Shown here piece after piece: positions 1 to 64,000 of a DNA stretch of 64,000 nucleotides (its first letter is position 1; each line of letters starts with the position of its first letter). The stretch is from contig NW_015622546.1 of assembly GCF_000835495.1 (NCBI RefSeq), positions 436,883 through 500,882 of the forward strand. The letters run 5' to 3'. Below the pieces are notes generated by a model. It worked only from the letters and a program-made list of their open reading frames with translations, did not search any database and was not told where the DNA came from. This DNA is from Cladophialophora immunda. Lineage: Eukaryota > Ascomycota > Eurotiomycetes > Chaetothyriales > Herpotrichiellaceae. The position numbers and the translations under genes are program-made.

Positions 1-334
1 AAGTTGGTAATGATGCTTCCTGGTGGCCGATTTGTGGATGACTTGCAAGCCTTCGCACGCACGGCCTCATGACAGATCCATTTGAGAAGACTATCCGCTC
101 GATGGACATACAAAGTCCCGATGACGGGGGCATTCTTGCTTCCATTCGGAAGAACTCAAACTGTAGGTGGTTTGGTCTTGGTCCACAGCCTGAGGCCTCG
201 CTTCGTGTATGGGGATGCATGCATATGCTGACGAGAAGTCCATTCTCGCCGAGCTTGCCGGGCTCTCAGAGCCGATGATGCAGGTCTTCTGGGAGAAGAG
301 GGCATTTGTCGAAATGGTCTATCTGCAACCGTGA
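1..334 (+). pseudogene. 3' remnant of an unidentified protein gene
   Basis: Frame 1 reads from the window edge as a plausible protein, hits a TGA at 70-72, and stays open to about 226. Another frame then reads a plausible C-terminal segment (YADEKSILAELAGLSEP and onward) to a TGA at 332-334. I could not join these with a convincing intron, so an internal stop plus a frameshift is the simplest reading. It could also be the last exons of a gene that begins left of the window. I do not recognise the family. Confidence 0.3.
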
Positions 335-495
335 TGTTGCAGTGGCAGGCGCCGTCAAGTCATCGGAATCAACCTATATATGGCTCTGCCCCTTCGGAGT
401 TGACTGAGACTTCTCCGCTGATGGACACGCCATCCAGAATAGCAAAGTTGCTCCTTTGAACATCATACCAAGCAGCATCCGCAAGATTGTCAGAG

Positions 496-1673
496 ATGGC
501 ATCCGAAATTCCCAAGACCATGAAAGCGGTACAACTTGTAGGGGTAGGTTGATCCCTGCGCAGCGAACGCCACCCACGACTGATAAGTTCTCAGTGGAAG
601 AAACCATACGAACTGCATGAGATACCAGTCCCCAAGATCGGTGATAGCGACCTGCTTGTCAAGGCCGCTGCAGCAGGCTTCTGCCATACCGACTACCAGG
701 TCTGGGAGGGCGTATACCAGTCCCCGACGCCAATAGTGCCGTCTCACGAACCGGTGGGGACGATTGTCGCTGTCGGGCCCAAGGTACAAGATAAGTGGAA
801 GGTTGGACAGCGTGTCGGCGCTCTCCTATTTCGTCATCAATGCCACAGCTGCCTTGGTTGCAAGGTCAACAACGATATCCGGTTCTGCGAGAATATCGAT
901 TTTGCGGGACTGAAGGCTGATGGCGGCATGGCGGAGTACTTCATTGCTGATGGGAATAACTCGGTCCTGCTGCCAGATGAAGTGGACTTTGTGAACGCTG
1001 CTCCGTTGATGTGTGCCGGGGTAAGTTTCGCCATATACTGCCACGAGCTCCTCTTCACGCATATTGCTTTGATCGTGATGCTAAGCCTTGTTAGGCGACG
1101 ACCTGGGCTGCCATAGAGGCATCGGGAGTCCAACCTGGAGCCCCCATTGGGATCGTGGGGATTGGCGGACTGGGCTCTCTGGCAGTTCAGTTTGCGAAGG
1201 CGCTCGGACACCCCACAGTCGCGATTGACAATCGCGAGGAAGGCAGAACTCTCGCCAAGGAGACGCCATTGAAAGCAGACTTCGTGGTCGACTTTAACGA
1301 CAAGGACGCCACGGATAAGATCAAGAAATGGGCAGGTGATGGAGGCCTTCCAGCAATCGTCATCACCACCGACAACAACGATGCCACCAATTGGGCGTTG
1401 TCCACCTTGAGGCCGCACGGAGTCGCCGTGCCACTCGGCCTGCCTGTGCCCAACGTCCAATTCGACTCGTTCGCGCTGGTGTTCCAGGAATTGACCCTCA
1501 AGGGGTCAGTGGTGTCCACGAAGGAGCAGGCCGCAGCGATGATGAGGGTGGTGGCCAAGCACGGAATTCGGTCGCATGTCACGACCATCCCGCTCGAGAA
1601 GGTGCCAGAGGTCTTGCCAGAAGCGTACCTGGACCCTCACCTTAAGGGTCGCCTCGTTGTAAAGATCTCCTGA
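496..1673 (+). CDS. Zinc-dependent alcohol dehydrogenase (MDR family)
   Basis: Exons 496-537, 595-1020 and 1095-1673 give 348 residues, the normal size for this family. The short first exon (starting MASEIPKTMKAVQL) is needed, because the frame upstream of 595 is closed; the 538-594 intron has a CTGAT branch and ends CTCAG. The catalytic-zinc region shows Cys44 in GFCHTD and His65-Glu66. The structural zinc site is Cys97, Cys100, Cys103 and Cys112. A Rossmann motif GIGGLGSLAVQFAKALG follows early in exon 3. The enzyme would interconvert alcohols and aldehydes with NAD(P) in the cytosol. It sits at the left edge of the catabolic cluster, where it could process the aldehyde released by the TPP decarboxylase; that link is inference. 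The substrate cannot be read from the sequence. Confidence 0.9.
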
Positions 1674-1732
1674 GAGATTCTTTGTAGGTGCATCATTGCT
1701 CAACAGCATGTAGGTCGGTCTTAGCCTACCAT

Positions 1733-1748
1733 GAATGAATGAATGAAT
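1733..1748. repeat. GAAT tetranucleotide microsatellite (4 copies)
   Basis: Four perfect GAAT units lie just downstream of the alcohol dehydrogenase stop codon. No function is implied. Confidence 0.8.
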
Positions 1749-1956
1749 GTTCCAGGCCAGGGATGGACTCTTCCTAGACTTCTTGGATAGAATTGGCGCC
1801 GAGAAGCATAAATAGGCTCGTTCGAGAGACCGAGGTAGGGTGCCAAGATTTCGGGCTCAAATCTCGCAGGTATATAGCTTTGAATGCCCCAAATTTCCAT
1901 CACAATCAGTCCAAATCAACTCGACACTTTGGCCGAGTGGTTACGCTGCCCTGCTA

Positions 1957-1983
1957 TATACCATGTCTTGGTATAAGCGGTCC
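1957..1983 (+). other. Canonical tRNA-Ser anticodon-loop intron (27 nt)
   Basis: It lies one base 3' of the anticodon (between positions 37 and 38), where tRNA endonuclease introns sit. TATACCA and TGGTATA inside it form a hairpin. An AGC in it can pair with the GCU anticodon, as in known pre-tRNAs. Confidence 0.6.
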
Positions 1984-2011
1984 AGGCAGTCTCTTCGGAG
2001 GCGCAGCTTCG

Positions 2012-2063
2012 GTATGTAACATGCCTTCACCAACTAGAGTCATAAAATTTAACAGCCACCCAG
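2012..2063 (+). other. Spliceosomal-type GT-AG insertion in the tRNA-Ser T loop (52 nt)
   Basis: It starts GTATGT and ends CACCCAG, with a branch-like TTTAAC near the 3' end. Length and ends match the protein-gene introns of this window. It splits the T loop between TTCG and AAT, so the B box is not contiguous in the DNA. Confidence 0.55.
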
Positions 2064-2089
2064 AATCCTGCAGGTGTCGCAGTCAAATC

Positions 2090-2097
2090 TTTTTTTT
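2090..2097 (+). terminator. Pol III terminator (T8) of the tRNA-Ser-like gene
   Basis: A run of eight T begins 11 nt after the discriminator base, as expected for RNA polymerase III termination. Confidence 0.65.
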
Positions 2098-3279
2098 GTG
2101 CTCCTTTTTTTTTTGGCCGCGGGCAAAATCAATCGTGCGAATCTCGGTCTTGGCGCAAAGTGGGGGTGCTGACAGATGTAACAACGAGCCGCCACCAGCT
2201 GCTGAGGTACCCGCCAAACCCTGAGACCGTGCCAGCCATCTTGAAAGACATGCATACACCTAAATAAGGGAGGCTTTAGTACAGTACTATTCCCATCCTC
2301 ACCTTGTACACTTATATCTACGCTCCCGAGATGTTTCCTATATTCTTAGGATATTTATTCCCAGATGTCTGGACTCTACCACTGACTGCCCTGGTCGAAA
2401 GCGGGTATCTATCATTGCATTTATGCTTACGCTCAGAACGCAATTGCAGTCAAATACCAGCACGAGCGCCAACGTCTCTGGCCAGGCTCATCATGTCTCC
2501 AAATTATGAACACACGCGTTGCTGATGCAGTCGATGGGTAAGGAAAACAACGCATTGCGACGACGAAGCTTGCTAGCCCCGCCTTGGAATTGCCAGAGTC
2601 GCCCAGAGGCGTCCATGAAAAGGATAAAGGCGTACCGAGAGCTACAGGCGGCAGCAATAACTACCAGGCTTGGGCCAGTTCTCAGCTATAACCGATTTTG
2701 CGAGGGAATATGACTTTCCTCCCCTCTTCGGGTCGATCCAAAAAGATGGCGCTCGAGAGGATCCTCGCATGCAGAATGATGTTCGATGGCGCGACCTCAT
2801 GTCGCACCCTCCGCGGTTCTTTCATGCTCAGCGGACACACCCTTTTCCTGTCGCAAAGCAAATCAGGAGAAACGGTGTGTCCTAATTCGCTCGCGGAGCG
2901 GCACTGAGCAGACCCGTCGGTTCCTCCCAGCAGTGCAATCGGCGTCGAAATTTCGGCGCCGAATATTGGAGAGTCCAGGGGGTCGGGAGACGAAGAGACC
3001 GATCACTGAGAGCGTAGAATCGACGAATTCATTGAGGATCATCATGCGTGCCGGCGGGTCTTTTGCTTGGACTTCTCATTGAAGAGGTTCTGGGAAGCCT
3101 CAAGGGAAGCCAGCCGAAATGGGACTTAAAAAGCGGCTCTCCTAACTTCCGATGTATTTGCGATCTCTTGTGATCGAAAGACTTTCAGTTTCTGTAAAAA
3201 GATCGCCCATTCTTCGAACCGGGCCTTGGAACAACTTAGAAGAAAGTCCCCCAGCGCTGCTAGAGCTGCAAAAAACAAT
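2098..3279. other. Intergenic region with the promoter of the VOC gene
   Basis: No convincing coding sequence: the short open frames lack family signatures and acceptable splice structure. The palindrome TTCGGCGCCGAA is at 2952-2963, 317 bp upstream of the next start codon. Confidence 0.6.
2952..2963. promoter_or_regulatory. Palindrome TTCGGCGCCGAA, candidate cluster regulator site
   Basis: Perfect 12-bp palindrome with the same TTCGG/CCGAA arms as sites at 8989 and 15302. CGG and CCG half-sites are typical Zn2Cys6 targets. Confidence 0.5.
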
Positions 3280-3867
3280 ATGGCCACGACCAAGAAACAG
3301 TACGACGTGATCAGCCCGTGGAAACTCGCCCACGTCGTCCTCCGAACGACGCGCTTCCACGAGATGGTCGACTTCTACAAGAAGTTTCTCGGCGCGGAGG
3401 TTGAGTTCGAGAACGAGCGCGCCTGCTTCCTGCGGTACGACGACGAGCACCACCGGCTGGGCATCATCACCTTCGACGGCATGTCGGGCGGCGGCCGATC
3501 CGCGCCGGGACTCGAGCACATCGCATTCACCTTCCACGGCCTCGACGACCTCGTCACGGTGTGGGAGCAGCGCAGGGCGCTGGGCATCGAGCCCGTCTGG
3601 TGCGTGAACCACGGCGCGACCACGAGCATGTACTACGAGGATCCCGACGGGAACAAGCTGGAGTCGCAAGTGGACAACTTCGACGACGTGGACGAGCAGC
3701 AGAGATTCATCGCGTCGGCGGACTTCAGGGAGAACCCCGTGGGCACGGACTTCGATCCCGCGGAATTGAAGAGGCGAGTCGAGTCGGGGGAGGATCACGC
3801 CTCGATCAAACGGCGTATCGAGATTGGACCTCGTCCTTTTCCCACGATGATCGGCGCAAGGCCGTGA
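3280..3867 (+). CDS. VOC-superfamily extradiol dioxygenase / glyoxalase-like protein
   Basis: Intronless, 195 residues from the ATG at 3280, which has a strong context (AACAATATGG); an in-frame extension to 3226 has no ATG. The fold is the vicinal oxygen chelate family. The conserved 2-His-1-Glu metal triad can be placed at His18 (LAHVVLRT), His80 (GLEHIAFTF) and Glu128 (YYEDPDGNKLES). That pattern and the DPDGN loop resemble type I extradiol dioxygenases such as BphC, which cleave catechols next to the two hydroxyls using Fe(II). Other VOC members isomerise or conjugate substrates, so the reaction is not proven. Its neighbours (FAD hydroxylases and an FAH-fold enzyme) make ring cleavage the favoured role. 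Codon use is GC-rich compared with the flanks. Confidence 0.8.
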   Translation: MATTKKQYDVISPWKLAHVVLRTTRFHEMVDFYKKFLGAEVEFENERACFLRYDDEHHRLGIITFDGMSGGGRSAPGLEHIAFTFHGLDDLVTVWEQRRALGIEPVWCVNHGATTSMYYEDPDGNKLESQVDNFDDVDEQQRFIASADFRENPVGTDFDPAELKRRVESGEDHASIKRRIEIGPRPFPTMIGARP

Positions 3868-4290
3868 GGCGATGCATGGGAATGATATTGAGCGGGCTCT
3901 TGTGTTGATGTCGGGGTCAGTGGACAAGGCCGCGCAAACCAGGTCTCAGCTTGTTCAATGAGGATCGTTGCAATTCATGCCGTCAGTCTAGATATGGTAT
4001 CATGCCGAAACCAAGACCGTTTCCAGAATCTTTGCAACGCTGTTGCACAAATAACCAGTCTGCCATTTCCATTCTTGCCCCCGAGCTGATCTTCTTCATA
4101 ACTCATAACTGTTCAGGTCGTCACATTTAGTCTTCCTGTCTGTATACATAAGAGCCTCTGCAAGGGAACTAGGACAACATCTCCACATCTTGGTTGCTTC
4201 TAGCAGGTGTCACCATGACTATAGAATGGTAAAGGCGAGTTGTCAACGTAGGTGGCCCACAAAGTCTTCAATTGTCTGACTTCGTTGAAG
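3868..4290. other. Intergenic, convergent 3' regions
   Basis: Between the 3' ends of the plus-strand VOC gene and the minus-strand decarboxylase. I see no gene or distinctive repeat. Confidence 0.6.
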
Positions 4291-6451
<2,161 letters not shown>

Positions 6452-6936
6452 TGTCAGCCGAATGTGATTCTAGGACGAGTATTTGTGAACGGTTTCCTTG
6501 GATCACTGAAACACTCTAGATTTCAGCCGGATGTCCGACTTTATAAGCCGCGATATCCTCTCGTACCAGATGAGTTCAAGGCCGAGTGTTTCACTCCAGT
6601 GATCACAGTACAAGTTCCCGATGGACTCGGCCGAGTCGGAATCATATGCCCCAGAGCTCACCAAGCAGATTCTGCTCTGAGTGTCCAGAAAGATTTGATG
6701 GCTTGCAGACGCTTTTCCAGGACCCGCTTCAGTCAATTGCGTATTCCTACGAAAGGCAGAAGATCTGCAGATGTGGCTGGATTGGGACCGAAACTCCAAC
6801 ACTACGATTTGGTTTCATTTTCACAATGTCTCGTCATAGACTCATAGTGTCATCGGCCATATCTAACGATCCTTCAGATCGTCTACATATTCTAGGGACC
6901 TCGACCCTGTTGGGCCTCGCACAATGACGCATCTCT
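6452..6936. promoter_or_regulatory. Promoter region of the decarboxylase
   Basis: Non-coding gap between two co-directional minus-strand genes. It contains the perfect 14-bp palindrome GACTCGGCCGAGTC at 6624-6637, about 175 bp upstream of the decarboxylase start, with an inner CGGCCG. Confidence 0.45.
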
Positions 6937-8613
6937 TTAAGACCAATCTCCGCTCTCCTGAAAACCAGCCAGTGGCTGGCTCAAGACCTGCTCAATCGTC
7001 CATGTCCGGTGACTCCAGCCTTTGGGGACGTTGGTGTTGACGAACTCCGTGCCATGAACGACATGATCGTAGGCTTTCCAGTAGTTCTCGTTGGCGTAAG
7101 CTTCTGGATCGTGCATTACAATCCAATCACCATGTTTCTGCTCGATCGCGGACGGATCTTTGGCAATGGATGCCCAGTCTGTGCGATGGATCATTTCGCG
7201 GTTTAAGAAGCCCTTCAACTGATGGCACGATACACGCTCAAACCTCGGAGAATGTCAGCCCCGCCGTCGTGATGGCCTTTATAAGCTGGTGGGCACTTAC
7301 CGCAGTTTCTGCTGGACTTTGGTTGAGATCGCAAGGTTCTTCTTGCCTCCGATCTCCAGACATGCCGCCAGCGATGTCGCATCCTCTACCGCTTGTGTGG
7401 CTCCCCCTCCCGAAGTCGGGAGGAATGAATGGGCAGCATCGCCTATTTGAACCACACGACCACCGGGCGACGTCCACTCCGGCTGCGGGTCACGCCAGAG
7501 CAATTTCCAGTCTATGATACTATTTTCTGGGGCGGCTTTGACGAAACCTTTGATCTGCTCACTCCATCCTGGAGTTCCTTCCATCACTTGGAGAACATGT
7601 TGCGGACTCAACGATGCTGTCCACGAGTCGGTAGCTGAGCCGTCGTCCTAGCTCACAGATTAGCAAATGGCCGTCGGGGCAGGTCTCACGGCTTATATCA
7701 CTCTGTGGGTGTAAGAAAAAGTTGCCAGGTCCTTGGACGTGAATGCCGTGAAATGGGTGTCTTCACTGCAAAGCCTCGTTAAATCTCCTGTTTCCGCCCA
7801 CCGATCCATACTCACCCGATATAGAAATCCCATCGGGGCTTGTCGCCATATGTCGAGAAAGTCTTGTGCAGCTCGGGATCTGCAAAGACTCGATCCACAG
7901 GGAACGCAGCCCGATACATGGAGAATCCGCTGCTTCGGGCTTTGGTTTTCTTGCCGGTCACGACTTTGTAGGACATGGAGCCAACTCCATCAGCCGCAAC
8001 GACGATGTCGGCCACAAATTTCTGACCATCTTCGGTCACTACTCCACCAATGCCGGCTTCTTTGTCTTCAAAGTACTCGACCACTGTTTTGTTAAAGCGC
8101 ACAGATATCCCGCAACGCTGGACTTCTGACAGAAATGTCTGATATATCTGCGGTCGAGAGTGCATAAAAGAAAACCTGACACGGCGTGTGTCGTTGAGAT
8201 CTGGGTCAAGTTGTCCCATATTTGCTGGTATCGGGCCAAAGATATGTTCTCCAGAATGCCTCACGTATGAAATCAGCGCGTCGTATCCGTACTTGTTGTG
8301 CTCGACTGCGATTTGTGGCCAGTAATTGAAGACGCCGAGGCAGCTGGGTGCGAGAGAGACCGTATCACCTTGCAATGTCAATGTGAGTAAAGGTCATGAA
8401 TACAGAGATTGTCTGTCCGAGTGACTTGCCTGTCAGGATTTGCCCATCTGATTTTTCCAGTACCTCGACGTCAAACCCTCGACGGCAGCATTCCAACGCT
8501 GCGACCAACCCGGATATACCGGCTCCAACGATCAAGATATTCGCATTTTGAGACGGAAGCCTCGATGGAAGTGGGAGCTTCGAAGGGTCTCTAGGCCGTG
8601 GAGTCGAGTCCAT
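6937..8613 (-). CDS. FAD-dependent class A monooxygenase (salicylate hydroxylase-like)
   Basis: Exons 8430-8613, 7816-8368, 7702-7765, 7301-7647 and 6937-7243 give 484 residues. The dinucleotide-binding motif GAGISG is at residues 30-35. The second FAD motif is seen as VQIGDAAHSFLPTSGGG, followed by ATQAVEDATSLAACLE. This pattern is typical of single-component flavin hydroxylases that ortho-hydroxylate phenols or decarboxylate salicylate-like acids using NAD(P)H and O2. The first intron (8369-8429) has a GC donor (GCAAGT) in place of GT. The gene is divergent from the MFS transporter at 9156 and shares with it the 8989-9000 palindrome. It would act in the cytosol, making a catechol or similar diol for the VOC enzyme; that sequence of steps is inferred. 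Confidence 0.87.
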
Positions 8614-9155
8614 CTCTCTCTTTCAGTCGTCACTGTTTCAATTCTGAACACAGAATACCACAAATACGGTTGATCTTAAAAGCCTTCATATGCGTTACCA
8701 ACTCCTGACGAAAACATAGACCAGGCTCCCTCAACCTCAGTCGGTTCATGGAAGCTTTACGTTCCGGTGCAAGGCGAGTTGAGCAACACTGCGTCAACTC
8801 TCTTCTCCCACCCATCACTCTTCCGTTTCGGCTTTCAACACGGTCGAGAGAAACTTGCTGACAAATTCGCCGACTTCGTTCATCAATTCACTCAGTTCTT
8901 GAAGCCAAAAGTGATCAGGGAGTAGGCTGTGGTCTAAAAGTCTAGCGCATGTTCAAGGGTTGCCCAAGACATCGTATCCGGGGTGAAATTCGGGCCCGAA
9001 ATCATCCTCCCGGTTACAAAGGTTTCTTACGAGGTCTAGCCCAGAGGGATCTCCTGTGGACTGAGGTAGAAACACTTTAGAAGACCCTCATAGAGACATG
9101 AGCTCCTTCGACGTCTCAAGAACATTGTTGTTCCCACTTTGAACTACCAGCAAAT
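8614..9155. promoter_or_regulatory. Bidirectional promoter between FAD monooxygenase and MFS transporter
   Basis: 542 bp between divergent starts. The palindrome TTCGGGCCCGAA is at 8989-9000, 376 bp from the monooxygenase start and 156 bp from the transporter start. I see no gene here. Confidence 0.6.
8989..9000. promoter_or_regulatory. Palindrome TTCGGGCCCGAA, candidate cluster regulator site
   Basis: Perfect palindrome inside the wider stretch GAAATTCGGGCCCGAAATC. It is the second copy of the TTCGGNNCCGAA motif. Confidence 0.5.
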
Positions 9156-10835
9156 ATGGCAGTCGAATTAAACATGACTGACGAGAAACATAGAGACGAA
9201 ACCGCGGTGGAGCTGGAGTATGCAGATGCCAAAGAGTCTCCGCCTGAAGGGCCAGTTGCAAGACCCGAAGGGAAAATATACCTCACGACGTCGGCGGCTC
9301 AGACGAATAGTCTCAAATTTGCCAAAGATGGCCACACCATTCTTGTGCCACAGCCATCGGACGATCCTAACGATCCTTTGAACTGGACTTCTTTCAAGAA
9401 ACACACGCTCCTCATCATTGTTTCTTTGTCCGCCTTTTTGCCAGAATACGGCAGTTCGATTGGCGCAGTGACGTTACTGCCACAGGCACAGTTCGTCCAA
9501 AATCTTCAGATACAAGTTACGCAGCTGACCGCTTCATCTCAGGGAATGGCATTTGACCCCGGACCATGTCAACCACTCTCAAGCAGGCAATGTCTTCATG
9601 CTTGGAGTGGGTGGCCTATTCTCCATTGTATGCTCGGCATACTTCGGTCGCCTCCCTGTCCTTTTCTGGATGCTCTGCATGGCCTTTGGAACGGCTATCT
9701 GGTGCGCTGCCGCAGTCACGTTTGAATCCTTCATGGCAGCCAGGATTCTCAATGGCTTCTTTTCTGCCGTCAGTCAGTCTGGGGCGACCATCCTCATCAA
9801 TGACTTGTTCTTTTTCCACGAAAAGGCGTCAGTATTTGCATGGCCTGCGTCGATATTCATCTGTAACTAACAATGCCTAGGCGGAAAATTGGCATATGGG
9901 TCTGTTTTGTCATCCTTGCTCCCTCTATGGGGCCAATGCTCGGAGCATTCATGCTCACAACTCAACGGTGGACCGTGCCTTACTGGGTCTTGTCCAGTAT
10001 CACTGGACTGTGTCTTGTTCTGGTCATTGTTTTCGGAGAGGAAACATACTATGATCGACGACTGAAGGTGGAGGAGCAACCAGCGAAGAGGAGTCGACTG
10101 CTACGCTTGGTCGGCGTTGAGCAGTTCCGGTCCAGACGCTTACGAAACACCGTGCGAGAGACTATCAGACGTCCAGCACGAGTTTTAATCCTTCCAACTG
10201 TGTTCATATCGGTCATCTACGCCGGAATCACGTTCGCCTGGCAGATTGGGATCAACACCACGGCGGCAATCTTCCTCACTCCGCTCTATCACTTCAGCAT
10301 CCTCCAAGTTGGTTATTTTTACTTTGCACCTGCGATCGGTGCAGTCTTGGGCGAAGCGGCAGGCTATTTCGTGCATGACTTCATCGCGAAACGCTACGAA
10401 AAGAGCCACAGTGGCTATTTCCATCCCGAGGCTCGACTTCGAGGAGTTTGGGTAGCAACGCCATTCCTCGTTGCTGGCTTGGTGCTCATCGGATACGCCT
10501 TCCAGGACCGTCTCCACTACCTGGTTGCGGCAGCCGGGTGGCTTCTGTTCAATATGGGCGCCATGACGTCGGTCGTGAGCATCAATGCCTATTGTCTGGA
10601 CTCGTACCCAGAAGCTTCGGGCGAGGCTGCGGCGTGGCTCAATGTGGGCCGAACAGTCGGCGGCTTCATCATCTCCTACGAGCAGGTGAGCTGGGCAACA
10701 AGTGAAGGAACAAAGACGAGCTTCGGTATTCAAGCTGGTATCTGCACCTTTGGACTCGTTCTGGCGGTCTTTCTCCAGGTATACGGCCAGAGACTGAGGA
10801 AATGGTCCGGAAGTTTGAATTTCAAAACGGTGTGA
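9156..10835 (+). CDS. MFS transporter (DHA1-like), cluster member
   Basis: Exons 9156-9490, 9543-9827 and 9881-10835 give 524 residues. Introns of 52 and 53 nt repair two apparent frame shifts; the second has a TAACTAAC branch. The protein has a charged N-terminal tail, the DPLNW motif before helix 1, [11 protein letters not shown] in helix 4, a large middle loop and 12 predicted membrane segments. Fungal members of this group export drugs or import small organic acids by proton coupling at the plasma membrane. Its position in the catabolic cluster suggests uptake of the aromatic substrate or export of a toxic intermediate. It is divergent from the FAD monooxygenase and shares its promoter. 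Confidence 0.88.
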
Positions 10836-11269
10836 AAGAACAAGGCATGCTGGCAGTCTGATGGCTGTGAGCCACCCAGAAGAACAGCAGGGGTGGACAT
10901 ACTCTAAGCTTCAACTGGGCCCTGCGTTGGAAAGCCAGAGAGGAGGGCACGATTGTAGCAGCAGTAAAGACGATTGGGTTGCCGAAGAACGTAGCCAATG
11001 ATCTAGTGGCAGAAAAGAATACTCTATCCAAAGTGCGAGCCTAACATTTTCAAGCAGATTCGCAATCATGGCCAATCGTTAACTCGAATTCAAACATTCC
11101 ATAGGAATCTCAAGCGCGGTCCACAAGTGGCCTGGACGTATTTCAGTCTAAACCCCGACTGTAGAAGCATTCCGGATACACTCTGTATCCGGCAAGGTTC
11201 CCAAGGTCCACGGCGAGGGTCGAAAATAGCCCATGGAAAGGAACCGTGTCGAACTGCCGCGTCTGAGGA

Positions 11270-11281
11270 TTCGGGAGCGAA
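11270..11281. promoter_or_regulatory. TTCGGGAGCGAA, degenerate cluster palindrome
   Basis: Same outer arms (TTCG/CGAA) and the same flanking ATTCGGG...CGAAAT as the 8989 site, but a changed core. It lies 81 bp upstream of the FAH-fold start codon. Confidence 0.35.
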
Positions 11282-11294
11282 ATCGATATTGATT

Positions 11295-11311
11295 CCCCCC
11301 CCCCCCCCCCC
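11295..11311. repeat. Homopolymer C17 tract
   Basis: Seventeen consecutive C in the proximal promoter. Such tracts vary in length and can form i-motif or G-quadruplex-like structures on the two strands. Confidence 0.9.
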
Positions 11312-11361
11312 AAGATCGGCAGCACCTCCAAAATATCCAACATCGATATTTTGATTCAACC

Positions 11362-12487
11362 ATGGCCACACGACTGAGAATACCGTGGACAAGACTGATA
11401 CGCTTCATCAGCGCCGAGGACGACCAGATCTATTTTGGCGATGCACTCGTGCCCGACGCCGATTTCGACATCGGTGACCCGTCGAACCATGCGGCGTTGA
11501 CGGCAAGAGTCGTCACGGGCGACCCGTTGCTCCCGACCTGCCGGGTCACCGACCGTGTGCTCCACGTCAAAAAGCTGCTCGGCCCGTTGACGTACAAAAT
11601 GGTCCCTAGCATTCGATGTATCGGGGGAAACTACATCAGTCACCGTACGAAGAGGCCCTTTCTCGTTGACCCAGGAACCGCCTTGGAGTAGAATCTACGC
11701 TGACCTGGTGTGGATAGTCCGAGAACTGGGCATCGAGCCCCCCAATTATCCCGCCATGTTTTCCAAGACGTCCAATGCCCTCGCGGGCTACGGGGATGAC
11801 GTCGAGCTCGCGACGATCATCCAGGACGACCAGGCCGACTATGAGGGCGAGCTGGCTTTAGTCATCGCCAAAGACGCGAAGAACGTCTCTCAGGAACACG
11901 CCATGGACTACGTGCTTGGGTACACGAGCGCAAACGACGTCTCTGCAAGGTCTCAAGTCTTCTATTTACCATGAAAAACCCGGTGACACAAGCTGACGTC
12001 TGAATCTTACAGGAAGTGGCAAATGGACCCGACTCTCGTGGGCACGTTCCCTCCTCCCCAGATGACCTACGGCAAGAGCTTCGATGGATTCTGCCCTGTT
12101 GGGCCTTGCATTGTGTCTGCAGATGTAAGTGCCAAACCAAAGTCTCAAAAAGACTCTCTGTGAAGAAGCTTTGAATTCAAGCACTATCTGACTACTCGGA
12201 TTTACCAGGTTCTCAAGGACCCTCACGCCCTCGCCCTGCGCACCAAGGTCAACGGCGAGCTTCGCCAGCAGAGCAACACGGCGGAGCTCCACTTCAAAAT
12301 CCCCGCCTTGATCGAGTTTCTGAGCCGGGGGACGACTTTACACGCGGGCAGCATCGTCCTCACCGGGACGCCTGGCGGGGTGGGTTTCACGATGAAGCCG
12401 CCTCGGTATCTCAAGGACGGAGACACGGTGGAGATTTACTTTGACAAAGTCGGGACGCTCAGACATGGTGTCACTCATGCAAAGTAG
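11362..12487 (+). CDS. Fumarylacetoacetate hydrolase-fold enzyme
   Basis: Exons 11362-11644, 11718-11949, 12013-12124 and 12209-12487 give 301 residues, the usual size. The FAH-fold landmarks are IRCIGGNYISH, then YEGELALVIAKDAKNVS with the acidic metal ligands, YTSANDVSARKWQ, and SIVLTGTPGGVGF near the C-terminus. The family hydrolyses or decarboxylates 2-oxo or acylpyruvate acids with Mg or Mn; members include fumarylpyruvate hydrolase, 4-oxalocrotonate decarboxylase and 2-hydroxypentadienoate hydratase. Beside a VOC dioxygenase it fits the step after extradiol ring cleavage. The exact reaction is not readable from the sequence. It ends 187 bp before the stop codon of the convergent FAD monooxygenase. 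Confidence 0.88.
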
Positions 12488-12673
12488 AGATACTGGGACA
12501 GATAGAACTCGTACACAACAACTCGCAAGCTGGGAGAATGAGTCATTTCGGTCGAAACGGCAACCTTTTCTTGGGCGACAAGGATCAATTGTCCAAGTTG
12601 GGCCATTTGTAAAATTCCACCTTGGGAGACTCTCGTGTATTGCGAATATGGGGACACCGTTTCGAGCCCTGTT

Positions 12674-13991
12674 TCAAACCGAACTTTCTTCGAGACGACC
12701 TCCTGCCAGTTCGCTTGCTACTGCACCCTCGCCGACGGCATGGGACGCCAGTGCGTGCTCCCGCCCCCGGGGGATCATGACTCTCTCGTACGCCTGTAGG
12801 ACCGAGTCCACCGAGGACGAATTGCGAACCCCGTCGATGATGGCCTTGGCCAGATCACACGCATCCATCAGAGCCGTATTCGCACCCATGCCGCGGAATG
12901 GAAGCTAAGAGTCGTCAGATAGCAAAACAAGAAGGGACACGTGTTGTCGAGCCAAGCCCGAGGCTCAATCGACAGGATTCTTAACGTACCATTGAATGCG
13001 CAGCGTCGCCCATGAGAGTGACGTTGCCGCGAGGAAGGAGTTGGTCAGGAAGTACCGTCTCGGCCAGCTTGATTGGCGGGCGCTGGATGCCCTCGAGCGG
13101 CGTGCGTCGTATATTGTCGACTAAGAAGCCCGGGAGGTCTTTGACCACCGACAGCGACTTCTGGAGGAGTTCCTCCGCACTGGCCGAGGACGCCCAGAGG
13201 TCGTCCTTTGCGAAATCGCGGCTGCGGTACGACACATTCCAGTTGAACAGGGCGTCGCCGTCGTCGCAGTGCTCGATGAGCAGGAAGTAGAACTTGCACG
13301 TGTCCGTCCCGAGGAGAATGCCGCACGACGAATGTTCGAGGATGGGCCGCCACTGCTCCACGGTGAGCCGGACGACGCCGTGGATCACGATGAAGTTGGT
13401 TTGTATCAGCGGGCTGCGCTCGAGCAGCTGTCTTCGGACGGTGGATCGAGCTCCGTCCGCGGCGACCAGGAGCGTGCCACGGGCGGTGGTGCCGTCTTTG
13501 AAGAGGAGCGTCACGCCGTCCGAGTCCTCCGTGTAGCCGGTAACGTGCTTGCCCGTCTGGAGGTTCGTGTGCGGCGTCAAGAGGTTGCGGATCTTCTCGC
13601 GCGGGACGAAGAACATCCTGTCTTGTTCCTCGAAGCTCTTGGATCCGGTCACCCCGACGACCTCGTGGGTAGTCCCATCCATCACGGTGAACGCGTCCAG
13701 TCTCCGGAGCGCATAGTTTGGGCTCAGCGTGGCGAATCCCGCGATATTAGGGGGCAAGAGTCTTTCCAGCTCGTCCAGGCATCTATTTGGTGTCAGTCCA
13801 AACTGCTTCTGCCAGAGACTGAGACTGTTCACTCACTTGTCGAGCCCCACGGACCAGCCTTGAGGGCGTGACACGTCGCGTTCAAAAATCTCAAAGTTGA
13901 CCCCTTCCTTTCGGAGCATTTGTGCCAGCGCGAGACCCGAGGGTCCAGCACCAGCAATGAGGATCTTCGAGTCCTTCCCCAGTACAGCCAT
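12674..13991 (-). CDS. Second FAD-dependent class A monooxygenase
   Basis: Exons 13837-13991, 12990-13782 and 12674-12904 give 392 residues. The FAD motif GAGPSG is at residues 14-19. DGARSTVRR follows mid-protein, and the GD motif reads LMGDAAHSMLPFRGMGANTA once the 12905-12989 intron is removed. The predicted start MAVLGKDSKILIAGAG gives a normal short lead to the Rossmann fold. It is related only distantly to the monooxygenase at 6937-8613, so it probably hydroxylates a different intermediate. This clade also includes enzymes acting in polyketide and meroterpenoid pathways, which remains an alternative for the cluster's purpose. Confidence 0.87.
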
Positions 13992-15555
13992 ATTGCAGCG
14001 CAGCTCCAGTTTCTCAATCTAGGAAACGTCCCGAGTGTTTGAGAAGGCGTAGGGTTGTCATGTCATCTTATACATCGAATTTTGCCGACTGTGTACTTGC
14101 AAGTTGGTCTCTTGGAAAGAGGCTTGAAGGAGCAATAGAACATCTCTCACACCGCGCCGTGGACATGGTAGTCGACACACGACCTTGACCACTGCTAGAG
14201 GCGCTAGGAAGTGAGGATGCTAAAAGCGGATCCTTTTGGGGCGGAAAAGCCATAACCAGCTAGCGTGGCTTGATCTGACATCCTCACTTGATTTCTATTG
14301 GCCATGAGTGTGCGAAGTGGAGATGGGGAAGCAGATCCACAAACCCGTTGCTTGTATGCAATCTTTGTTCTGGCTGAACCGGTTGGCCATCCTAATGAGC
14401 TCGGCTCGCGTTCTCGGCAAATGAAGCTGACGTTATTATCAGCGTGCCCTCCACAAATGTGACACGTGTGCGAGAGTTTCGTGCAAGACCGAGCCGGGCA
14501 ATCGGTGCCAACAGAGACTGTTCTGTGGAGCATTGGGTGTAGGTCTGCAAGAGGCGAGCATTTGCGAGTCTACAGACCACGGTTTAGCATAATCGTTCGG
14601 TTTTTCTGATTCTAATCATCTAAGCCCTCATTTCGGGCTAGTCGATTGGATTGCTCCCTCTCAACTGGGGCCGCTGAAAACGATTTTCTTGCATGATCTA
14701 TGAACCCAACGCCTGGTCTGGTTAGTTGATGGATTTCCCTGCTTTCAAGAAGGAACTCAAAGCCAAGATTGAAGGCATGGCAGTGCGGGAGCGTGATATC
14801 GGCTTAAGGAACTTCAGATGCTCGTAGTTGTGGATGGTATCGAGAAGGGGCCTTGGGATATCCCGTTCTTGAATTCCGGCGGTATCCCGCGTTCTTGGAC
14901 TGCGCCAATTCTTCTCATGTTTTGTCACCGCCAGGCACTTTTCCGAGTGCTGTTACACTAATTTATTTCCGCTCTGCTGTGTACAGAAGCAGTGAAGCCG
15001 TAATGATCATGTGTGGGCTTTTGATTCGAGCATCCGCAAGTAAAGGCGGTGGAAACCCGACGAGCTAAAGTCTCCACGAAGCGCAACTCGAGCGACCGCC
15101 AGAGGTCATTTTTAGCACACGAATGCTTCTGGCTGGAGAGGCCGAGCTCAAAAATATGTATTTTGTGAGAAGTCGTGAAGCAATGAAGCCGTTCGACAAA
15201 TCACGCACACCGTCTCTCTCGTTCTTCCCCACAAAAGCACATTGTCTATCCCCAGGCTGTGGGGGCTAGGTTGTTGGAGAGTGGGTCGATCCCATACAAA
15301 ATTCGGCCCCGAATTTTAAGGTCCGAGTCTTAGCTGAGTTGGGGGTATTGACGATCGCTCGATGGAGTCGAGTCAAGGTCCATGCCCTTCTCGGGGCAAA
15401 TACTGACCGGAGACACATTCTGGACGTTGTCGATGCTGATGCTGTTACAGGGACAGTGAAAACCAGGAGAGACATAAGGTACAACTGGTACATAGTCCAG
15501 TTATCTTTAGCAGGTGCCAGTTCAACATTTGCACACAAAGTAAAGCTTCGTAACT
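13992..15555. promoter_or_regulatory. Divergent promoter region, FAD monooxygenase 2 and P450
   Basis: A 1.56-kb gap with no convincing gene. The palindrome TTCGGCCCCGAA lies at 15302-15313, 243 bp upstream of the P450 start. A half-site TTCGGGCTAG occurs near 14632. Confidence 0.55.
15302..15313. promoter_or_regulatory. TTCGGCCCCGAA, candidate cluster regulator site
   Basis: Third copy of TTCGGNNCCGAA, inside the AT-flanked AAAATTCGGCCCCGAATTTT. Confidence 0.5.
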
Positions 15556-17327
15556 ATGCAATTGCACCAACCTTTCGAGTTTTCAACCGGGACGGTTTGT
15601 CTCCTATTCGCATTACTCCTGGTGGTCTGGCGACTGGTGCTGGTCATCACAAGGATCTGGTTCTCGCCGTTGCGTAACATACCCGGACCACGGCTCGCAG
15701 CCGCGACAAGCCTCTGGTTGTACGTTGAGGACAACAGGCCAACAATCGTGAAGACCATTCGACGACTTCACTCACAGTATGGTGAGTTTGGTTGTGATTC
15801 TGAAACTGGAACGTAGAGAACCGGTTCTGCTAAAGCCGTGGCGTCCTGCAGGGCCTATTGTCCGCATCGCTCCCAACCATGTCAGTATCAAGGACGCGGA
15901 CATATATCTGAAAACGATATATCAACAAGCGTCCAATTTCAACAAGGTGAAACACGTCTTTGGGCCTGAATTTTCGTGCAGCATGGCTAAGACCATCTGA
16001 TCAGGATCCCGCATTTTATGACACATTTGCCAACGAAGACATCAACGTCTTCACCGTCTCAAGTTCTGTTGAACATGGATACCATCGGCGACTCCTCAGC
16101 GGCGGTTTCGCTCGCAAGAAAGTCCTGGAGTTCGAGCCGGAGATTTGGAAGCTTGCAACAAGGCTGACGACCCTGTTGGACGACGACTATGTCTCTGGGA
16201 GGCTGGTGGATCTGACGAAGCTGTTTCGCTCATTCGCTCTTGATGTTGTCTCGCGTTTCTCTTTTGGAGAGAGCTATGGAGCTTTATCGAGACCGGACCT
16301 TGATGAACCATTGCTAGACGCTTTTGATAAATTCGGTCGGGCCAGTTTCTTGGTGCGTCTCGATTGATTGGTCTGGAAGATGACTGCATCCATGCTAACC
16401 CTCCTCCTCTCCAGCTGATGAATTTCCCAACGATCAGGAAGTTGCTACAACCGATCATGATAAGACTACCCGGGCGAGTCTTCCAAGCGATCCCCAGCAT
16501 GACCGGTGTAAGAAAAGCCACTCCACTTGAAACCAGAGAATGACTAATGTTTTTGTCCATGAAAGCGTGTAATGAATTCGCTCGATAGGTTGGACAATAT
16601 TGAGAAAGGCGGATTTCTTCCTGTGCTTGTCTCGGTAAAGGAAGCAGGCTTACGACAGAACACGCAACTGTCAAAACAATACCTCGCTGCAAACGGCATA
16701 GGGAGCATTGTGGCGGGCACTGATACGACCGGCTTCACTTTGGCGGTGGGGATCTGGTCGATCTTCATGAATGACAAGATCCGTCAGCGTCTGCACTCCG
16801 ATCTGAAGCACATGTGGCATGACAGACAGGTTCACCCTGGGTTGCGCGATCTTGAGGCTATGCCGTACCTGCAGGCTTGTGTGCGCGAATCGTTGCGGCT
16901 AGCAACACCAATTCGTGGCAGGCTACCACGCCTGGTGCCATCTGAAGGCATGAGATTCAAGGTCCAAACGACCGGGGAAAAGGAACATTATCTTCCAGGT
17001 GGAACAAGCGTGTCGTCTTCAGTCTACCTGATGCATTACGACGAGTCGGTGTACGACGACCCCGAGACTTTTGACCCTGAGAGATGGCTAGTAAAAGATC
17101 CAGAGCTGCTGCATCGGCGAGAGCGTCAGCTGGTGCCGTTTTCATCTGGATCAAGGATCTGCATTGGTCTCAATATTGCCCTGGCGGAGCTCTACCTGTG
17201 CATCGCGACTGTCATCAGATGGTATAAAGCCAAGGATGTGCTGGACCGTAAGCTCGTCACGGAGGAGCAGTTCACGGCCTTGGTCCCTGGGGGGCTGAGG
17301 GCTATTTTGGCCCGGGCCGATGATTGA
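15556..17327 (+). CDS. Cytochrome P450 monooxygenase (cluster)
   Basis: Exons 15556-15781, 15852-15946, 16005-16352, 16415-16507 and 16566-17327 give 507 residues. The N-terminus is a hydrophobic membrane anchor followed by the hinge NIPGPRLA. Later motifs are the I-helix AGTDTT, the ExxR helix (RESLR), PERW, and the heme loop PFSSGSRICIG with Cys453 as thiolate ligand. It would be bound to the ER membrane and oxidise a substrate with a P450 reductase. Its promoter carries a cluster palindrome, which supports membership in the catabolic locus. The substrate is not inferable. Confidence 0.9.
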
Positions 17328-17628
17328 AGTTCGTACGAAGGTCTTCTGAATGAAGTATTTTGATTGGCAAGGATTGATGATATGGCCATATCCCATCTTG
17401 CACAATACAAGTTGAGCCAGATGCACAAAGAGTCGCTGTTTGATAGGGTGTAAAAACTATTGACGCAGTGTCCGTTGCAAGATTGTAACACCAAGTCCGC
17501 TTGATTTCTGTTCTTCCTGGCTTCCTTGGTGAAGACGTCGGCGGTTAGGCATTCTGAAAGACCGGCAATGTCTACTGGGAGACTCAGATCGTAACCACCA
17601 AAGGCAGGCCACTGATTTAAAACCTTTC
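17328..17628. other. Convergent 3' intergenic gap
   Basis: Between the plus-strand P450 and the minus-strand Zn2Cys6 gene. I see no gene. Confidence 0.6.
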
Positions 17629-19557
17629 TTATTGCACCCCAAGCTCGAGCAACGTCTGGGCTCGAGTGCGTTGTTCTGATACCGGCCGGTTGGCCAATTC
17701 CGATTTGATATAATTTACGTCGTATCCGTGGTGGAATATATCAGTGTACCAGCTCCATGATGTCAAATTCGGGTTGGTTTTGAGAATATACCAACACTCA
17801 ATCACATCGAGGGCCAATGAGAAGGTCCTTTCAGATAGATCGGCGTTTGCGGTACAAGTCAGCGACTTGTCGATTGAATAAGTCGCCTGTCCCATTCGAA
17901 GCATCCGAATCTCGATTGGATTCTGTGGATTGAGTGTTAGACTTGAGATGCAAGGAAACATTTCCACATCCACACGTACTAGCATTGCTTTGGCAGTCAA
18001 TAACAGTAGCCAGTCAATGTGTCGAGAAGTCTCGCAGTGCCAAAGAAAATTGATTTCCACCGCTCGCACTCGTTCGTTGACGATGGATCCCAGGTCGCAT
18101 GGATGCTTAGAACCCGGTTCACTGGTCTTGAGATGTGGCAAGGCGGCTTCAAGCCGAGTGAGTTCAACGACAACAAGAAAATAAGACATCTCGGTGAATG
18201 ACGTCCTGGGAACGGGAAGCTGCTGCATAGTTGGGCTCAGGTCGATGTCATTTAGGTTCAGAGGAAGCGCAACCTGCTGCGAGTGCAGAGTAGTACTTGG
18301 AGCCCAGCCGCGTTTCGCAGCGCCGTGATAATCAAGAACATATAATGCCCACCAGCAACGAAGAAAGATCTGTGTTTCAAGCAGCGACAGGTTTTCGTGG
18401 TGGCTGTCACCATTTTCTGGGAGCAGGAGGCGCGCTTCTGACACGGCCCTGTCAAACAAAGCCGTATCTGCTTGAACATCACCCCCGAGCCGCCGAAAGA
18501 GGCAGATCTAAACATCAAATTGAGTCCAATAAACCCATCAAGTTTGTTGACTTACCACGTGAAGAACAAGGGCTTGCAGGACATGTAAAGACGGCTTCTG
18601 GCGCGACGCCGCCTCCCCCAAAGCACGCTCCATCCTTTGCTTGTAGAAGAAAGCAAGCATGTCCTTTCTTAGCTGGAATCGAGTTTCAACCTCGCCAGCG
18701 GAAAGCACATCGACCGCTGCATAACAAATGCTGAACACAAGCGCTTGTATGCAGGAATCGACCGCTGAGGAGTGAGATGTTGCAAGCAGAATCTGTTCCG
18801 AGAAGGACGGACAATGGATTAGTTTAATCACGGGATCAATGTGGCTTCTGTAGATGTGCCACAGCTCGAATACTTGAGACCGGAGCAACCAAGAGTTCAA
18901 AGGCGCGGTGGAAGGCAGCTCCGAGCATATAGTTACCGCATGCTCTGGATCAATATGAGTAGTCAAGCTTGGCCCAGAAAAGTTGGGGCATTCTGCGACG
19001 GTATATTCTTCACTCAGAAGGCGAGATCTTTCAGGGTACTTAAAGGACGATACAGAATGCGTTGATGCGACGACAGATTTCGGACTCGATGATCCCCGGA
19101 CTTCGTTCTGATATTCCTGCACGTCCACAATAAGCCCCAAGTCGGGTGAAGCGGCGGAATGGGGCGACGTGTTCAGGGCTGCATTGGCGGCATCCTCCAA
19201 CTCGTTACATTTTTGTGCCATTGTTTTGACCAAATCTTCCAGTTCTCTCTCTCGGTGAGACTTTCTCTTCTTGTATGGTCCCCTCGGCATCCGCCGTTTC
19301 AGGATTTGCTCGCTCGGGGGATATCGGCATGAAATTTGGGTCTTGGAGCATGCGGTACAGCTTCCAGGGCGACGATCACATTTGATCTTCCGTGCGTGAC
19401 AGGAGCTGCAGGCAGCCCGCGGCAGCTTTGGGACCTGCCCCGACATGAGGGCGAACCCACAAGGACAGAGCGTGTGCTTGGGGCTGTGTGGTGGTGGTAG
19501 AGTCAAGAACAACAAATCCAAGCGCGTATTACAGGTCCGGTTGAGGTTCGAAGACAT
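17629..19557 (-). CDS. Zn2Cys6 transcription factor, candidate cluster regulator
   Basis: Exons 18556-19557 and 17629-18507 give 626 residues from the first ATG. A second ATG at 19446, 12 codons before the first zinc cysteine, may be the true start, because the first 37 residues look unlike a domain. The binuclear cluster has Cys50, 53, 60, 67, 70 and 77 in the C-X2-C-X6-C-X6-C-X2-C-X6-C pattern. A basic linker (RMPRGPYKKRKSHRERE) and a short coiled segment follow. The rest resembles the fungal-specific regulatory domain. Zn2Cys6 dimers bind inverted or direct CGG triplets, so the TTCGGNNCCGAA palindromes upstream of cluster genes are natural candidate targets. That pairing is inference from location. 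Confidence 0.87.
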
Positions 19558-20403
19558 GTGGTGGTGCAGAAGTCTGGGGATTTGGTAGAAATCGTGGGGA
19601 AATTGATGGTGGGGAATGTATAGGTGGACTAATGCCGGCGAGCATTGCCGAGCAGGGATGATCTAACGCGAGGCAACCCCGCGGGATATTAGTTCAATGG
19701 CACATGCCTATCAAGTCGACTTTCTTGACCTGTCGGGATCAAGAGAAAGTGCTGAGTACGAGGGGAGGAGGGTAGACATCCGTACGCCGAGCCTTTGTCT
19801 CTTGCTGGAAACTGCGCCACGTCAGACTTGAGGCTGGATGGAGGTTGAAGCCTGCACACACACACGCAGCCACTCCGTATCAATTGACTTCGCACCTGAT
19901 GATCTAGCCCTGAGACCACCATTTCGTTGACTATGGATGGGAAGATTGTCTCAGAACCTGCAACGTTGACGCCACAAACTGTCATATGGAAAGACTGACC
20001 TATAGACCATAGTAGACTACCAGCTTCCCTGGGCTACAAGATGGGATGCGCTAGACGTGAGAGGCGATGAGGATAATAAGTGTGATTGATCTCAAGGAGC
20101 TATACGTGATGTCTGACAAAGAAGAGAAAGAATTTCCTGCAGACTGCCCGAGGCTTCAGGCATCAAAGTCGCGTGAAAGCAGGCAGCCTGGCACCCACGC
20201 GTAACCCCGTGATTTGGAAGGTGTTGGTTTTCATTCACATGGTTTGGGTCTTCACCACCTTAGTTAACAAAGACAGTTGCGACTTGGCGAGAGCTCGACC
20301 AGTTTTCCCAATTTTTCATTGATATTTCAGAACACCTTCTCTGTACCTCTCAACCGCACAACGAGCGCGAGACGACACACGGCCGTTCTTTGAATCCGAT
20401 ACC
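19558..20403. promoter_or_regulatory. Divergent promoter between the Zn2Cys6 gene and the F-box gene
   Basis: 846 bp with a short CA repeat near 19857-19866. No gene, and no copy of the cluster palindrome was noticed. Confidence 0.5.
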
Positions 20404-22249
20404 ATGCCTACAAGACGAAAACGGACACAGCCTCCAATGCCTAAACCCCGAAGACAGAGAAAGAGGGGGAGAGCAGTGGCGGTGGAGACACCGGAATTGG
20501 TAGAGAAAAAGGTACGAATTCCTGTCTCCCTTGCCCCTCGAAATGGCCGTGCTATGGTTCGATGTCGTGTTAATTTCAATTCATGCAGGACCTGTTCGAG
20601 CGCCTCCCTCTAGAATGCTGCAACATTATCTTGACTTGTCTGTCCATCCCTGATCTCGGTCGATTCGCTATGGTCTGTGCGTCCTGGAAGCGGCTGGTCA
20701 CCACGTGGATATCATCTTTCGGCCTCGCGGTCCACTTTCCCTATGCTGAGAGCTCATGGAACGCGGCTGATGACGCGCTGGCTCTTCGCACATTCAAACG
20801 TCTGAGTATGGAGAGGGCCTTGTCCAAAGCCAGCGTGCTTGTCTGACTAACACCGCACAATCTCAGCTTTTCAAGAGCGCGCTCTGCAGAGGGGTGAGGC
20901 TACATCAGCGCGACGGTTTCCCAATGCCTACCATTTCACCACAGCAGGAGATTTTGCAGCATGGGCCGAAAAGAAAGACACATTGATCAACTACCAACGT
21001 CTAAAAGAAGGGACCAAGACAATGACTTTGGATCTCGGATGGGTGGGAGAGGCGAATCGCGTGATATCGCTCGAGGGAATGGACCTCAACTCAGATGGAT
21101 TCCTCCTGGTGAGGCTCCATTCTGGTGCCAGCATCTACGCTCCAGAGGACCTGACTTTGCCTCACACATACCGGTAAGGAGGAAAAAATCCCTTGAGAAA
21201 AGTAAATTGCTCATACATTTAGGGATTTTGTCTACTCTCTAGTAGCCCGCGAGATCGTCTGGAAGATGGACTCCACAGATATTGGCGCTGAGGAGTGGCC
21301 CCAGTACACCCCTCTTTGCATCGGGAAAGATCGAGTGTATTTGGCCTACCGAACTTCGAATAAAGCCTACGATCTGGTGGCCGAAGACTTCCGAACTGGC
21401 ACCCGTCTATATCGGACAACGGTCATGGATAGCATCTTTGCCTCTGACCGCGCCTATATGCCCTGGCGATCCCTTGAGTTGATCCAACTCGGAAGCGATG
21501 AATTCATGATTCAGTTCGACTGCAAGCGGCTGCTGTCCAGATCAAGGTGCATGGTGGATAATTTTGCCATCATCAACGGAGCCGACGGTCGTATCCAAAC
21601 GATTGCCTGTCCCGGTCTTGGAAAATGCAATCGTGCATTTGCCAACGCGAGGACAAATTCCATTGCCTTGGTGGAAGGTCCGGTGTTCCCCTATGCTCAA
21701 GAGATGGTTGTTCAGAAATTATCCCAACGGCCAGACAAAACCTTCTTGCGCACCGCAGTCCATGTGGTGTCTATGCCTCCGCTTCACCGCGACGCTCGCT
21801 TCGTCATGCATCCATTTTCATTTCATGCCTTTTCTATCCAAGAAGGCGACGCGGGCCCCCAGGCCGTGACTCTGACACATGATTACGACGTCCAAACGTG
21901 CTCCAAGATGCACAGGATCATCTCACGATGCGAACCCGAAGTGGTGGTCGACTGGTACCGCTGCATTGTCCCGGGCCGGCCCACGACCTTGCCTCCGCGA
22001 AATCCAAACAGGGGTGGCCGACGAACATTGGGGTTTCGCGTGAAACCGCGCGATGCATCGAGTCTCACCGTGCTGGATGATGGACGCCTTCTGTTTGAAT
22101 ACGAAACTCCTCTTCCCGGGATTCCAATCAGGATTTCCAGAACTACTCAGTGGGATACCGACATGTATCTGTTCTCTTTTGCGCCAAAATCGTATCGACA
22201 CGACCTAGTTCCGGAAGCCGAAGGTGAAGGCGAAGGCGAAGGCGAATGA
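20404..22249 (+). CDS. F-box domain protein
   Basis: Exons 20404-20511, 20589-20805, 20867-21173 and 21223-22249 give 552 residues. A basic N-terminal tail precedes an F-box at about residues 37-75 (LFERLPLECCNIILTCL, then CASWKRLV). The remaining 470 residues look like a beta-rich substrate-binding part with no motif I can name. The extreme C-terminus is an acidic Gly-Glu repeat encoded by GGCGAA units. F-box proteins bind Skp1 and bring targets to SCF ubiquitin ligases. This type is numerous and variable in filamentous fungi. The target is unknown. Confidence 0.8.
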
Positions 22250-23156
22250 GGCTTGTTGCGGCTTCCGTCGGATGCACCATTATAGAAAGCAGTCGAATTC
22301 CAGCAGAGCCGCTTTCGAAGGAAGTCACGGTTTATCTCTTTGTTCTGAGTTACTTTTCTTGACAGTTCTCCGACCTCCTCAGATTCGGATGGTCGCTGTG
22401 GGACAATGGAGGGAGTGTATTCGTCTAACAGGGGGGTATGGTATTGGGTATCAACGAGCCTGCCCCCAATTCGCTTCCCCGGAGGTCTTGTTCTCGAGGA
22501 TAAGAGACAGACAGCTTGTTTTTCAAATGCAAAATGCAGGAGGTGGTCAAGGGGACTCTCGTGACCCTCGTTCATAAGCAATTCAATCATCCTAGAACCA
22601 ATGTGGCCGAGCCGTTGGCTATTAAGGTCATTTTAACTTAGAAGGCCATTCCTCCTATCCACTTAGATACAGTAGTGTTCGTATCCCTGCGGAAAATATT
22701 GGGCTACCCTTGATCTGGCGGCCATCTCGTCATCATTTAAGCACAATACCTGGCTATACCAGACGAAAGCGTTTTACTCTATGCCGGACTGTGTGCCACT
22801 GATTTCTAAAGAAGCCTTGCGCTCCCTAACTCACCTCGAGATCCTTTTTCGCCCATAGGCCCTGAAGGCGCTCGATACGACGTGCGTCTCGCTTCGTTGT
22901 GGGCGCTAGATCTAGCTCTCCAGAACAACTGTTCCACGAAACCCGGTCTCCACAGCCCTGCGAGGGAATCGGCCGGGTCCAGCCTGGTGATGCATGCTGC
23001 CATAGTCTTTGTGCGAATGGGTCCCGACCGGGTGATAGTTTCTGCTTAGTAGATCGCCTCATAATTGTTACAATTGTATAGTAGAGATATCGGTTCGCGA
23101 GGTAAACAATGGTGTACTGGTGCCAAGAAAAAAAGTGCCAAATGCGCTGAACAGGA
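22250..23156. other. Intergenic, no gene seen
   Basis: Open frames here are short and without signatures. A TGGCCGAGC stretch at 22603-22611 looks like a tRNA A box, but no complete tRNA could be folded around it. Confidence 0.5.
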
Positions 23157-23406
23157 GATACGCACATCAACGAGGAAGAGCCGACCCCGGCTACGTCGTT
23201 GACAGAAAACGAATACGAGAAGCTGAAGACGACGCGGGAGGTGATGAAGAACGCGTTTAAGAACATCGGCCTGAACAAGCAGCGGTTCGTGGAGACTTTG
23301 GCAGCAGTTTGACCCAGCGACGCAGAAGATTGAAAACAGTCGCTTCCCGATGGATAAGTTGTCGGCCGTGGCGGAGATGGCGCGGAATCTGATCAAGAAG
23401 CACTAA
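23157..23406 (+). pseudogene. Relic of a short unidentified coding sequence with a one-base frameshift
   Basis: The frame from 23157 reads a protein-like segment (SLTENEYEKLKTTREVMKNA, then FKNIGLNKQRFVETLAAV) to a TGA at about 23310. If one base is restored there, the same protein continues (FDPATQKIENSRF, then MDKLSAVAEMARNLIKKH) to a TAA at 23404-23406. There is no start codon upstream and a TGA immediately precedes 23157. Both halves are lysine-rich and helical. I do not recognise the family. Confidence 0.45.
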
Positions 23407-24579
23407 CTAGGAGCTCTGGAAGGCCTGGGGCGGAAGGGCGATGTAGGTAGGCAGCTGGCCGTGAAGGACTCGCAGAAGGATGATAGCCACGCAAGGCTGA
23501 CTTAGTTGGCGGGGTTGGAGGTCATGCCTCCTCCAAGGCTCCAAAAGTTCCGTGTCTTCCTATAGCGCCTCGTTGGGTAGAAATCATTCCTGATATTGTG
23601 CGTGGATTGTGCTGGGGTACGGAGATGGTTGCTTTATCGACAGCGGCATACCTACGAGGCACTTGTACAGTCGCCATTAAACGGGCTAAGTAAGAAACCT
23701 AGCCTGCGAGGCACACCGTATGCCAATATAACATCGAGCGATTCTGGGAACCAGAGGCAGGACCGGACGGGCGGGCGGAAGGCGACACGTATGGGGAGCA
23801 CCTATAATCTGTAGGTTAATGTATTATTGACTTGCCACGTACCAAGTAGATCTTGCAACAGTAGCCCATCGCACCTTGAGCCCATCGGCCTCTCGCTCTT
23901 GGGAGGAGCGGAATCCCGCCTCCTCCTCCAGCCCGCCAACTGGCTCGCTTACATCCGAAGCCCAAGCGACTAACGCCAGCCCCGGCTCTTGGTTTTCCGT
24001 AAGTGGCTTCGAAACAGACTGACCTAGACTTCGGTCTCCAAATCAGGAAGAAGGTTCGAATGCGGGAGCAATGCATGCCAAGCAATGAAGGTTCTTGTTT
24101 CAGAGAGACGACCAAGCACGGCTCGACGAGTGGTGTTTTTCTTTCCATGTGGCCTGATTGATCATCGTGGCCAGCTGCACCTCCGTCCACAGCTCGCGTG
24201 AAGCTGCCGACAGTGGCCAGCTGGCGGGCTCGTCGATGTACTTGGTACATACTTGTACTTCGTATCTCCATCAACTTAGTAGACTTTTCATCACCAGTCC
24301 ATCGACGCCATCACCGAGTGGTGCTGTACCGAGCAGTTAGCTCGTATCGAGTGGTCGCATGGACCAGGAATCATGCGATCATCAATCCAATTCTCATGAT
24401 TTCCTAAATATGCCTCTTATTGGTATTAGGTGGTGAGAGTGTGCCCGTTGTCCGAGTGGGTGTTGTCGGGTCGAGAGAGGAATAAGTATGGCACTCAAGG
24501 CCGCCATGATGGCCTCGGTCAGGCGAATACTCGATTGCGAAGATCTGGGATTCCCTGTTTCATTTGATCGCTCGACGAC
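23407..24579. other. Intergenic, no gene seen
   Basis: No convincing gene. A GGTTCGAATGC at 24054-24064 resembles a B box, but no matching A box was found on the same strand. Confidence 0.5.
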
Positions 24580-26844
24580 ATGAAATCTTTCTTGATTTTC
24601 GTGGCTCTCGTGTTTTGCAGCTTTGCGGGTGCTGCTACAGGTGCAGAAGTATGCCGCGTTGACCCCGACACCAAATCCGATTTCGTACGTTCCCGTCCGC
24701 GTTGAAAAAGGCACAGGATGAGACAGCGGTGACCGGAACTGACATACATTGTATAGCAAATTATCGACAAAAACACCGGCGTGCCGCTGGTCAATGACAA
24801 AGGCGTGCTCAAGGTTGCCAGCAAGCCGGTTAACCTCAGTGTCGCTGGCACATTTCATTTCGAAAAGATAAAGGGAGCACCTCCTCGGTCGGTTGACTTC
24901 TCGCTTCAACTGAATCCAGGAGAAGGTGTACTGACTGGGCCGCGTGGCAAGGGTTTATGACTTGATTTACGCCGCGAAAGGGTCTTCTCCCCTGTATCTG
25001 GCGCTGACGAAGTCCGGAAAGGTGCTGCTCGAGAAGGCAAGGTTTGTGCACCAGACGGCCAAACAAACCCGAGGAGGGCTTCGGTGGCTAATCAATACCC
25101 TACCAGTTCCGCGGGCCAGAAATATGTCAGTCCTCCGGGGGGCAAGGGAGAAGCCTACATAACATCGTGAGTGATATGGGCAGCGTGCAGCGTATTTGAG
25201 GCTCGACGGCCACCAGCAACACTCACTAACCCCCCAGCTGTCCAGAATCTGGACTGCCCAGTGCGATGGATCCATGAATGCAGGCACCGTCAAGAATGGA
25301 ACAATCCAGTTCCATGTGTCGAACGGGCAGGTTGTGGCAGGCAGCGCGCCTACCAAACGTTTCCAGTTCAGCAAACTCAACTGGGCGCTGGTCACTCCCC
25401 TTGCTTTCAATATTCTCAATATCAAGGAGGATGTACAGCCATTCAAGGACGAGCCACGATGTCCCCAGGCGGATTTGACGCCTGCTCTGCGGGCTGGTGC
25501 GCGTGAGGCCGGCGTCAATGGCTGTGGGTCGGGCTGGGTGAAGACCTGTCTCAAGTTTCCGCCCGATCTGGACTTCAAGTCTTGTTGTGACGACCATGAC
25601 CGCTGTTACGGTAAGTTCGAGGCCCTCGAATCGATGATAGCTTCGAGCTCCCCAAACACCCCCCCCCCCCCCGGGAGGCGGCAACCCAAGTATGGTCCTG
25701 AGGCTGATGAGACGTTTGGCGTTTCTGCAGATGACTGCAGTCAAGGCTGGGTCGCGTGCAATGTCAAGTTCGGGAACTGCATGGTCAATCAATGCAAGAC
25801 ACTCTATCCCGATTCCATGTTCGACAGGTTCCGATGCGAGGCCCTGGCCGCGACCTATTTCGACTTTGTTTCCAGCTCCACGGGCCGCGATGCGTTCCAC
25901 GAAGCAACGAATGACAGATGCATCTGTAAATGTCCTGATCCAGATAAGACATATTGCTCCTCGAATGGTTGCGTGGATGTGCAGACAGACTCATCCAACT
26001 GCGGTGCTTGCGGCCTCACGGTAAGTTAGACGTTGCAGTCTCTCCCCGCTCTGCGTCGATCCCCCGAGCTGATACCATCGCCCTGGCAAAGTGTACCAAC
26101 GGCCTCCCTTGCGTGGACGGCGAGTGCGCGTGTCCTGCTGCGACCCCTGACTGGTGCTCCAGTGGCTGCGTCGATTTCCAGACAGACACAAGCAACTGTG
26201 GAGAGTGCGGCAACGTGGTAAGTCATCCGACAAGCGAAGGAATTCCACAAGGTGTCCGAGTCTCACTTCAAGGTCTGTAGTGCGCGAACAAGTGCGTGAA
26301 CGGCACTTGCACAACCACGACGACAACCAAGCCCCATACCACGACGACTCCGGCACCGGTCGCCAGCTCAACCCTTAAACCGTGGGTCTTCAAGCTGACG
26401 ACTAACAGCAATGGCAATGTCTACCAGGAGGAGCCCGCTCATCTCTATTCCGAGTCCGACACATACCTCCTCCAATCCAACGGGCATCTCACTGTCAACA
26501 CCGCCTGCCTCACCGTCTTCTCCACCGGCGAATCAGACCGATGGCTTGACGTGGGGACGGACGGTGGCAACGCTCTTGCCAGCGGAGACCCATTCTACTT
26601 CGGCTATGGTCAGGGCGCCAAGGAGGATTCATGTTGCTTGACATACTTTTCAGGTGAAGAATGCAACAAAGCCACGGACAAGTTTGTCACGGTGTGTGGC
26701 GCTGGGGAGGGCAAGCTCAAGTTCCAGGCTCCATCGTGGTACGTGAGAAACTGCACTCTGGGATTCCAACCCTCAGGGGCCAGCACCACAAGCTCCAGAT
26801 ATCTGTATGGATCCGGAGGTGATGTGACGAGTACGGCAAGTTGA
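24580..26844 (+). CDS. Secreted phospholipase A2-like protein with Cys-rich repeats
   Basis: Eight exons: 24580-24684, 24757-24887, 24952-25041, 25107-25166, 25246-25610, 25731-26020, 26092-26217 and 26281-26844, 576 residues. An N-terminal signal peptide (MKSFLIFVALVFCSFAGAA) targets the secretory route. A first region of about 160 residues has beta character and resembles a lectin-like domain only loosely. The PLA2 active-site motif CCDDHDRCYG is mid-protein, with the His-Asp pair and paired cysteines of the calcium-dependent family. Two Cys-rich repeats follow (YCSSNGCVDVQTDSSNCGAC and WCSSGCVDFQTDTSNCGECG), then a Thr/Pro linker and a C-terminal domain of about 170 residues. Exon borders fall between the Cys repeats. 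The active-site intron (25611-25730) holds a C14 run. Confidence 0.75.
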
Positions 26845-27379
26845 GAAGCTCGATAGAAAACAGCAAATCGTGATCGAAATCTAACTGTGTTCTCGAACGT
26901 CTGTTGGTTTCTTTCCTAGATGAACCAACTGGACCGCCTGCTTCGTATTTAATGGCCTTGGTCCCAGTCCGAGCCGGGACACATCATGTCTCCCTCTCGA
27001 CCATGTGGGAATTTTCGAGGCTCCCTTGGTGTCAGCGAAGCCGCGCCAGTTTCGGTTCATTCTCCCGAGAGGTAAGCACCGATGATATTGTCGCGTGTTA
27101 TTTCAGTCCCAGTATCCCGTTTTCTTACCGGCTCATTATCCATTACGGACGGTCGGCAGCCTCGCACTGGACACAGGGTGTTGTCCCAGAGGGTAACGGC
27201 ACTCGGCGCGCGAGCCTAGACAGTCGGCCAGCCACGTCTTCAGTTGCTGGAAGCTTGATTCGGACCACGTCTCGGTGCAGGTGGGCGCCACATGATGAAA
27301 CGAGGCTCCATCTGGGCGTATTAGTCAGAGCGATGAGTTTGTCGCCGCAGTGCTCGTTTCGACAGAACGCCACTTTTGC
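26845..27379. other. Intergenic, no gene seen
   Basis: Downstream of the phospholipase-like gene. An open frame at 26904-27383 lacks signatures and is taken as chance. Confidence 0.5.
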
Positions 27380-27722
27380 CTAGTTTGACATGGATGTACA
27401 ACTCTGCCAGGATTGGTGTAGCCGCGTCTTGAAAAGAACGTGGAAGGTGTGCTTATCTTGCGTCGAGCCGATGTCGACCGAGATGACGGATTTCTGGAAT
27501 TCCTCTTCCTCTATGAGTGATTTCAAATGTTCAGATTCTCTTTCGATGCCTTGTAATTGCTATTGAACACACGTGGCACGACTGGAAGCTTTCCCTCCAT
27601 TTCGCGAGTGAGTGGAACTCGGTTCTGACGACGAGTGTTCCGTTGCGGTACAGATCAAGGGCTAAGGAGTAGATGTTCTGGCAGAGCTTAGAAATCTCGT
27701 TGAACTTGACGGTGCTGGCCAT
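27380..27722 (-). pseudogene. Relic of a small unidentified gene (stop plus frameshift)
   Basis: The ATG at 27722 opens a helical segment (MASTVKFNEISKLCQNIYSL). After about 50 codons the sense continues in another frame (QGIERESEHLKSLIEEEEFQ, then KSVISVDIGSTQDKHTFHVL) to a stop at 27380-27382. The frame of the second part has an in-frame TAG near the junction, and no adequate intron joins the halves. It recalls N-terminal domains of fungal STAND or NACHT proteins, but this is only a resemblance. Confidence 0.4.
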
Positions 27723-27996
27723 GGCCGTTGCCGCTTCGGAGGAGTGGCTTCACGACGTGTGAGAGTGGAGGAGAGAGAAATCATGCAATCTGCACTGTGC
27801 ACACTCGATGCGGCATGGCTCAGCCCCGACTGGCTCTGGGCGGTGATCAAGTACGGAGTAGACAGTTAATCCTTTAGGTGCTGCTCGACGAGTGCCAAGA
27901 TTTCACTAGGTCCAACACAATACTGTTTTTCAAGCTAGAAAAATTCAATTCGTTCAATCCGCCCAGCGGTCCAAAAAGAAAGACTCAAAGAGACCC

Positions 27997-28003
27997 AAAA
28001 AAA
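27997..28003 (-). terminator. Pol III terminator (T7) of the tRNA-Phe gene
   Basis: Seven T on the minus strand begin three bases after the discriminator base. Confidence 0.8.
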
Positions 28004-28042
28004 TGATGCGGCCACTGTGGATCGAACACAGGACCTTCAGAT

Positions 28043-28061
28043 AAACTGAACCGAAGTTGTA
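28043..28061 (-). other. Canonical tRNA-Phe anticodon-loop intron (19 nt)
   Basis: Located between positions 37 and 38. It contains ACTTCGGTTCAGTT, which can pair with the anticodon region as in yeast pre-tRNA-Phe. Confidence 0.85.
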
Positions 28062-28069
28062 CTTCAGTC

Positions 28070-28119
28070 CTAGAAGCTGTTAGGTGGTGAATGACTGTGG
28101 TTGTAGATTTATTACGTAC
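28070..28119 (-). other. Spliceosomal-type intron B in the tRNA-Phe anticodon stem (50 nt)
   Basis: Starts GTACGT, has the branch motif CCTAAC about 10 nt from the end, and ends TTCTAG. It splits the anticodon stem, leaving a microexon of 8 nt (GACTGAAG) before the canonical tRNA intron. Confidence 0.75.
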
Positions 28120-28133
28120 TGACGCTCTCCCAG

Positions 28134-28187
28134 CTGCTGTTGCGTTAGAATTCGGTTTGCGGAAGAGGTACATCGGTTTTGTCTCAC
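28134..28187 (-). other. Spliceosomal-type intron A in the tRNA-Phe D loop (54 nt)
   Basis: Starts GTGAGA, contains the branch motif TTCTAAC about 15 nt from the end, and ends CAGCAG. Removing it restores a standard 8-nt D loop with the GG pair. Confidence 0.75.
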
Positions 28188-28202
28188 CTGAGCTATAGCC
28201 GC

Positions 28203-28701
28203 GATCCCATTTGTTGAAGGAAAATGCGAAGATCTTACTTATAAGCGCAACACTTTGTGGCTCTCCCCCACTGTATCTCACGTGACCGGGGCTTCCTACC
28301 TCGTGGGCAGTCGCTTCAAAGTGCCAGTCAAAGGATCCATCACGCTAGGCGAGTACTTGGTGGCGCTGATGGTGATCTCTGGTTTGCAGTCACCCACTGC
28401 AACACCCGTCGAGAGAGATGCGAAGGAACCCATCTTGCAGCTCAACTGATGCGAGGGGTGGAGAGTCATGGATGTAATCATTGAACTTCTCAATTGGTCG
28501 CGGTTTATTATGTGACACAAAATGCTTTACAGGCACGTGACTACGGCATATACTGCACTAATAGCGAAATGATCGACCGTACCACGCGTTCTCTTGAACT
28601 GCGCTACATGTCTATCTTGAACTCCGTCTCATGACTGCGCATCGATCAGTGCCTTCCTTCCGGGTCGGTAACAAATCCTCAATGTCGACACATTGCTAGA
28701 C
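28203..28701. other. Intergenic, no gene seen
   Basis: Upstream of the tRNA-Phe gene and downstream of the second phospholipase-like gene. I see no gene. Confidence 0.5.
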
Positions 28702-29888
28702 TCATAAGCCATCCTCGACGCAATGGCACCGCTCTCGCGACACGTCCATAAAATGGTCCCGCGCCTGCGGATCCCTGACCGACCCGTCGTAGATGTCCCT
28801 CTGCACCCAGCACCACTGCTTCCTCAGCCACCCGACGAAGCCGCCCTCCAAGTGCTCACACACGTCATTCATGCACTGCAGAAGCGCGTCGTTGCACGAG
28901 GGGAGGTCGTCTGTCGGACAGTCGCCTGCCACCCGAGGGGGAGAGATAACCAGTCAGCACTGAGATCACGGATAGACAAAGTATGGAACACAATGGGACA
29001 AGGATGACGTATTTTTTTTCGAGGTATGAAGAAAACTCACCAACACAGATGTCATGGTCGATGCAGCACTGTCCGAACATCCCGCTTCCGGCTTCCATAT
29101 TAGAGAAGAGGCCGATTCCGCACCCGTATGGCTTAAATTCGCCTGCGCCTGAGTTAGTTACCGCGTGTTGACCGTGGGGGCACCGTCGCACGTTCCTGTC
29201 CGGTCCGTTGTGCCGTGACATCTGGGCGGCGACGTCTCTGGTAGCGAACGCTGCAGCTGGTGAGCCTCCTGATGTACTGGACGGCGCGGCCTTGGGTTGG
29301 TCATCCCGGCTTACTATGATTGCGACTGTGGCTTGGGCGGAGATCATCGACTATCTCGCCAATTCGTGAGCTGGAGAGGGCTTCCGCCAACATCCCCAAC
29401 TCATCTGCAGGTCGGTTGACGCTATCACCATCATCGCGACTGTGGCTCGGGCGGAGATCATCGACTATCTCGCCGAGTTGTGAGCCGGTGAAGGCGTCCG
29501 CTAACATCTCCAGCTGATGCACTGGTCGGTGGACGGGATGGTGCTCCGGCGACACCGACGATGTAGCCGACGCGGTTGGTAAAGATGGGGTCGTCATCGC
29601 AGGACCAACAAGTGGGAATTCCTCTCCCAACCCAGGTTCAGGCGTGTCGGTGGCACGCTCTTCCCTTACAACCAGTGTCACCCATGGTACACCATGACGG
29701 GTACCACTCCTCGCCACAGACCCGGCCGTTGAGGTCGGCACGCTCGCTGGTCTGACGACCATGGAGGCCGTCACGGTGGTGAACCGTCCCTGGGCCTGGA
29801 CCGGGGCCAGTGCGCTCAGGGGAGCCCCCGTGACCAAGGACAGCAAAGCGAGAGTGGCGAGGACGAAGACGTAAAACGAGGCACGCAT
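28702..29888 (-). CDS. Second secreted phospholipase A2-like protein
   Basis: Exons 29315-29888, 29041-29268 and 28702-28925 give 341 residues. The start at 29888 opens a signal peptide (MRASFYVFVLATLALLSLV). A low-complexity region rich in Thr, Ser and Pro follows, then two 38-residue tandem repeats, each with GEIVDDLRPSHSR. The C-terminal domain has the PLA2 signature GQCCIDHDICVG across an exon border and several further cysteines (PSCNDALLQCMNDVC). The His-Asp pair is present. The domain matches small fungal PLA2-like proteins more than the first gene's domain does. It lies tail to tail with the gene at 24580-26844. A role in lipid hydrolysis outside the cell is inferred from the family. 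Confidence 0.72.
29322..29549 (-). repeat. 114-bp tandem direct repeat (2 copies) inside the PLA2-like gene
   Basis: Copies start at 29322 and 29436 on the plus strand (GCGACTGTGGCT...). They encode the two 38-residue repeats. The left ends are almost identical; the right ends have diverged. The first copy partly overlaps the exon end. Confidence 0.75.
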
Positions 29889-30678
29889 TTTGAGGGGCGT
29901 CGAGAACGGGTTTTGGGCAGGAGTCGTGCTTATCAAAAGTGGGACTGTGGATGTGTATAGTAGTAGGCGGTAAAGTTGAGAAAATCTGAAGAGGGCGGTC
30001 GATAGGATGTGCTGAGTAGTGCGAGACACGAACCCAGAGAGAGGCAGTAGCTCTTTCTTATACCCTGATCCCCCTCCCAGGAGAAGCGCAGCGCGGCGTG
30101 TCGACAGCAAAAGGTCCCCAAAAAAGACTGCGCGGTGGAGTCGTTGAGGTCCTCAACCAGCAACAACGCGAGGACAAACCCAATGGAACGCCGAGAGGAG
30201 GGTTCAGGGCGCCCACCGGCGCAGCTCAGGTTGGACCTGCCATGGCTTGGACACTCACAGGGATTCCAGAGGCAGAAAACTAGACGGGGACAAAAACGGG
30301 GATGTGAAAAGACGCGGGTTCCAAAGGCAAGAGTAGCAGGAAAAAGCGGGTGTTGGTTAGAACCGTGGAAAGTAGCCTTTTTGTATTTTCAGGGGCTGCA
30401 GCCTTGTCCAGCATCTCGTCCCGCCCAGCACGTCAAATGTCCTCCCCCAACCCCACCCACACTTTGAGGCGTTTTCGACCAAATCAGCGCAGCGCAGTCT
30501 TGTGAGGACTGCTAGTTGTCCGTTATTCCAAGACAATCGTGGCTGAGTCGCAGCATATCCATCCCGATCCAAAGAAGCTTCCTTTTGGGATTCCAGCACT
30601 CGGAGTATTTTCCTCGACCAGGTGACCGGCTGGCACACGCACACACAACGTAGAACATTCGGACTGTCTGGCCACACC
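29889..30678. promoter_or_regulatory. Upstream region of the second PLA2-like gene
   Basis: No gene seen. It also contains the 3' flank of the membrane protein gene at 30679. Confidence 0.5.
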
Positions 30679-32036
30679 TTATGTGGCAGCCAAATGACTC
30701 CTTCCGAAGCTTCCATTCGCCTTCTCCCACTCCTGAATCATTCCTGTGACATTCCGCCTCGAGATCTCGGTGTCGCCCTTTGCGCTCGCGTCGACCTCCT
30801 CCAGCTGCCTGTTGTTTTGCTGCGCTTCCCTCTCAACAGGACGCAAAGACGATTGGTCCTCTAATACGTCGGGGTGTACAGCCTCTTCATCATCGTACAC
30901 ACTCACCGAGTTCTGGGACAGAGACTGGGACAGAAATTGGAGTTGGAGTTGCGGGTACGCTTGGTCGTTCGTGACCACCACCGAGGGTCTGTGCGCTCCA
31001 AGGTCTTCTGCGCTTTGTCTCGATCTGCTGCGTTGGTTGGCGTCCACGTCCCTGCTTTCTGTGGCAATCCGACTATGCCCACCGAGTGTGACGGTCTCGA
31101 AATTGGAATCGTATGCCAGCGTGGTCGGAGACCGTATGTATGCCGCGCTCTGACTTTCATCGCTGACTGTGATTGTGGGATTGACAAACGGACTGTGGTA
31201 TTCGGTGGGATACGTGGAGTCATCTCCTGCCCTATTGCGCCTGTATTGCGGTCTAGCCTCGAATACCGCACCCGGGTCTTGTTCTTGGTTGTCAACTTGA
31301 TACTCGTTCCTCAAGGGGCTGTTCTGGGCGACCATTCCCCACGCATCACGTCGACCGTGAGCAGGCGGGGGAAGCAGCGCAGACGGATGTCGCGGAAGCA
31401 ATCCGTTGCCGCTGGCGGTGGACTGGTAAGAGTTCCGGGATTGGTCTGGAGGAGGTACGAGGTGGCTTAGCCGCTGCTGCGAACAAGACCGTGCATAAGG
31501 GTCATCGAGGTTGTAGAAGTACGAAGCATGAGAGTCTTCCCCCCCAGCGTTGCCATTGCCCGGACCCTGTTGCCAACTTGCCATTAGAATGCCATGCGAG
31601 GCATATTCAAGAATAATGAGACCCCAACAGCACTTACGATTTGCCACGAATTATCTCCCATAATGGTGTATTCGTCCCAGTTCTTGTTCTCGCCTCTTCG
31701 TCCCATCAGCATGGTAGTCGGTCGTATCTCTCCTACAGCCAGCCGCGCCTGTCGCCCCCTCTCCCACGCGTACATGTTATTGATCCATCTTACCTCCTTC
31801 AGCCGGGCAACTTGCGATGCCGATCGTTGTTTGTTGGGATTGTAGAGCTCGGTTCCCCCTATTTCATCCAGGCCCTCAGGGTCGATCAAATTGGACTGGT
31901 TGCGACGGCAGTAGCGAAAAATACTCGCGAAGAGGATGATGCATGCGAACGAGGCGAGGATCACTATGCCGACGATGAGAGAGGGGGAGATTGCCAGCGA
32001 AGACTGTCCGCTGTCGTCGTTCTGTTGAGTGGCCAT
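30679..32036 (-). CDS. Single-pass membrane protein of unknown function
   Basis: Exons 31638-32036 and 30679-31566 give 428 residues. A short Ser/Gln-rich N-terminus is followed by one strong membrane helix at about residues 19-43 (LIVGIVILASFACIILFASI) and basic RYCRRN, consistent with a type III orientation and a cytosolic tail. The tail has a short ordered part (EVRWINNMYAWERGRQARL) and then about 280 disordered residues rich in Ser, Gln and Pro. No signal peptide, enzyme motif or known domain is seen. The layout suggests an adaptor or sensor at a membrane. Confidence 0.72.
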
Positions 32037-33173
32037 CGCGTCTCAACGCCGACAGGTGATAATTGTTATCAGGCCTCTGGGGGACAGATTCGATCAAGTT
32101 GCGCCGAAACGGGTGGCAATTTGTCGCTACAGGAAAAGGTATGCTTGCGACAGGACTTTGTGGTCGTGGTTGGACATGTCCGTCGTTACATTCGTCCTAG
32201 AAAAGAATGAGGATGTTGTCGACAAAGCCAGTCGTCGTTACAGCGCGTGAAGAGAAGGAATTCACCCAGAGACGATCACGGCGCTCCGGTGGAGGTGGAC
32301 GTGAAGCTTGGACATGACAGGTGAACATCGCAGACGTGAAGTCCCGGGCATCAACAAACTTGGTCTGATCTCCATGTTTTCCACGGTGCGGCAGAATGCA
32401 TATGGTCCTTCACTGCCGCAACGGTGCCACCTGAAATCTTTCCACAAGTTTGCGCTCCAGGCACGCGAAGATCATTTGAAGCGCTTCCCACCTTGCTCCA
32501 ATCGGTGGCATCGACATTCATCATTCCTGGCGCGAGCCTTGCAGCGACCGTTCATCGACATAGCATTCAGAGACTGAATTCGCAGGGCCTCCACCGATGG
32601 AGCTGCTTTACGTTCGCCATCCTCTTCGGGATACGCTGCAGTGTAGCAGCCTGGTTCGCAATCTGCCCAGCGGTGATTGCAAGTGTGACGGTATCTTGCC
32701 GTTGCTCGCCGAGAGCAGTGATTTGCTACTTGCCCATCGCCGGATGATTCGTTGACCCTTGAGAGCGAGCATTTGGACTGTCCTACAGAATGTGTGCGGT
32801 TCGAGAAGTTGGCAACGGCTGGCGCAGGCTGCTGGCATGACAGACGCGGGAAACGTTAAAAGTGTTCAACACCTCGAGAGCATTAAATCTCCGCAACTCT
32901 CCGTCGAGCATTGGCACTGCATTGTCGGAACTGACTACATGAAGAGATATCTTCTAGGAAAGCCGATACTTTGTTCATAGCTACAATTTGCTGCTACAAA
33001 ATCTATGCTAATGTCTGAGTATGCACACATGCAACGTCAGTGGGCTTCCTGGTCAGTTTGGCTCCCTGTGCGCTGCCGGTGACCCGTTCCTCTTCCTGCA
33101 GTCAGCTCACTGTCGTCAATTCCACATGCCGAGCATTCATTATTCATTTCAAAGCTCTCACAACTTCCCTTGC
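32037..33173. other. Intergenic, no gene seen
   Basis: About 1.1 kb between two minus-strand genes. It probably holds the promoter of the membrane protein gene and the 3' end of the CCCH gene. Confidence 0.5.
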
Positions 33174-34345
33174 TCACAGAATCCCGTCCTTATTGTCCCC
33201 CAGCAATGCGATGGCTTTCTCAGCCTCCTCCGCACCCTCTTTGCCGCCGTCATATACCTTGTTCATAAAGCCACTCAGCTTCTGAAGAGCCTCCATCATC
33301 TTGTCACTGTCAAACTTTTCATAGTGCACGTCGAATAATGCCTTCATTGTTGCTTGACATGTGTTCATACTTTGCCTGACATCATCAAGCTTGGTCTTGA
33401 CCAAGTGTAGCTGCTTGCTAATCTGGTCTTCAGGTGCTGGAGGAGCTTTTGGGACAACTGCAACGGCAATAGCTGCGGCGGACCGGGATCGTCTGTTTTC
33501 ACGCTTGCGGGCAGAGTGAGATTTTGGTTTGGACCATATTCCGATGGAAGTGGAAGCCTCATTTCTCTCTTGAAGCGAGTTGTGATAAGTAACGCGGGGA
33601 CCACCCACGTTTGGGTTCTTGCTCCCGTTCAGCACTTTCTGACGCTTGAACGGGGTGTCACGTAAGTCTGTCGGATCACGCTCACTGTCTGATGACAACG
33701 TCAAGTCGATCAGGTTCTCTTCTTTTATATCATGCAAGGGTCGCTTCCTCATCAGAGGCTGGATAGGATGGAATTTCAACTCCACAGTATGGTTGGCTGG
33801 GGGCTGAATGGTTACTGCCCTACTCTTCTTCTTTGTATTGTCACCTATGCCATTGGGACGATACCTGTCAGGGTATATTGGATCTTTGGGAAGACGACCT
33901 CTGGGGTGGAGGGTTCCCGCTTGTAGCGCAAGTCGCTTGACAACCCAGATGAGATTGAACAAGGCTTCGTGATTGAAGGTGTTGAACCCAGCTTTGGTGG
34001 CAGCGTCTGCGACTTGGAGTTCGAAGCCAGTCAATTCGACAGCTGCGGCTAGTTAGCACTGCCTTGTTTTCTTATCGTGGTGGCGGCGGCCATACTGCCT
34101 TGATAGAGACCCGTAACTCCCGTTTCTTGATGCTCATACCAACAGCCGACACCTCTGCCGCAGAAGCCAAAATGCTTCCACGGCAGGCATGTACCTCTTT
34201 GTTGGACTGCGCTGGCCAATCGACCAGTGTCCCAGTGAGCGAACTGGCAGGTGGGAGCTCCGAACGCATCGACATTTGGGCAGCGTGGCCCGAGAGCCCA
34301 GTAGCGGCAAGTGTACAACTTGTTTCGTGCGTCGACAGCAGGCAT
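33174..34345 (-). CDS. CCCH zinc-finger protein with a SUMO-interaction-like motif
   Basis: Exons 34096-34345 and 33174-34042 give 372 residues. Two CCCH fingers lie near the N-terminus: CRYWALGPRC with later CQFAH (C-X8-C-X10-C-X3-H), and CLPWKHFGFC with CWYEH (C-X8-C-X5-C-X3-H, the canonical spacing). Downstream there is a hydrophobic acidic stretch ENLIDLTLSSDSERD that fits a SUMO-interaction motif, basic nuclear-localisation-like segments, and a helical C-terminus. CCCH fingers of this spacing usually bind RNA. Nuclear location and RNA binding are inferred from the motifs. I do not recognise a named orthologue. Confidence 0.75.
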
Positions 34346-34744
34346 CGTGAGATGCGAGGGCCAGTTAGTACTGCCGCTCGGGATTGGTAACAGCTCAACG
34401 TGACGAGGGCAAAGAGGCTGAGCTCTCTAATGTAGCAAACTGTAGAAGAGCTGGACTAGGGGTACAAGTGATAGACTGAAGGATGAGGTGAGCGCAGGGA
34501 GGACATGAGAGGCAAAGGAGGGTCAAGTGAGGTGAAGTGAGACTGGCCTCAACCCAAGACACCACGAAGCAATCAAAGGAAGGCACCCACACAACTCACA
34601 ATTCACGCCAACAAGATCAAAGAAAAGAGCGACAGATTCAGCAGACACGTTCATGCAAAATCTAAACAGAGTAAGAAGTCCACCCTGATCATCATTCATC
34701 TCAGCAGCAATTCATAACCTCTTCACTTGACAGGCTGGAACCCC
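34346..34744. other. Intergenic, no gene seen
   Basis: Short gap between two minus-strand genes. It holds the 5' flank of the CCCH gene. Confidence 0.55.
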
Positions 34745-36344
34745 CTACGCAGAAGCACGACGCTTCAAGGACTTCTCATCCGCCTTGAACATCTCTCCTT
34801 GCGTCTTCAACTTCATCAAGATATAGGCCGCCTTAGTGTCGGTAAATCCCCTTGAGGACTTCTTTCTCGCTGCAACATTATTCTGCCCCTTCGAGTCCTC
34901 AGAATCGTCTGACCCTGCATCGTAGTCTTCATCAACCTCCATCATTTCCGCGGCTGATCTGGGCGACATGTCTAGGACCGATTTGTCTGCTTCGACAGAG
35001 TTCGGTGGAGTGGCAGGGAACAAGGGCCTCCTAGGGGGTGGCAACAGGTCAAGAGGGGTGTGAGATCGTGGGATATTGGCTGCCGTCCGGCCTTTGCGAG
35101 TTGCTCTACAAGGTGAAGATGACCTAGTAGTGCTGGACGGTGACCAAGGGTTGTCAAAAGAGATCTTGGGAGGAGAGCGAGGGGTGTTGACCGCAGACCA
35201 AGGGTTGGTAAAGGCAATCTGGGGCGAGGGAGAAGACAATTCGTATTTGTCCTCACGACTTGTGTCCGTCGAGTATTCACTCTGGGAGTCCGTCTCTTTG
35301 TAGGGTTTGGGCAGGATCATTCTGAGTTGAGGCCGGACCTTGGGCGTCTGCGGTGTCTGCGACGTCTGAGGGCTGGATATGCCGGACGATGGCCCCGACG
35401 CAGCCAAGTTCTCAAGTTCACGATAGTGCCGAGCCTGCAGAGCACAACGTTTGGTGATCTCTGGGTCAATCTGCATAGAGCCGAAATTCTCAGAGTCGGG
35501 AGGGAGACAGAGCTCTGGGAAGGCTTTTCCAAACACCGGGGTCAGGGCGTAGCGAATGTGCCAGCAGAACGTGGCAGCCATTGCCTTGGCCGCGTCGTAG
35601 GGAATCCAGTAACCTGGACCTTGAGTCAGTTCCTGTCTGGACGAGGATTACCACCGCCTATGCATACCTTGTGCAACAAGAGCTCCTCCGGTGATGCTGT
35701 GGCACAGTTCTTTCAAGCCGGGATTCCTGCTCAGCATCTTTGCGGGAGTAGTCTGCAGGCACACAGTCAGCTCCGATGGACATCACTTGTGCAGTGGCAT
35801 AAGCACCTTTGAATAGTTCCCACACTTGAATAGAGGCGTGGTCCGGACCAGACCGATGTTGTAGTCCCACAGCATGGTGTATGTGTTTGATTCGCCCGGT
35901 ATTTTGAATTGGTATTGGAAGACTAGGCTTGGTTAGCTGGACAGCATGGGTCAACTGCTTGGGGAAAATACCTTCGAAGCTCTCCCTGCCTGTCTTCTCC
36001 CAAAACAACTTCTTCTCACTGTTGTACGGGATATGTCTTGGGTAGGTTGCTATGTCGCCAATCGGGTAGACTTCATACATCTGATGTTTGGCCTCTAGCA
36101 ACTCATCTTGATACTCGTCAGGTGGATATCGACATTCTCCTTGGATGACCCCCGGCTTGAAGACCGCAGCATCTTTGCACATCTTCTGCTTCTTTCGAAT
36201 GCGCTTGTCTGGTTCATGTCCAACTGTGTCAGACGCCGCCGAAGCCTGGCTGCCGTGGGCGGAGAGCTCGTCCCTGCTGTCGTTGTTGCTTTCATAGTTC
36301 TCCCCGTCCTCGACGGGGTTGAGGAGAGATTGGATTGCAGTCAT
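34745..36344 (-). CDS. APSES-domain transcription factor, Xbp1-like
   Basis: Exons 35972-36344, 35807-35922, 35668-35752 and 34745-35613 give 480 residues. The APSES (KilA-N type) DNA-binding domain spans about residues 125-240 and is split by three of the exon joins: [19 protein letters not shown], the segment after [23 protein letters not shown], and [15 protein letters not shown]. The pattern is that of the Xbp1 branch, not the Swi4/Mbp1 branch, and no ankyrin repeats follow. The C-terminal half is disordered, proline-rich and acidic ([20 protein letters not shown]). Xbp1 in yeast represses cell-cycle genes under stress. A similar nuclear repressor role is inferred from family only. Confidence 0.85.
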
Positions 36345-37665
36345 GCCGAAGGACTATCACTTTGGGTGGAAAAGAGTGAGGTATGGCAACACTTGACGCT
36401 CGCAAGGGCGGTTTGATATATCTGCAGGCACAAAGATCTGCTTGATGGCACGACAAATGGCAAATAATAACCCGGAAACCACGCCACAACAAAGCTTAGA
36501 ATCTTGCAATCTGCACGTTCTCCATGGAATGATTGTACCCACTTCCACTTTGGCCATGAGATACAAAGAAAAATATCGGATGATGAGCGTGTCTTTGCAC
36601 TCATGCAATAGCTGAGGCAGGCGGCCAGTCTAGGCCGGGAGGTAGACGAGGCGGTCTCTTCATGATCGTCCTTCCTGCACGAATCAAAGTATCCACGGTA
36701 CTCAATCTGGCTGGCACGCTAGATGAGCGGTGTAGGAGTTCGTTCTTGAGGGATCGGAATGGCGCAGCGGCGAGGCTCAAGTTCCCAGAAAGACTGGAAC
36801 CTGAAAGCTTAGTCCATTGATTTCCTGTCTCTCCACACACCTGGGCCAGACGTACGTCGAGCTATCCTGGCGTCAAGGGAGAGTGTTAAACGTGTAGACA
36901 GACAGCTGGAGACGTTAAGACAACGATAGATCTCAAACAAGGCAGACACTCTTTTCGTGAAGACTGAGGCCGGGTTCGCAGGATTTGCGCACTATCCTGC
37001 AGACGGCCTCGAGCCACGTTGATCGACAGGGAATCAGGATCTATCGCAAACACAACCGCAAATTGTCAGCCAAATCAGAAACTGCAATTGAAGGGAGAAC
37101 AACACGCACCCAAGAGTTGCTGGTCTAGCCATCCAGACGTTGACCCTCCGCCGGTACCTTGCATTGGCAGGTGGCACAATCAGCCCACTGTTTGGTCAGC
37201 CTTGCGATAGTCACAGAACAAACAAAGAAATCCCTGCGTCAAGCCATGCACAGAAGATACACAAAAGTGTAAGATCCCTTGACTTGATCCTCCAAGCATG
37301 TTTTGGCAGGCATGAAGTGCGGCCAGGAGATCAGGCAGAGCACACAGGATTTCAAACACATTCCAAGCTGAAACACGTCGAGAGCCATGATCTTTTGCAT
37401 TCCGCCCAGACACACATTCAGGAACAATCACAGAAGGATAACTGTCCGGGTCAGCAAAAGAGCTGGATTGGAATATGCGATACCCAAGGAAACTATGTCA
37501 CCACCGCCACAGAACATCGTTTGCCAACCGTTGCCCGACGCCATTCCGACCAAAACAGAAACTCCGGAACCAAATTCACGTTCACATCTCGTGTCTCATC
37601 CCGCCCGACACCTGATCCACCCGTGCAAGTATTGGACCAGTTCAACCACCGCCTTCGTCGCATAA
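36345..37665. other. Intergenic, no gene seen
   Basis: About 1.3 kb containing the APSES gene promoter and the TOP2 3' region. An open frame at 37140-38030 on the plus strand is mostly antisense to TOP2 and is not taken as a gene. Confidence 0.5.
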
Positions 37666-40600
37666 TCACTCGTCCGAAAATACCGCGGAGGAGCCATCGT
37701 CTTGGAAACCCCCATCTTTGTCCTCATCATCATCGTCGTCATCGTCTTCAAAAGTGTAGGTCGTCGGCTTCTTCGCAGTCACTGCTCGTCTTGCCGGTCT
37801 TGCTGCTGGTTTCCTTGCAACAGGCCCGTCTAGCTCAGAGCCTGAAGGTGACTTTAGGATATCATCTGCCAGAGCATCCATGTCATCATCTGAATCCACA
37901 ATCTTCTTTTTTGCAAGTCTTTTCGCGTATGCCTTCGCAGCGGGGGATTGTTCAACCTTCTTCGTCGCTAAAGCTTTCTTGGGGGCCGTTTTCTTTGGTT
38001 TTGCCTGCTCATCCTTCACTGCCTTTTTAGCAGGGCCCTTCTTATTTGCTTTTGGCGGTACAACATCGCTGTCACTGTCGTCGCTGACAATCTTCTTTAC
38101 CTTCTTGGGTGCAGGCTTCTTCCTGACCTTCACCGGAGCATTGTCTTCGTCGGAATCTCGGAGAACGTTGGTGTCATCCTTATTTGTCACAATGATGGAT
38201 CGTCTCGGAGACTGTTGCGGAGCAAGCATCTTGTAGTCGGTCTCGTCCTCGGATAGATCCATCGAGGCCTTTGCAGGCGGCTTCAGAGCCGGCTTATATC
38301 CATGGCTGCTGGTTGGTCGGGAAACAGAGTTGGAGAAAAGCGCACGCGATTCACCCCCGCTATCTGTGTTGAGATTGCTTGGTAGACCTTTCACCATGTC
38401 ACCAAGATCAGCGAGCAGATCGTCTCCATTGTCGCTTTCGGAGTCACTCAATAGCGCATAGTTTGTTGGCTTTTTGGTTACCGCACGAGCATGTCGGGGT
38501 GCAGCCTTGAGAATGCGGTTCTCGCCGTCAGACTCATCTTTCACACCGTTGACAAGGCGATCATTGCTGGGCTTCGCAAGGTCCTCCTCTGGTTCCTCAA
38601 TGGGGTCACTGGCACCATCAGTATACAGGCTTCGCTTCTCCAATGCATTCTTCAAAGCATTGGTCTTTGGGGCAGCATACGCTGTAATAGAGCGCTGTTT
38701 CGGAACCTGAACCGGTTTCGGAGCAGGCGCACTCTTCTTTGCTTTTGGAGCAGACTCCTGGAAATCAGAGTCATCGTCCCACGCATCACCAAGTCCCTTG
38801 CGCTTCTTGATGGTCGGCTTCGTCGTTGCTGCTGTAGCAAATTTCTTCGAGACGCGACGTCCCTTCCGGATATTGCGTTTGCGGTTGTGCTCGTCTTCCA
38901 GCTGAAACCTCCATTCGGCGATGAATTCATCAAGATCGTGTTTCCACAGATCTTCCTTGGATTTCTTCATCAAAGCATCGATCTCCTCCTCTTTGTCTCC
39001 GATCTGTCGCTGGAGTCGCTCAACTCGCTCCTGGGTTAAAGACCAAAGAGCCATGCCGAGAAGGTAGTCGTAGGCGCTGGCGTCAACAGACTCTTCCTCG
39101 TCCTCTTCGACAACTGGCTCGTTCTCACCTTCTTTGGCGGCGTCTTGAGTTTTGGGGAAAGCGTCAAATCCAAGCTTCTGGAGTTCTGCAATCAGAACAG
39201 CCTTTTTCTTCTTGGAGATATTAAGTTTTCCGTCAATGATCATCTGAATGAACCTGGCTTGGTTCGTCAGCCGTCTGAGATCTTTCTGCATCTCTTGCAA
39301 AAGCCATTCCTTGCGCTTAGCATACAACTGCAGACGATAGCTGTAGAATTCGTCCATGATCGCTTCGACGTTCGCATATTTGGTGATGCGGCCCTCTGGA
39401 TCAAACGCAACAAGATTTGATGTTGCCACTGACTTTGTGAGCTTGAATTTCTCCACAAGACCTTCTTCTACAGCAGACTTCATGTGCTTCTCGTCCAGCT
39501 GGATGATAAAATGCACTGAGTCGTGAGTATTATAATCCTTGTAGTCCTTGATAAACGATGGGGCTTTCTCTGCTTTGATGATCTCTTCTAGTCGATCCTT
39601 GAAATCCTGCGTCCAGGTACGGATGGGCAACTCTGTTATCTCAACTTCAGTGTCGCCGCTTTGGTGGATGATGCCACTGAATTGGAATCGGTCAGGTCCG
39701 GTAGCCTTGACTTCACCTTTGAATCCGCGGAACCAGGGCTGCATAGGCTTCCAGTCTTCGCCGGCCATTCTGCGTTTGAGGTTGTCCACGATGTCTTCTG
39801 GATTGTAGTTGGGGATAGAAGAACTCCAGCCCGTGCCAATACCGTCAGCACCATTGACGAGGACCATTGGGACGATCGGTACGTATACCTCGGGCTCGAT
39901 CTTCTTGTCATCATCATAGTTATAGGACAGAAGGGGTTCATCGGCTTGGTGAAACAGCTTCCTTGCGAAGGGCGATAGACGGGTGAAAATGTATCGAGCG
40001 CTTGCAGAATCGCTGCCGCCCTGGTTTCGGGTACCAAATTGGCCTGAGGGCTCCAACAAGTTGACATTGTTCGATCCGACAAAGCTTTGGGCCAGGCCGA
40101 CAATCGTCTGCTGGAGAGATGTTTCACCATGGTGATACGCGGTCATACCACCGACCAAACCCGCCAGCTCAGCAACCTTCATATCCTTTTTCAGATTGCG
40201 CTTGAAGCATGCATACATGACTTTTCGCTGACCAGGCTTTAGACCATCAACTACTGAGGGGATAGATCGGATGTTGTCGGCCATGCTGAACAGAATTAGC
40301 TCTTTGTTGACGAAATCGGTGTAGGAAATGTTTTTGGTCGTGTGGTCCAAAAATGTCCCTGGTTTGAATTGCCGCAACCACTCCTTTCGCTCGTCGGCCT
40401 TCTTCTTGGAAAAGGCAAGTTCGATCAAAGAGGCTTCATCGTCCTTCATGACGTCGAATTCTTTGTGGTGCTTGTCGATATCATTGAAGTATTGCTGTGC
40501 ATCTTCGGTCGTGCTTGTACCCAACCCCTTGTAGTATTTGTTCTCCCAACCACGTTCGTGCTTATGTGCTTCTTTCCAAGCCTCATACTCCGGCATGGTA

Positions 40601-42750
40601 TAAAAGGAGCGAGACTGGGTAGGATTCTTAGGATCGCCCTTCCATACTTTGACAATGGGAGTAATGAACTCGACCAAGAATTTCGGGATTTTAAGGAGAC
40701 TGGGAAACTGAACCTGCAGGAAGTTTATCAACAATCCCTTAATATGACTTCCATCATGATCTTGATCAGTCATGATCATCAAATGTCCATAGCGGAGGCC
40801 ATTTGTGTCAGAATACACCTTCTTGTGCTGAAGCCCAAGGAAGTTCTTGATGTTCTGGATCTCAGCGTTTTTGGAGATTTGATCAATAGAAGCATCTCTG
40901 ACGTTGAGGAGCTTACCCCGCAACGGAAACACGCCGAACAGGTCGGGACCGACGACGGAACGTCCTGCCATGGCAAGACCTTTCGCCGAGTCACCTTCGG
41001 TCAAAATCAAGGTACACTTATGCCCTTCTCTCGTGCCGGCCTTGTTTGCGTCCGTCAGTTTGGGGTTGTTCATTCGGCTCCGCCTGCTCCCATCAGATTT
41101 CTTTAGGATTTGATCGGCTTTCTGCTGGGCAAAGTGAAGAATGTTGTTGATAACTTCGGTTTTGGCAACCTTCTTCATGAATTCGTCTGACACCTGACAC
41201 TTACTTCCAAACTGACTAGCTTTTGTAGTCAATTGTTCTTTGGTCTGTGAAGTGAAGGCTGGGTTGACAATCAGGGCATTGACGAAGATGAAGATATGAT
41301 TGCGAATCTGGTTAGGCTTCAGTTGCGCACCGCCCTTGTTCTTTTTCTTGACGACTTCCATCAAGCGGTTGACGATCTGGTCGGCAATATAGTTGACATG
41401 TGTGCCTCCTGAGGTGGTGGCGATGGAGTTGACGAACGACACCTGTTGGAATGAGCCGTCAGACACGGCGAAGCCAATCTCCCACCGGGAGTCGGGAGAT
41501 TCTGTGATGATTTCAGACGTGTCATTTGCAGCCTCCTCACCACGCTCCTTCTTGATTGCTTTGGTATACATTTCAATGTACTTTTTGAAATTTCTGACGG
41601 GAACGGCGGAACCATTGAGTTTGACTTTGACCCCTTTACAGGTGCCGGCAAGATCGTAGACCCGGCGCTTGAAGAGTGCTTCGAGATCATCATCCATAGC
41701 CGTCATGCCAAACTTTGCGAAGTCAGGGTAAAATGTGACTTTAGTGTAGTCTTCCCCTTTGGAATCGGTGATCCTAGCCTTGCCCATCTCGGACATATTC
41801 TTGGTCCAGGTCTGCTTGTATTTCTTCTTTTGTTTCGAGTCGGCAGTCTCAATAGTGAATTCGGTGCTGAAGATGTTGGCCAGCTTCGCACCGTAGCCAT
41901 TCCTGCCACCTGTGATCTTCTGTTCGTTGTCGTCGTAATTCGAGCCGGTTAAGAGATGGCCGAAAATCATCTCTGGGATGTAGATCTTTTCTTTCGAGTG
42001 GATCTCGATAGGAATACCACGGCCATTGTTCCAGACGCTGACTTCGCCCTTTTCTCGGTCCACGGTAACACGGATCTCATCCATCTTCTTGTCATTTTGC
42101 TTATTATCTGCGGCATTGACCAAGATTTCATCGAAGATCTTGAATATACCGGGGACAAAAGATATTTCGCGGAATTCCATGCAATCTTGTTCCGTGTTGT
42201 AGACCCACATCTGCTTTTCTGTGCGCTCGACCGAGCCAATGTAGGTGTCGGGACGCTTGATGATATGTTCGAGCTGGGTAAGTTTCTGGTATTGCTCGGA
42301 GACGCGTTTCTTCTTCTTCTGGGGCTGTGGTGAATCGGTCGCGCCATCAAGGCCTATGGCTTCATTGACAACATCGCCGAGAGGTTTCTTATGACTCCCT
42401 TTGACAGGGTTCGGCTTCGCTTTCTTTGCCTGCGGAGGAGTGTCTTCAAGCAGCGACTCATCATCGAAGGGGTTGCCGGCTTCATCGTCTGAGGCTTCGT
42501 CTTCCGAGTCTTTCTTCGAGCGCTTCTTAGGAACGGTAGTCTTTGGCTTCGGGCCGGGTTTCGCTTTGGGAACCGTCGCCTTCTTCGTCGCAGCCTTAGA
42601 TTCGGAGGCTTTCTTGACGGGCTTGGTCTTTGGTTTCTGAGTAGACTTGTCAGAAAATGCGCTCCCATTGCTGGGAGATGCGCTGGGACTTACAGCAACA
42701 GGCTCAAAATCTGAGCTGCCGTCATCGATGTCGAACATGGAGTCGTCCAT
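37666..42750 (-). CDS. TOP2: DNA topoisomerase II
   Basis: One exon of 1694 residues from the ATG at 42750 (MDDSMFDIDDGSSDFEP); the frame extends a few codons upstream only with a GTG. An acidic and lysine-rich N-terminal extension of about 130 residues precedes the GHKL ATPase domain (LVNAADNKQNDKKMDEI, NNGRGIPIEIH, GGRNGYGAKLANIFS). The TOPRIM domain has EGDSAKGLAMAGR (Glu585 by count) and the DQDHDGSHIKG motif. The breakage-reunion domain has the active-site tyrosine in ARYIFTRL at about residue 920. A long charged C-terminal tail follows, as in eukaryotic type IIA enzymes. It is a nuclear, ATP-dependent enzyme that passes duplexes to decatenate chromosomes. The lack of introns is notable for a gene of this size here. 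Confidence 0.98.
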   Translation of the reverse strand: MDDSMFDIDDGSSDFEPVAVSPSASPSNGSAFSDKSTQKPKTKPVKKASESKAATKKATVPKAKPGPKPKTTVPKKRSKKDSEDEASDDEAGNPFDDESLLEDTPPQAKKAKPNPVKGSHKKPLGDVVNEAIGLDGATDSPQPQKKKKRVSEQYQKLTQLEHIIKRPDTYIGSVERTEKQMWVYNTEQDCMEFREISFVPGIFKIFDEILVNAADNKQNDKKMDEIRVTVDREKGEVSVWNNGRGIPIEIHSKEKIYIPEMIFGHLLTGSNYDDNEQKITGGRNGYGAKLANIFSTEFTIETADSKQKKKYKQTWTKNMSEMGKARITDSKGEDYTKVTFYPDFAKFGMTAMDDDLEALFKRRVYDLAGTCKGVKVKLNGSAVPVRNFKKYIEMYTKAIKKERGEEAANDTSEIITESPDSRWEIGFAVSDGSFQQVSFVNSIATTSGGTHVNYIADQIVNRLMEVVKKKNKGGAQLKPNQIRNHIFIFVNALIVNPAFTSQTKEQLTTKASQFGSKCQVSDEFMKKVAKTEVINNILHFAQQKADQILKKSDGSRRSRMNNPKLTDANKAGTREGHKCTLILTEGDSAKGLAMAGRSVVGPDLFGVFPLRGKLLNVRDASIDQISKNAEIQNIKNFLGLQHKKVYSDTNGLRYGHLMIMTDQDHDGSHIKGLLINFLQVQFPSLLKIPKFLVEFITPIVKVWKGDPKNPTQSRSFYTMPEYEAWKEAHKHERGWENKYYKGLGTSTTEDAQQYFNDIDKHHKEFDVMKDDEASLIELAFSKKKADERKEWLRQFKPGTFLDHTTKNISYTDFVNKELILFSMADNIRSIPSVVDGLKPGQRKVMYACFKRNLKKDMKVAELAGLVGGMTAYHHGETSLQQTIVGLAQSFVGSNNVNLLEPSGQFGTRNQGGSDSASARYIFTRLSPFARKLFHQADEPLLSYNYDDDKKIEPEVYVPIVPMVLVNGADGIGTGWSSSIPNYNPEDIVDNLKRRMAGEDWKPMQPWFRGFKGEVKATGPDRFQFSGIIHQSGDTEVEITELPIRTWTQDFKDRLEEIIKAEKAPSFIKDYKDYNTHDSVHFIIQLDEKHMKSAVEEGLVEKFKLTKSVATSNLVAFDPEGRITKYANVEAIMDEFYSYRLQLYAKRKEWLLQEMQKDLRRLTNQARFIQMIIDGKLNISKKKKAVLIAELQKLGFDAFPKTQDAAKEGENEPVVEEDEEESVDASAYDYLLGMALWSLTQERVERLQRQIGDKEEEIDALMKKSKEDLWKHDLDEFIAEWRFQLEDEHNRKRNIRKGRRVSKKFATAATTKPTIKKRKGLGDAWDDDSDFQESAPKAKKSAPAPKPVQVPKQRSITAYAAPKTNALKNALEKRSLYTDGASDPIEEPEEDLAKPSNDRLVNGVKDESDGENRILKAAPRHARAVTKKPTNYALLSDSESDNGDDLLADLGDMVKGLPSNLNTDSGGESRALFSNSVSRPTSSHGYKPALKPPAKASMDLSEDETDYKMLAPQQSPRRSIIVTNKDDTNVLRDSDEDNAPVKVRKKPAPKKVKKIVSDDSDSDVVPPKANKKGPAKKAVKDEQAKPKKTAPKKALATKKVEQSPAAKAYAKRLAKKKIVDSDDDMDALADDILKSPSGSELDGPVARKPAARPARRAVTAKKPTTYTFEDDDDDDDEDKDGGFQDDGSSAVFSDE

Positions 42751-44045
42751 CGCGGTGGTGTTCTCGGACACGAAGGCGAATCAGAAACGCCCAGTCGCTG
42801 GGTCAAGGAGGAAGAGATTGTCAATGCATGCGACACAGAGAGATATCACTTGCTTCCTTATCTGGACAGTCACAGACGATGAAGCAGAGCGTCTCCTGGT
42901 TCGCAGAGGGTTATTGTTGACCTTGTAAACATCAACTTTGAGGGCGAGTTTGGATGACCCACATCGCCAAGAGCTCGCGTCACGAACTAAACCTTTTTAG
43001 GAATTATCGAGCTTTCTTGGGGTGTTCACACAAAAGTACTTTATTCTACTTGCTCTTCACTGCCAGCTTGCTCATCTATTGTTTGGACGATACAAAGTCA
43101 TCGCAGCAGGTTGGCGCAGGAGAACGGCCACGATATATCCTATCAATTGGTGCCATGGAAGCGGATAATGGTTCCCAACATGGACGATAGATATCTGTAA
43201 TATCGACCAGCTGTGGAACGCCCCCTTAAACTAGTGCTCCATCCCGAGTTACTCGAAAGCCTGAACCGCGGGTCTGGGTGCTCCAATGGTGCCATGCCGC
43301 ACACTTCCCATTGCCTTGCCAGATACTCGTATGTCTACGTATGACTATTATCGATTGATAGTGCTTGTATCGTCTGGGAGAGCAACTCATCGCGTGACAT
43401 TCTCTCGTCGTTGCAGCACTTGCGACCTCAGAAGTGTCAGAATGCCCGGCCAACAACAACACTGACCTCCCCGCACCGCCATTGACGCGTTTCTCCTCCA
43501 TCAAGGCTGCCTCCTCAAACTCACCTCTCATGCAGGGCCTCAATAATGAGTCTGTGCCGTGTGCAGAAAGTTCACACAGAGTCATTATACATCATCTGGA
43601 GGCCCTACCTTCTCATGATTTAGTACTCAGGACCTGCAGAGAGCCGAAATTGCACGAACGGTGGGTGATCAAGCATTGGGTGTGGGCAATTTGGCAGGCT
43701 AGTGCCGACTCCATAGTTTCAAAGCCCCTTGGCCCACCACTGCTCAAACATGTCTACCCACCTGGGCACTCATATGGACTGTGCTCGTCTTCCTCCTCCC
43801 TTCATCGTCCTCGACGACAGCCATTCCTTTCTTCCCTGTTCCGCACTTCCCTCGCACGGTCGCTGGCAGACCCGGCGAGCAGTCTCTCTTTGTGATATCT
43901 GCCGGTCGTTGGAGCTACCCAAGTCTCAACCACCCCAAGGGCTCACTCTTTTGCCCTCGCTGTCCGACCTAGAACCTTCCCCGCCTCGTTCACCGCCCCT
44001 GGCATATCGAGAGTGCCTTGCCTAGAGTCTTCAGAACCAACCAGG
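42751..44045. promoter_or_regulatory. Divergent promoter region of TOP2 and the TBC gene
   Basis: About 1.3 kb between divergent starts. Short open frames are present but lack signatures. It is pyrimidine-rich just before 44046, likely the 5' leader. Confidence 0.55.
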
Positions 44046-46827
44046 ATGACCGAAGTCGAAGCCATGCACCCAGTCCCTTCCGAGGCGATCCCCGAGGGTG
44101 GGAGCGATATCGAACCCGAGAATGTGCCTCTCCCTCGCAGTTCCATGGTCTCAGTGCGACTGTCAGATATTCCATTTGATCCCGACCTCGACATCATTGG
44201 TGAGCGAGACATCTCGCAGGAGGCTTCGCAGCCTCGCAGTGGCCCGCCCTCGGCCCGGACCAGTCGATCCTCTTCCCATACTTCCGAGAGCTCAATTTCG
44301 TTAAATTCTGTCAACTGGGAGGGTCTGGAAAAGACAGAGGAACAGGTGCACAAGGACGAGGCCACAGATGAAGTGAGCCCATTATGTCTGTGGCTATGAC
44401 TGCGGCTAACATGAGGCAGTCTACAACGTTGTTACTGGCGCGTTTGGAGAAAGAGAATGCAGCGTTGGCCACCAATCCCAAGGCTGGCATCACAACGACT
44501 TCGCGACCACGCAAAAACACCCGCCCTCCTTCCGTACAACAACTAAAAAGAATGGTCGATGGACCCCAACGCCAATCTTTGAGATATTCGCTATTACCTG
44601 CTCCTCCGATGACGGAATTGGAATTCTGGGCAGCATTGGTTCAAGATTACACTCAAACTGCCCAGCGACTGCCCACCCTAACATCGAACAAGATTCGAGG
44701 AGGTGTCCCGCCACCTCTGCGTGGTGTCGTCTGGCCCAGTATCGCTCAGGCTCACGACGGCTTTTTACATTCTGAATACCAGAGACTCTCCAATGAGCCT
44801 TCGCCGTATGACGGCTTGATCGGAAAGGACGTGGGCAGGAGCTTCCCGAACGTTGACATGTTTCGAGAGAAGGACGGCGATGGCCAAAGAATGCTCGGCA
44901 AAGTCTTGAAAGCCTTTTCACTTTATGACAGCAAAATCGGGTATTGCCAGGGCCTTGGATTCGTTGTCGGACCACTCCTGATGCACATGAGCGAACCCGA
45001 AGCATTTTGCATCCTTGTCAGGTCAGGACACCGCTCCGTTTCCAAAGAGAATACTGACTCAAATGTAGGCTTATGGAAAATTACGATCTTCGGTCATGTT
45101 ATCTCCCAGACTTGTCGGGCTTACATCTTCGAATATACCAGTTCCAACAGCTCCTAATTCGACATTTACCGGCACTGGCGGCTCATCTTGAAGAGTTGAA
45201 GGTCGAACCATTATACGTGTCACAATGGTTTTTGTCTTTTTTTGCCGTCACCTGTCCACTTCCTATGTTGCTCAGAATTTACGATGTAATATTGTCTGAG
45301 GGGGCGACAGAAACGCTGATGAGGGTTGCCTTGTCTCTGATGCAACGGAATCAGAAAAAGCTGCTCGCCTGTACCGAATTTGAGGACGCCATGCAGTTTC
45401 TGCTGTCGAGAAGTCTCTGGGACACTTATGCTCAACATGCGGACGATCTGGTGTCGGACTTTGTGTCATTGACTGGGTTGGTGTGCCGAGAGTCTCTGCT
45501 TTCGCTGGAAGCAAACTTCAGGCACTCGCAGAATTTAACAGAGGCGCCCTCGTTGAAGAGCGCTGTGTCTTCCTTCTTGGGCCGATTCTGGGCAGGCTCG
45601 TCACATGCGCCTTCCCGATCTCAGAACCTGAGTCTTATGATTCCAGGAAATAACAAGTCGGTGCGAAAATCGTCCTCCGGGCAAAGTTTGACCTCGACAC
45701 TCAACTCGCTCGAGACAAGTAACACAGACACCAGTACTGTTGCCACGGAGATGTCGGATGAAACACCCCCAAAAGCGACTGTATCCGCTGCCACCAGCGT
45801 CCACTCAGCGGTTGTACCTACCCCTGACTCGAGCAATCGGAATCTCCATCATCAGATCGAAGATCTCCTCACAGAACTCTCCAAAGTCCAACGGCAACAT
45901 GTCGAGCTTGCTCAAGAGCTTCAGCGGGAGCGAGAAGAACGTGAGGAGGACCGGCAGATTGCACGAAAAGTGCTGGAGCAATTACGACGGCAAACCACCG
46001 ATATCAGAGAGCTGGCAGAACCGGAGAGCTCAGAGGCCACGGAGGAGGACATGGAGCTTGACATGCTCATGGCTCAAGCTGAATGCCAACTGTGTCGAGA
46101 CGGCTCGAAGCGGCTGTCCGTGTCGCAGTCCAAGCACCAGCTCCGCGATGCGGTTTCTGAATGGAAGGAGAGGCATGATGCCGAGGTGATAAAGTGTCGA
46201 GATCTCATGAGACAGCTTGACGAGCGAGAAGCGGAACAGAACACTCTCAAAGAGCAGCTGCGAGATGCTCGAGCTCGGGTTCAGGATGCACATCGTGACA
46301 AGCAGCGTTTGGAGAGGACAGTGAGCGAGTTGCGCTCTCGCAACAACTCGGTGCCAGATTCACCTGCCGACCTCTACACCCCCGTCAGCGAATTCCCTGA
46401 CCTGAAGTTACCTGCTCCAAAATCCGGCCTGCGAGAGTTAAGATTGGGCAGACCGGAGGCGACCCGATCAAGCAGCGTCGGGCCGTATTCGAAGCGTTCA
46501 AGCAGCCTCAACACTCAAGCCGTCCTTGCCACGGAAAACCACGAGCCCATTTCCAACGATGCCCTGCTGCTGGAGCTAGTGAATGCCAAGACAGCTGAGG
46601 CGGTGGCACGACAGGAGCTGGAGGAGACCAGAGGGAAGCTAGACGCTTTGCGAAAGATCTTGGGTGGAGCGACATCCTCACCTACAGCACGAGCCAGCAC
46701 GACCGAGTCACCCACGACACCTGCGGTGGCTCCAAGTCAGGGAACAAAGGATCCCCCCAAATCCACACATGCGCCCACTGCAAGCACTGGAGGATTCTTC
46801 AGTGGATGGGGAAAGCGAGGGACGTAA
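44046..46827 (+). CDS. TBC-domain Rab GTPase-activating protein (Gyp5-like)
   Basis: Exons 44046-44372, 44420-45021 and 45069-46827 give 895 residues. The start at 44046 (AGGATGA context) is the first ATG in frame. After a disordered Ser-rich N-terminus, the TBC domain runs from about residue 200 to 420. The arginine finger is Arg249 in IGKDVGRSFPN and the glutamine finger is Gln286 in YCQGLGF, so catalysis should be intact. The second half holds long coiled coils (QREREEREEDRQIARKVLEQ, then a further heptad run). This order resembles Gyp5/Gyl1 and human EVI5 proteins, which act on Rab GTPases at the Golgi and exocytic sites. Confidence 0.92.
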
Positions 46828-48184
46828 CGACGAGCACGACGCTGCTCCATTCTTCTACATACTCATTTAATTGATGATCTAGACAGCCATTTTGAATCTT
46901 TATCGATGACCCTCTGGACACTTCTTTTTCCAATTTCTTGCAATCTTGGAGCGACAAGGCTCGGTCCTCGAGCGTCAGTCCTCATTTTGTTGCCTCGTAT
47001 TGTGTCCGCTTCCCGCCGGGCTTCTCATATCCTGAAACGGTACGGTACAGATACGAGGTAGATTATCAGCAGACGATTCTCGTCGGAAACATGTCCAGGG
47101 AGGCGATCGGCAATGTCCCTACCCCACCGCTGCCCAGCAAACAGCAAACTTCGTGCTATAGCGACCAACCGGATTATGGCCGGACCAGGCGACTTCTTCG
47201 CCCACATCCGAAGCGCTGCGAAATCTCTGGCTGTGAGCTGCGCCATCCGGATCGATGCTGATTCATACATCTGGTGATTCTGCTCCTTGCTGTGGTTACG
47301 ACGACGGAAATGTCCCGTCTTGCTGGCGTGGCTGACCAACGTTAAGCGCTTCTAGGTAAAGCCTTCAGCCCCTTTCCCGACAGCCTGGCGTAGCCCGGAT
47401 GCGTCCAGCCTGCAAGGCGGATACAAACTCTCTTCTAGCCTGGCGCGGCCTTCAAGCTTGCGTTACAGAACGCGGAGGTGGGCATGGAGTCCCCAGACTC
47501 ATCGCCGAAGCTATGGAGCCTTTCTTGATCCTCTACCAATAACCAACGCAATCCTCAAGCCGATCCACAGAGCCGAAGCACATGGAGAACGTCCTCTGTC
47601 TCTATGCAGGGTTTTCGCTCGGCCGTGTGGACCCAGCTTCTGGACGGTGGTCGATTTTGCAGCCCATGTACTCGTTCAGAATGTCTGCTGAATAGGTCTT
47701 CGACTCGCTACAGGAACAATTCCACGCCCATGGCAGCAGCCGAAGAACCTTTGTCTCTCGCTTACGACTTTTCCGATGCATGATTTACAATACGATGACG
47801 AGGCGTCGCAGACGAGGCGTTCGTCTGGGCTGGTCTTCGAGACACTCTTATGCTGTGGCACATATATGAACGAGACCCGCTGCCACAACGCCAATGTCTG
47901 GGTCCAGCTTTCCAGCCCTGAAGTCCTTCCCAAAGACCGACCTTAGGACCAAGGAGACCATTGTGGTTGTGTGCTGGCTCGACGCCTCTCTCTCAAGATG
48001 GAGATGAACTATGATGAAAATGTATTTTCCGCATTGTCCCTACTCTGTGGTCATGTACTGACTTTCTTACCCCCTAGACGCTCCACCAGGTAAACAGGAA
48101 GCCATCTTGCCTGGGAATGCTCTTCTAACCATTGTGCAGCTGGAGGATGAGCTCCATACTCATATATACCCGGGGACTGAGATC
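46828..48184. other. Intergenic, no gene seen
   Basis: About 1.36 kb between two plus-strand genes. I see no gene; it should contain the promoter of the MFS gene. An in-frame start at 48107 exists upstream of the chosen ATG. Confidence 0.5.
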
Positions 48185-50090
48185 ATGAGTGACGTTGGGT
48201 CTCATCATTTTGTCAAGTCGTCGGACAGATCTCATCGCGTTCTGGTGCCTCAGCCATCAGCAGACAAACATGATCCTCTTGTCAGCAGCTACCAGGCCAA
48301 CTCAGGTGGTCCTTGTTTCTAACAGTTGTGCAGAATTGGACTCGCTTCTGGAAATTCTCGAGCGTCTCCATGGTGATCGCCGCCACGTTCGCACAGGGAT
48401 TTGGTCCTCTCGCTCTGGCGCCCATGTTCCCGAATCTGATCGAAGCGTTCAACACGGATCTTGCAGGTATGGATGGACTCACTCTTTTGTACTACTCCCT
48501 ACTCACCCATGCTGCAGGAGCCGTACAGTTCACGGGTGTTTGTATTCTCGTCTTGGGCTTCAGCAATTTTCTCTGGTAAGTCGATGCCATCTGATCCTCG
48601 ACGTCGGTTCTGTTGCTGATTCATACAGGGTGCCCATCCAAACATCCTTTGGTCGCCGACCTGTCCTCATTTTCTCGACCCTGATCTGCCTCGTCTCGAA
48701 CATCTGGAGAGCCGTCGCCAAAGATTACCGCAGCTTCATGGGTGCTTGTGTTCTGAACGGGATCGGTGCTGGACCTTCAGAGGTATGCAAATAAATCAGT
48801 TACCAAGTTGTCATCTTGCCTGACACAGAGACAGACTGCTGCCCCCACTGTCATTGCTGACGTGCTATTTCTGCACGAACGAGGCGCATACAACACTCTT
48901 TATTTCACCGTCTATTTCGGCAGCTTAATGGTAAGAGAAGGTCTCCTCTATCCCAAGACCCCTGCTTATGAGTCCTCAGATTGGTCCTATCATCTCGGGG
49001 TCGATGGCGGAATATAGCAACTGGAGAAACTTCTGGTGGCTCAACGTTGCTCTTAACACAGCTGCTCTTGTCGGTCTCTTTTTCCTGTTTCCGGAAACCA
49101 AATGGCATCGCCAGCACCCGAAGGAAATGGCCACGCAGGAGCAGGAGCAGAAGCAAGCCACCTTCGACGAGAAGATGACCTCCGAAGCCATTGAGGATCC
49201 CGAGAAGAATGTCGTGACCGTGGAGCCCACCGCGGTCGACTTGACGGTCGCTGCCACGGCTGAGCGCGATCCGTTCTTGCACTCCGGGACACCATCCAAG
49301 CAACAGTTCAAGCTGTGGCAAAATAACGCGCATCCATTCCAGGCCATCCTGATGGACCTTTGGATTCCGTGGAAACTTCACCTCTACCCGATCATTGAGT
49401 TCTCAGCGTTTGTCGTGTCGTGGTCGGCGTCGTCATTCTTGACCATCAACCTGACACAGTCACAAAACTTTGCAGCACCGCCTTACAACTTCCCACCGCA
49501 GAGCGTCGGATACACCAACTTCGCCGTCCTCGCCGGGGCATTGATCGGCCTGTTGACCAACGGCCCACTTAGCGACTGGATCGCGGCCCGGGCGACGAGG
49601 AGGAACAAAGGCATTCGAGAGCCCGAGATGAGATTGCCGGCCATGATCCCGTATGTGATTGTCATGCTCATCAACAACTTTGTCGTGGCGTTCGGGTATG
49701 AGTACAAGTGGGATTGGCGAGTAAGTGTTGTCCTCCAGTCTCGACCTTGCCGCCAGGATGGCTAATGCTCTTCAGATCATCGTGATAATTGGCTATACGT
49801 GTGCCGGCATCCAAGTCGCTGCCATCCCGGCCATCGCCTCGACCTACAGCGTCGACTCGTACAAGCCGGTCGCAGGCTCCATCTTCGTCGCCATCACCGT
49901 GAACAAAAACGTCTGGGGGTACGGCTTCAGCAAGTTCATTACTCCGTGGATCATCGCCGATGGGTACCTCCCGCCCATCATGTTGAATATGAGCCTGATC
50001 TTCTTGTGGTGCTCGTTTGGGATCGTGTTCTACTTCTATGGGAAGACGTTCAGGAAGTGGACCAGCAACAGCTCGGTTCACAATATGTGA
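48185..50090 (+). CDS. MFS transporter (DHA1-like)
   Basis: Exons 48185-48280, 48334-48466, 48518-48575, 48629-48782, 48835-48930, 48980-49720 and 49776-50090 give 530 residues. The N-terminus carries the DPLNW motif, then 12 predicted helices, GRRP in loop 2-3, LNGIGAGPSETAAPTVIADV across a splice site, and a long charged central loop (about residues 215-280). It resembles the transporter at 9156-10835 in layout but has a different sequence and denser introns. Substrate is unknown; the group includes drug and toxin exporters. It is not part of the left-hand cluster. Confidence 0.88.
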
Positions 50091-51195
50091 GCTGACAGAA
50101 CTTGGAGCCTTGAAGGTGGTCACCACTGTACATATATAACAAGTCTGTCAATCCTATACTATCCATATGGAGAAGGGTTGAGTTGGACCGAGAGTTGCCG
50201 AGAGTTACACAATGTGTATAAAACTGGTGGTCGCCAGAGCTAGTTTCACGTCTCTCTTTCTTTGTGCGATTTTCTACTTTGGCAGCCCCTACTGTAGTCA
50301 GTATTCATCCCTCACACTTGGCTAGGGACTTCGACGCGCACACACAAATAAAATAAAAAAATACCGGGATCAAAAAGAAAATAAATACTCCCCTTTCACT
50401 TTTCCCAATTGAACCCCCTTCTCCCTCGTTGCCCACACACACATATCCATACACACACACCTGTTGTATCAGGATGCAAAAAAACTCAGACTTGTGAGAA
50501 AACCCCCGGATGGGAGTTTTTTTGTTTCTCTTCACATTCGGTCGGTAGGATGTAATGGATGCGGATGCTCCCACCTGTAGCTTTCGATATGTCCTTCCCC
50601 CTTCAAATCCTTTTCTATACCAGAGCTCCTGCGCATTTTGGGAGAACCACTCATGAGGGTGCCCGAAGTCACATCTCGGCCGAATTAGGGAGATACAGAG
50701 GTAGAGCTCCTACGTTTTCGATGTTTCCTTGGGGTATTCATTTGTGGCTGCGAGTTAGGGAGATGGATGAGAGATGGATGGATGATTGGGGAGGGATCGA
50801 AAGGCTGTGGACGAGCCTTACTCCTTCTTGCACCACACTTTTCTGCCAGTTTGAATGTTGACAGGAAATTGTCCTTTACAATATACATTGGTATATTTGT
50901 TTTCCCCCCTTTGTTCTTGGTGGGGACGTGGTTGTGGTTGGGTGTGGCAGTAAGAAGACGATGTCCAGAGCGACTGCCGCCACTCCCCAACTGCCCAACT
51001 GGTTCCTGACATTGAACAGGGCGGTTGACTGGACGATGATGCTCACACTGAACAGTCCCCGTCTTCACTTGAAGGTGCGCAGGTGCGAGAACAGAATGTC
51101 ACATCCAATTCTCCTCCATCATCGCGCCATCCATCATCGACTCATCCCAAACGTTCTTCTTCATATACTACGCCACAGCTATTCGCGCTTTGATC
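50091..51195. other. Intergenic, no gene seen
   Basis: About 1.1 kb with CA-rich microsatellite near 50436-50461 and pyrimidine-rich stretches typical of fungal promoters. Confidence 0.5.
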
Positions 51196-52338
51196 ATGGA
51201 GTATCCAATACGAGAGGAGCCGTCGACAGACGACAACCATCTCCCTCCTTGCCCAAGTCCTCTCCTCCCTCCCCTGGAAGAAGCCATGCTCCGAGACAGC
51301 AACTCGTGGGTCCAGTCCTTTTCCAACCTCCGATATGGAATCGTCCCCACCAAAAAGCCCGAAGAGGTCATGGCTTACCAGGGGTTTGCCGAGCACAGCC
51401 TAGAAGTTGACCCAGAAATGACAAGACGCTATCAGCTCTGTCTGGAGGAACGGAAAGTGCAGTACGTCCGGCAGAAGTTGGAGGAGAAAAAGGCGGAAAT
51501 CTTGAGGCGAAGACACGAGGCAGAGCAAGAAGCCGCCCGGCAACACTCAAGACAAAGAGCGATTCGGGCCCAACAGCAACTGGCTTTCTACAGCAAACAG
51601 TACCCCCGCTATGGGCAACTCTGGCGCCATGAAGGTTTCTCCGGTGACGAAAATGTCGCGTTCGCTACTGCAGGAGGAGCAGGCTTTGACGACTCTGGCT
51701 CTGACCAGGCGTTGCACCTGGATGAGAGCATAATGAGCTCACCAACCTATCGCTTTGTGACTCCGAACAATGCTATCCAAGAGTCCGGTGGTGCTGCCCC
51801 AGCTTTTGCCACATCCCTCGAAAATACCACAAAGGAAATCGAAGAGTATCTGCATACGGTGCCTGGGACGGCCAGGACCCGAAGCAACAGAAAGTCGCAT
51901 AATGCATCTCGGCCACCACCGCACATGACAGACTGGGCAGGGCAACAATACTCGGAACTACCACAAACGCCCTCTGCTGGCTTCACTCCTGCTGCATCAG
52001 TTTATGAAGCAGATCTCGACCTAGATATGAGCCCTGGTATGCTACTCACAAAGCAGAATGAACAACACCGCAGTGTTCAAGACGAACCGACTCCTCCCTA
52101 CCACGCAGACGATGACGTGATGTTGCTTGACATCCGCGAACCAATAGCGCCACCGGTAAAGTCACCAACATTGTCCGATCTGATTGGAAGCGAGACCCCT
52201 TCTGAAGACAACGACGACGATGCTGATGGAGACTGGGATTTTAACCCGAGGAGTCCGTCTCCGGAGCCTCCAACTCACCGCGACGTGAAAGGATTTGGAC
52301 AGAGGAATCGAAGAGCGAGTCGGAAGACAGGGCGTTAA
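51196..52338 (+). CDS. Predicted coiled-coil protein of unknown function
   Basis: Intronless, 380 residues from the ATG at 51196; an upstream in-frame codon is TTG. It has a helical charged stretch at about residues 73-125 (EERKVQYVRQKLEEKKAEIL and EAEQEAARQHSRQ) likely to form a coiled coil, then a long disordered, acidic region, and ends with a basic patch (RDVKGFGQRNRRASRKTGR). No family is recognised. The composition is like nuclear scaffolding or regulatory proteins. Confidence 0.7.
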   Translation: MEYPIREEPSTDDNHLPPCPSPLLPPLEEAMLRDSNSWVQSFSNLRYGIVPTKKPEEVMAYQGFAEHSLEVDPEMTRRYQLCLEERKVQYVRQKLEEKKAEILRRRHEAEQEAARQHSRQRAIRAQQQLAFYSKQYPRYGQLWRHEGFSGDENVAFATAGGAGFDDSGSDQALHLDESIMSSPTYRFVTPNNAIQESGGAAPAFATSLENTTKEIEEYLHTVPGTARTRSNRKSHNASRPPPHMTDWAGQQYSELPQTPSAGFTPAASVYEADLDLDMSPGMLLTKQNEQHRSVQDEPTPPYHADDDVMLLDIREPIAPPVKSPTLSDLIGSETPSEDNDDDADGDWDFNPRSPSPEPPTHRDVKGFGQRNRRASRKTGR

Positions 52339-53162
52339 ACCGCAGCAGCAGATACGGCTCGGTTCGAGGATGCAGAGGTGGGCTGTTGACAAACTTCGAG
52401 AAAGCATGTTCTGAAGCACAAGGCTGAGGGGGGAAGGGTTACTGAGAGACTATGTGTGTACAACATGGATCATTGGCGGGGCCGGGTCGACGAGACGCAC
52501 TGAGGCGAAATGCTTTGGGAAGGCATTCCAACAATTCGTCGGAAGCACTGTTGGATGAACAGAGCTGCGAGTATGAGCAAGACAGGAGCACATGGTGACG
52601 GAGCCACAAGAACAATCGTCAGAAACTTGTAGCTAAACGCAGTCTGCCACGAGTGATGACAGCAACCACAATGATAAGACTGTACCTCATATGGCCAAGT
52701 CTGTCGTTTGGCATGCACTTTACAGTAGACAGACCGACAGAACGATTGATGAGTTTGTCTTGAGAGAGAGCATTGGCAGAGTTGAGGTCGCGAGGTGTGC
52801 TTTTCTAGCCTCCTTGCTCATTTTCCTCCGACTCCCTGCGCTCAAGCTCCTATGTTTTCTGCCCTGGATTTTCTTCAGGTATGGCAACACAGGAACGGGG
52901 ATCTCGTGGCTGAGGTACGGCGATGTGTGTACATAGGTAGAGAACGGGGCGTGTAGAAATATGAGCGAGGGAGGGAGGGAGACTGCGAGGGAAAGGAAGG
53001 GAAGACATGGTCTTGAAAAGCCCCAACGGCTCGATTCAGTAGATTGGTTGGATTGCAGTTTTCCCTTCTCCATTCAGCGCAACCAACGGAATCTTCAGTT
53101 CGGTGTCGAAGCCAAACCAAGGGCTTTTGGAGACAGCATTCACAACCACATCCATCAAGACG
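52339..53162. other. Convergent intergenic region, no gene seen
   Basis: Between the 3' ends of a plus-strand and a minus-strand gene. No gene; several GAGGGA repeats near 52966-52980. Confidence 0.5.
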
Positions 53163-54209
53163 TTAATCCTCGTCCTCGTCGCTATCGGGGAAATCCAAGT
53201 CGAGTTTCCTCTTCGGCTGCGGCGGCTTCGGAGGCTTCGCGGCTTGTGCTTGACTTGTCGAAGGCTGGCCGGCACTCGCGGTGGCATCTTGACTGTTCTC
53301 TCCCTCGAAGGTCGAGACTCTCTTCAGCTCTGGACTTGCCCAGCCACCGCCAGCAGTGGTGTCTTCTGCCATTTCTACGTCCGTGCCTGTATCCTCCGCA
53401 ATGTCCTCCGTCTCCCGGACCAGCCTCTCCACCTCTCTCTCCACAGCCCCCTGCACGGCCTTGGTCTCGTCTTCTCCTACACCCGCATCGCCCCCGGACT
53501 GGTGCCGCTGCCGCTCCAAGAATAGCTGAAGCTGCCCCAGCGCGCCGACGCGCAAGATACCGGCATCAGGGAAGGACATGCCCATCTGTGCGCGCTGCAG
53601 GGTAATTGTGTTGTCGATGCGCATCAGTTCGGCCGTGGTCTCGGCGGTATGGGTTTGATCTCGGGCCTCCTCTGCCCCATCGGCTACGGTTTCTCCCGTA
53701 CCCGAGGGTTCGATGCCATTTAATCCTGCCGGTGGTGATGTTTGCTCCTTACTCTTCGCGGCGATCTTCCTCCGCAGAGATTCAGCTTCTGCCTCCTTCG
53801 CCGCCATGGTGTTGTGTTTGCCTATCCGCGCCGCAAAGGTGAGGAGGGTGTGATAGTCGACTCTGGCAACTTGTGACTCGGCATCTTCTCCCTCTTGGTC
53901 CACATCGGAATCGAGAATCGACGGGTTGATGTGGCCGATGTCTTGTCTGAACGAAACGCATTTCCGAATCGTGTCCTTCAATTGCTCTTGTAATGTCGCG
54001 ACCTCGGCACGGAGGTTCAGTATGCGGGCGTAGTTCTGCTGATGGCGTTGCAGCAACGAAAGGGCTGAGGCAAGTTCGTCGTCATCCGCGATGAGGTCTT
54101 TGGCGAGTTGCGGGGCATTGGCGAAGGTGTTGGTCTGGGTGAAGGACGTGATGAGGGCGTTGAAGTGTGTCTCGATGGAGTTCAAGGGCTGGAGGACGAG
54201 AGCATCCAT
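53163..54209 (-). CDS. MED4: Mediator complex subunit 4
   Basis: Intronless, 348 residues from the ATG at 54209 (MDALVLQPLNSIETHFNALI); earlier in-frame codons lack an ATG. The Med4 core is a helical bundle with a coiled coil (YARILNLRAEVATLQEQLKD) and the family hallmark VDYHTLLTFAARIGKHNTMA. The C-terminus is acidic and disordered, with a KRKLDLDFPDSDEDED end. Med4 sits in the middle module of Mediator, linking regulators to RNA polymerase II. The assignment rests on the order of these motifs. Confidence 0.88.
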   Translation of the reverse strand: MDALVLQPLNSIETHFNALITSFTQTNTFANAPQLAKDLIADDDELASALSLLQRHQQNYARILNLRAEVATLQEQLKDTIRKCVSFRQDIGHINPSILDSDVDQEGEDAESQVARVDYHTLLTFAARIGKHNTMAAKEAEAESLRRKIAAKSKEQTSPPAGLNGIEPSGTGETVADGAEEARDQTHTAETTAELMRIDNTITLQRAQMGMSFPDAGILRVGALGQLQLFLERQRHQSGGDAGVGEDETKAVQGAVEREVERLVRETEDIAEDTGTDVEMAEDTTAGGGWASPELKRVSTFEGENSQDATASAGQPSTSQAQAAKPPKPPQPKRKLDLDFPDSDEDED

Positions 54210-55181
54210 GATGGGCACGCGGGAGGACTCGGTTGTGTCGTTCGGTTCGGTCGTGATATGCAATGACTGGGTATAGATTGGGGACGTCCAGACGCGTGGT
54301 GATGGCTGCAACGCAGTGTCTCTCAGTAGTTGGAGACCGCGGCTCGCGACGACTCCTCAGCACTGAGTAGCTTTACTGGCCTTGGCAGATGCGTGACTTT
54401 CCGTCAACGTCCCGTCTCCATGGACTTGGGATCCTCACACGCAGCTGGTTGCGCCTCTGGCTCAATCAAATTCTCACACGACTTCTTGCGGTGCTACACA
54501 TGTTCTCCATCGCATGCACATGCCACACCCTCCCAGAGTCCCGGGCTCGATCGATCCCAACAGCGGCCCCGCATCTTCCAGCTTCTCGAGGGCGCCATTC
54601 CTCGAACTGCCGGCGGCAGCGCGCAACCTGCATGCAGTGCAGTAGTCTTTGCATACGCAGCTGTCGAATCACCTCCCACAAGTCATATCAATTGAGGGTT
54701 GAAGACACTTCTCATTCGCAGCTTGCGGGCTTCCATTGGCAAAAACACTCCCATGCTGTTGGCCCACATGGGACAATCTTCGCCGTCATCCCTGCTTGAC
54801 TGCTAACGCGATTCAGTGATAACGTTCTCACACGAAGCGCCAGCGACGTGCCACGTATTTCAACTATCGAACCCTTTGGTCCGATCACCAAACCCTACAG
54901 GATATCTGAGCAGTAGTATCCAGAAACTATGCATCAACAGCCAACCGCATTCTACATCCCATCATGGGATCATCCTTGAAGGAGGTGCATGCATGGAGAG
55001 GTCTGTGGAGGGTGACGATAGGTGGGCAGGCTGGTCTCGCAGAATCCAACTCGGCTATGTCTGGATGACTTCAAGGTACATGCTTGCGTTCGTTCAGTGC
55101 CTATTCGTTCTTTCTCTCTTTGTGTAACCATCCCTCACCCAGTCTCTTCTGTTGTACACCATTGCTTCGTATACCAACAAA
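54210..55181. promoter_or_regulatory. Divergent promoter region of MED4 and P450
   Basis: About 970 bp between divergent starts. No gene seen. Confidence 0.5.
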
Positions 55182-56832
55182 ATGCTGTTGTCACCTTTCT
55201 TGTCAAAGGACAATGTTGTCTTCGGTTTTGAAATTCTCATTCCTAGCATCATTGTTTATGTCTTTGCCTGCGCCATCTACAATCGCTATTTTCACCCGCT
55301 GAAAGATATTCCTGGACCGTTTTGGGCTTCGATCACCAGTCTCTGGTACTTCAGAGCGGTGCGAAATGGTCGAGGTCAAGACTACCAACTCCCCATCCAC
55401 AAGAAATATGGCCCCATGGTCCGGCTTGCCCCCAATCAGGTTCAGATCGCGGACGCTTCCGCCATCGAAACCATATACGGTCCCAAATATGAGTTTACCA
55501 AGGGCGACTTTTACAACAATTTCCTGACACACATTTCCAAGCGTAAGGATAGCTTCGCCGAACGGGACGAAGCAGCTCACACGTGGCGACGACGGACAGT
55601 GGCGCACCTGTACACTCAAGCCGCTGTTCTGGAATACGAGCCCTGCGTCGACAGGGTCATCGCTCTCTTCCGCAAGCAGATGGATCATTTCGCCGACACG
55701 GGAGAGGTCTTTGATGTGTCTGTTTGGATCCGCAAGTACACTTTTGACATTATCGGGGAGATATTCTACGGGCGTGAAGGTGGCTTTGGCTTCATCAGAG
55801 ATAACAGTAAGTTATCAGTTCCGTTGAGAGGCAGCTTCATCGATGAACGGTGCCGATCATCAGAACATGATCACATCGGTACGGCGCTGACATATGCTTG
55901 CAGTCGATTACAACAATTGGTGCCATTTGATGGATGTCATGCCCAACCCTGCCGCGGCATTGAACAACCTGCCGTGGGGTTTCCGAAATCTATATTTTCT
56001 GTCCCAGATGATCTACCCGGCGACACGTGCTGGAGCCAAGGGGTTCTTTACCGTCATTGACCAATCCCACGCAGCCGTGAAGCAGCGGCTAGATGACATG
56101 GCGGCGGGGAGACCGTACAACAGGAACGACGTCCTCAGCAAACTCATCGACATCTCCAACGACCCGAAGAACGACTTCGGCATCCTCGACGTCACCACGG
56201 AGCTCTGGGCGATGATCTGGGCGGGCTCCGACACCACGTACATCGCTCTAACCTCGATCTTCTACTACCTGCACAAGAACCCGCCCACGCTAGCCAAACT
56301 GCGCGCCGAGATCGAAGAGGCCTTTACCAACGGCACCCTCAAGTACCCGATCCGCTACAACGACGCCATCAAGCTGCCTTACCTCCACGCGGTTGTCCGC
56401 GAGGCGATGCGCATGCACGGGTCGCTGGGCACGGGCCTGCCGCGGATCGTGCCGTACCCGGGCGTGGAGATCTGCGGGCGGTTTTTCCCTGGGGGCACGA
56501 CGGTGCTAATGAACGCCAACGCCGTGCACTTTGACACGGCCGTCTTCGGCGCCGACGCCGAACAGTTCATCCCGGAGCGCTGGTTCCGCGACGGCGAGAA
56601 GGCGGCCGCCAACATGGAGCGGCACATGATGCACTTCGGCTACGGCAAGCGCATCTGCATCGGCAAGCACATCACCACCACCGAGATGTACAAGCTGCTG
56701 CCCGCCGTCCTCCGGGACTATGAGTTCGACCTCCACATGGACGGCAAGGAGTGGACCGTCTGGCAGGGCTGGTTCCACCAGCAGAAGGACGTCACGGTCA
56801 CGGTCCGGAGGAGGCACACGGACCAGGTGTGA
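55182..56832 (+). CDS. Cytochrome P450 monooxygenase (pisatin-demethylase/benzoate-hydroxylase-like group)
   Basis: Exons 55182-55806 and 55904-56832 give 517 residues. The N-terminal membrane helix (IPSIIVYVFACAIYNRYFHP) is followed by DIPGPFWAS. Later motifs are WAGSDTT in the I helix, REAMR in the K helix, PERWFRDGEK, and the heme loop FGYGKRICIG with Cys460. It would be bound to the ER membrane. The second exon is clearly more GC-rich than the first, with many C-ending codons. It stands alone between MED4 and a C2H2-like gene and shows no cluster partners nearby. Confidence 0.88.
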
Positions 56833-57782
56833 GGTGAGCGCTTGATCTGGCTACAGGCCCAGGTGGACATTGGTTGATAAGGGTGGGTGATCTGAATTCA
56901 TGTTGAGAGACAAAAGCACCAAGTGAGTGTTCTACAGTGGAATGAGCTCGATCCTTCTTGCGCGGTGAACAACTCTTTGCTTCATCATCTGCTTTCTCCC
57001 CTCCGAGAGATCGACCACTCTGTGTCCTCTTGGGGTCCTACGTCTCTCACTCTCTTCCATCCGTCAAAGTTTCTGCCTATGCTTCAGGAAATCTCCAGAC
57101 CCGATTTTCTCAGCCTTGCCTTCTCAGCCTTGCCGAACTAAAATGGCGGTGAGGACGCCGTCCCCAGACACCCCAGCCTGACTATCCCCGGCCCTGGCCC
57201 AAGTCCAACAACCGCGTCCTGCCCTGCGATCTCTCCGGGACAAGCGAGAGAAAGATCTCGCCATCGAATATTCTCGTCAAGTGGCCCCGTTGCCGACCGT
57301 CTTCCGCCTTTGCTGTGCTTTGATCCATTGTCCGCATTGGCGCTTATGCATTCCACTTAGAACAACCTGACCAATGGGGCGCCTCTACGTTTCAAGACGC
57401 CTTTTTGTGGCTGTGTGGAAACTCCCATGGAAGGACTGAGTACACACATCTGTGACTTTCGGTCCTTGCTCTGTGACTGAGGCTTGCGCTCCTCCTGCTA
57501 TTTAGCCTCGCATTCCCTTCAGCCCACGTCTTCCCATGACAGTCTCTGCTCTCTTGTTTTACCTTGTCTTGAGAAATTCTTGTACCGTGCCTTCTCCAGC
57601 GACCTCTCGACCATTAGAATACCGCTGGATTTTCGGGTATTTCGTTCCGCTTGTGGTTTTTGAGGCTCGGAACATGACCCTTGGCGTTCTGCACAGAGCC
57701 TTGCGACCTTGTTCGCATTGTTCACAGCTGCAAGAGTATCAACCCACTCGGCTTCCGCCTCTCGATCTCGACGTGGTGGGAA
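56833..57782. promoter_or_regulatory. Upstream region of the C2H2-like gene
   Basis: No clear gene. A short open frame from the ATG at 57536 (MTVSALLFYLVL) may be an upstream ORF or an unplaced first exon. Confidence 0.45.
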
Positions 57783-59579
57783 ATGTATTCATATCGACCG
57801 GGAGATGCATGGTGGGTTCCCCGCACCAAGCCTCCGCTATATGTGGAGTCTCGCGCCAGTCGTCCGGCAGTCACGGAGCCTCGCTCCATTCCAGTTGAGC
57901 CAGTGACTTCTCGGGGGATTCCAGTACGTCAACGATCAGACAACTACAGTCTAGTCTCTGGCGAGCCTTTAAGCCGTTGGGGAAAACGTCGGCAGGGGAC
58001 ATCCTCCAACAACAGTATATCACCATTAGCGACTGCGAATGGGCTCCCTCGAGTTCGTAATGACAAATCCGCGAATGAAGACGACGTGTTTCCGAAGGGC
58101 GACCTGGACAGAGAAACCCTGGCTCAAGCTCCTTCTCGCGATTCCAAACCGATCGTTTCTTCACAGATTCACATATCCAACGGCGGATCTGGTCGAAAAA
58201 CAGCTATAGGTTCGAGTTCCACCCTTCTCGACCGAGACAATGGCCGCCGAGACGTTCAAGATGGGATGAGCTGCAACGTCGACGACGGCGATAAGCATCA
58301 AGGAGAAGCTGTACACCGCACCGACTGGGCTTTGGTTCGGTCCCTTCCCATCACGACCGGCCCGTCACAAACGAGAATGCCTCAGGTCACTGCATCATAT
58401 TCGTTGGACTCCGAACCGACCCACCGCGACTTTGGTGGCACTGCCAATCCTCCACTTGAATACCAAGATCTTGATGTTCTCATTGGTTCTGGTGAAGTGG
58501 AAGGAGCCTTGCGGAACCATAATACCGTCGATGGTGACGAGGCATCCTTTGCCGCCGCTTCGTCAATGTCTCAAGAAATGGACATGAGTTCTTCTGGAGA
58601 GGAATCCTTCGCCTTCAATTCTCAGTCTCCGCCATCTTTTGACATGGGACTAGAGAAAGAAATTGAGAACATGGTTTCGGAGATCGCGCTAGATTTGGTG
58701 CAAGGGTTCTTGTCCGGCAGTGGAAGAATAAACGTATGCACCCCTCAAAGTTCTCAAGGATCGCCTGCAAGCTCAAACGTTGGCGATCGGCCTGCCACTG
58801 GATCTTGTTCATCAACCGGACAGGCGAGCAAAGCGGCAGGATCGTCCAATAAGGACAAACGCCATGAACATGACGGCAACGAGGAGCCGAAGGAACCACA
58901 GAGACCACGCATCCAAAGCCTCATCCAGGATGATTCTGACGAAGAAGGGCTTCTTGCCTGCCCTTATGCGAAATACGATGCCGACAGATATTCAGAAATG
59001 AACCCGAATCTGCATGAAAGAGCGTATCGTCGATGCCGAAGTGTATACTTGACAAACATTCCCCGGCTGAAGCAGCATCTTTATAGGATCCATAGGCGAC
59101 CTGAATATTACTGTTCGTCCTGCTATACCGAATTCAAGTCGGAAAGCGACTGCGAGGGGCACGCTCGGGCGAGGCCAGCCTGCGCTGTGAATGACTGCCC
59201 CTTTCAGGAGAAGATGACCCACGAACAGTACAAAGCAGTCAAGCGCAGGAAGATGCGCAGAGACGCCGCGTCAGTATGGTTCGAAATCTTCGACATCCTT
59301 TTCCCGGGTGCGCAGCGTCCAGGCACTCCCTATGTGGATGACACACATTCCCAGGCCACAATGCAGAGTGTCCAGGATTACACCAGGTATCTCGAAAACC
59401 ATCTGCCCCAAATGCTCTCTGAACGAATGGGTCGCCCTCTTTTTAATAACGATTCCTCGATGTTTCAATGGCTCCTAAATAAAGCTCTTGAGGAGACCTT
59501 GCCGAGGGCTCTGCGAGAGTTGCAAGATTCATGGCAAATGGTGGGATCTGTGGCGGGAATCAACGATGATTCAACTTGA
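57783..59579 (+). CDS. C2H2-like zinc-finger protein of a fungal-specific type
   Basis: Intronless reading of 598 residues from the ATG at 57783 (MYSYRPGDAWWVPRTKPPLY); the frame opens a little earlier, so an upstream exon is possible. The first two thirds are disordered. The C-terminal third has atypical fingers: ACPYAKYDADRYSE, CRSVYLTNIPRLKQHLYRIH (C with two His), and YYCSSCYTEFKSESDCEGH with a trailing Cys. This ACPYxK plus HLYRxHxxPxYC pattern is common in filamentous fungi in proteins of unknown role. DNA or RNA binding is inferred only from the fingers. Confidence 0.75.
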   Translation: MYSYRPGDAWWVPRTKPPLYVESRASRPAVTEPRSIPVEPVTSRGIPVRQRSDNYSLVSGEPLSRWGKRRQGTSSNNSISPLATANGLPRVRNDKSANEDDVFPKGDLDRETLAQAPSRDSKPIVSSQIHISNGGSGRKTAIGSSSTLLDRDNGRRDVQDGMSCNVDDGDKHQGEAVHRTDWALVRSLPITTGPSQTRMPQVTASYSLDSEPTHRDFGGTANPPLEYQDLDVLIGSGEVEGALRNHNTVDGDEASFAAASSMSQEMDMSSSGEESFAFNSQSPPSFDMGLEKEIENMVSEIALDLVQGFLSGSGRINVCTPQSSQGSPASSNVGDRPATGSCSSTGQASKAAGSSNKDKRHEHDGNEEPKEPQRPRIQSLIQDDSDEEGLLACPYAKYDADRYSEMNPNLHERAYRRCRSVYLTNIPRLKQHLYRIHRRPEYYCSSCYTEFKSESDCEGHARARPACAVNDCPFQEKMTHEQYKAVKRRKMRRDAASVWFEIFDILFPGAQRPGTPYVDDTHSQATMQSVQDYTRYLENHLPQMLSERMGRPLFNNDSSMFQWLLNKALEETLPRALRELQDSWQMVGSVAGINDDST

Positions 59580-59614
59580 TTCAATAGAGCGTCCATCTAT
59601 CAATCGAGCGCCGT

Positions 59615-61029
59615 TCATGACCTCTGGAAGTAGTTCACAAGCGTGTTTTTTTGTGGACTCTTTTCGATGGTTTTGACTTTCTTTGTTTTCGGCTCATCAG
59701 CATCATCATTGCTCTTTTCTGGTTTTTCGCCAACTTTTAGCAAGGTCATCAATTCTTCGAAGGCTTCAGCGGGCACAATTCCACCGCTGGCTTCTTTGTG
59801 GCCTCTGGCAAAACTCTCTCCGAGCCTATGTCTGAGGCCATCAGAGGACAAATCTGCAGCAGCTTTCAAGCTGTCAATAATATTGACAGGTGGATCCCTC
59901 GACCTTGCGCATCGGGCGATACGACAAGAGAAGTTGACCATCCCGGGGAGGTAGCCTGAATTCGCACAAAGGACTATTTCCAGAGCTTTTGAGTTCAAGT
60001 ATCCAGCCCACCGGGTGGCAATAACCGGATGGACCTGGGCTGGGGTGTTGATCCGCAGGACAGCGATTCGTCCGTCAGGGCTGAATTTCGGAGGGGTATG
60101 CGTGTTCAACTCGACCTCTGCATTGACTTCTGCACGGGCACTCTGGAGTCGACCATTACTCAACAGGTCTTTGGGATCCTTTGATGCGAGAAGAGCAGTC
60201 CACGCCGTGATAACGTCATATTTAGCGGTCCGCCTGGGTGCGTTGACGAGTGAGGTTGCATCATTGATGGATTTCTTTGTGAATACTTTGAATGTCTCTT
60301 TCATGTCCGGGAACGGGGGAGACCACTTCAAGGTATTTCCAAGATCACCATGAGTGCCGATACAGGCAAGGTATGCACAGGAGGAGGCAATGTCCGGAGC
60401 AAGGGTCTTGCAGATCTCGTAAGTGAGGAGAGATGATGTTGATACCGGTGGATAATGGCAGGCGGAGACCACCTGAGCGCCTTCTGGAAAGTGGTTACTC
60501 AAATGGTGGTCGATGATCAAAGATTTCGCCGAATGTAGATCAACCACCGGGGGTGCCGCTATAGAACCCTGATCGAGGACGACAACATACGCCGGATCTT
60601 AATGAACTATGTTAGAGTATGCACTCTATCAATATGGGCCCGACGTTCAACTACCTTTGGCAGCCATGGCTTCACGCTCTGACTGAGTGTTCACCGTCGA
60701 ACCCTTCTGAATTAGATGAACATCGATTAAGGATGGATCGAGGCCGAGGCTCGTGAGCGTCCGATAGAGAATGACGCCCGACGAGAGGCCGTCAGCGTCC
60801 TTGTCGGGTACAATGAGAGCTTTCTTGCCACTTGCTGCGCTGCTCCGGTTAGCATTGTCATTGACGAGTTCGAGGCGGTGTCACACCATTCCTTTATGAA
60901 GGCTCTTGCCTCGTCCATGGCAGCTTCTGGAGCTGGCCATATTGGGTTCCCAGAGGCATCACGCCGTGGCTCAACGTCGCAGTAATCAGGAAGTTTGGGA
61001 CGAGTTTTGGCAGTGGCGGTTCGCTTCAT
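59615..61029 (-). CDS. DHH-family phosphoesterase (RecJ-like) with a PIP-box-like C-terminus
   Basis: Exons 60887-61029, 60655-60839 and 59615-60597 give 436 residues. The start at 61029 (MKRTATAKTRPKLPDYCDV) fits the conserved N-terminus; another ATG lies in frame at 61173. Metal-binding motifs are DKDADGLSSG at residues 60-69, LDQGS at 117-121, and IIDHH at 137-141, followed by GTHGDLGN. This order is that of the DHH superfamily (RecJ, exopolyphosphatases, CDC45). The last residues KNTLVNYFQRS resemble a PCNA-binding peptide with Lys in place of the usual Gln. It may be a nuclear nuclease or phosphatase; the substrate is unknown. It ends 36 bp beyond the stop codon of the convergent zinc-finger gene. 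Confidence 0.85.
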
Positions 61030-61492
61030 GCCTCGCCAACCATCGAACCGTGACAGACAACGAAATTTACCAAGGACAGTGCTTGAGTGTAGTGGAAGGA
61101 GTGCAGAAGATTGGCTCGAGGCACCAATCAGCCTGAGACGCGGGATCTGGCGAGGGACTGCGGTCAAGAGCATCCAGTATCAGTCGAGAGTGGAAGGGAT
61201 GGCAAGATTGAGATCACACGACCGCGACTCATGACGGACATGACGGATGAGTTTTGTCTGACAGTCAATTTGGGCCACGTGGGTGCAGCAAGGCCTGGGA
61301 TTGATCTGTCTGACAGTAGCGCAGGCCGTGAATGAGTCAGCGGGCAAGGCAACCTCGTTCCTTTTATATCAGATACAACGTCCTCGACACTCTTCACTCC
61401 CTCTATCACTCGGCGCGCAGACAGTTCTATGATGTGATCGGCTGTGAGCGCCTGTGGCGTGTTGTTTTTGTATACTATCTGGATCCTGCTCA
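61030..61492. promoter_or_regulatory. Divergent promoter of the DHH and SGNH hydrolase genes
   Basis: About 460 bp. No gene seen apart from a possible longer DHH start at 61173. Confidence 0.5.
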
Positions 61493-62518
61493 ATGGCATC
61501 CGCCTCCTTTGTCCCCTTTGTTGCTTTTCTACTCTGTCTCTTCTGCCTAGGCTGCCACTCAATCCCTGCCCATCTCCGCGCCGAGCATCAGTCAATACGA
61601 TCGTACGCGGCCATTGGGGACTCTTACGCTTCGGGAGCTGGAGCAGGCACTCCGGGATGGCCACCGTACGCAGACTTCCGCTGTGGCCGCTATTCTGACG
61701 CGTATCCTATCCAAGTGGCCAACAACTCCCTGATCGCCATCGAAAAATCAAAATTCAAGCATCTTGCATGCGGTGGCTTGACCAGCACGGTCATCTTGCG
61801 AGACCAAGTCCCTTATATCGGCGAGTCGGACCTTGTTACCCTGACAGCCAGTGGAAATGATGTCAACTTCTTCGTCGTTTTGAATGAGTGTGTCTATCAT
61901 TGGCAGCCATCGATAGGCTGTGAAGCCCAGCTTGTCAAGGCTAGAGAGATCATCGAGACGACTGCACTGCTAAATCTGGAGAATATCATCTCCGGAGCCG
62001 TTCAGCACCTGAAACCCGGCGCGCTTCTGATTGTTACGGGCTATGCCAGGTTTTTCAACGAGGACACAGACTATTGTGACACTGCGACTTTCAGCCAAAC
62101 CAGACCTCTGGACTACCTGACGAAAACCAAGAGAAGGGAACTCAACCAATTGGTGATGATGTTGAACGATGTGATCAAAGCGACGACCGAACTCCATGGC
62201 GCCGTTTACCTGGACATAGACGGTGCTTTTGATGGCCATCGATTTTGTGAATTCGGGGTCGAAGAACCCGAGATTGACAGGAGCGACACTTGGTTCTTCA
62301 ACATGCCGCCGCCCAAGACCGCACAGTCCCTCGCCGGCTTGCCCTCTCAAGTGCCTTTGGGTGATGCGGATGGTATGCCTGACCCTCAAGTCGTTCCTGA
62401 ATGGCCACAAATCAAAAAGTGGAGGGTCTTCCATCCTACCGGACCGGGGCATCACGGTATATCGGAGGTGGTTGTGAGGGAGATCCTGCGCCTCTCAAGC
62501 CCTGATGGCCGTGAGTAG
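61493..62518 (+). CDS. Secreted SGNH/GDSL hydrolase
   Basis: Intronless, 341 residues from the ATG at 61493. A strong signal peptide (FVPFVAFLLCLFCLG) is followed by AIGDSYASGAGAG, the GDSL block with nucleophile Ser44. Block III is ASGNDVNFF. The catalytic His is in FHPTGPGHHGIS near residues 313-321. Conserved cysteines fit the secreted Streptomyces-esterase-like subfamily. It would hydrolyse esters or lipids outside the cell. Confidence 0.87.
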   Translation: MASASFVPFVAFLLCLFCLGCHSIPAHLRAEHQSIRSYAAIGDSYASGAGAGTPGWPPYADFRCGRYSDAYPIQVANNSLIAIEKSKFKHLACGGLTSTVILRDQVPYIGESDLVTLTASGNDVNFFVVLNECVYHWQPSIGCEAQLVKAREIIETTALLNLENIISGAVQHLKPGALLIVTGYARFFNEDTDYCDTATFSQTRPLDYLTKTKRRELNQLVMMLNDVIKATTELHGAVYLDIDGAFDGHRFCEFGVEEPEIDRSDTWFFNMPPPKTAQSLAGLPSQVPLGDADGMPDPQVVPEWPQIKKWRVFHPTGPGHHGISEVVVREILRLSSPDGRE

Positions 62519-63043
62519 GTAGTCAGATTGTCAAGAGAATGGGGAAGAGTCGGGGGATAGTGCAACTGTAATGTTCTGAGTTAGCGAGCGTTTTGTAAGG
62601 ATATGGGAATGTCTGTACTGAGAGCCATTTGTCGACCTTCTGTACTCATTGAATAAACTGTTTTCTGGACTTCCCCTCTGTGTTCCGTTGATGTTGGTGT
62701 GATCGATCTGTGGTAGCTGATCTCGCTCTGTTGGATGCGTGGCTTGGCGGCTCGACGGGTCTGGCTGGCGGCCGGAATCCGGGATGACGTTGTGGGCAAC
62801 AAACTTGGGGAACGCGTCTTTACGAGTACACGCGACGGCACTAATAATGACTTCGACACCACAACTTGCAAACCTCGAACATGCGACACGGACTCAGATC
62901 AACGACCACAAGTTGGGCATTGCTTTACACGATCTAGTCCCTAAACCGGTCTCCTCCATCATGTCCTTCTAATTCCTCACCGTAATGCCCTGCGATACCA
63001 CAGCCAAACAACCGCCAGTCTCGTTCGCAATTCCAATCCTGCC
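62519..63043. promoter_or_regulatory. Upstream region of CDC45
   Basis: No gene seen in about 525 bp. Confidence 0.5.
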
Positions 63044-64000
63044 ATGTACCTCCCGCGTTCATTGATCTCGCACCTCTATACAAATCTCATCCGCACCCAT
63101 CACCCACTCTCTCCTCCCGTCCTACTTCTGGTTGCTCTCGAACCTGACTCGCTATGCGCGTGTCGCATCCTCACCGCGCTTCTCAAGCGCGACTACATCC
63201 CCCACAAAATCCAGCCGGTCTCGGGCTACGCAGACCTGTCCAAGGCTGGCGAAGAACTGGTGCGGCCCATGAAAACCACAGAAGGCGGTAGTGGTGGACT
63301 TGTCATTTGCCTCGGTGTTGGGGGACTAGTTGACTTAGGAACTATCCTAGGATTAGAGGACGAAGAGTCGAACGAGACAATGTGCGGAGTTGAGGTGTGG
63401 GTGCTGGACGCGAGAAGACCATATAACCTCGATAATGTCTTCGGCGGCCAACCGATCGAAGCACCTATAGATGATATCGTCAACGAGACGAGGACGCGCG
63501 CTCGGGGGGTGGAGAAAGGATGCATTCAGAAATCATACAAGTCTGGCAAAGGGGGTATAATAGTCTTTGATGACGGGGATATTTCAGGCGACTTAGAGAC
63601 CGAGAGGAACGCCTACTGCGCGCTGGCAGAAATGCCTCAAGTCGATGGGGACGAAAGCGATGGTGACGATGAAGGCGAAGACGAAGACGAAGCTCAAGAC
63701 AGCGCATCATCCAGAAAACGGAAGTCGTGGTCCGATCGCGATAATGAAGACGAAGACAGCGAAGCAGATGAAGAGAGACCACGTCAACGGCGAAGGAGCA
63801 ACTCGGGATCATCTATCGCGTCCGCCCGAAGCAAAAGCCCTTCGTCCTCCCAACCCGTGTCACCGGCGTCCAAAGCGCAGTCACCGAAACCACAAACAGC
63901 AGTACAGCTACGCAGGCGTTTACGAAAACTACGGGAAGAACACGAATCGGTGCTCCGGCAATACAACGGTCTAGGCACGTCTTACTCTGAGCCGGTGTCG
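63044..64000 (+). CDS. CDC45: CDC45 replication initiation factor, 5' part (runs off the window)
   Basis: The frame from the ATG at 63044 (MYLPRSLISHLYTNLIRTHH) is open to the window edge, 319 codons. It shows the conserved N-terminal CDC45 pattern: PPVLLLVALEPDSLCACRI, LLKRDYIPHKIQPVSGY, ICLGVGGLVDLGTILGLE and VWVLDARRPYNLDNVFG. A long acidic insertion follows (about residues 205-265, with DDEGEDEDEAQD). CDC45 joins MCM2-7 and GINS in the replicative helicase. Its fold is related to DHH phosphoesterases, like the gene 2 kb upstream. Confidence 0.95.
   Translation, partial: MYLPRSLISHLYTNLIRTHHPLSPPVLLLVALEPDSLCACRILTALLKRDYIPHKIQPVSGYADLSKAGEELVRPMKTTEGGSGGLVICLGVGGLVDLGTILGLEDEESNETMCGVEVWVLDARRPYNLDNVFGGQPIEAPIDDIVNETRTRARGVEKGCIQKSYKSGKGGIIVFDDGDISGDLETERNAYCALAEMPQVDGDESDGDDEGEDEDEAQDSASSRKRKSWSDRDNEDEDSEADEERPRQRRRSNSGSSIASARSKSPSSSQPVSPASKAQSPKPQTAVQLRRRLRKLREEHESVLRQYNGLGTSYSEPVS

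What the first reader, a model, noticed from the sequence alone, without database searches (positions are those of the whole stretch)
28007..28202. tRNA-Phe gene interrupted by two spliceosomal-type introns in addition to its normal tRNA intron
Seen in sequence: four exons of 15, 14, 8 and 36 nt join to exactly 73 nt that fold as a perfect tRNA-Phe(GAA). Two of the removed segments (28134-28187 and 28070-28119) begin GTGAGA and GTACGT, end CAG and TAG, and carry CTAAC branch motifs, the same signals as protein-gene introns here. The third is the standard 19-nt tRNA intron. Established: nuclear tRNA introns are normally removed by tRNA endonuclease at position 37/38, not by the spliceosome. Inference: a Pol III transcript is processed by both machineries, or the gene is transcribed in an unusual way.
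Basis: partly seen in the sequence, partly recalled or inferred. Interest (0 to 1): 0.95.

Follow-up and report, generated by a model that had tools for sequence, protein, structure and literature searches.

The report
Spliceosome-type introns throughout fungal tRNA genes
In this black-yeast fungus the only intact tRNA-Phe gene found is cut by two introns of the kind that interrupts messenger-RNA genes, and about four in ten of the tRNA genes found in its genome are cut in the same way, so making these tRNAs probably depends on the mRNA splicing machinery.

Summary
Minus strand 28202→28007 spells a 73-nt tRNA-Phe(GAA) in four exons; two inserts (54, 50 nt) are GT…CTAAC…AG, the third is the ordinary 19-nt intron at 37/38. 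No other intact tRNA-Phe was found in the 42.2-Mb genome; one degenerate tRNA-like sequence with that anticodon exists.

I resolved 45 tRNA genes there; 19 hold 25 such inserts. With cut points left free, GT..AG is among the best-fitting cuts for 21 of 25 (next pair 6). All 25 GT-AG introns have a branch motif 14–19 nt before the 3' end; 0 of 38 ordinary tRNA introns are GT…AG or hold CTAAC. Two tRNA-Asp genes have identical mature sequences, one with, one without the intron. In this census Phe, Asn, Gln, Glu and Pro have only interrupted genes; Tyr, His, Lys and Trp were not found.

Best reading: Pol III precursors lose these introns through the spliceosome and the 37/38 intron through tRNA endonuclease. 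No RNA data were available. Closest precedents: spliceosomal introns in fungal U6 and U3. I found no report for tRNAs.

The parts
28007..28202 (-). tRNA-Phe(GAA) gene, 196 nt, the only intact tRNA-Phe found in the genome
28188..28202 (-). exon 1 (15 nt): acceptor 5' strand, D stem 5' strand, start of D loop
28134..28187 (-). spliceosomal-type intron 1 (54 nt, GTGAGA...CAG) between tRNA positions 15 and 16 (D loop, inside the A box)
28144..28148 (-). CTAAC branch motif of intron 1, 15 nt from its 3' end
28120..28133 (-). exon 2 (14 nt): rest of D arm and start of anticodon stem
28070..28119 (-). spliceosomal-type intron 2 (50 nt, GTACGT...TAG) between positions 29 and 30 (anticodon stem)
28079..28083 (-). 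CTAAC branch motif of intron 2, 14 nt from its 3' end
28062..28069 (-). exon 3 (8 nt): end of anticodon stem, anticodon GAA and position 37
28043..28061 (-). ordinary 19-nt tRNA intron at 37/38 (no GT-AG, no CTAAC)
28007..28042 (-). exon 4 (36 nt): anticodon stem 3' strand, variable loop, T arm (B box whole), acceptor 3' strand
27997..28003 (-). run of seven T starting 3 nt after the tRNA end: Pol III terminator-like
28239..28243 (-). TATAA at -41, possible upstream promoter element (weak: TATA[AT] lies at -60..-15 in 8 of 19 interrupted and 8 of 26 uninterrupted genes)

Best explanation
The locus is the working tRNA-Phe(GAA) gene of a chaetothyrialean ascomycete. It is transcribed by RNA polymerase III into a precursor with three introns. 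The spliceosome removes the two GT-AG introns (branch motif CTAAC), and tRNA splicing endonuclease plus ligase remove the 19-nt intron at 37/38. Spliceosomal removal probably comes first, since the endonuclease reads the folded tRNA body (recalled). The gene is one of at least 19 of 45 resolved tRNA genes in this genome with such introns. Shown: exon/intron anatomy, splice signals, no other intact tRNA-Phe found, recurrence across the genome. Inferred: transcription by Pol III, use of the spliceosome, order of steps.
For: Exons give a complete tRNA scoring 30.6, against 18.5 for the best other start/end pair in the window. With cut points left free, GT..AG is among the top-scoring cuts for 21 of 25 inserts (12 of 13 in single-insert genes); the next dinucleotide pair reaches 6 of 25 and the mean over 256 pairs is 0.69. 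A branch motif [CT]T[AG]A[CT] lies 14-19 nt from the 3' end in 25 of 25 GT-AG introns (18 exact CTAAC), against 0.065 per intron after shuffling. Of 38 ordinary introns at 37/38, 0 begin GT and end AG, 0 hold CTAAC, and 0 of the 14 of 25 nt or more have the motif in register. One protein-gene intron of the window, placed by homology to a Cladophialophora P450, reads GTAAGT...CTGAC...CAG. ARAGORN of 19 spliced forms a tRNA, and 7 of 19 unspliced ones, 3 of these with my isotype. Two tRNA-Asp genes agree at 72 of 72 mature positions, one with and one without a 53-nt GT-AG intron. No other intact tRNA-Phe found; Phe, Asn, Gln, Glu and Pro have only interrupted genes among the 45. T5+ runs lie within 19 nt in 45 of 45 genes. 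U6 and U3 genes of fungi are often interrupted by introns (PMC5832005, passages); that the U6 intron of fission yeast is spliced by the spliceosome is recalled.
Against: No RNA evidence: no read across any junction was seen. In 4 of 25 cases a cut other than GT-AG fits slightly better (Asn second intron, both Ser-GCT introns, Ala; by 0.12 to 2.2 points), and the Ala solution leaves a T-T mismatch in the acceptor stem. In Val-AAC two and in Ser-GCT four GT-AG solutions tie; I took the one with the better 5' signal in Val and the first listed in Ser. Three of the 26 genes counted as uninterrupted also allow a GT-AG piece to be cut inside their long 37/38 intron at no cost. The 25-of-25 figure holds by construction and is not used. 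Genes were partly picked by eye with GT-AG in mind, and the branch motif was worded after seeing the sequences. ARAGORN's anticodon differs from mine in 5 of 19 spliced genes (Leu-CAG, Pro-CGG, Ile-AAT, Arg-TCT, Gln-CTG). T runs are not purged from these introns more than from coding-like introns (T5 in 0 of 25 against 1 of 34). Introns split the A box in 7 genes or the B box in 5, so how Pol III is recruited is unclear. The intronless tRNA-Asp twin shows that one interrupted gene may be dispensable.
Confidence: 0.88

Rival explanations
1. The introns are spliceosomal, but the precursors are made by RNA polymerase II (or run through from a neighbouring Pol II unit), spliced as mRNAs are, and then trimmed into tRNAs.
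For: Introns split the A box or the B box in 12 of 19 genes (positions worked out). Spliceosomal splicing is usually coupled to Pol II (recalled). T runs are no rarer than in coding-like introns.
Against: T5+ runs within 19 nt of the 3' end in 45 of 45 genes, interrupted or not, are what Pol III needs. The Phe gene overlaps no open frame of 150 or more codons. Fungal U6, a Pol III transcript, carries such introns in other species (for the introns).
Confidence: 0.12
2. The inserts are endonuclease-type (bulge-helix-bulge) introns at unusual positions, as in archaea, nucleomorphs and Cyanidioschyzon.
For: Such introns are known at similar positions (3/4, 29/30, 45/46, 53/54 in archaea; PMC4090602, passages).
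Against: The central 4-bp helix of the motif is complete in 4 of 25 introns, about as often as with mismatched ends (0.16 against 0.12). GT..AG in 21 of 25 free-cut tests and the branch motif in 25 of 25 have no place in that mechanism.
Confidence: 0.03
3. Dead or decaying gene copies with chance insertions.
For: One interrupted tRNA-Asp has an intact twin. A degenerate tRNA-like sequence with anticodon GAA exists (L027), so tRNA decay does occur or can be mimicked.
Against: Stems of the Phe gene are fully paired and no other intact tRNA-Phe was found. Five amino acids would have no tRNA gene in this census. The splice signals recur in 19 genes.
Confidence: 0.02
4. The inserts are recent copies of one mobile intron family (introners) spread through tRNA genes.
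For: Five of 25 sit in the D loop at or next to 15/16, four of them as AG|GT with AG ending the exon (Phe, Leu-TAG, Ile, Glu-CTC).
Against: Among themselves the 25 introns align over 13 nt at most at E below 1 (best E 0.04). The Phe locus has no second match in the genome.
Confidence: 0.05

Closest known systems
Spliceosomal introns of fungal U6 snRNA and U3 snoRNA genes (PMC5832005, passages)
   Same: GT-AG introns with a branch motif inside short structured non-coding RNAs of fungi; U6 is a Pol III transcript.
   Different: Here the hosts are tRNA genes, many at once, at about nineteen positions, nearly always beside a second intron of another kind (18 of the 19 genes). U6 of this genome matches the whole U6 model without interruption.
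Canonical eukaryotic tRNA introns at 37/38 (Sen endonuclease and Trl1 ligase pathway)
   Same: Present in the same genes: 38 of 45, 8-57 nt.
   Different: The 25 extra introns lie elsewhere and carry GT-AG and branch motifs; of the canonical ones 0 of 38 are GT...AG or hold CTAAC. The tRNAscan-SE 2.0 authors write that eukaryotic tRNA genes are limited to one intron (PMC8450103, passage).
Non-canonical tRNA introns of archaea, nucleomorphs and Cyanidioschyzon (PMC4090602, passages)
   Same: Introns spread over the tRNA body, sometimes several in one gene.
   Different: Archaeal ones are cut at bulge-helix-bulge motifs, and those of the Guillardia nucleomorph are 3-24 nt long. Here 49-69 nt, with spliceosomal signals and no excess of that motif.
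tRNA sets reported for black yeasts (PMC8709033, PMC4463862, PMC5595782; passages)
   Same: Small sets: 64, 38 and 73 in three Exophiala species, 52 (28 spliced) in Cladophialophora immunda, against 80,824 predictions in 432 fungal genomes. In E. dermatitidis all but tRNA-Trp were found.
   Different: None of the passages I read mentions a spliceosomal intron in a tRNA gene. Genes hidden by such introns could explain missing isotypes (inference).

Membership tests
Spliceosomal (U2-type) intron | GT at the 5' end and AG at the 3' end | tested here: met
   both Phe introns, and 21 of 25 overall, have GT..AG among the best free cuts; 5' consensus GTRNGT, position 5 is G in 24 of 25
Spliceosomal (U2-type) intron | branch motif at a fixed distance from the 3' splice site | tested here: met
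   25 of 25 at 14-19 nt, 18 exact CTAAC; shuffled expectation 0.065 each
Spliceosomal (U2-type) intron | same signals and length as protein-gene introns of the genome | tested here: inconclusive
   one P450 intron placed by homology has the same signals but is 97 nt long; 34 coding-like introns were picked by these very signals and an open frame, so they are not independent
Spliceosomal (U2-type) intron | removal as a lariat by the spliceosome | not testable with these tools
   no RNA data
Functional nuclear tRNA-Phe gene | complete cloverleaf with anticodon GAA and invariant bases | tested here: met
   score 30.6, equal to the best uninterrupted tRNAs; ARAGORN calls tRNA-Phe; RNAfold's energy minimum of the bare sequence is another fold
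Functional nuclear tRNA-Phe gene | only or main gene for its anticodon | tested here: met
   no second intact copy in three searches of the held assembly; one degenerate look-alike, L027
Pol III transcription unit | T run just after the gene | tested here: met
   T7 3 nt after the end; 45 of 45 genes have T5+ within 19 nt
Pol III transcription unit | uninterrupted internal A and B boxes | tested here: not met
   A box of tRNA-Phe is split by intron 1; B box whole
Bulge-helix-bulge tRNA intron | 4-bp helix between the two cut sites | tested here: not met
   complete in 4 of 25 introns, about as in the control; ends only, no full structure search
Canonical tRNA intron | position 37/38 | tested here: not met
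   introns 1 and 2 lie at 15/16 and 29/30; the third (19 nt) is canonical

The most novel reading that the evidence does not exclude
Spliceosomal introns have invaded the whole tRNA gene set of this fungal lineage. At least 19 of 45 genes carry 25 such introns at about nineteen different places in the tRNA, and the supply of at least five amino acids (Phe, Asn, Gln, Glu, Pro), perhaps nine with the unfound Tyr, His, Lys and Trp, runs wholly through the spliceosome acting on Pol III transcripts that are also cut by tRNA endonuclease.
Probability: 0.8. Interest if true: 0.97.

Novelty: new variant of a known kind. Interest (0 to 1): 0.93.

Why it matters
Textbook tRNA splicing uses one intron, one place and a protein endonuclease. 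Here the spliceosome appears to be needed to make tRNAs themselves, so translation would depend on mRNA splicing factors. It raises direct questions: how Pol III transcripts enter the spliceosome, how a tRNA gene works with a split A or B box, in which order two machineries act on one precursor, and how introns enter non-coding genes at many sites. It would also mean that standard tRNA finders miss a large share of tRNA genes in such genomes, which may explain the small and incomplete tRNA sets reported for black yeasts (inference).

Tried and rejected
Dead copy with chance ends: rejected. Bulge-helix-bulge introns: no clear excess of the motif. Mobile intron family: no similarity among introns. 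Purging of T runs inside introns as a Pol III sign: not found. Link between TATA-like boxes upstream and interruption: 8 of 19 against 8 of 26, nothing firm. Host as a basidiomycete: my first guess, dropped after the protein search. First version of the free-cut test: its 25 of 25 for GT-AG holds by construction, so I replaced it. Tyr, His, Lys and Trp genes: D-arm and split A-box patterns recovered none of them (only 16 of the 50 places were fetched). One search's pattern instead led to Val-CAC and the two Gln genes (read). Two T-arm candidates with 5 of 5 stem pairs stayed unresolved: L072, a simple repeat, and L146. Searches list 96 and 72 rows; by hand count these are about 124 distinct T-arm places besides genes already known, of which 9 were never fetched. 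Rfam hit L027 was set aside as degenerate.

Full report
WHAT IS THERE. The minus strand from 28202 to 28007 reads as four exons of 15, 14, 8 and 36 nt with inserts of 54, 50 and 19 nt. Joined, the exons give a 73-nt tRNA with anticodon GAA, all stems paired (one G-U in the acceptor) and the invariant bases in place; ARAGORN calls it tRNA-Phe(gaa) with a 19-nt intron. RNAfold's minimum-energy fold of the bare 73-mer is a rod, not the cloverleaf, which I recall as common for unmodified tRNA sequences. On the raw window ARAGORN reports no tRNA and Rfam no match. The first two inserts begin GTGAGA and GTACGT, end CAG and TAG, and hold CTAAC 15 and 14 nt from their ends. Seven T follow 3 nt after the tRNA end.

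CHANCE. I scored tRNA fit by stems and invariant bases, with no splice signal except the GT and AG required of removed pieces. The Phe locus scores 30.6, as the best uninterrupted tRNAs do. Over both strands of the whole window, 563 start/end pairs with a T arm and a matching acceptor were tried the same way: the best not ending at this tRNA reached 18.5. In 6000 random 196-nt segments the best was 10.2, but only 2 passed the first filter, so that control is weak.

WHOSE GENOME. The window's open frame 57678-59579 has its best named relatives in Fonsecaea monophora and Cladophialophora psammophila (54 and 58% identity), and the P450 frame 55891-56829 is 96% identical to a C. psammophila protein. 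The host is thus a black yeast of the Chaetothyriales, close to C. psammophila. The genome held is 42.2 Mb in 39 contigs.

IS THERE ANOTHER tRNA-Phe? The 29-nt 3' end has one match in the genome at up to 3 mismatches, this locus. The joined 73-mer matches only this locus's exon 4. Rfam's tRNA model gives 26 hits (only 63 of 935 first-look candidates were scored). One of them, L027, reads GAA as anticodon: 22.5 bits against a cut-off of 29, 6 of 7 acceptor and 4 of 5 T-stem pairs, a score of 14.2 in my fit, no GG in the D loop, no T5 run within 40 nt, not called by ARAGORN. I take it for a relic or a chance match; it cannot be excluded that it is something else. An uninterrupted D arm like that of the Phe exons would be within 2 mismatches of the pattern; its three hits do not read as tRNAs (by eye).

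GENOME-WIDE. The Rfam hits already included genes with GT...AG inserts in the variable or T loop (L020, L023, L025, L026). A scan for T arms followed by five T, 80 and 20 regions fetched from it, and D-arm patterns led to 45 tRNA genes that I could resolve: 25 from Rfam, 16 from T arms, 3 from a D-arm pattern and the Phe gene. Of these 26 are without and 19 with spliceosomal-type inserts. The 19 are Phe-GAA, Val-AAC, Asp-GTC, Asn-GTT, Leu-CAG, Pro-CGG, Leu-TAG, Ile-AAT, Ser-GCT, Glu-CTC, Pro-AGG, Ala-AGC, Leu-TAA, Arg-TCT, Glu-TTC, Pro-TGG, a second Asp-GTC type, Gln-TTG and Gln-CTG. Six have two inserts, giving 25 introns of 49-69 nt, mean 55. In Val-AAC two and in Ser-GCT four GT-AG solutions tie; I took the one with GTGAGT in Val and the first listed in Ser. 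Three genes counted as uninterrupted (Ser-TGA, Arg-CCT, Leu-CAA) also allow a GT-AG piece to be cut inside their long 37/38 intron at no cost. ARAGORN finds a tRNA in 19 of 19 spliced forms, and in 7 of 19 unspliced ones, 3 of them with my isotype. For Leu-CAG, Pro-CGG, Ile-AAT, Arg-TCT and Gln-CTG it names another anticodon than I do in the spliced form.

ARE THEY SPLICEOSOMAL? For each of the 25 I let the cut points go anywhere (30-110 nt) and kept the cuts with the top tRNA score. GT..AG is among them in 21 of 25, and in 12 of 13 for genes with a single insert. The runner-up pair reaches 6 of 25 and the mean over 256 pairs is 0.69. The four exceptions are the second Asn intron, both Ser-GCT introns and the Ala intron, where another cut scores 0.12 to 2.2 higher. 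For two-intron genes the other intron was held at its GT-AG place, so the test there is not fully free. An earlier version kept all cuts scoring at least as well as the GT-AG one and so gave 25 of 25 by construction; I do not use it. Apart from that score, a branch motif [CT]T[AG]A[CT], worded after seeing the sequences, lies 14-19 nt from the 3' end in 25 of 25 GT-AG introns, exact CTAAC in 18; shuffling predicts 0.065 per intron. The ordinary introns at 37/38 serve as internal control: 38 of 45 genes have one, 0 of 38 begin GT and end AG, 0 hold CTAAC, and 0 of the 14 that are 25 nt or longer have the motif in register. One protein-gene intron of the window, placed by homology (55807-55903, 97 nt), reads GTAAGT...CTGAC...CAG.

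PARALOGS. Two tRNA-Asp genes (L045, L118) have 72 of 72 identical mature positions; one carries a 53-nt GT-AG intron between positions 24 and 25, the other does not. Two tRNA-Ile(AAT) genes (68 of 74 alike) differ in the same way at the D loop. Insert and exon can thus be told apart without any tRNA model.

WHERE THEY SIT. Positions, worked out: 3/4, 7/8, 8/9, 9/10, the D loop at or next to 15/16 five times, 23/24, 24/25 twice, 26/27, 29/30 twice, 32/33, 42/43, 43/44, the variable arm twice, 52/53, 53/54, 55/56, 57/58 and 60/61. By my count 7 genes have an intron inside the A box (8-19) and 5 inside the B box (52-62). The introns are not related to each other in sequence. Many separate insertions, or an old invasion with much decay, would fit.

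MECHANISM. Shown: anatomy, signals, recurrence, no other intact tRNA-Phe found. Supported: transcription by Pol III, from T5+ runs within 19 nt of the end in 45 of 45 genes. For part of the genes the T run was a condition of the search, but not for those found by Rfam or by D arm. Not supported: purging of T runs from the introns (0 of 25 with T5 against 1 of 34 coding-like introns). Inferred: the spliceosome removes introns 1 and 2, and tRNA endonuclease and ligase then remove the 19-nt intron. How Pol III is recruited when the A or B box is split is open; TATA-like motifs upstream (8 of 19 against 8 of 26) are only a hint.

DEPENDENCE. In the 45 genes, Phe, Asn, Gln, Glu and Pro are served only by interrupted genes. 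Tyr, His, Lys and Trp were not found by the Rfam, T-arm or D-arm searches; since the fungus must have them, they are probably interrupted too, which is inference. Limits: 9 of about 124 T-arm places were not fetched, the Rfam search missed 5 of the 26 uninterrupted genes, and the assembly may be incomplete.

LITERATURE. Seen as passages: PMC5832005 states that U3 and U6 are so far the only small structured RNAs known to be often interrupted by an intron, and judges the U3 introns normal spliceosomal introns. PMC8450103 states that eukaryotic tRNA genes are limited to one intron. PMC4090602, a review of tRNA introns, has 0 occurrences of the word stem 'spliceosom' in the held text and describes non-canonical introns in archaea, nucleomorphs and a red alga. 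For black yeasts: PMC4463862 reports all tRNAs but Trp in Exophiala dermatitidis, PMC8709033 lists 64, 38 and 73 tRNAs in three Exophiala species, and PMC5595782 52 tRNAs (28 spliced) in C. immunda; the passages of PMC5844311 speak of mitochondrial tRNAs. Passages of PMC11782384, PMC13149111 and PMC4424553 brought no case of a spliceosomal intron in a tRNA gene. Six exact phrases for spliceosomal introns in tRNA gave 0 papers. The wider searches listed none by title or start of abstract; one search listed only 20 of 216 papers and only 10 of 19. The library lacks most subscription journals and holds no bioRxiv preprints, so an earlier report cannot be excluded.

VERDICT. I rate it a new variant of a known kind: spliceosomal introns in a structured RNA gene are known from U6 and U3, but not in tRNA genes as far as these searches show, nor on this scale.

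Noticed in passing
G000:C5 (L118) and G000:C1 (L045): Two tRNA-Asp genes with 72 of 72 identical mature positions, one with and one without a spliceosomal-type intron: a natural test pair for intron gain or loss.
   Followed up: yes
L027 1501-1576 (G000:C2:3286361-3286436): A degenerate tRNA-like sequence with anticodon GAA, below Rfam's cut-off, without T5 run: relic of a tRNA-Phe or chance match.
   Followed up: partly
L026 from 1501: A second, quite different tRNA-Asp(GTC) type whose B box is split by a 61-nt GT-AG intron and which lacks a 37/38 intron.
   Followed up: partly
L082 and L102: tRNA-Ala(CGC) and tRNA-Ala(AGC) genes have bodies that resemble tRNA-Pro of the same genome (GGTCTAGNGGTATGA) but carry the G3-U70 pair; they may derive from tRNA-Pro by anticodon change (comparison by eye).
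   Followed up: no
G000:C3:4237790-4237954 (L168, L089): The single U6 snRNA hit matches the whole U6 model without interruption, and a B-box-like GTTCGATTCC followed by T5 lies about 35 nt downstream of it.
   Followed up: partly
L109 (Leu-TAA) and L019 (Ser-TGA): The ordinary 37/38 introns of these two genes contain runs of six and five T, which might act as Pol III terminators inside the gene.
   Followed up: no
L001, L037, L060, L102, L131, upstream of the tRNA: A shared CTTCAACAA or TTTCAACAA motif starting about 17-25 nt upstream of these five interrupted tRNA genes (by eye), perhaps the transcription start.
   Followed up: no
window 37666-42780, minus strand: A 1704-codon open frame whose residues 160-1291 match yeast DNA topoisomerase 2.
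   Followed up: no
window 55128-56829, plus strand: Cytochrome P450 gene, 96% identical to a Cladophialophora psammophila protein over the second exon, with an intron at 55807-55903.
   Followed up: partly
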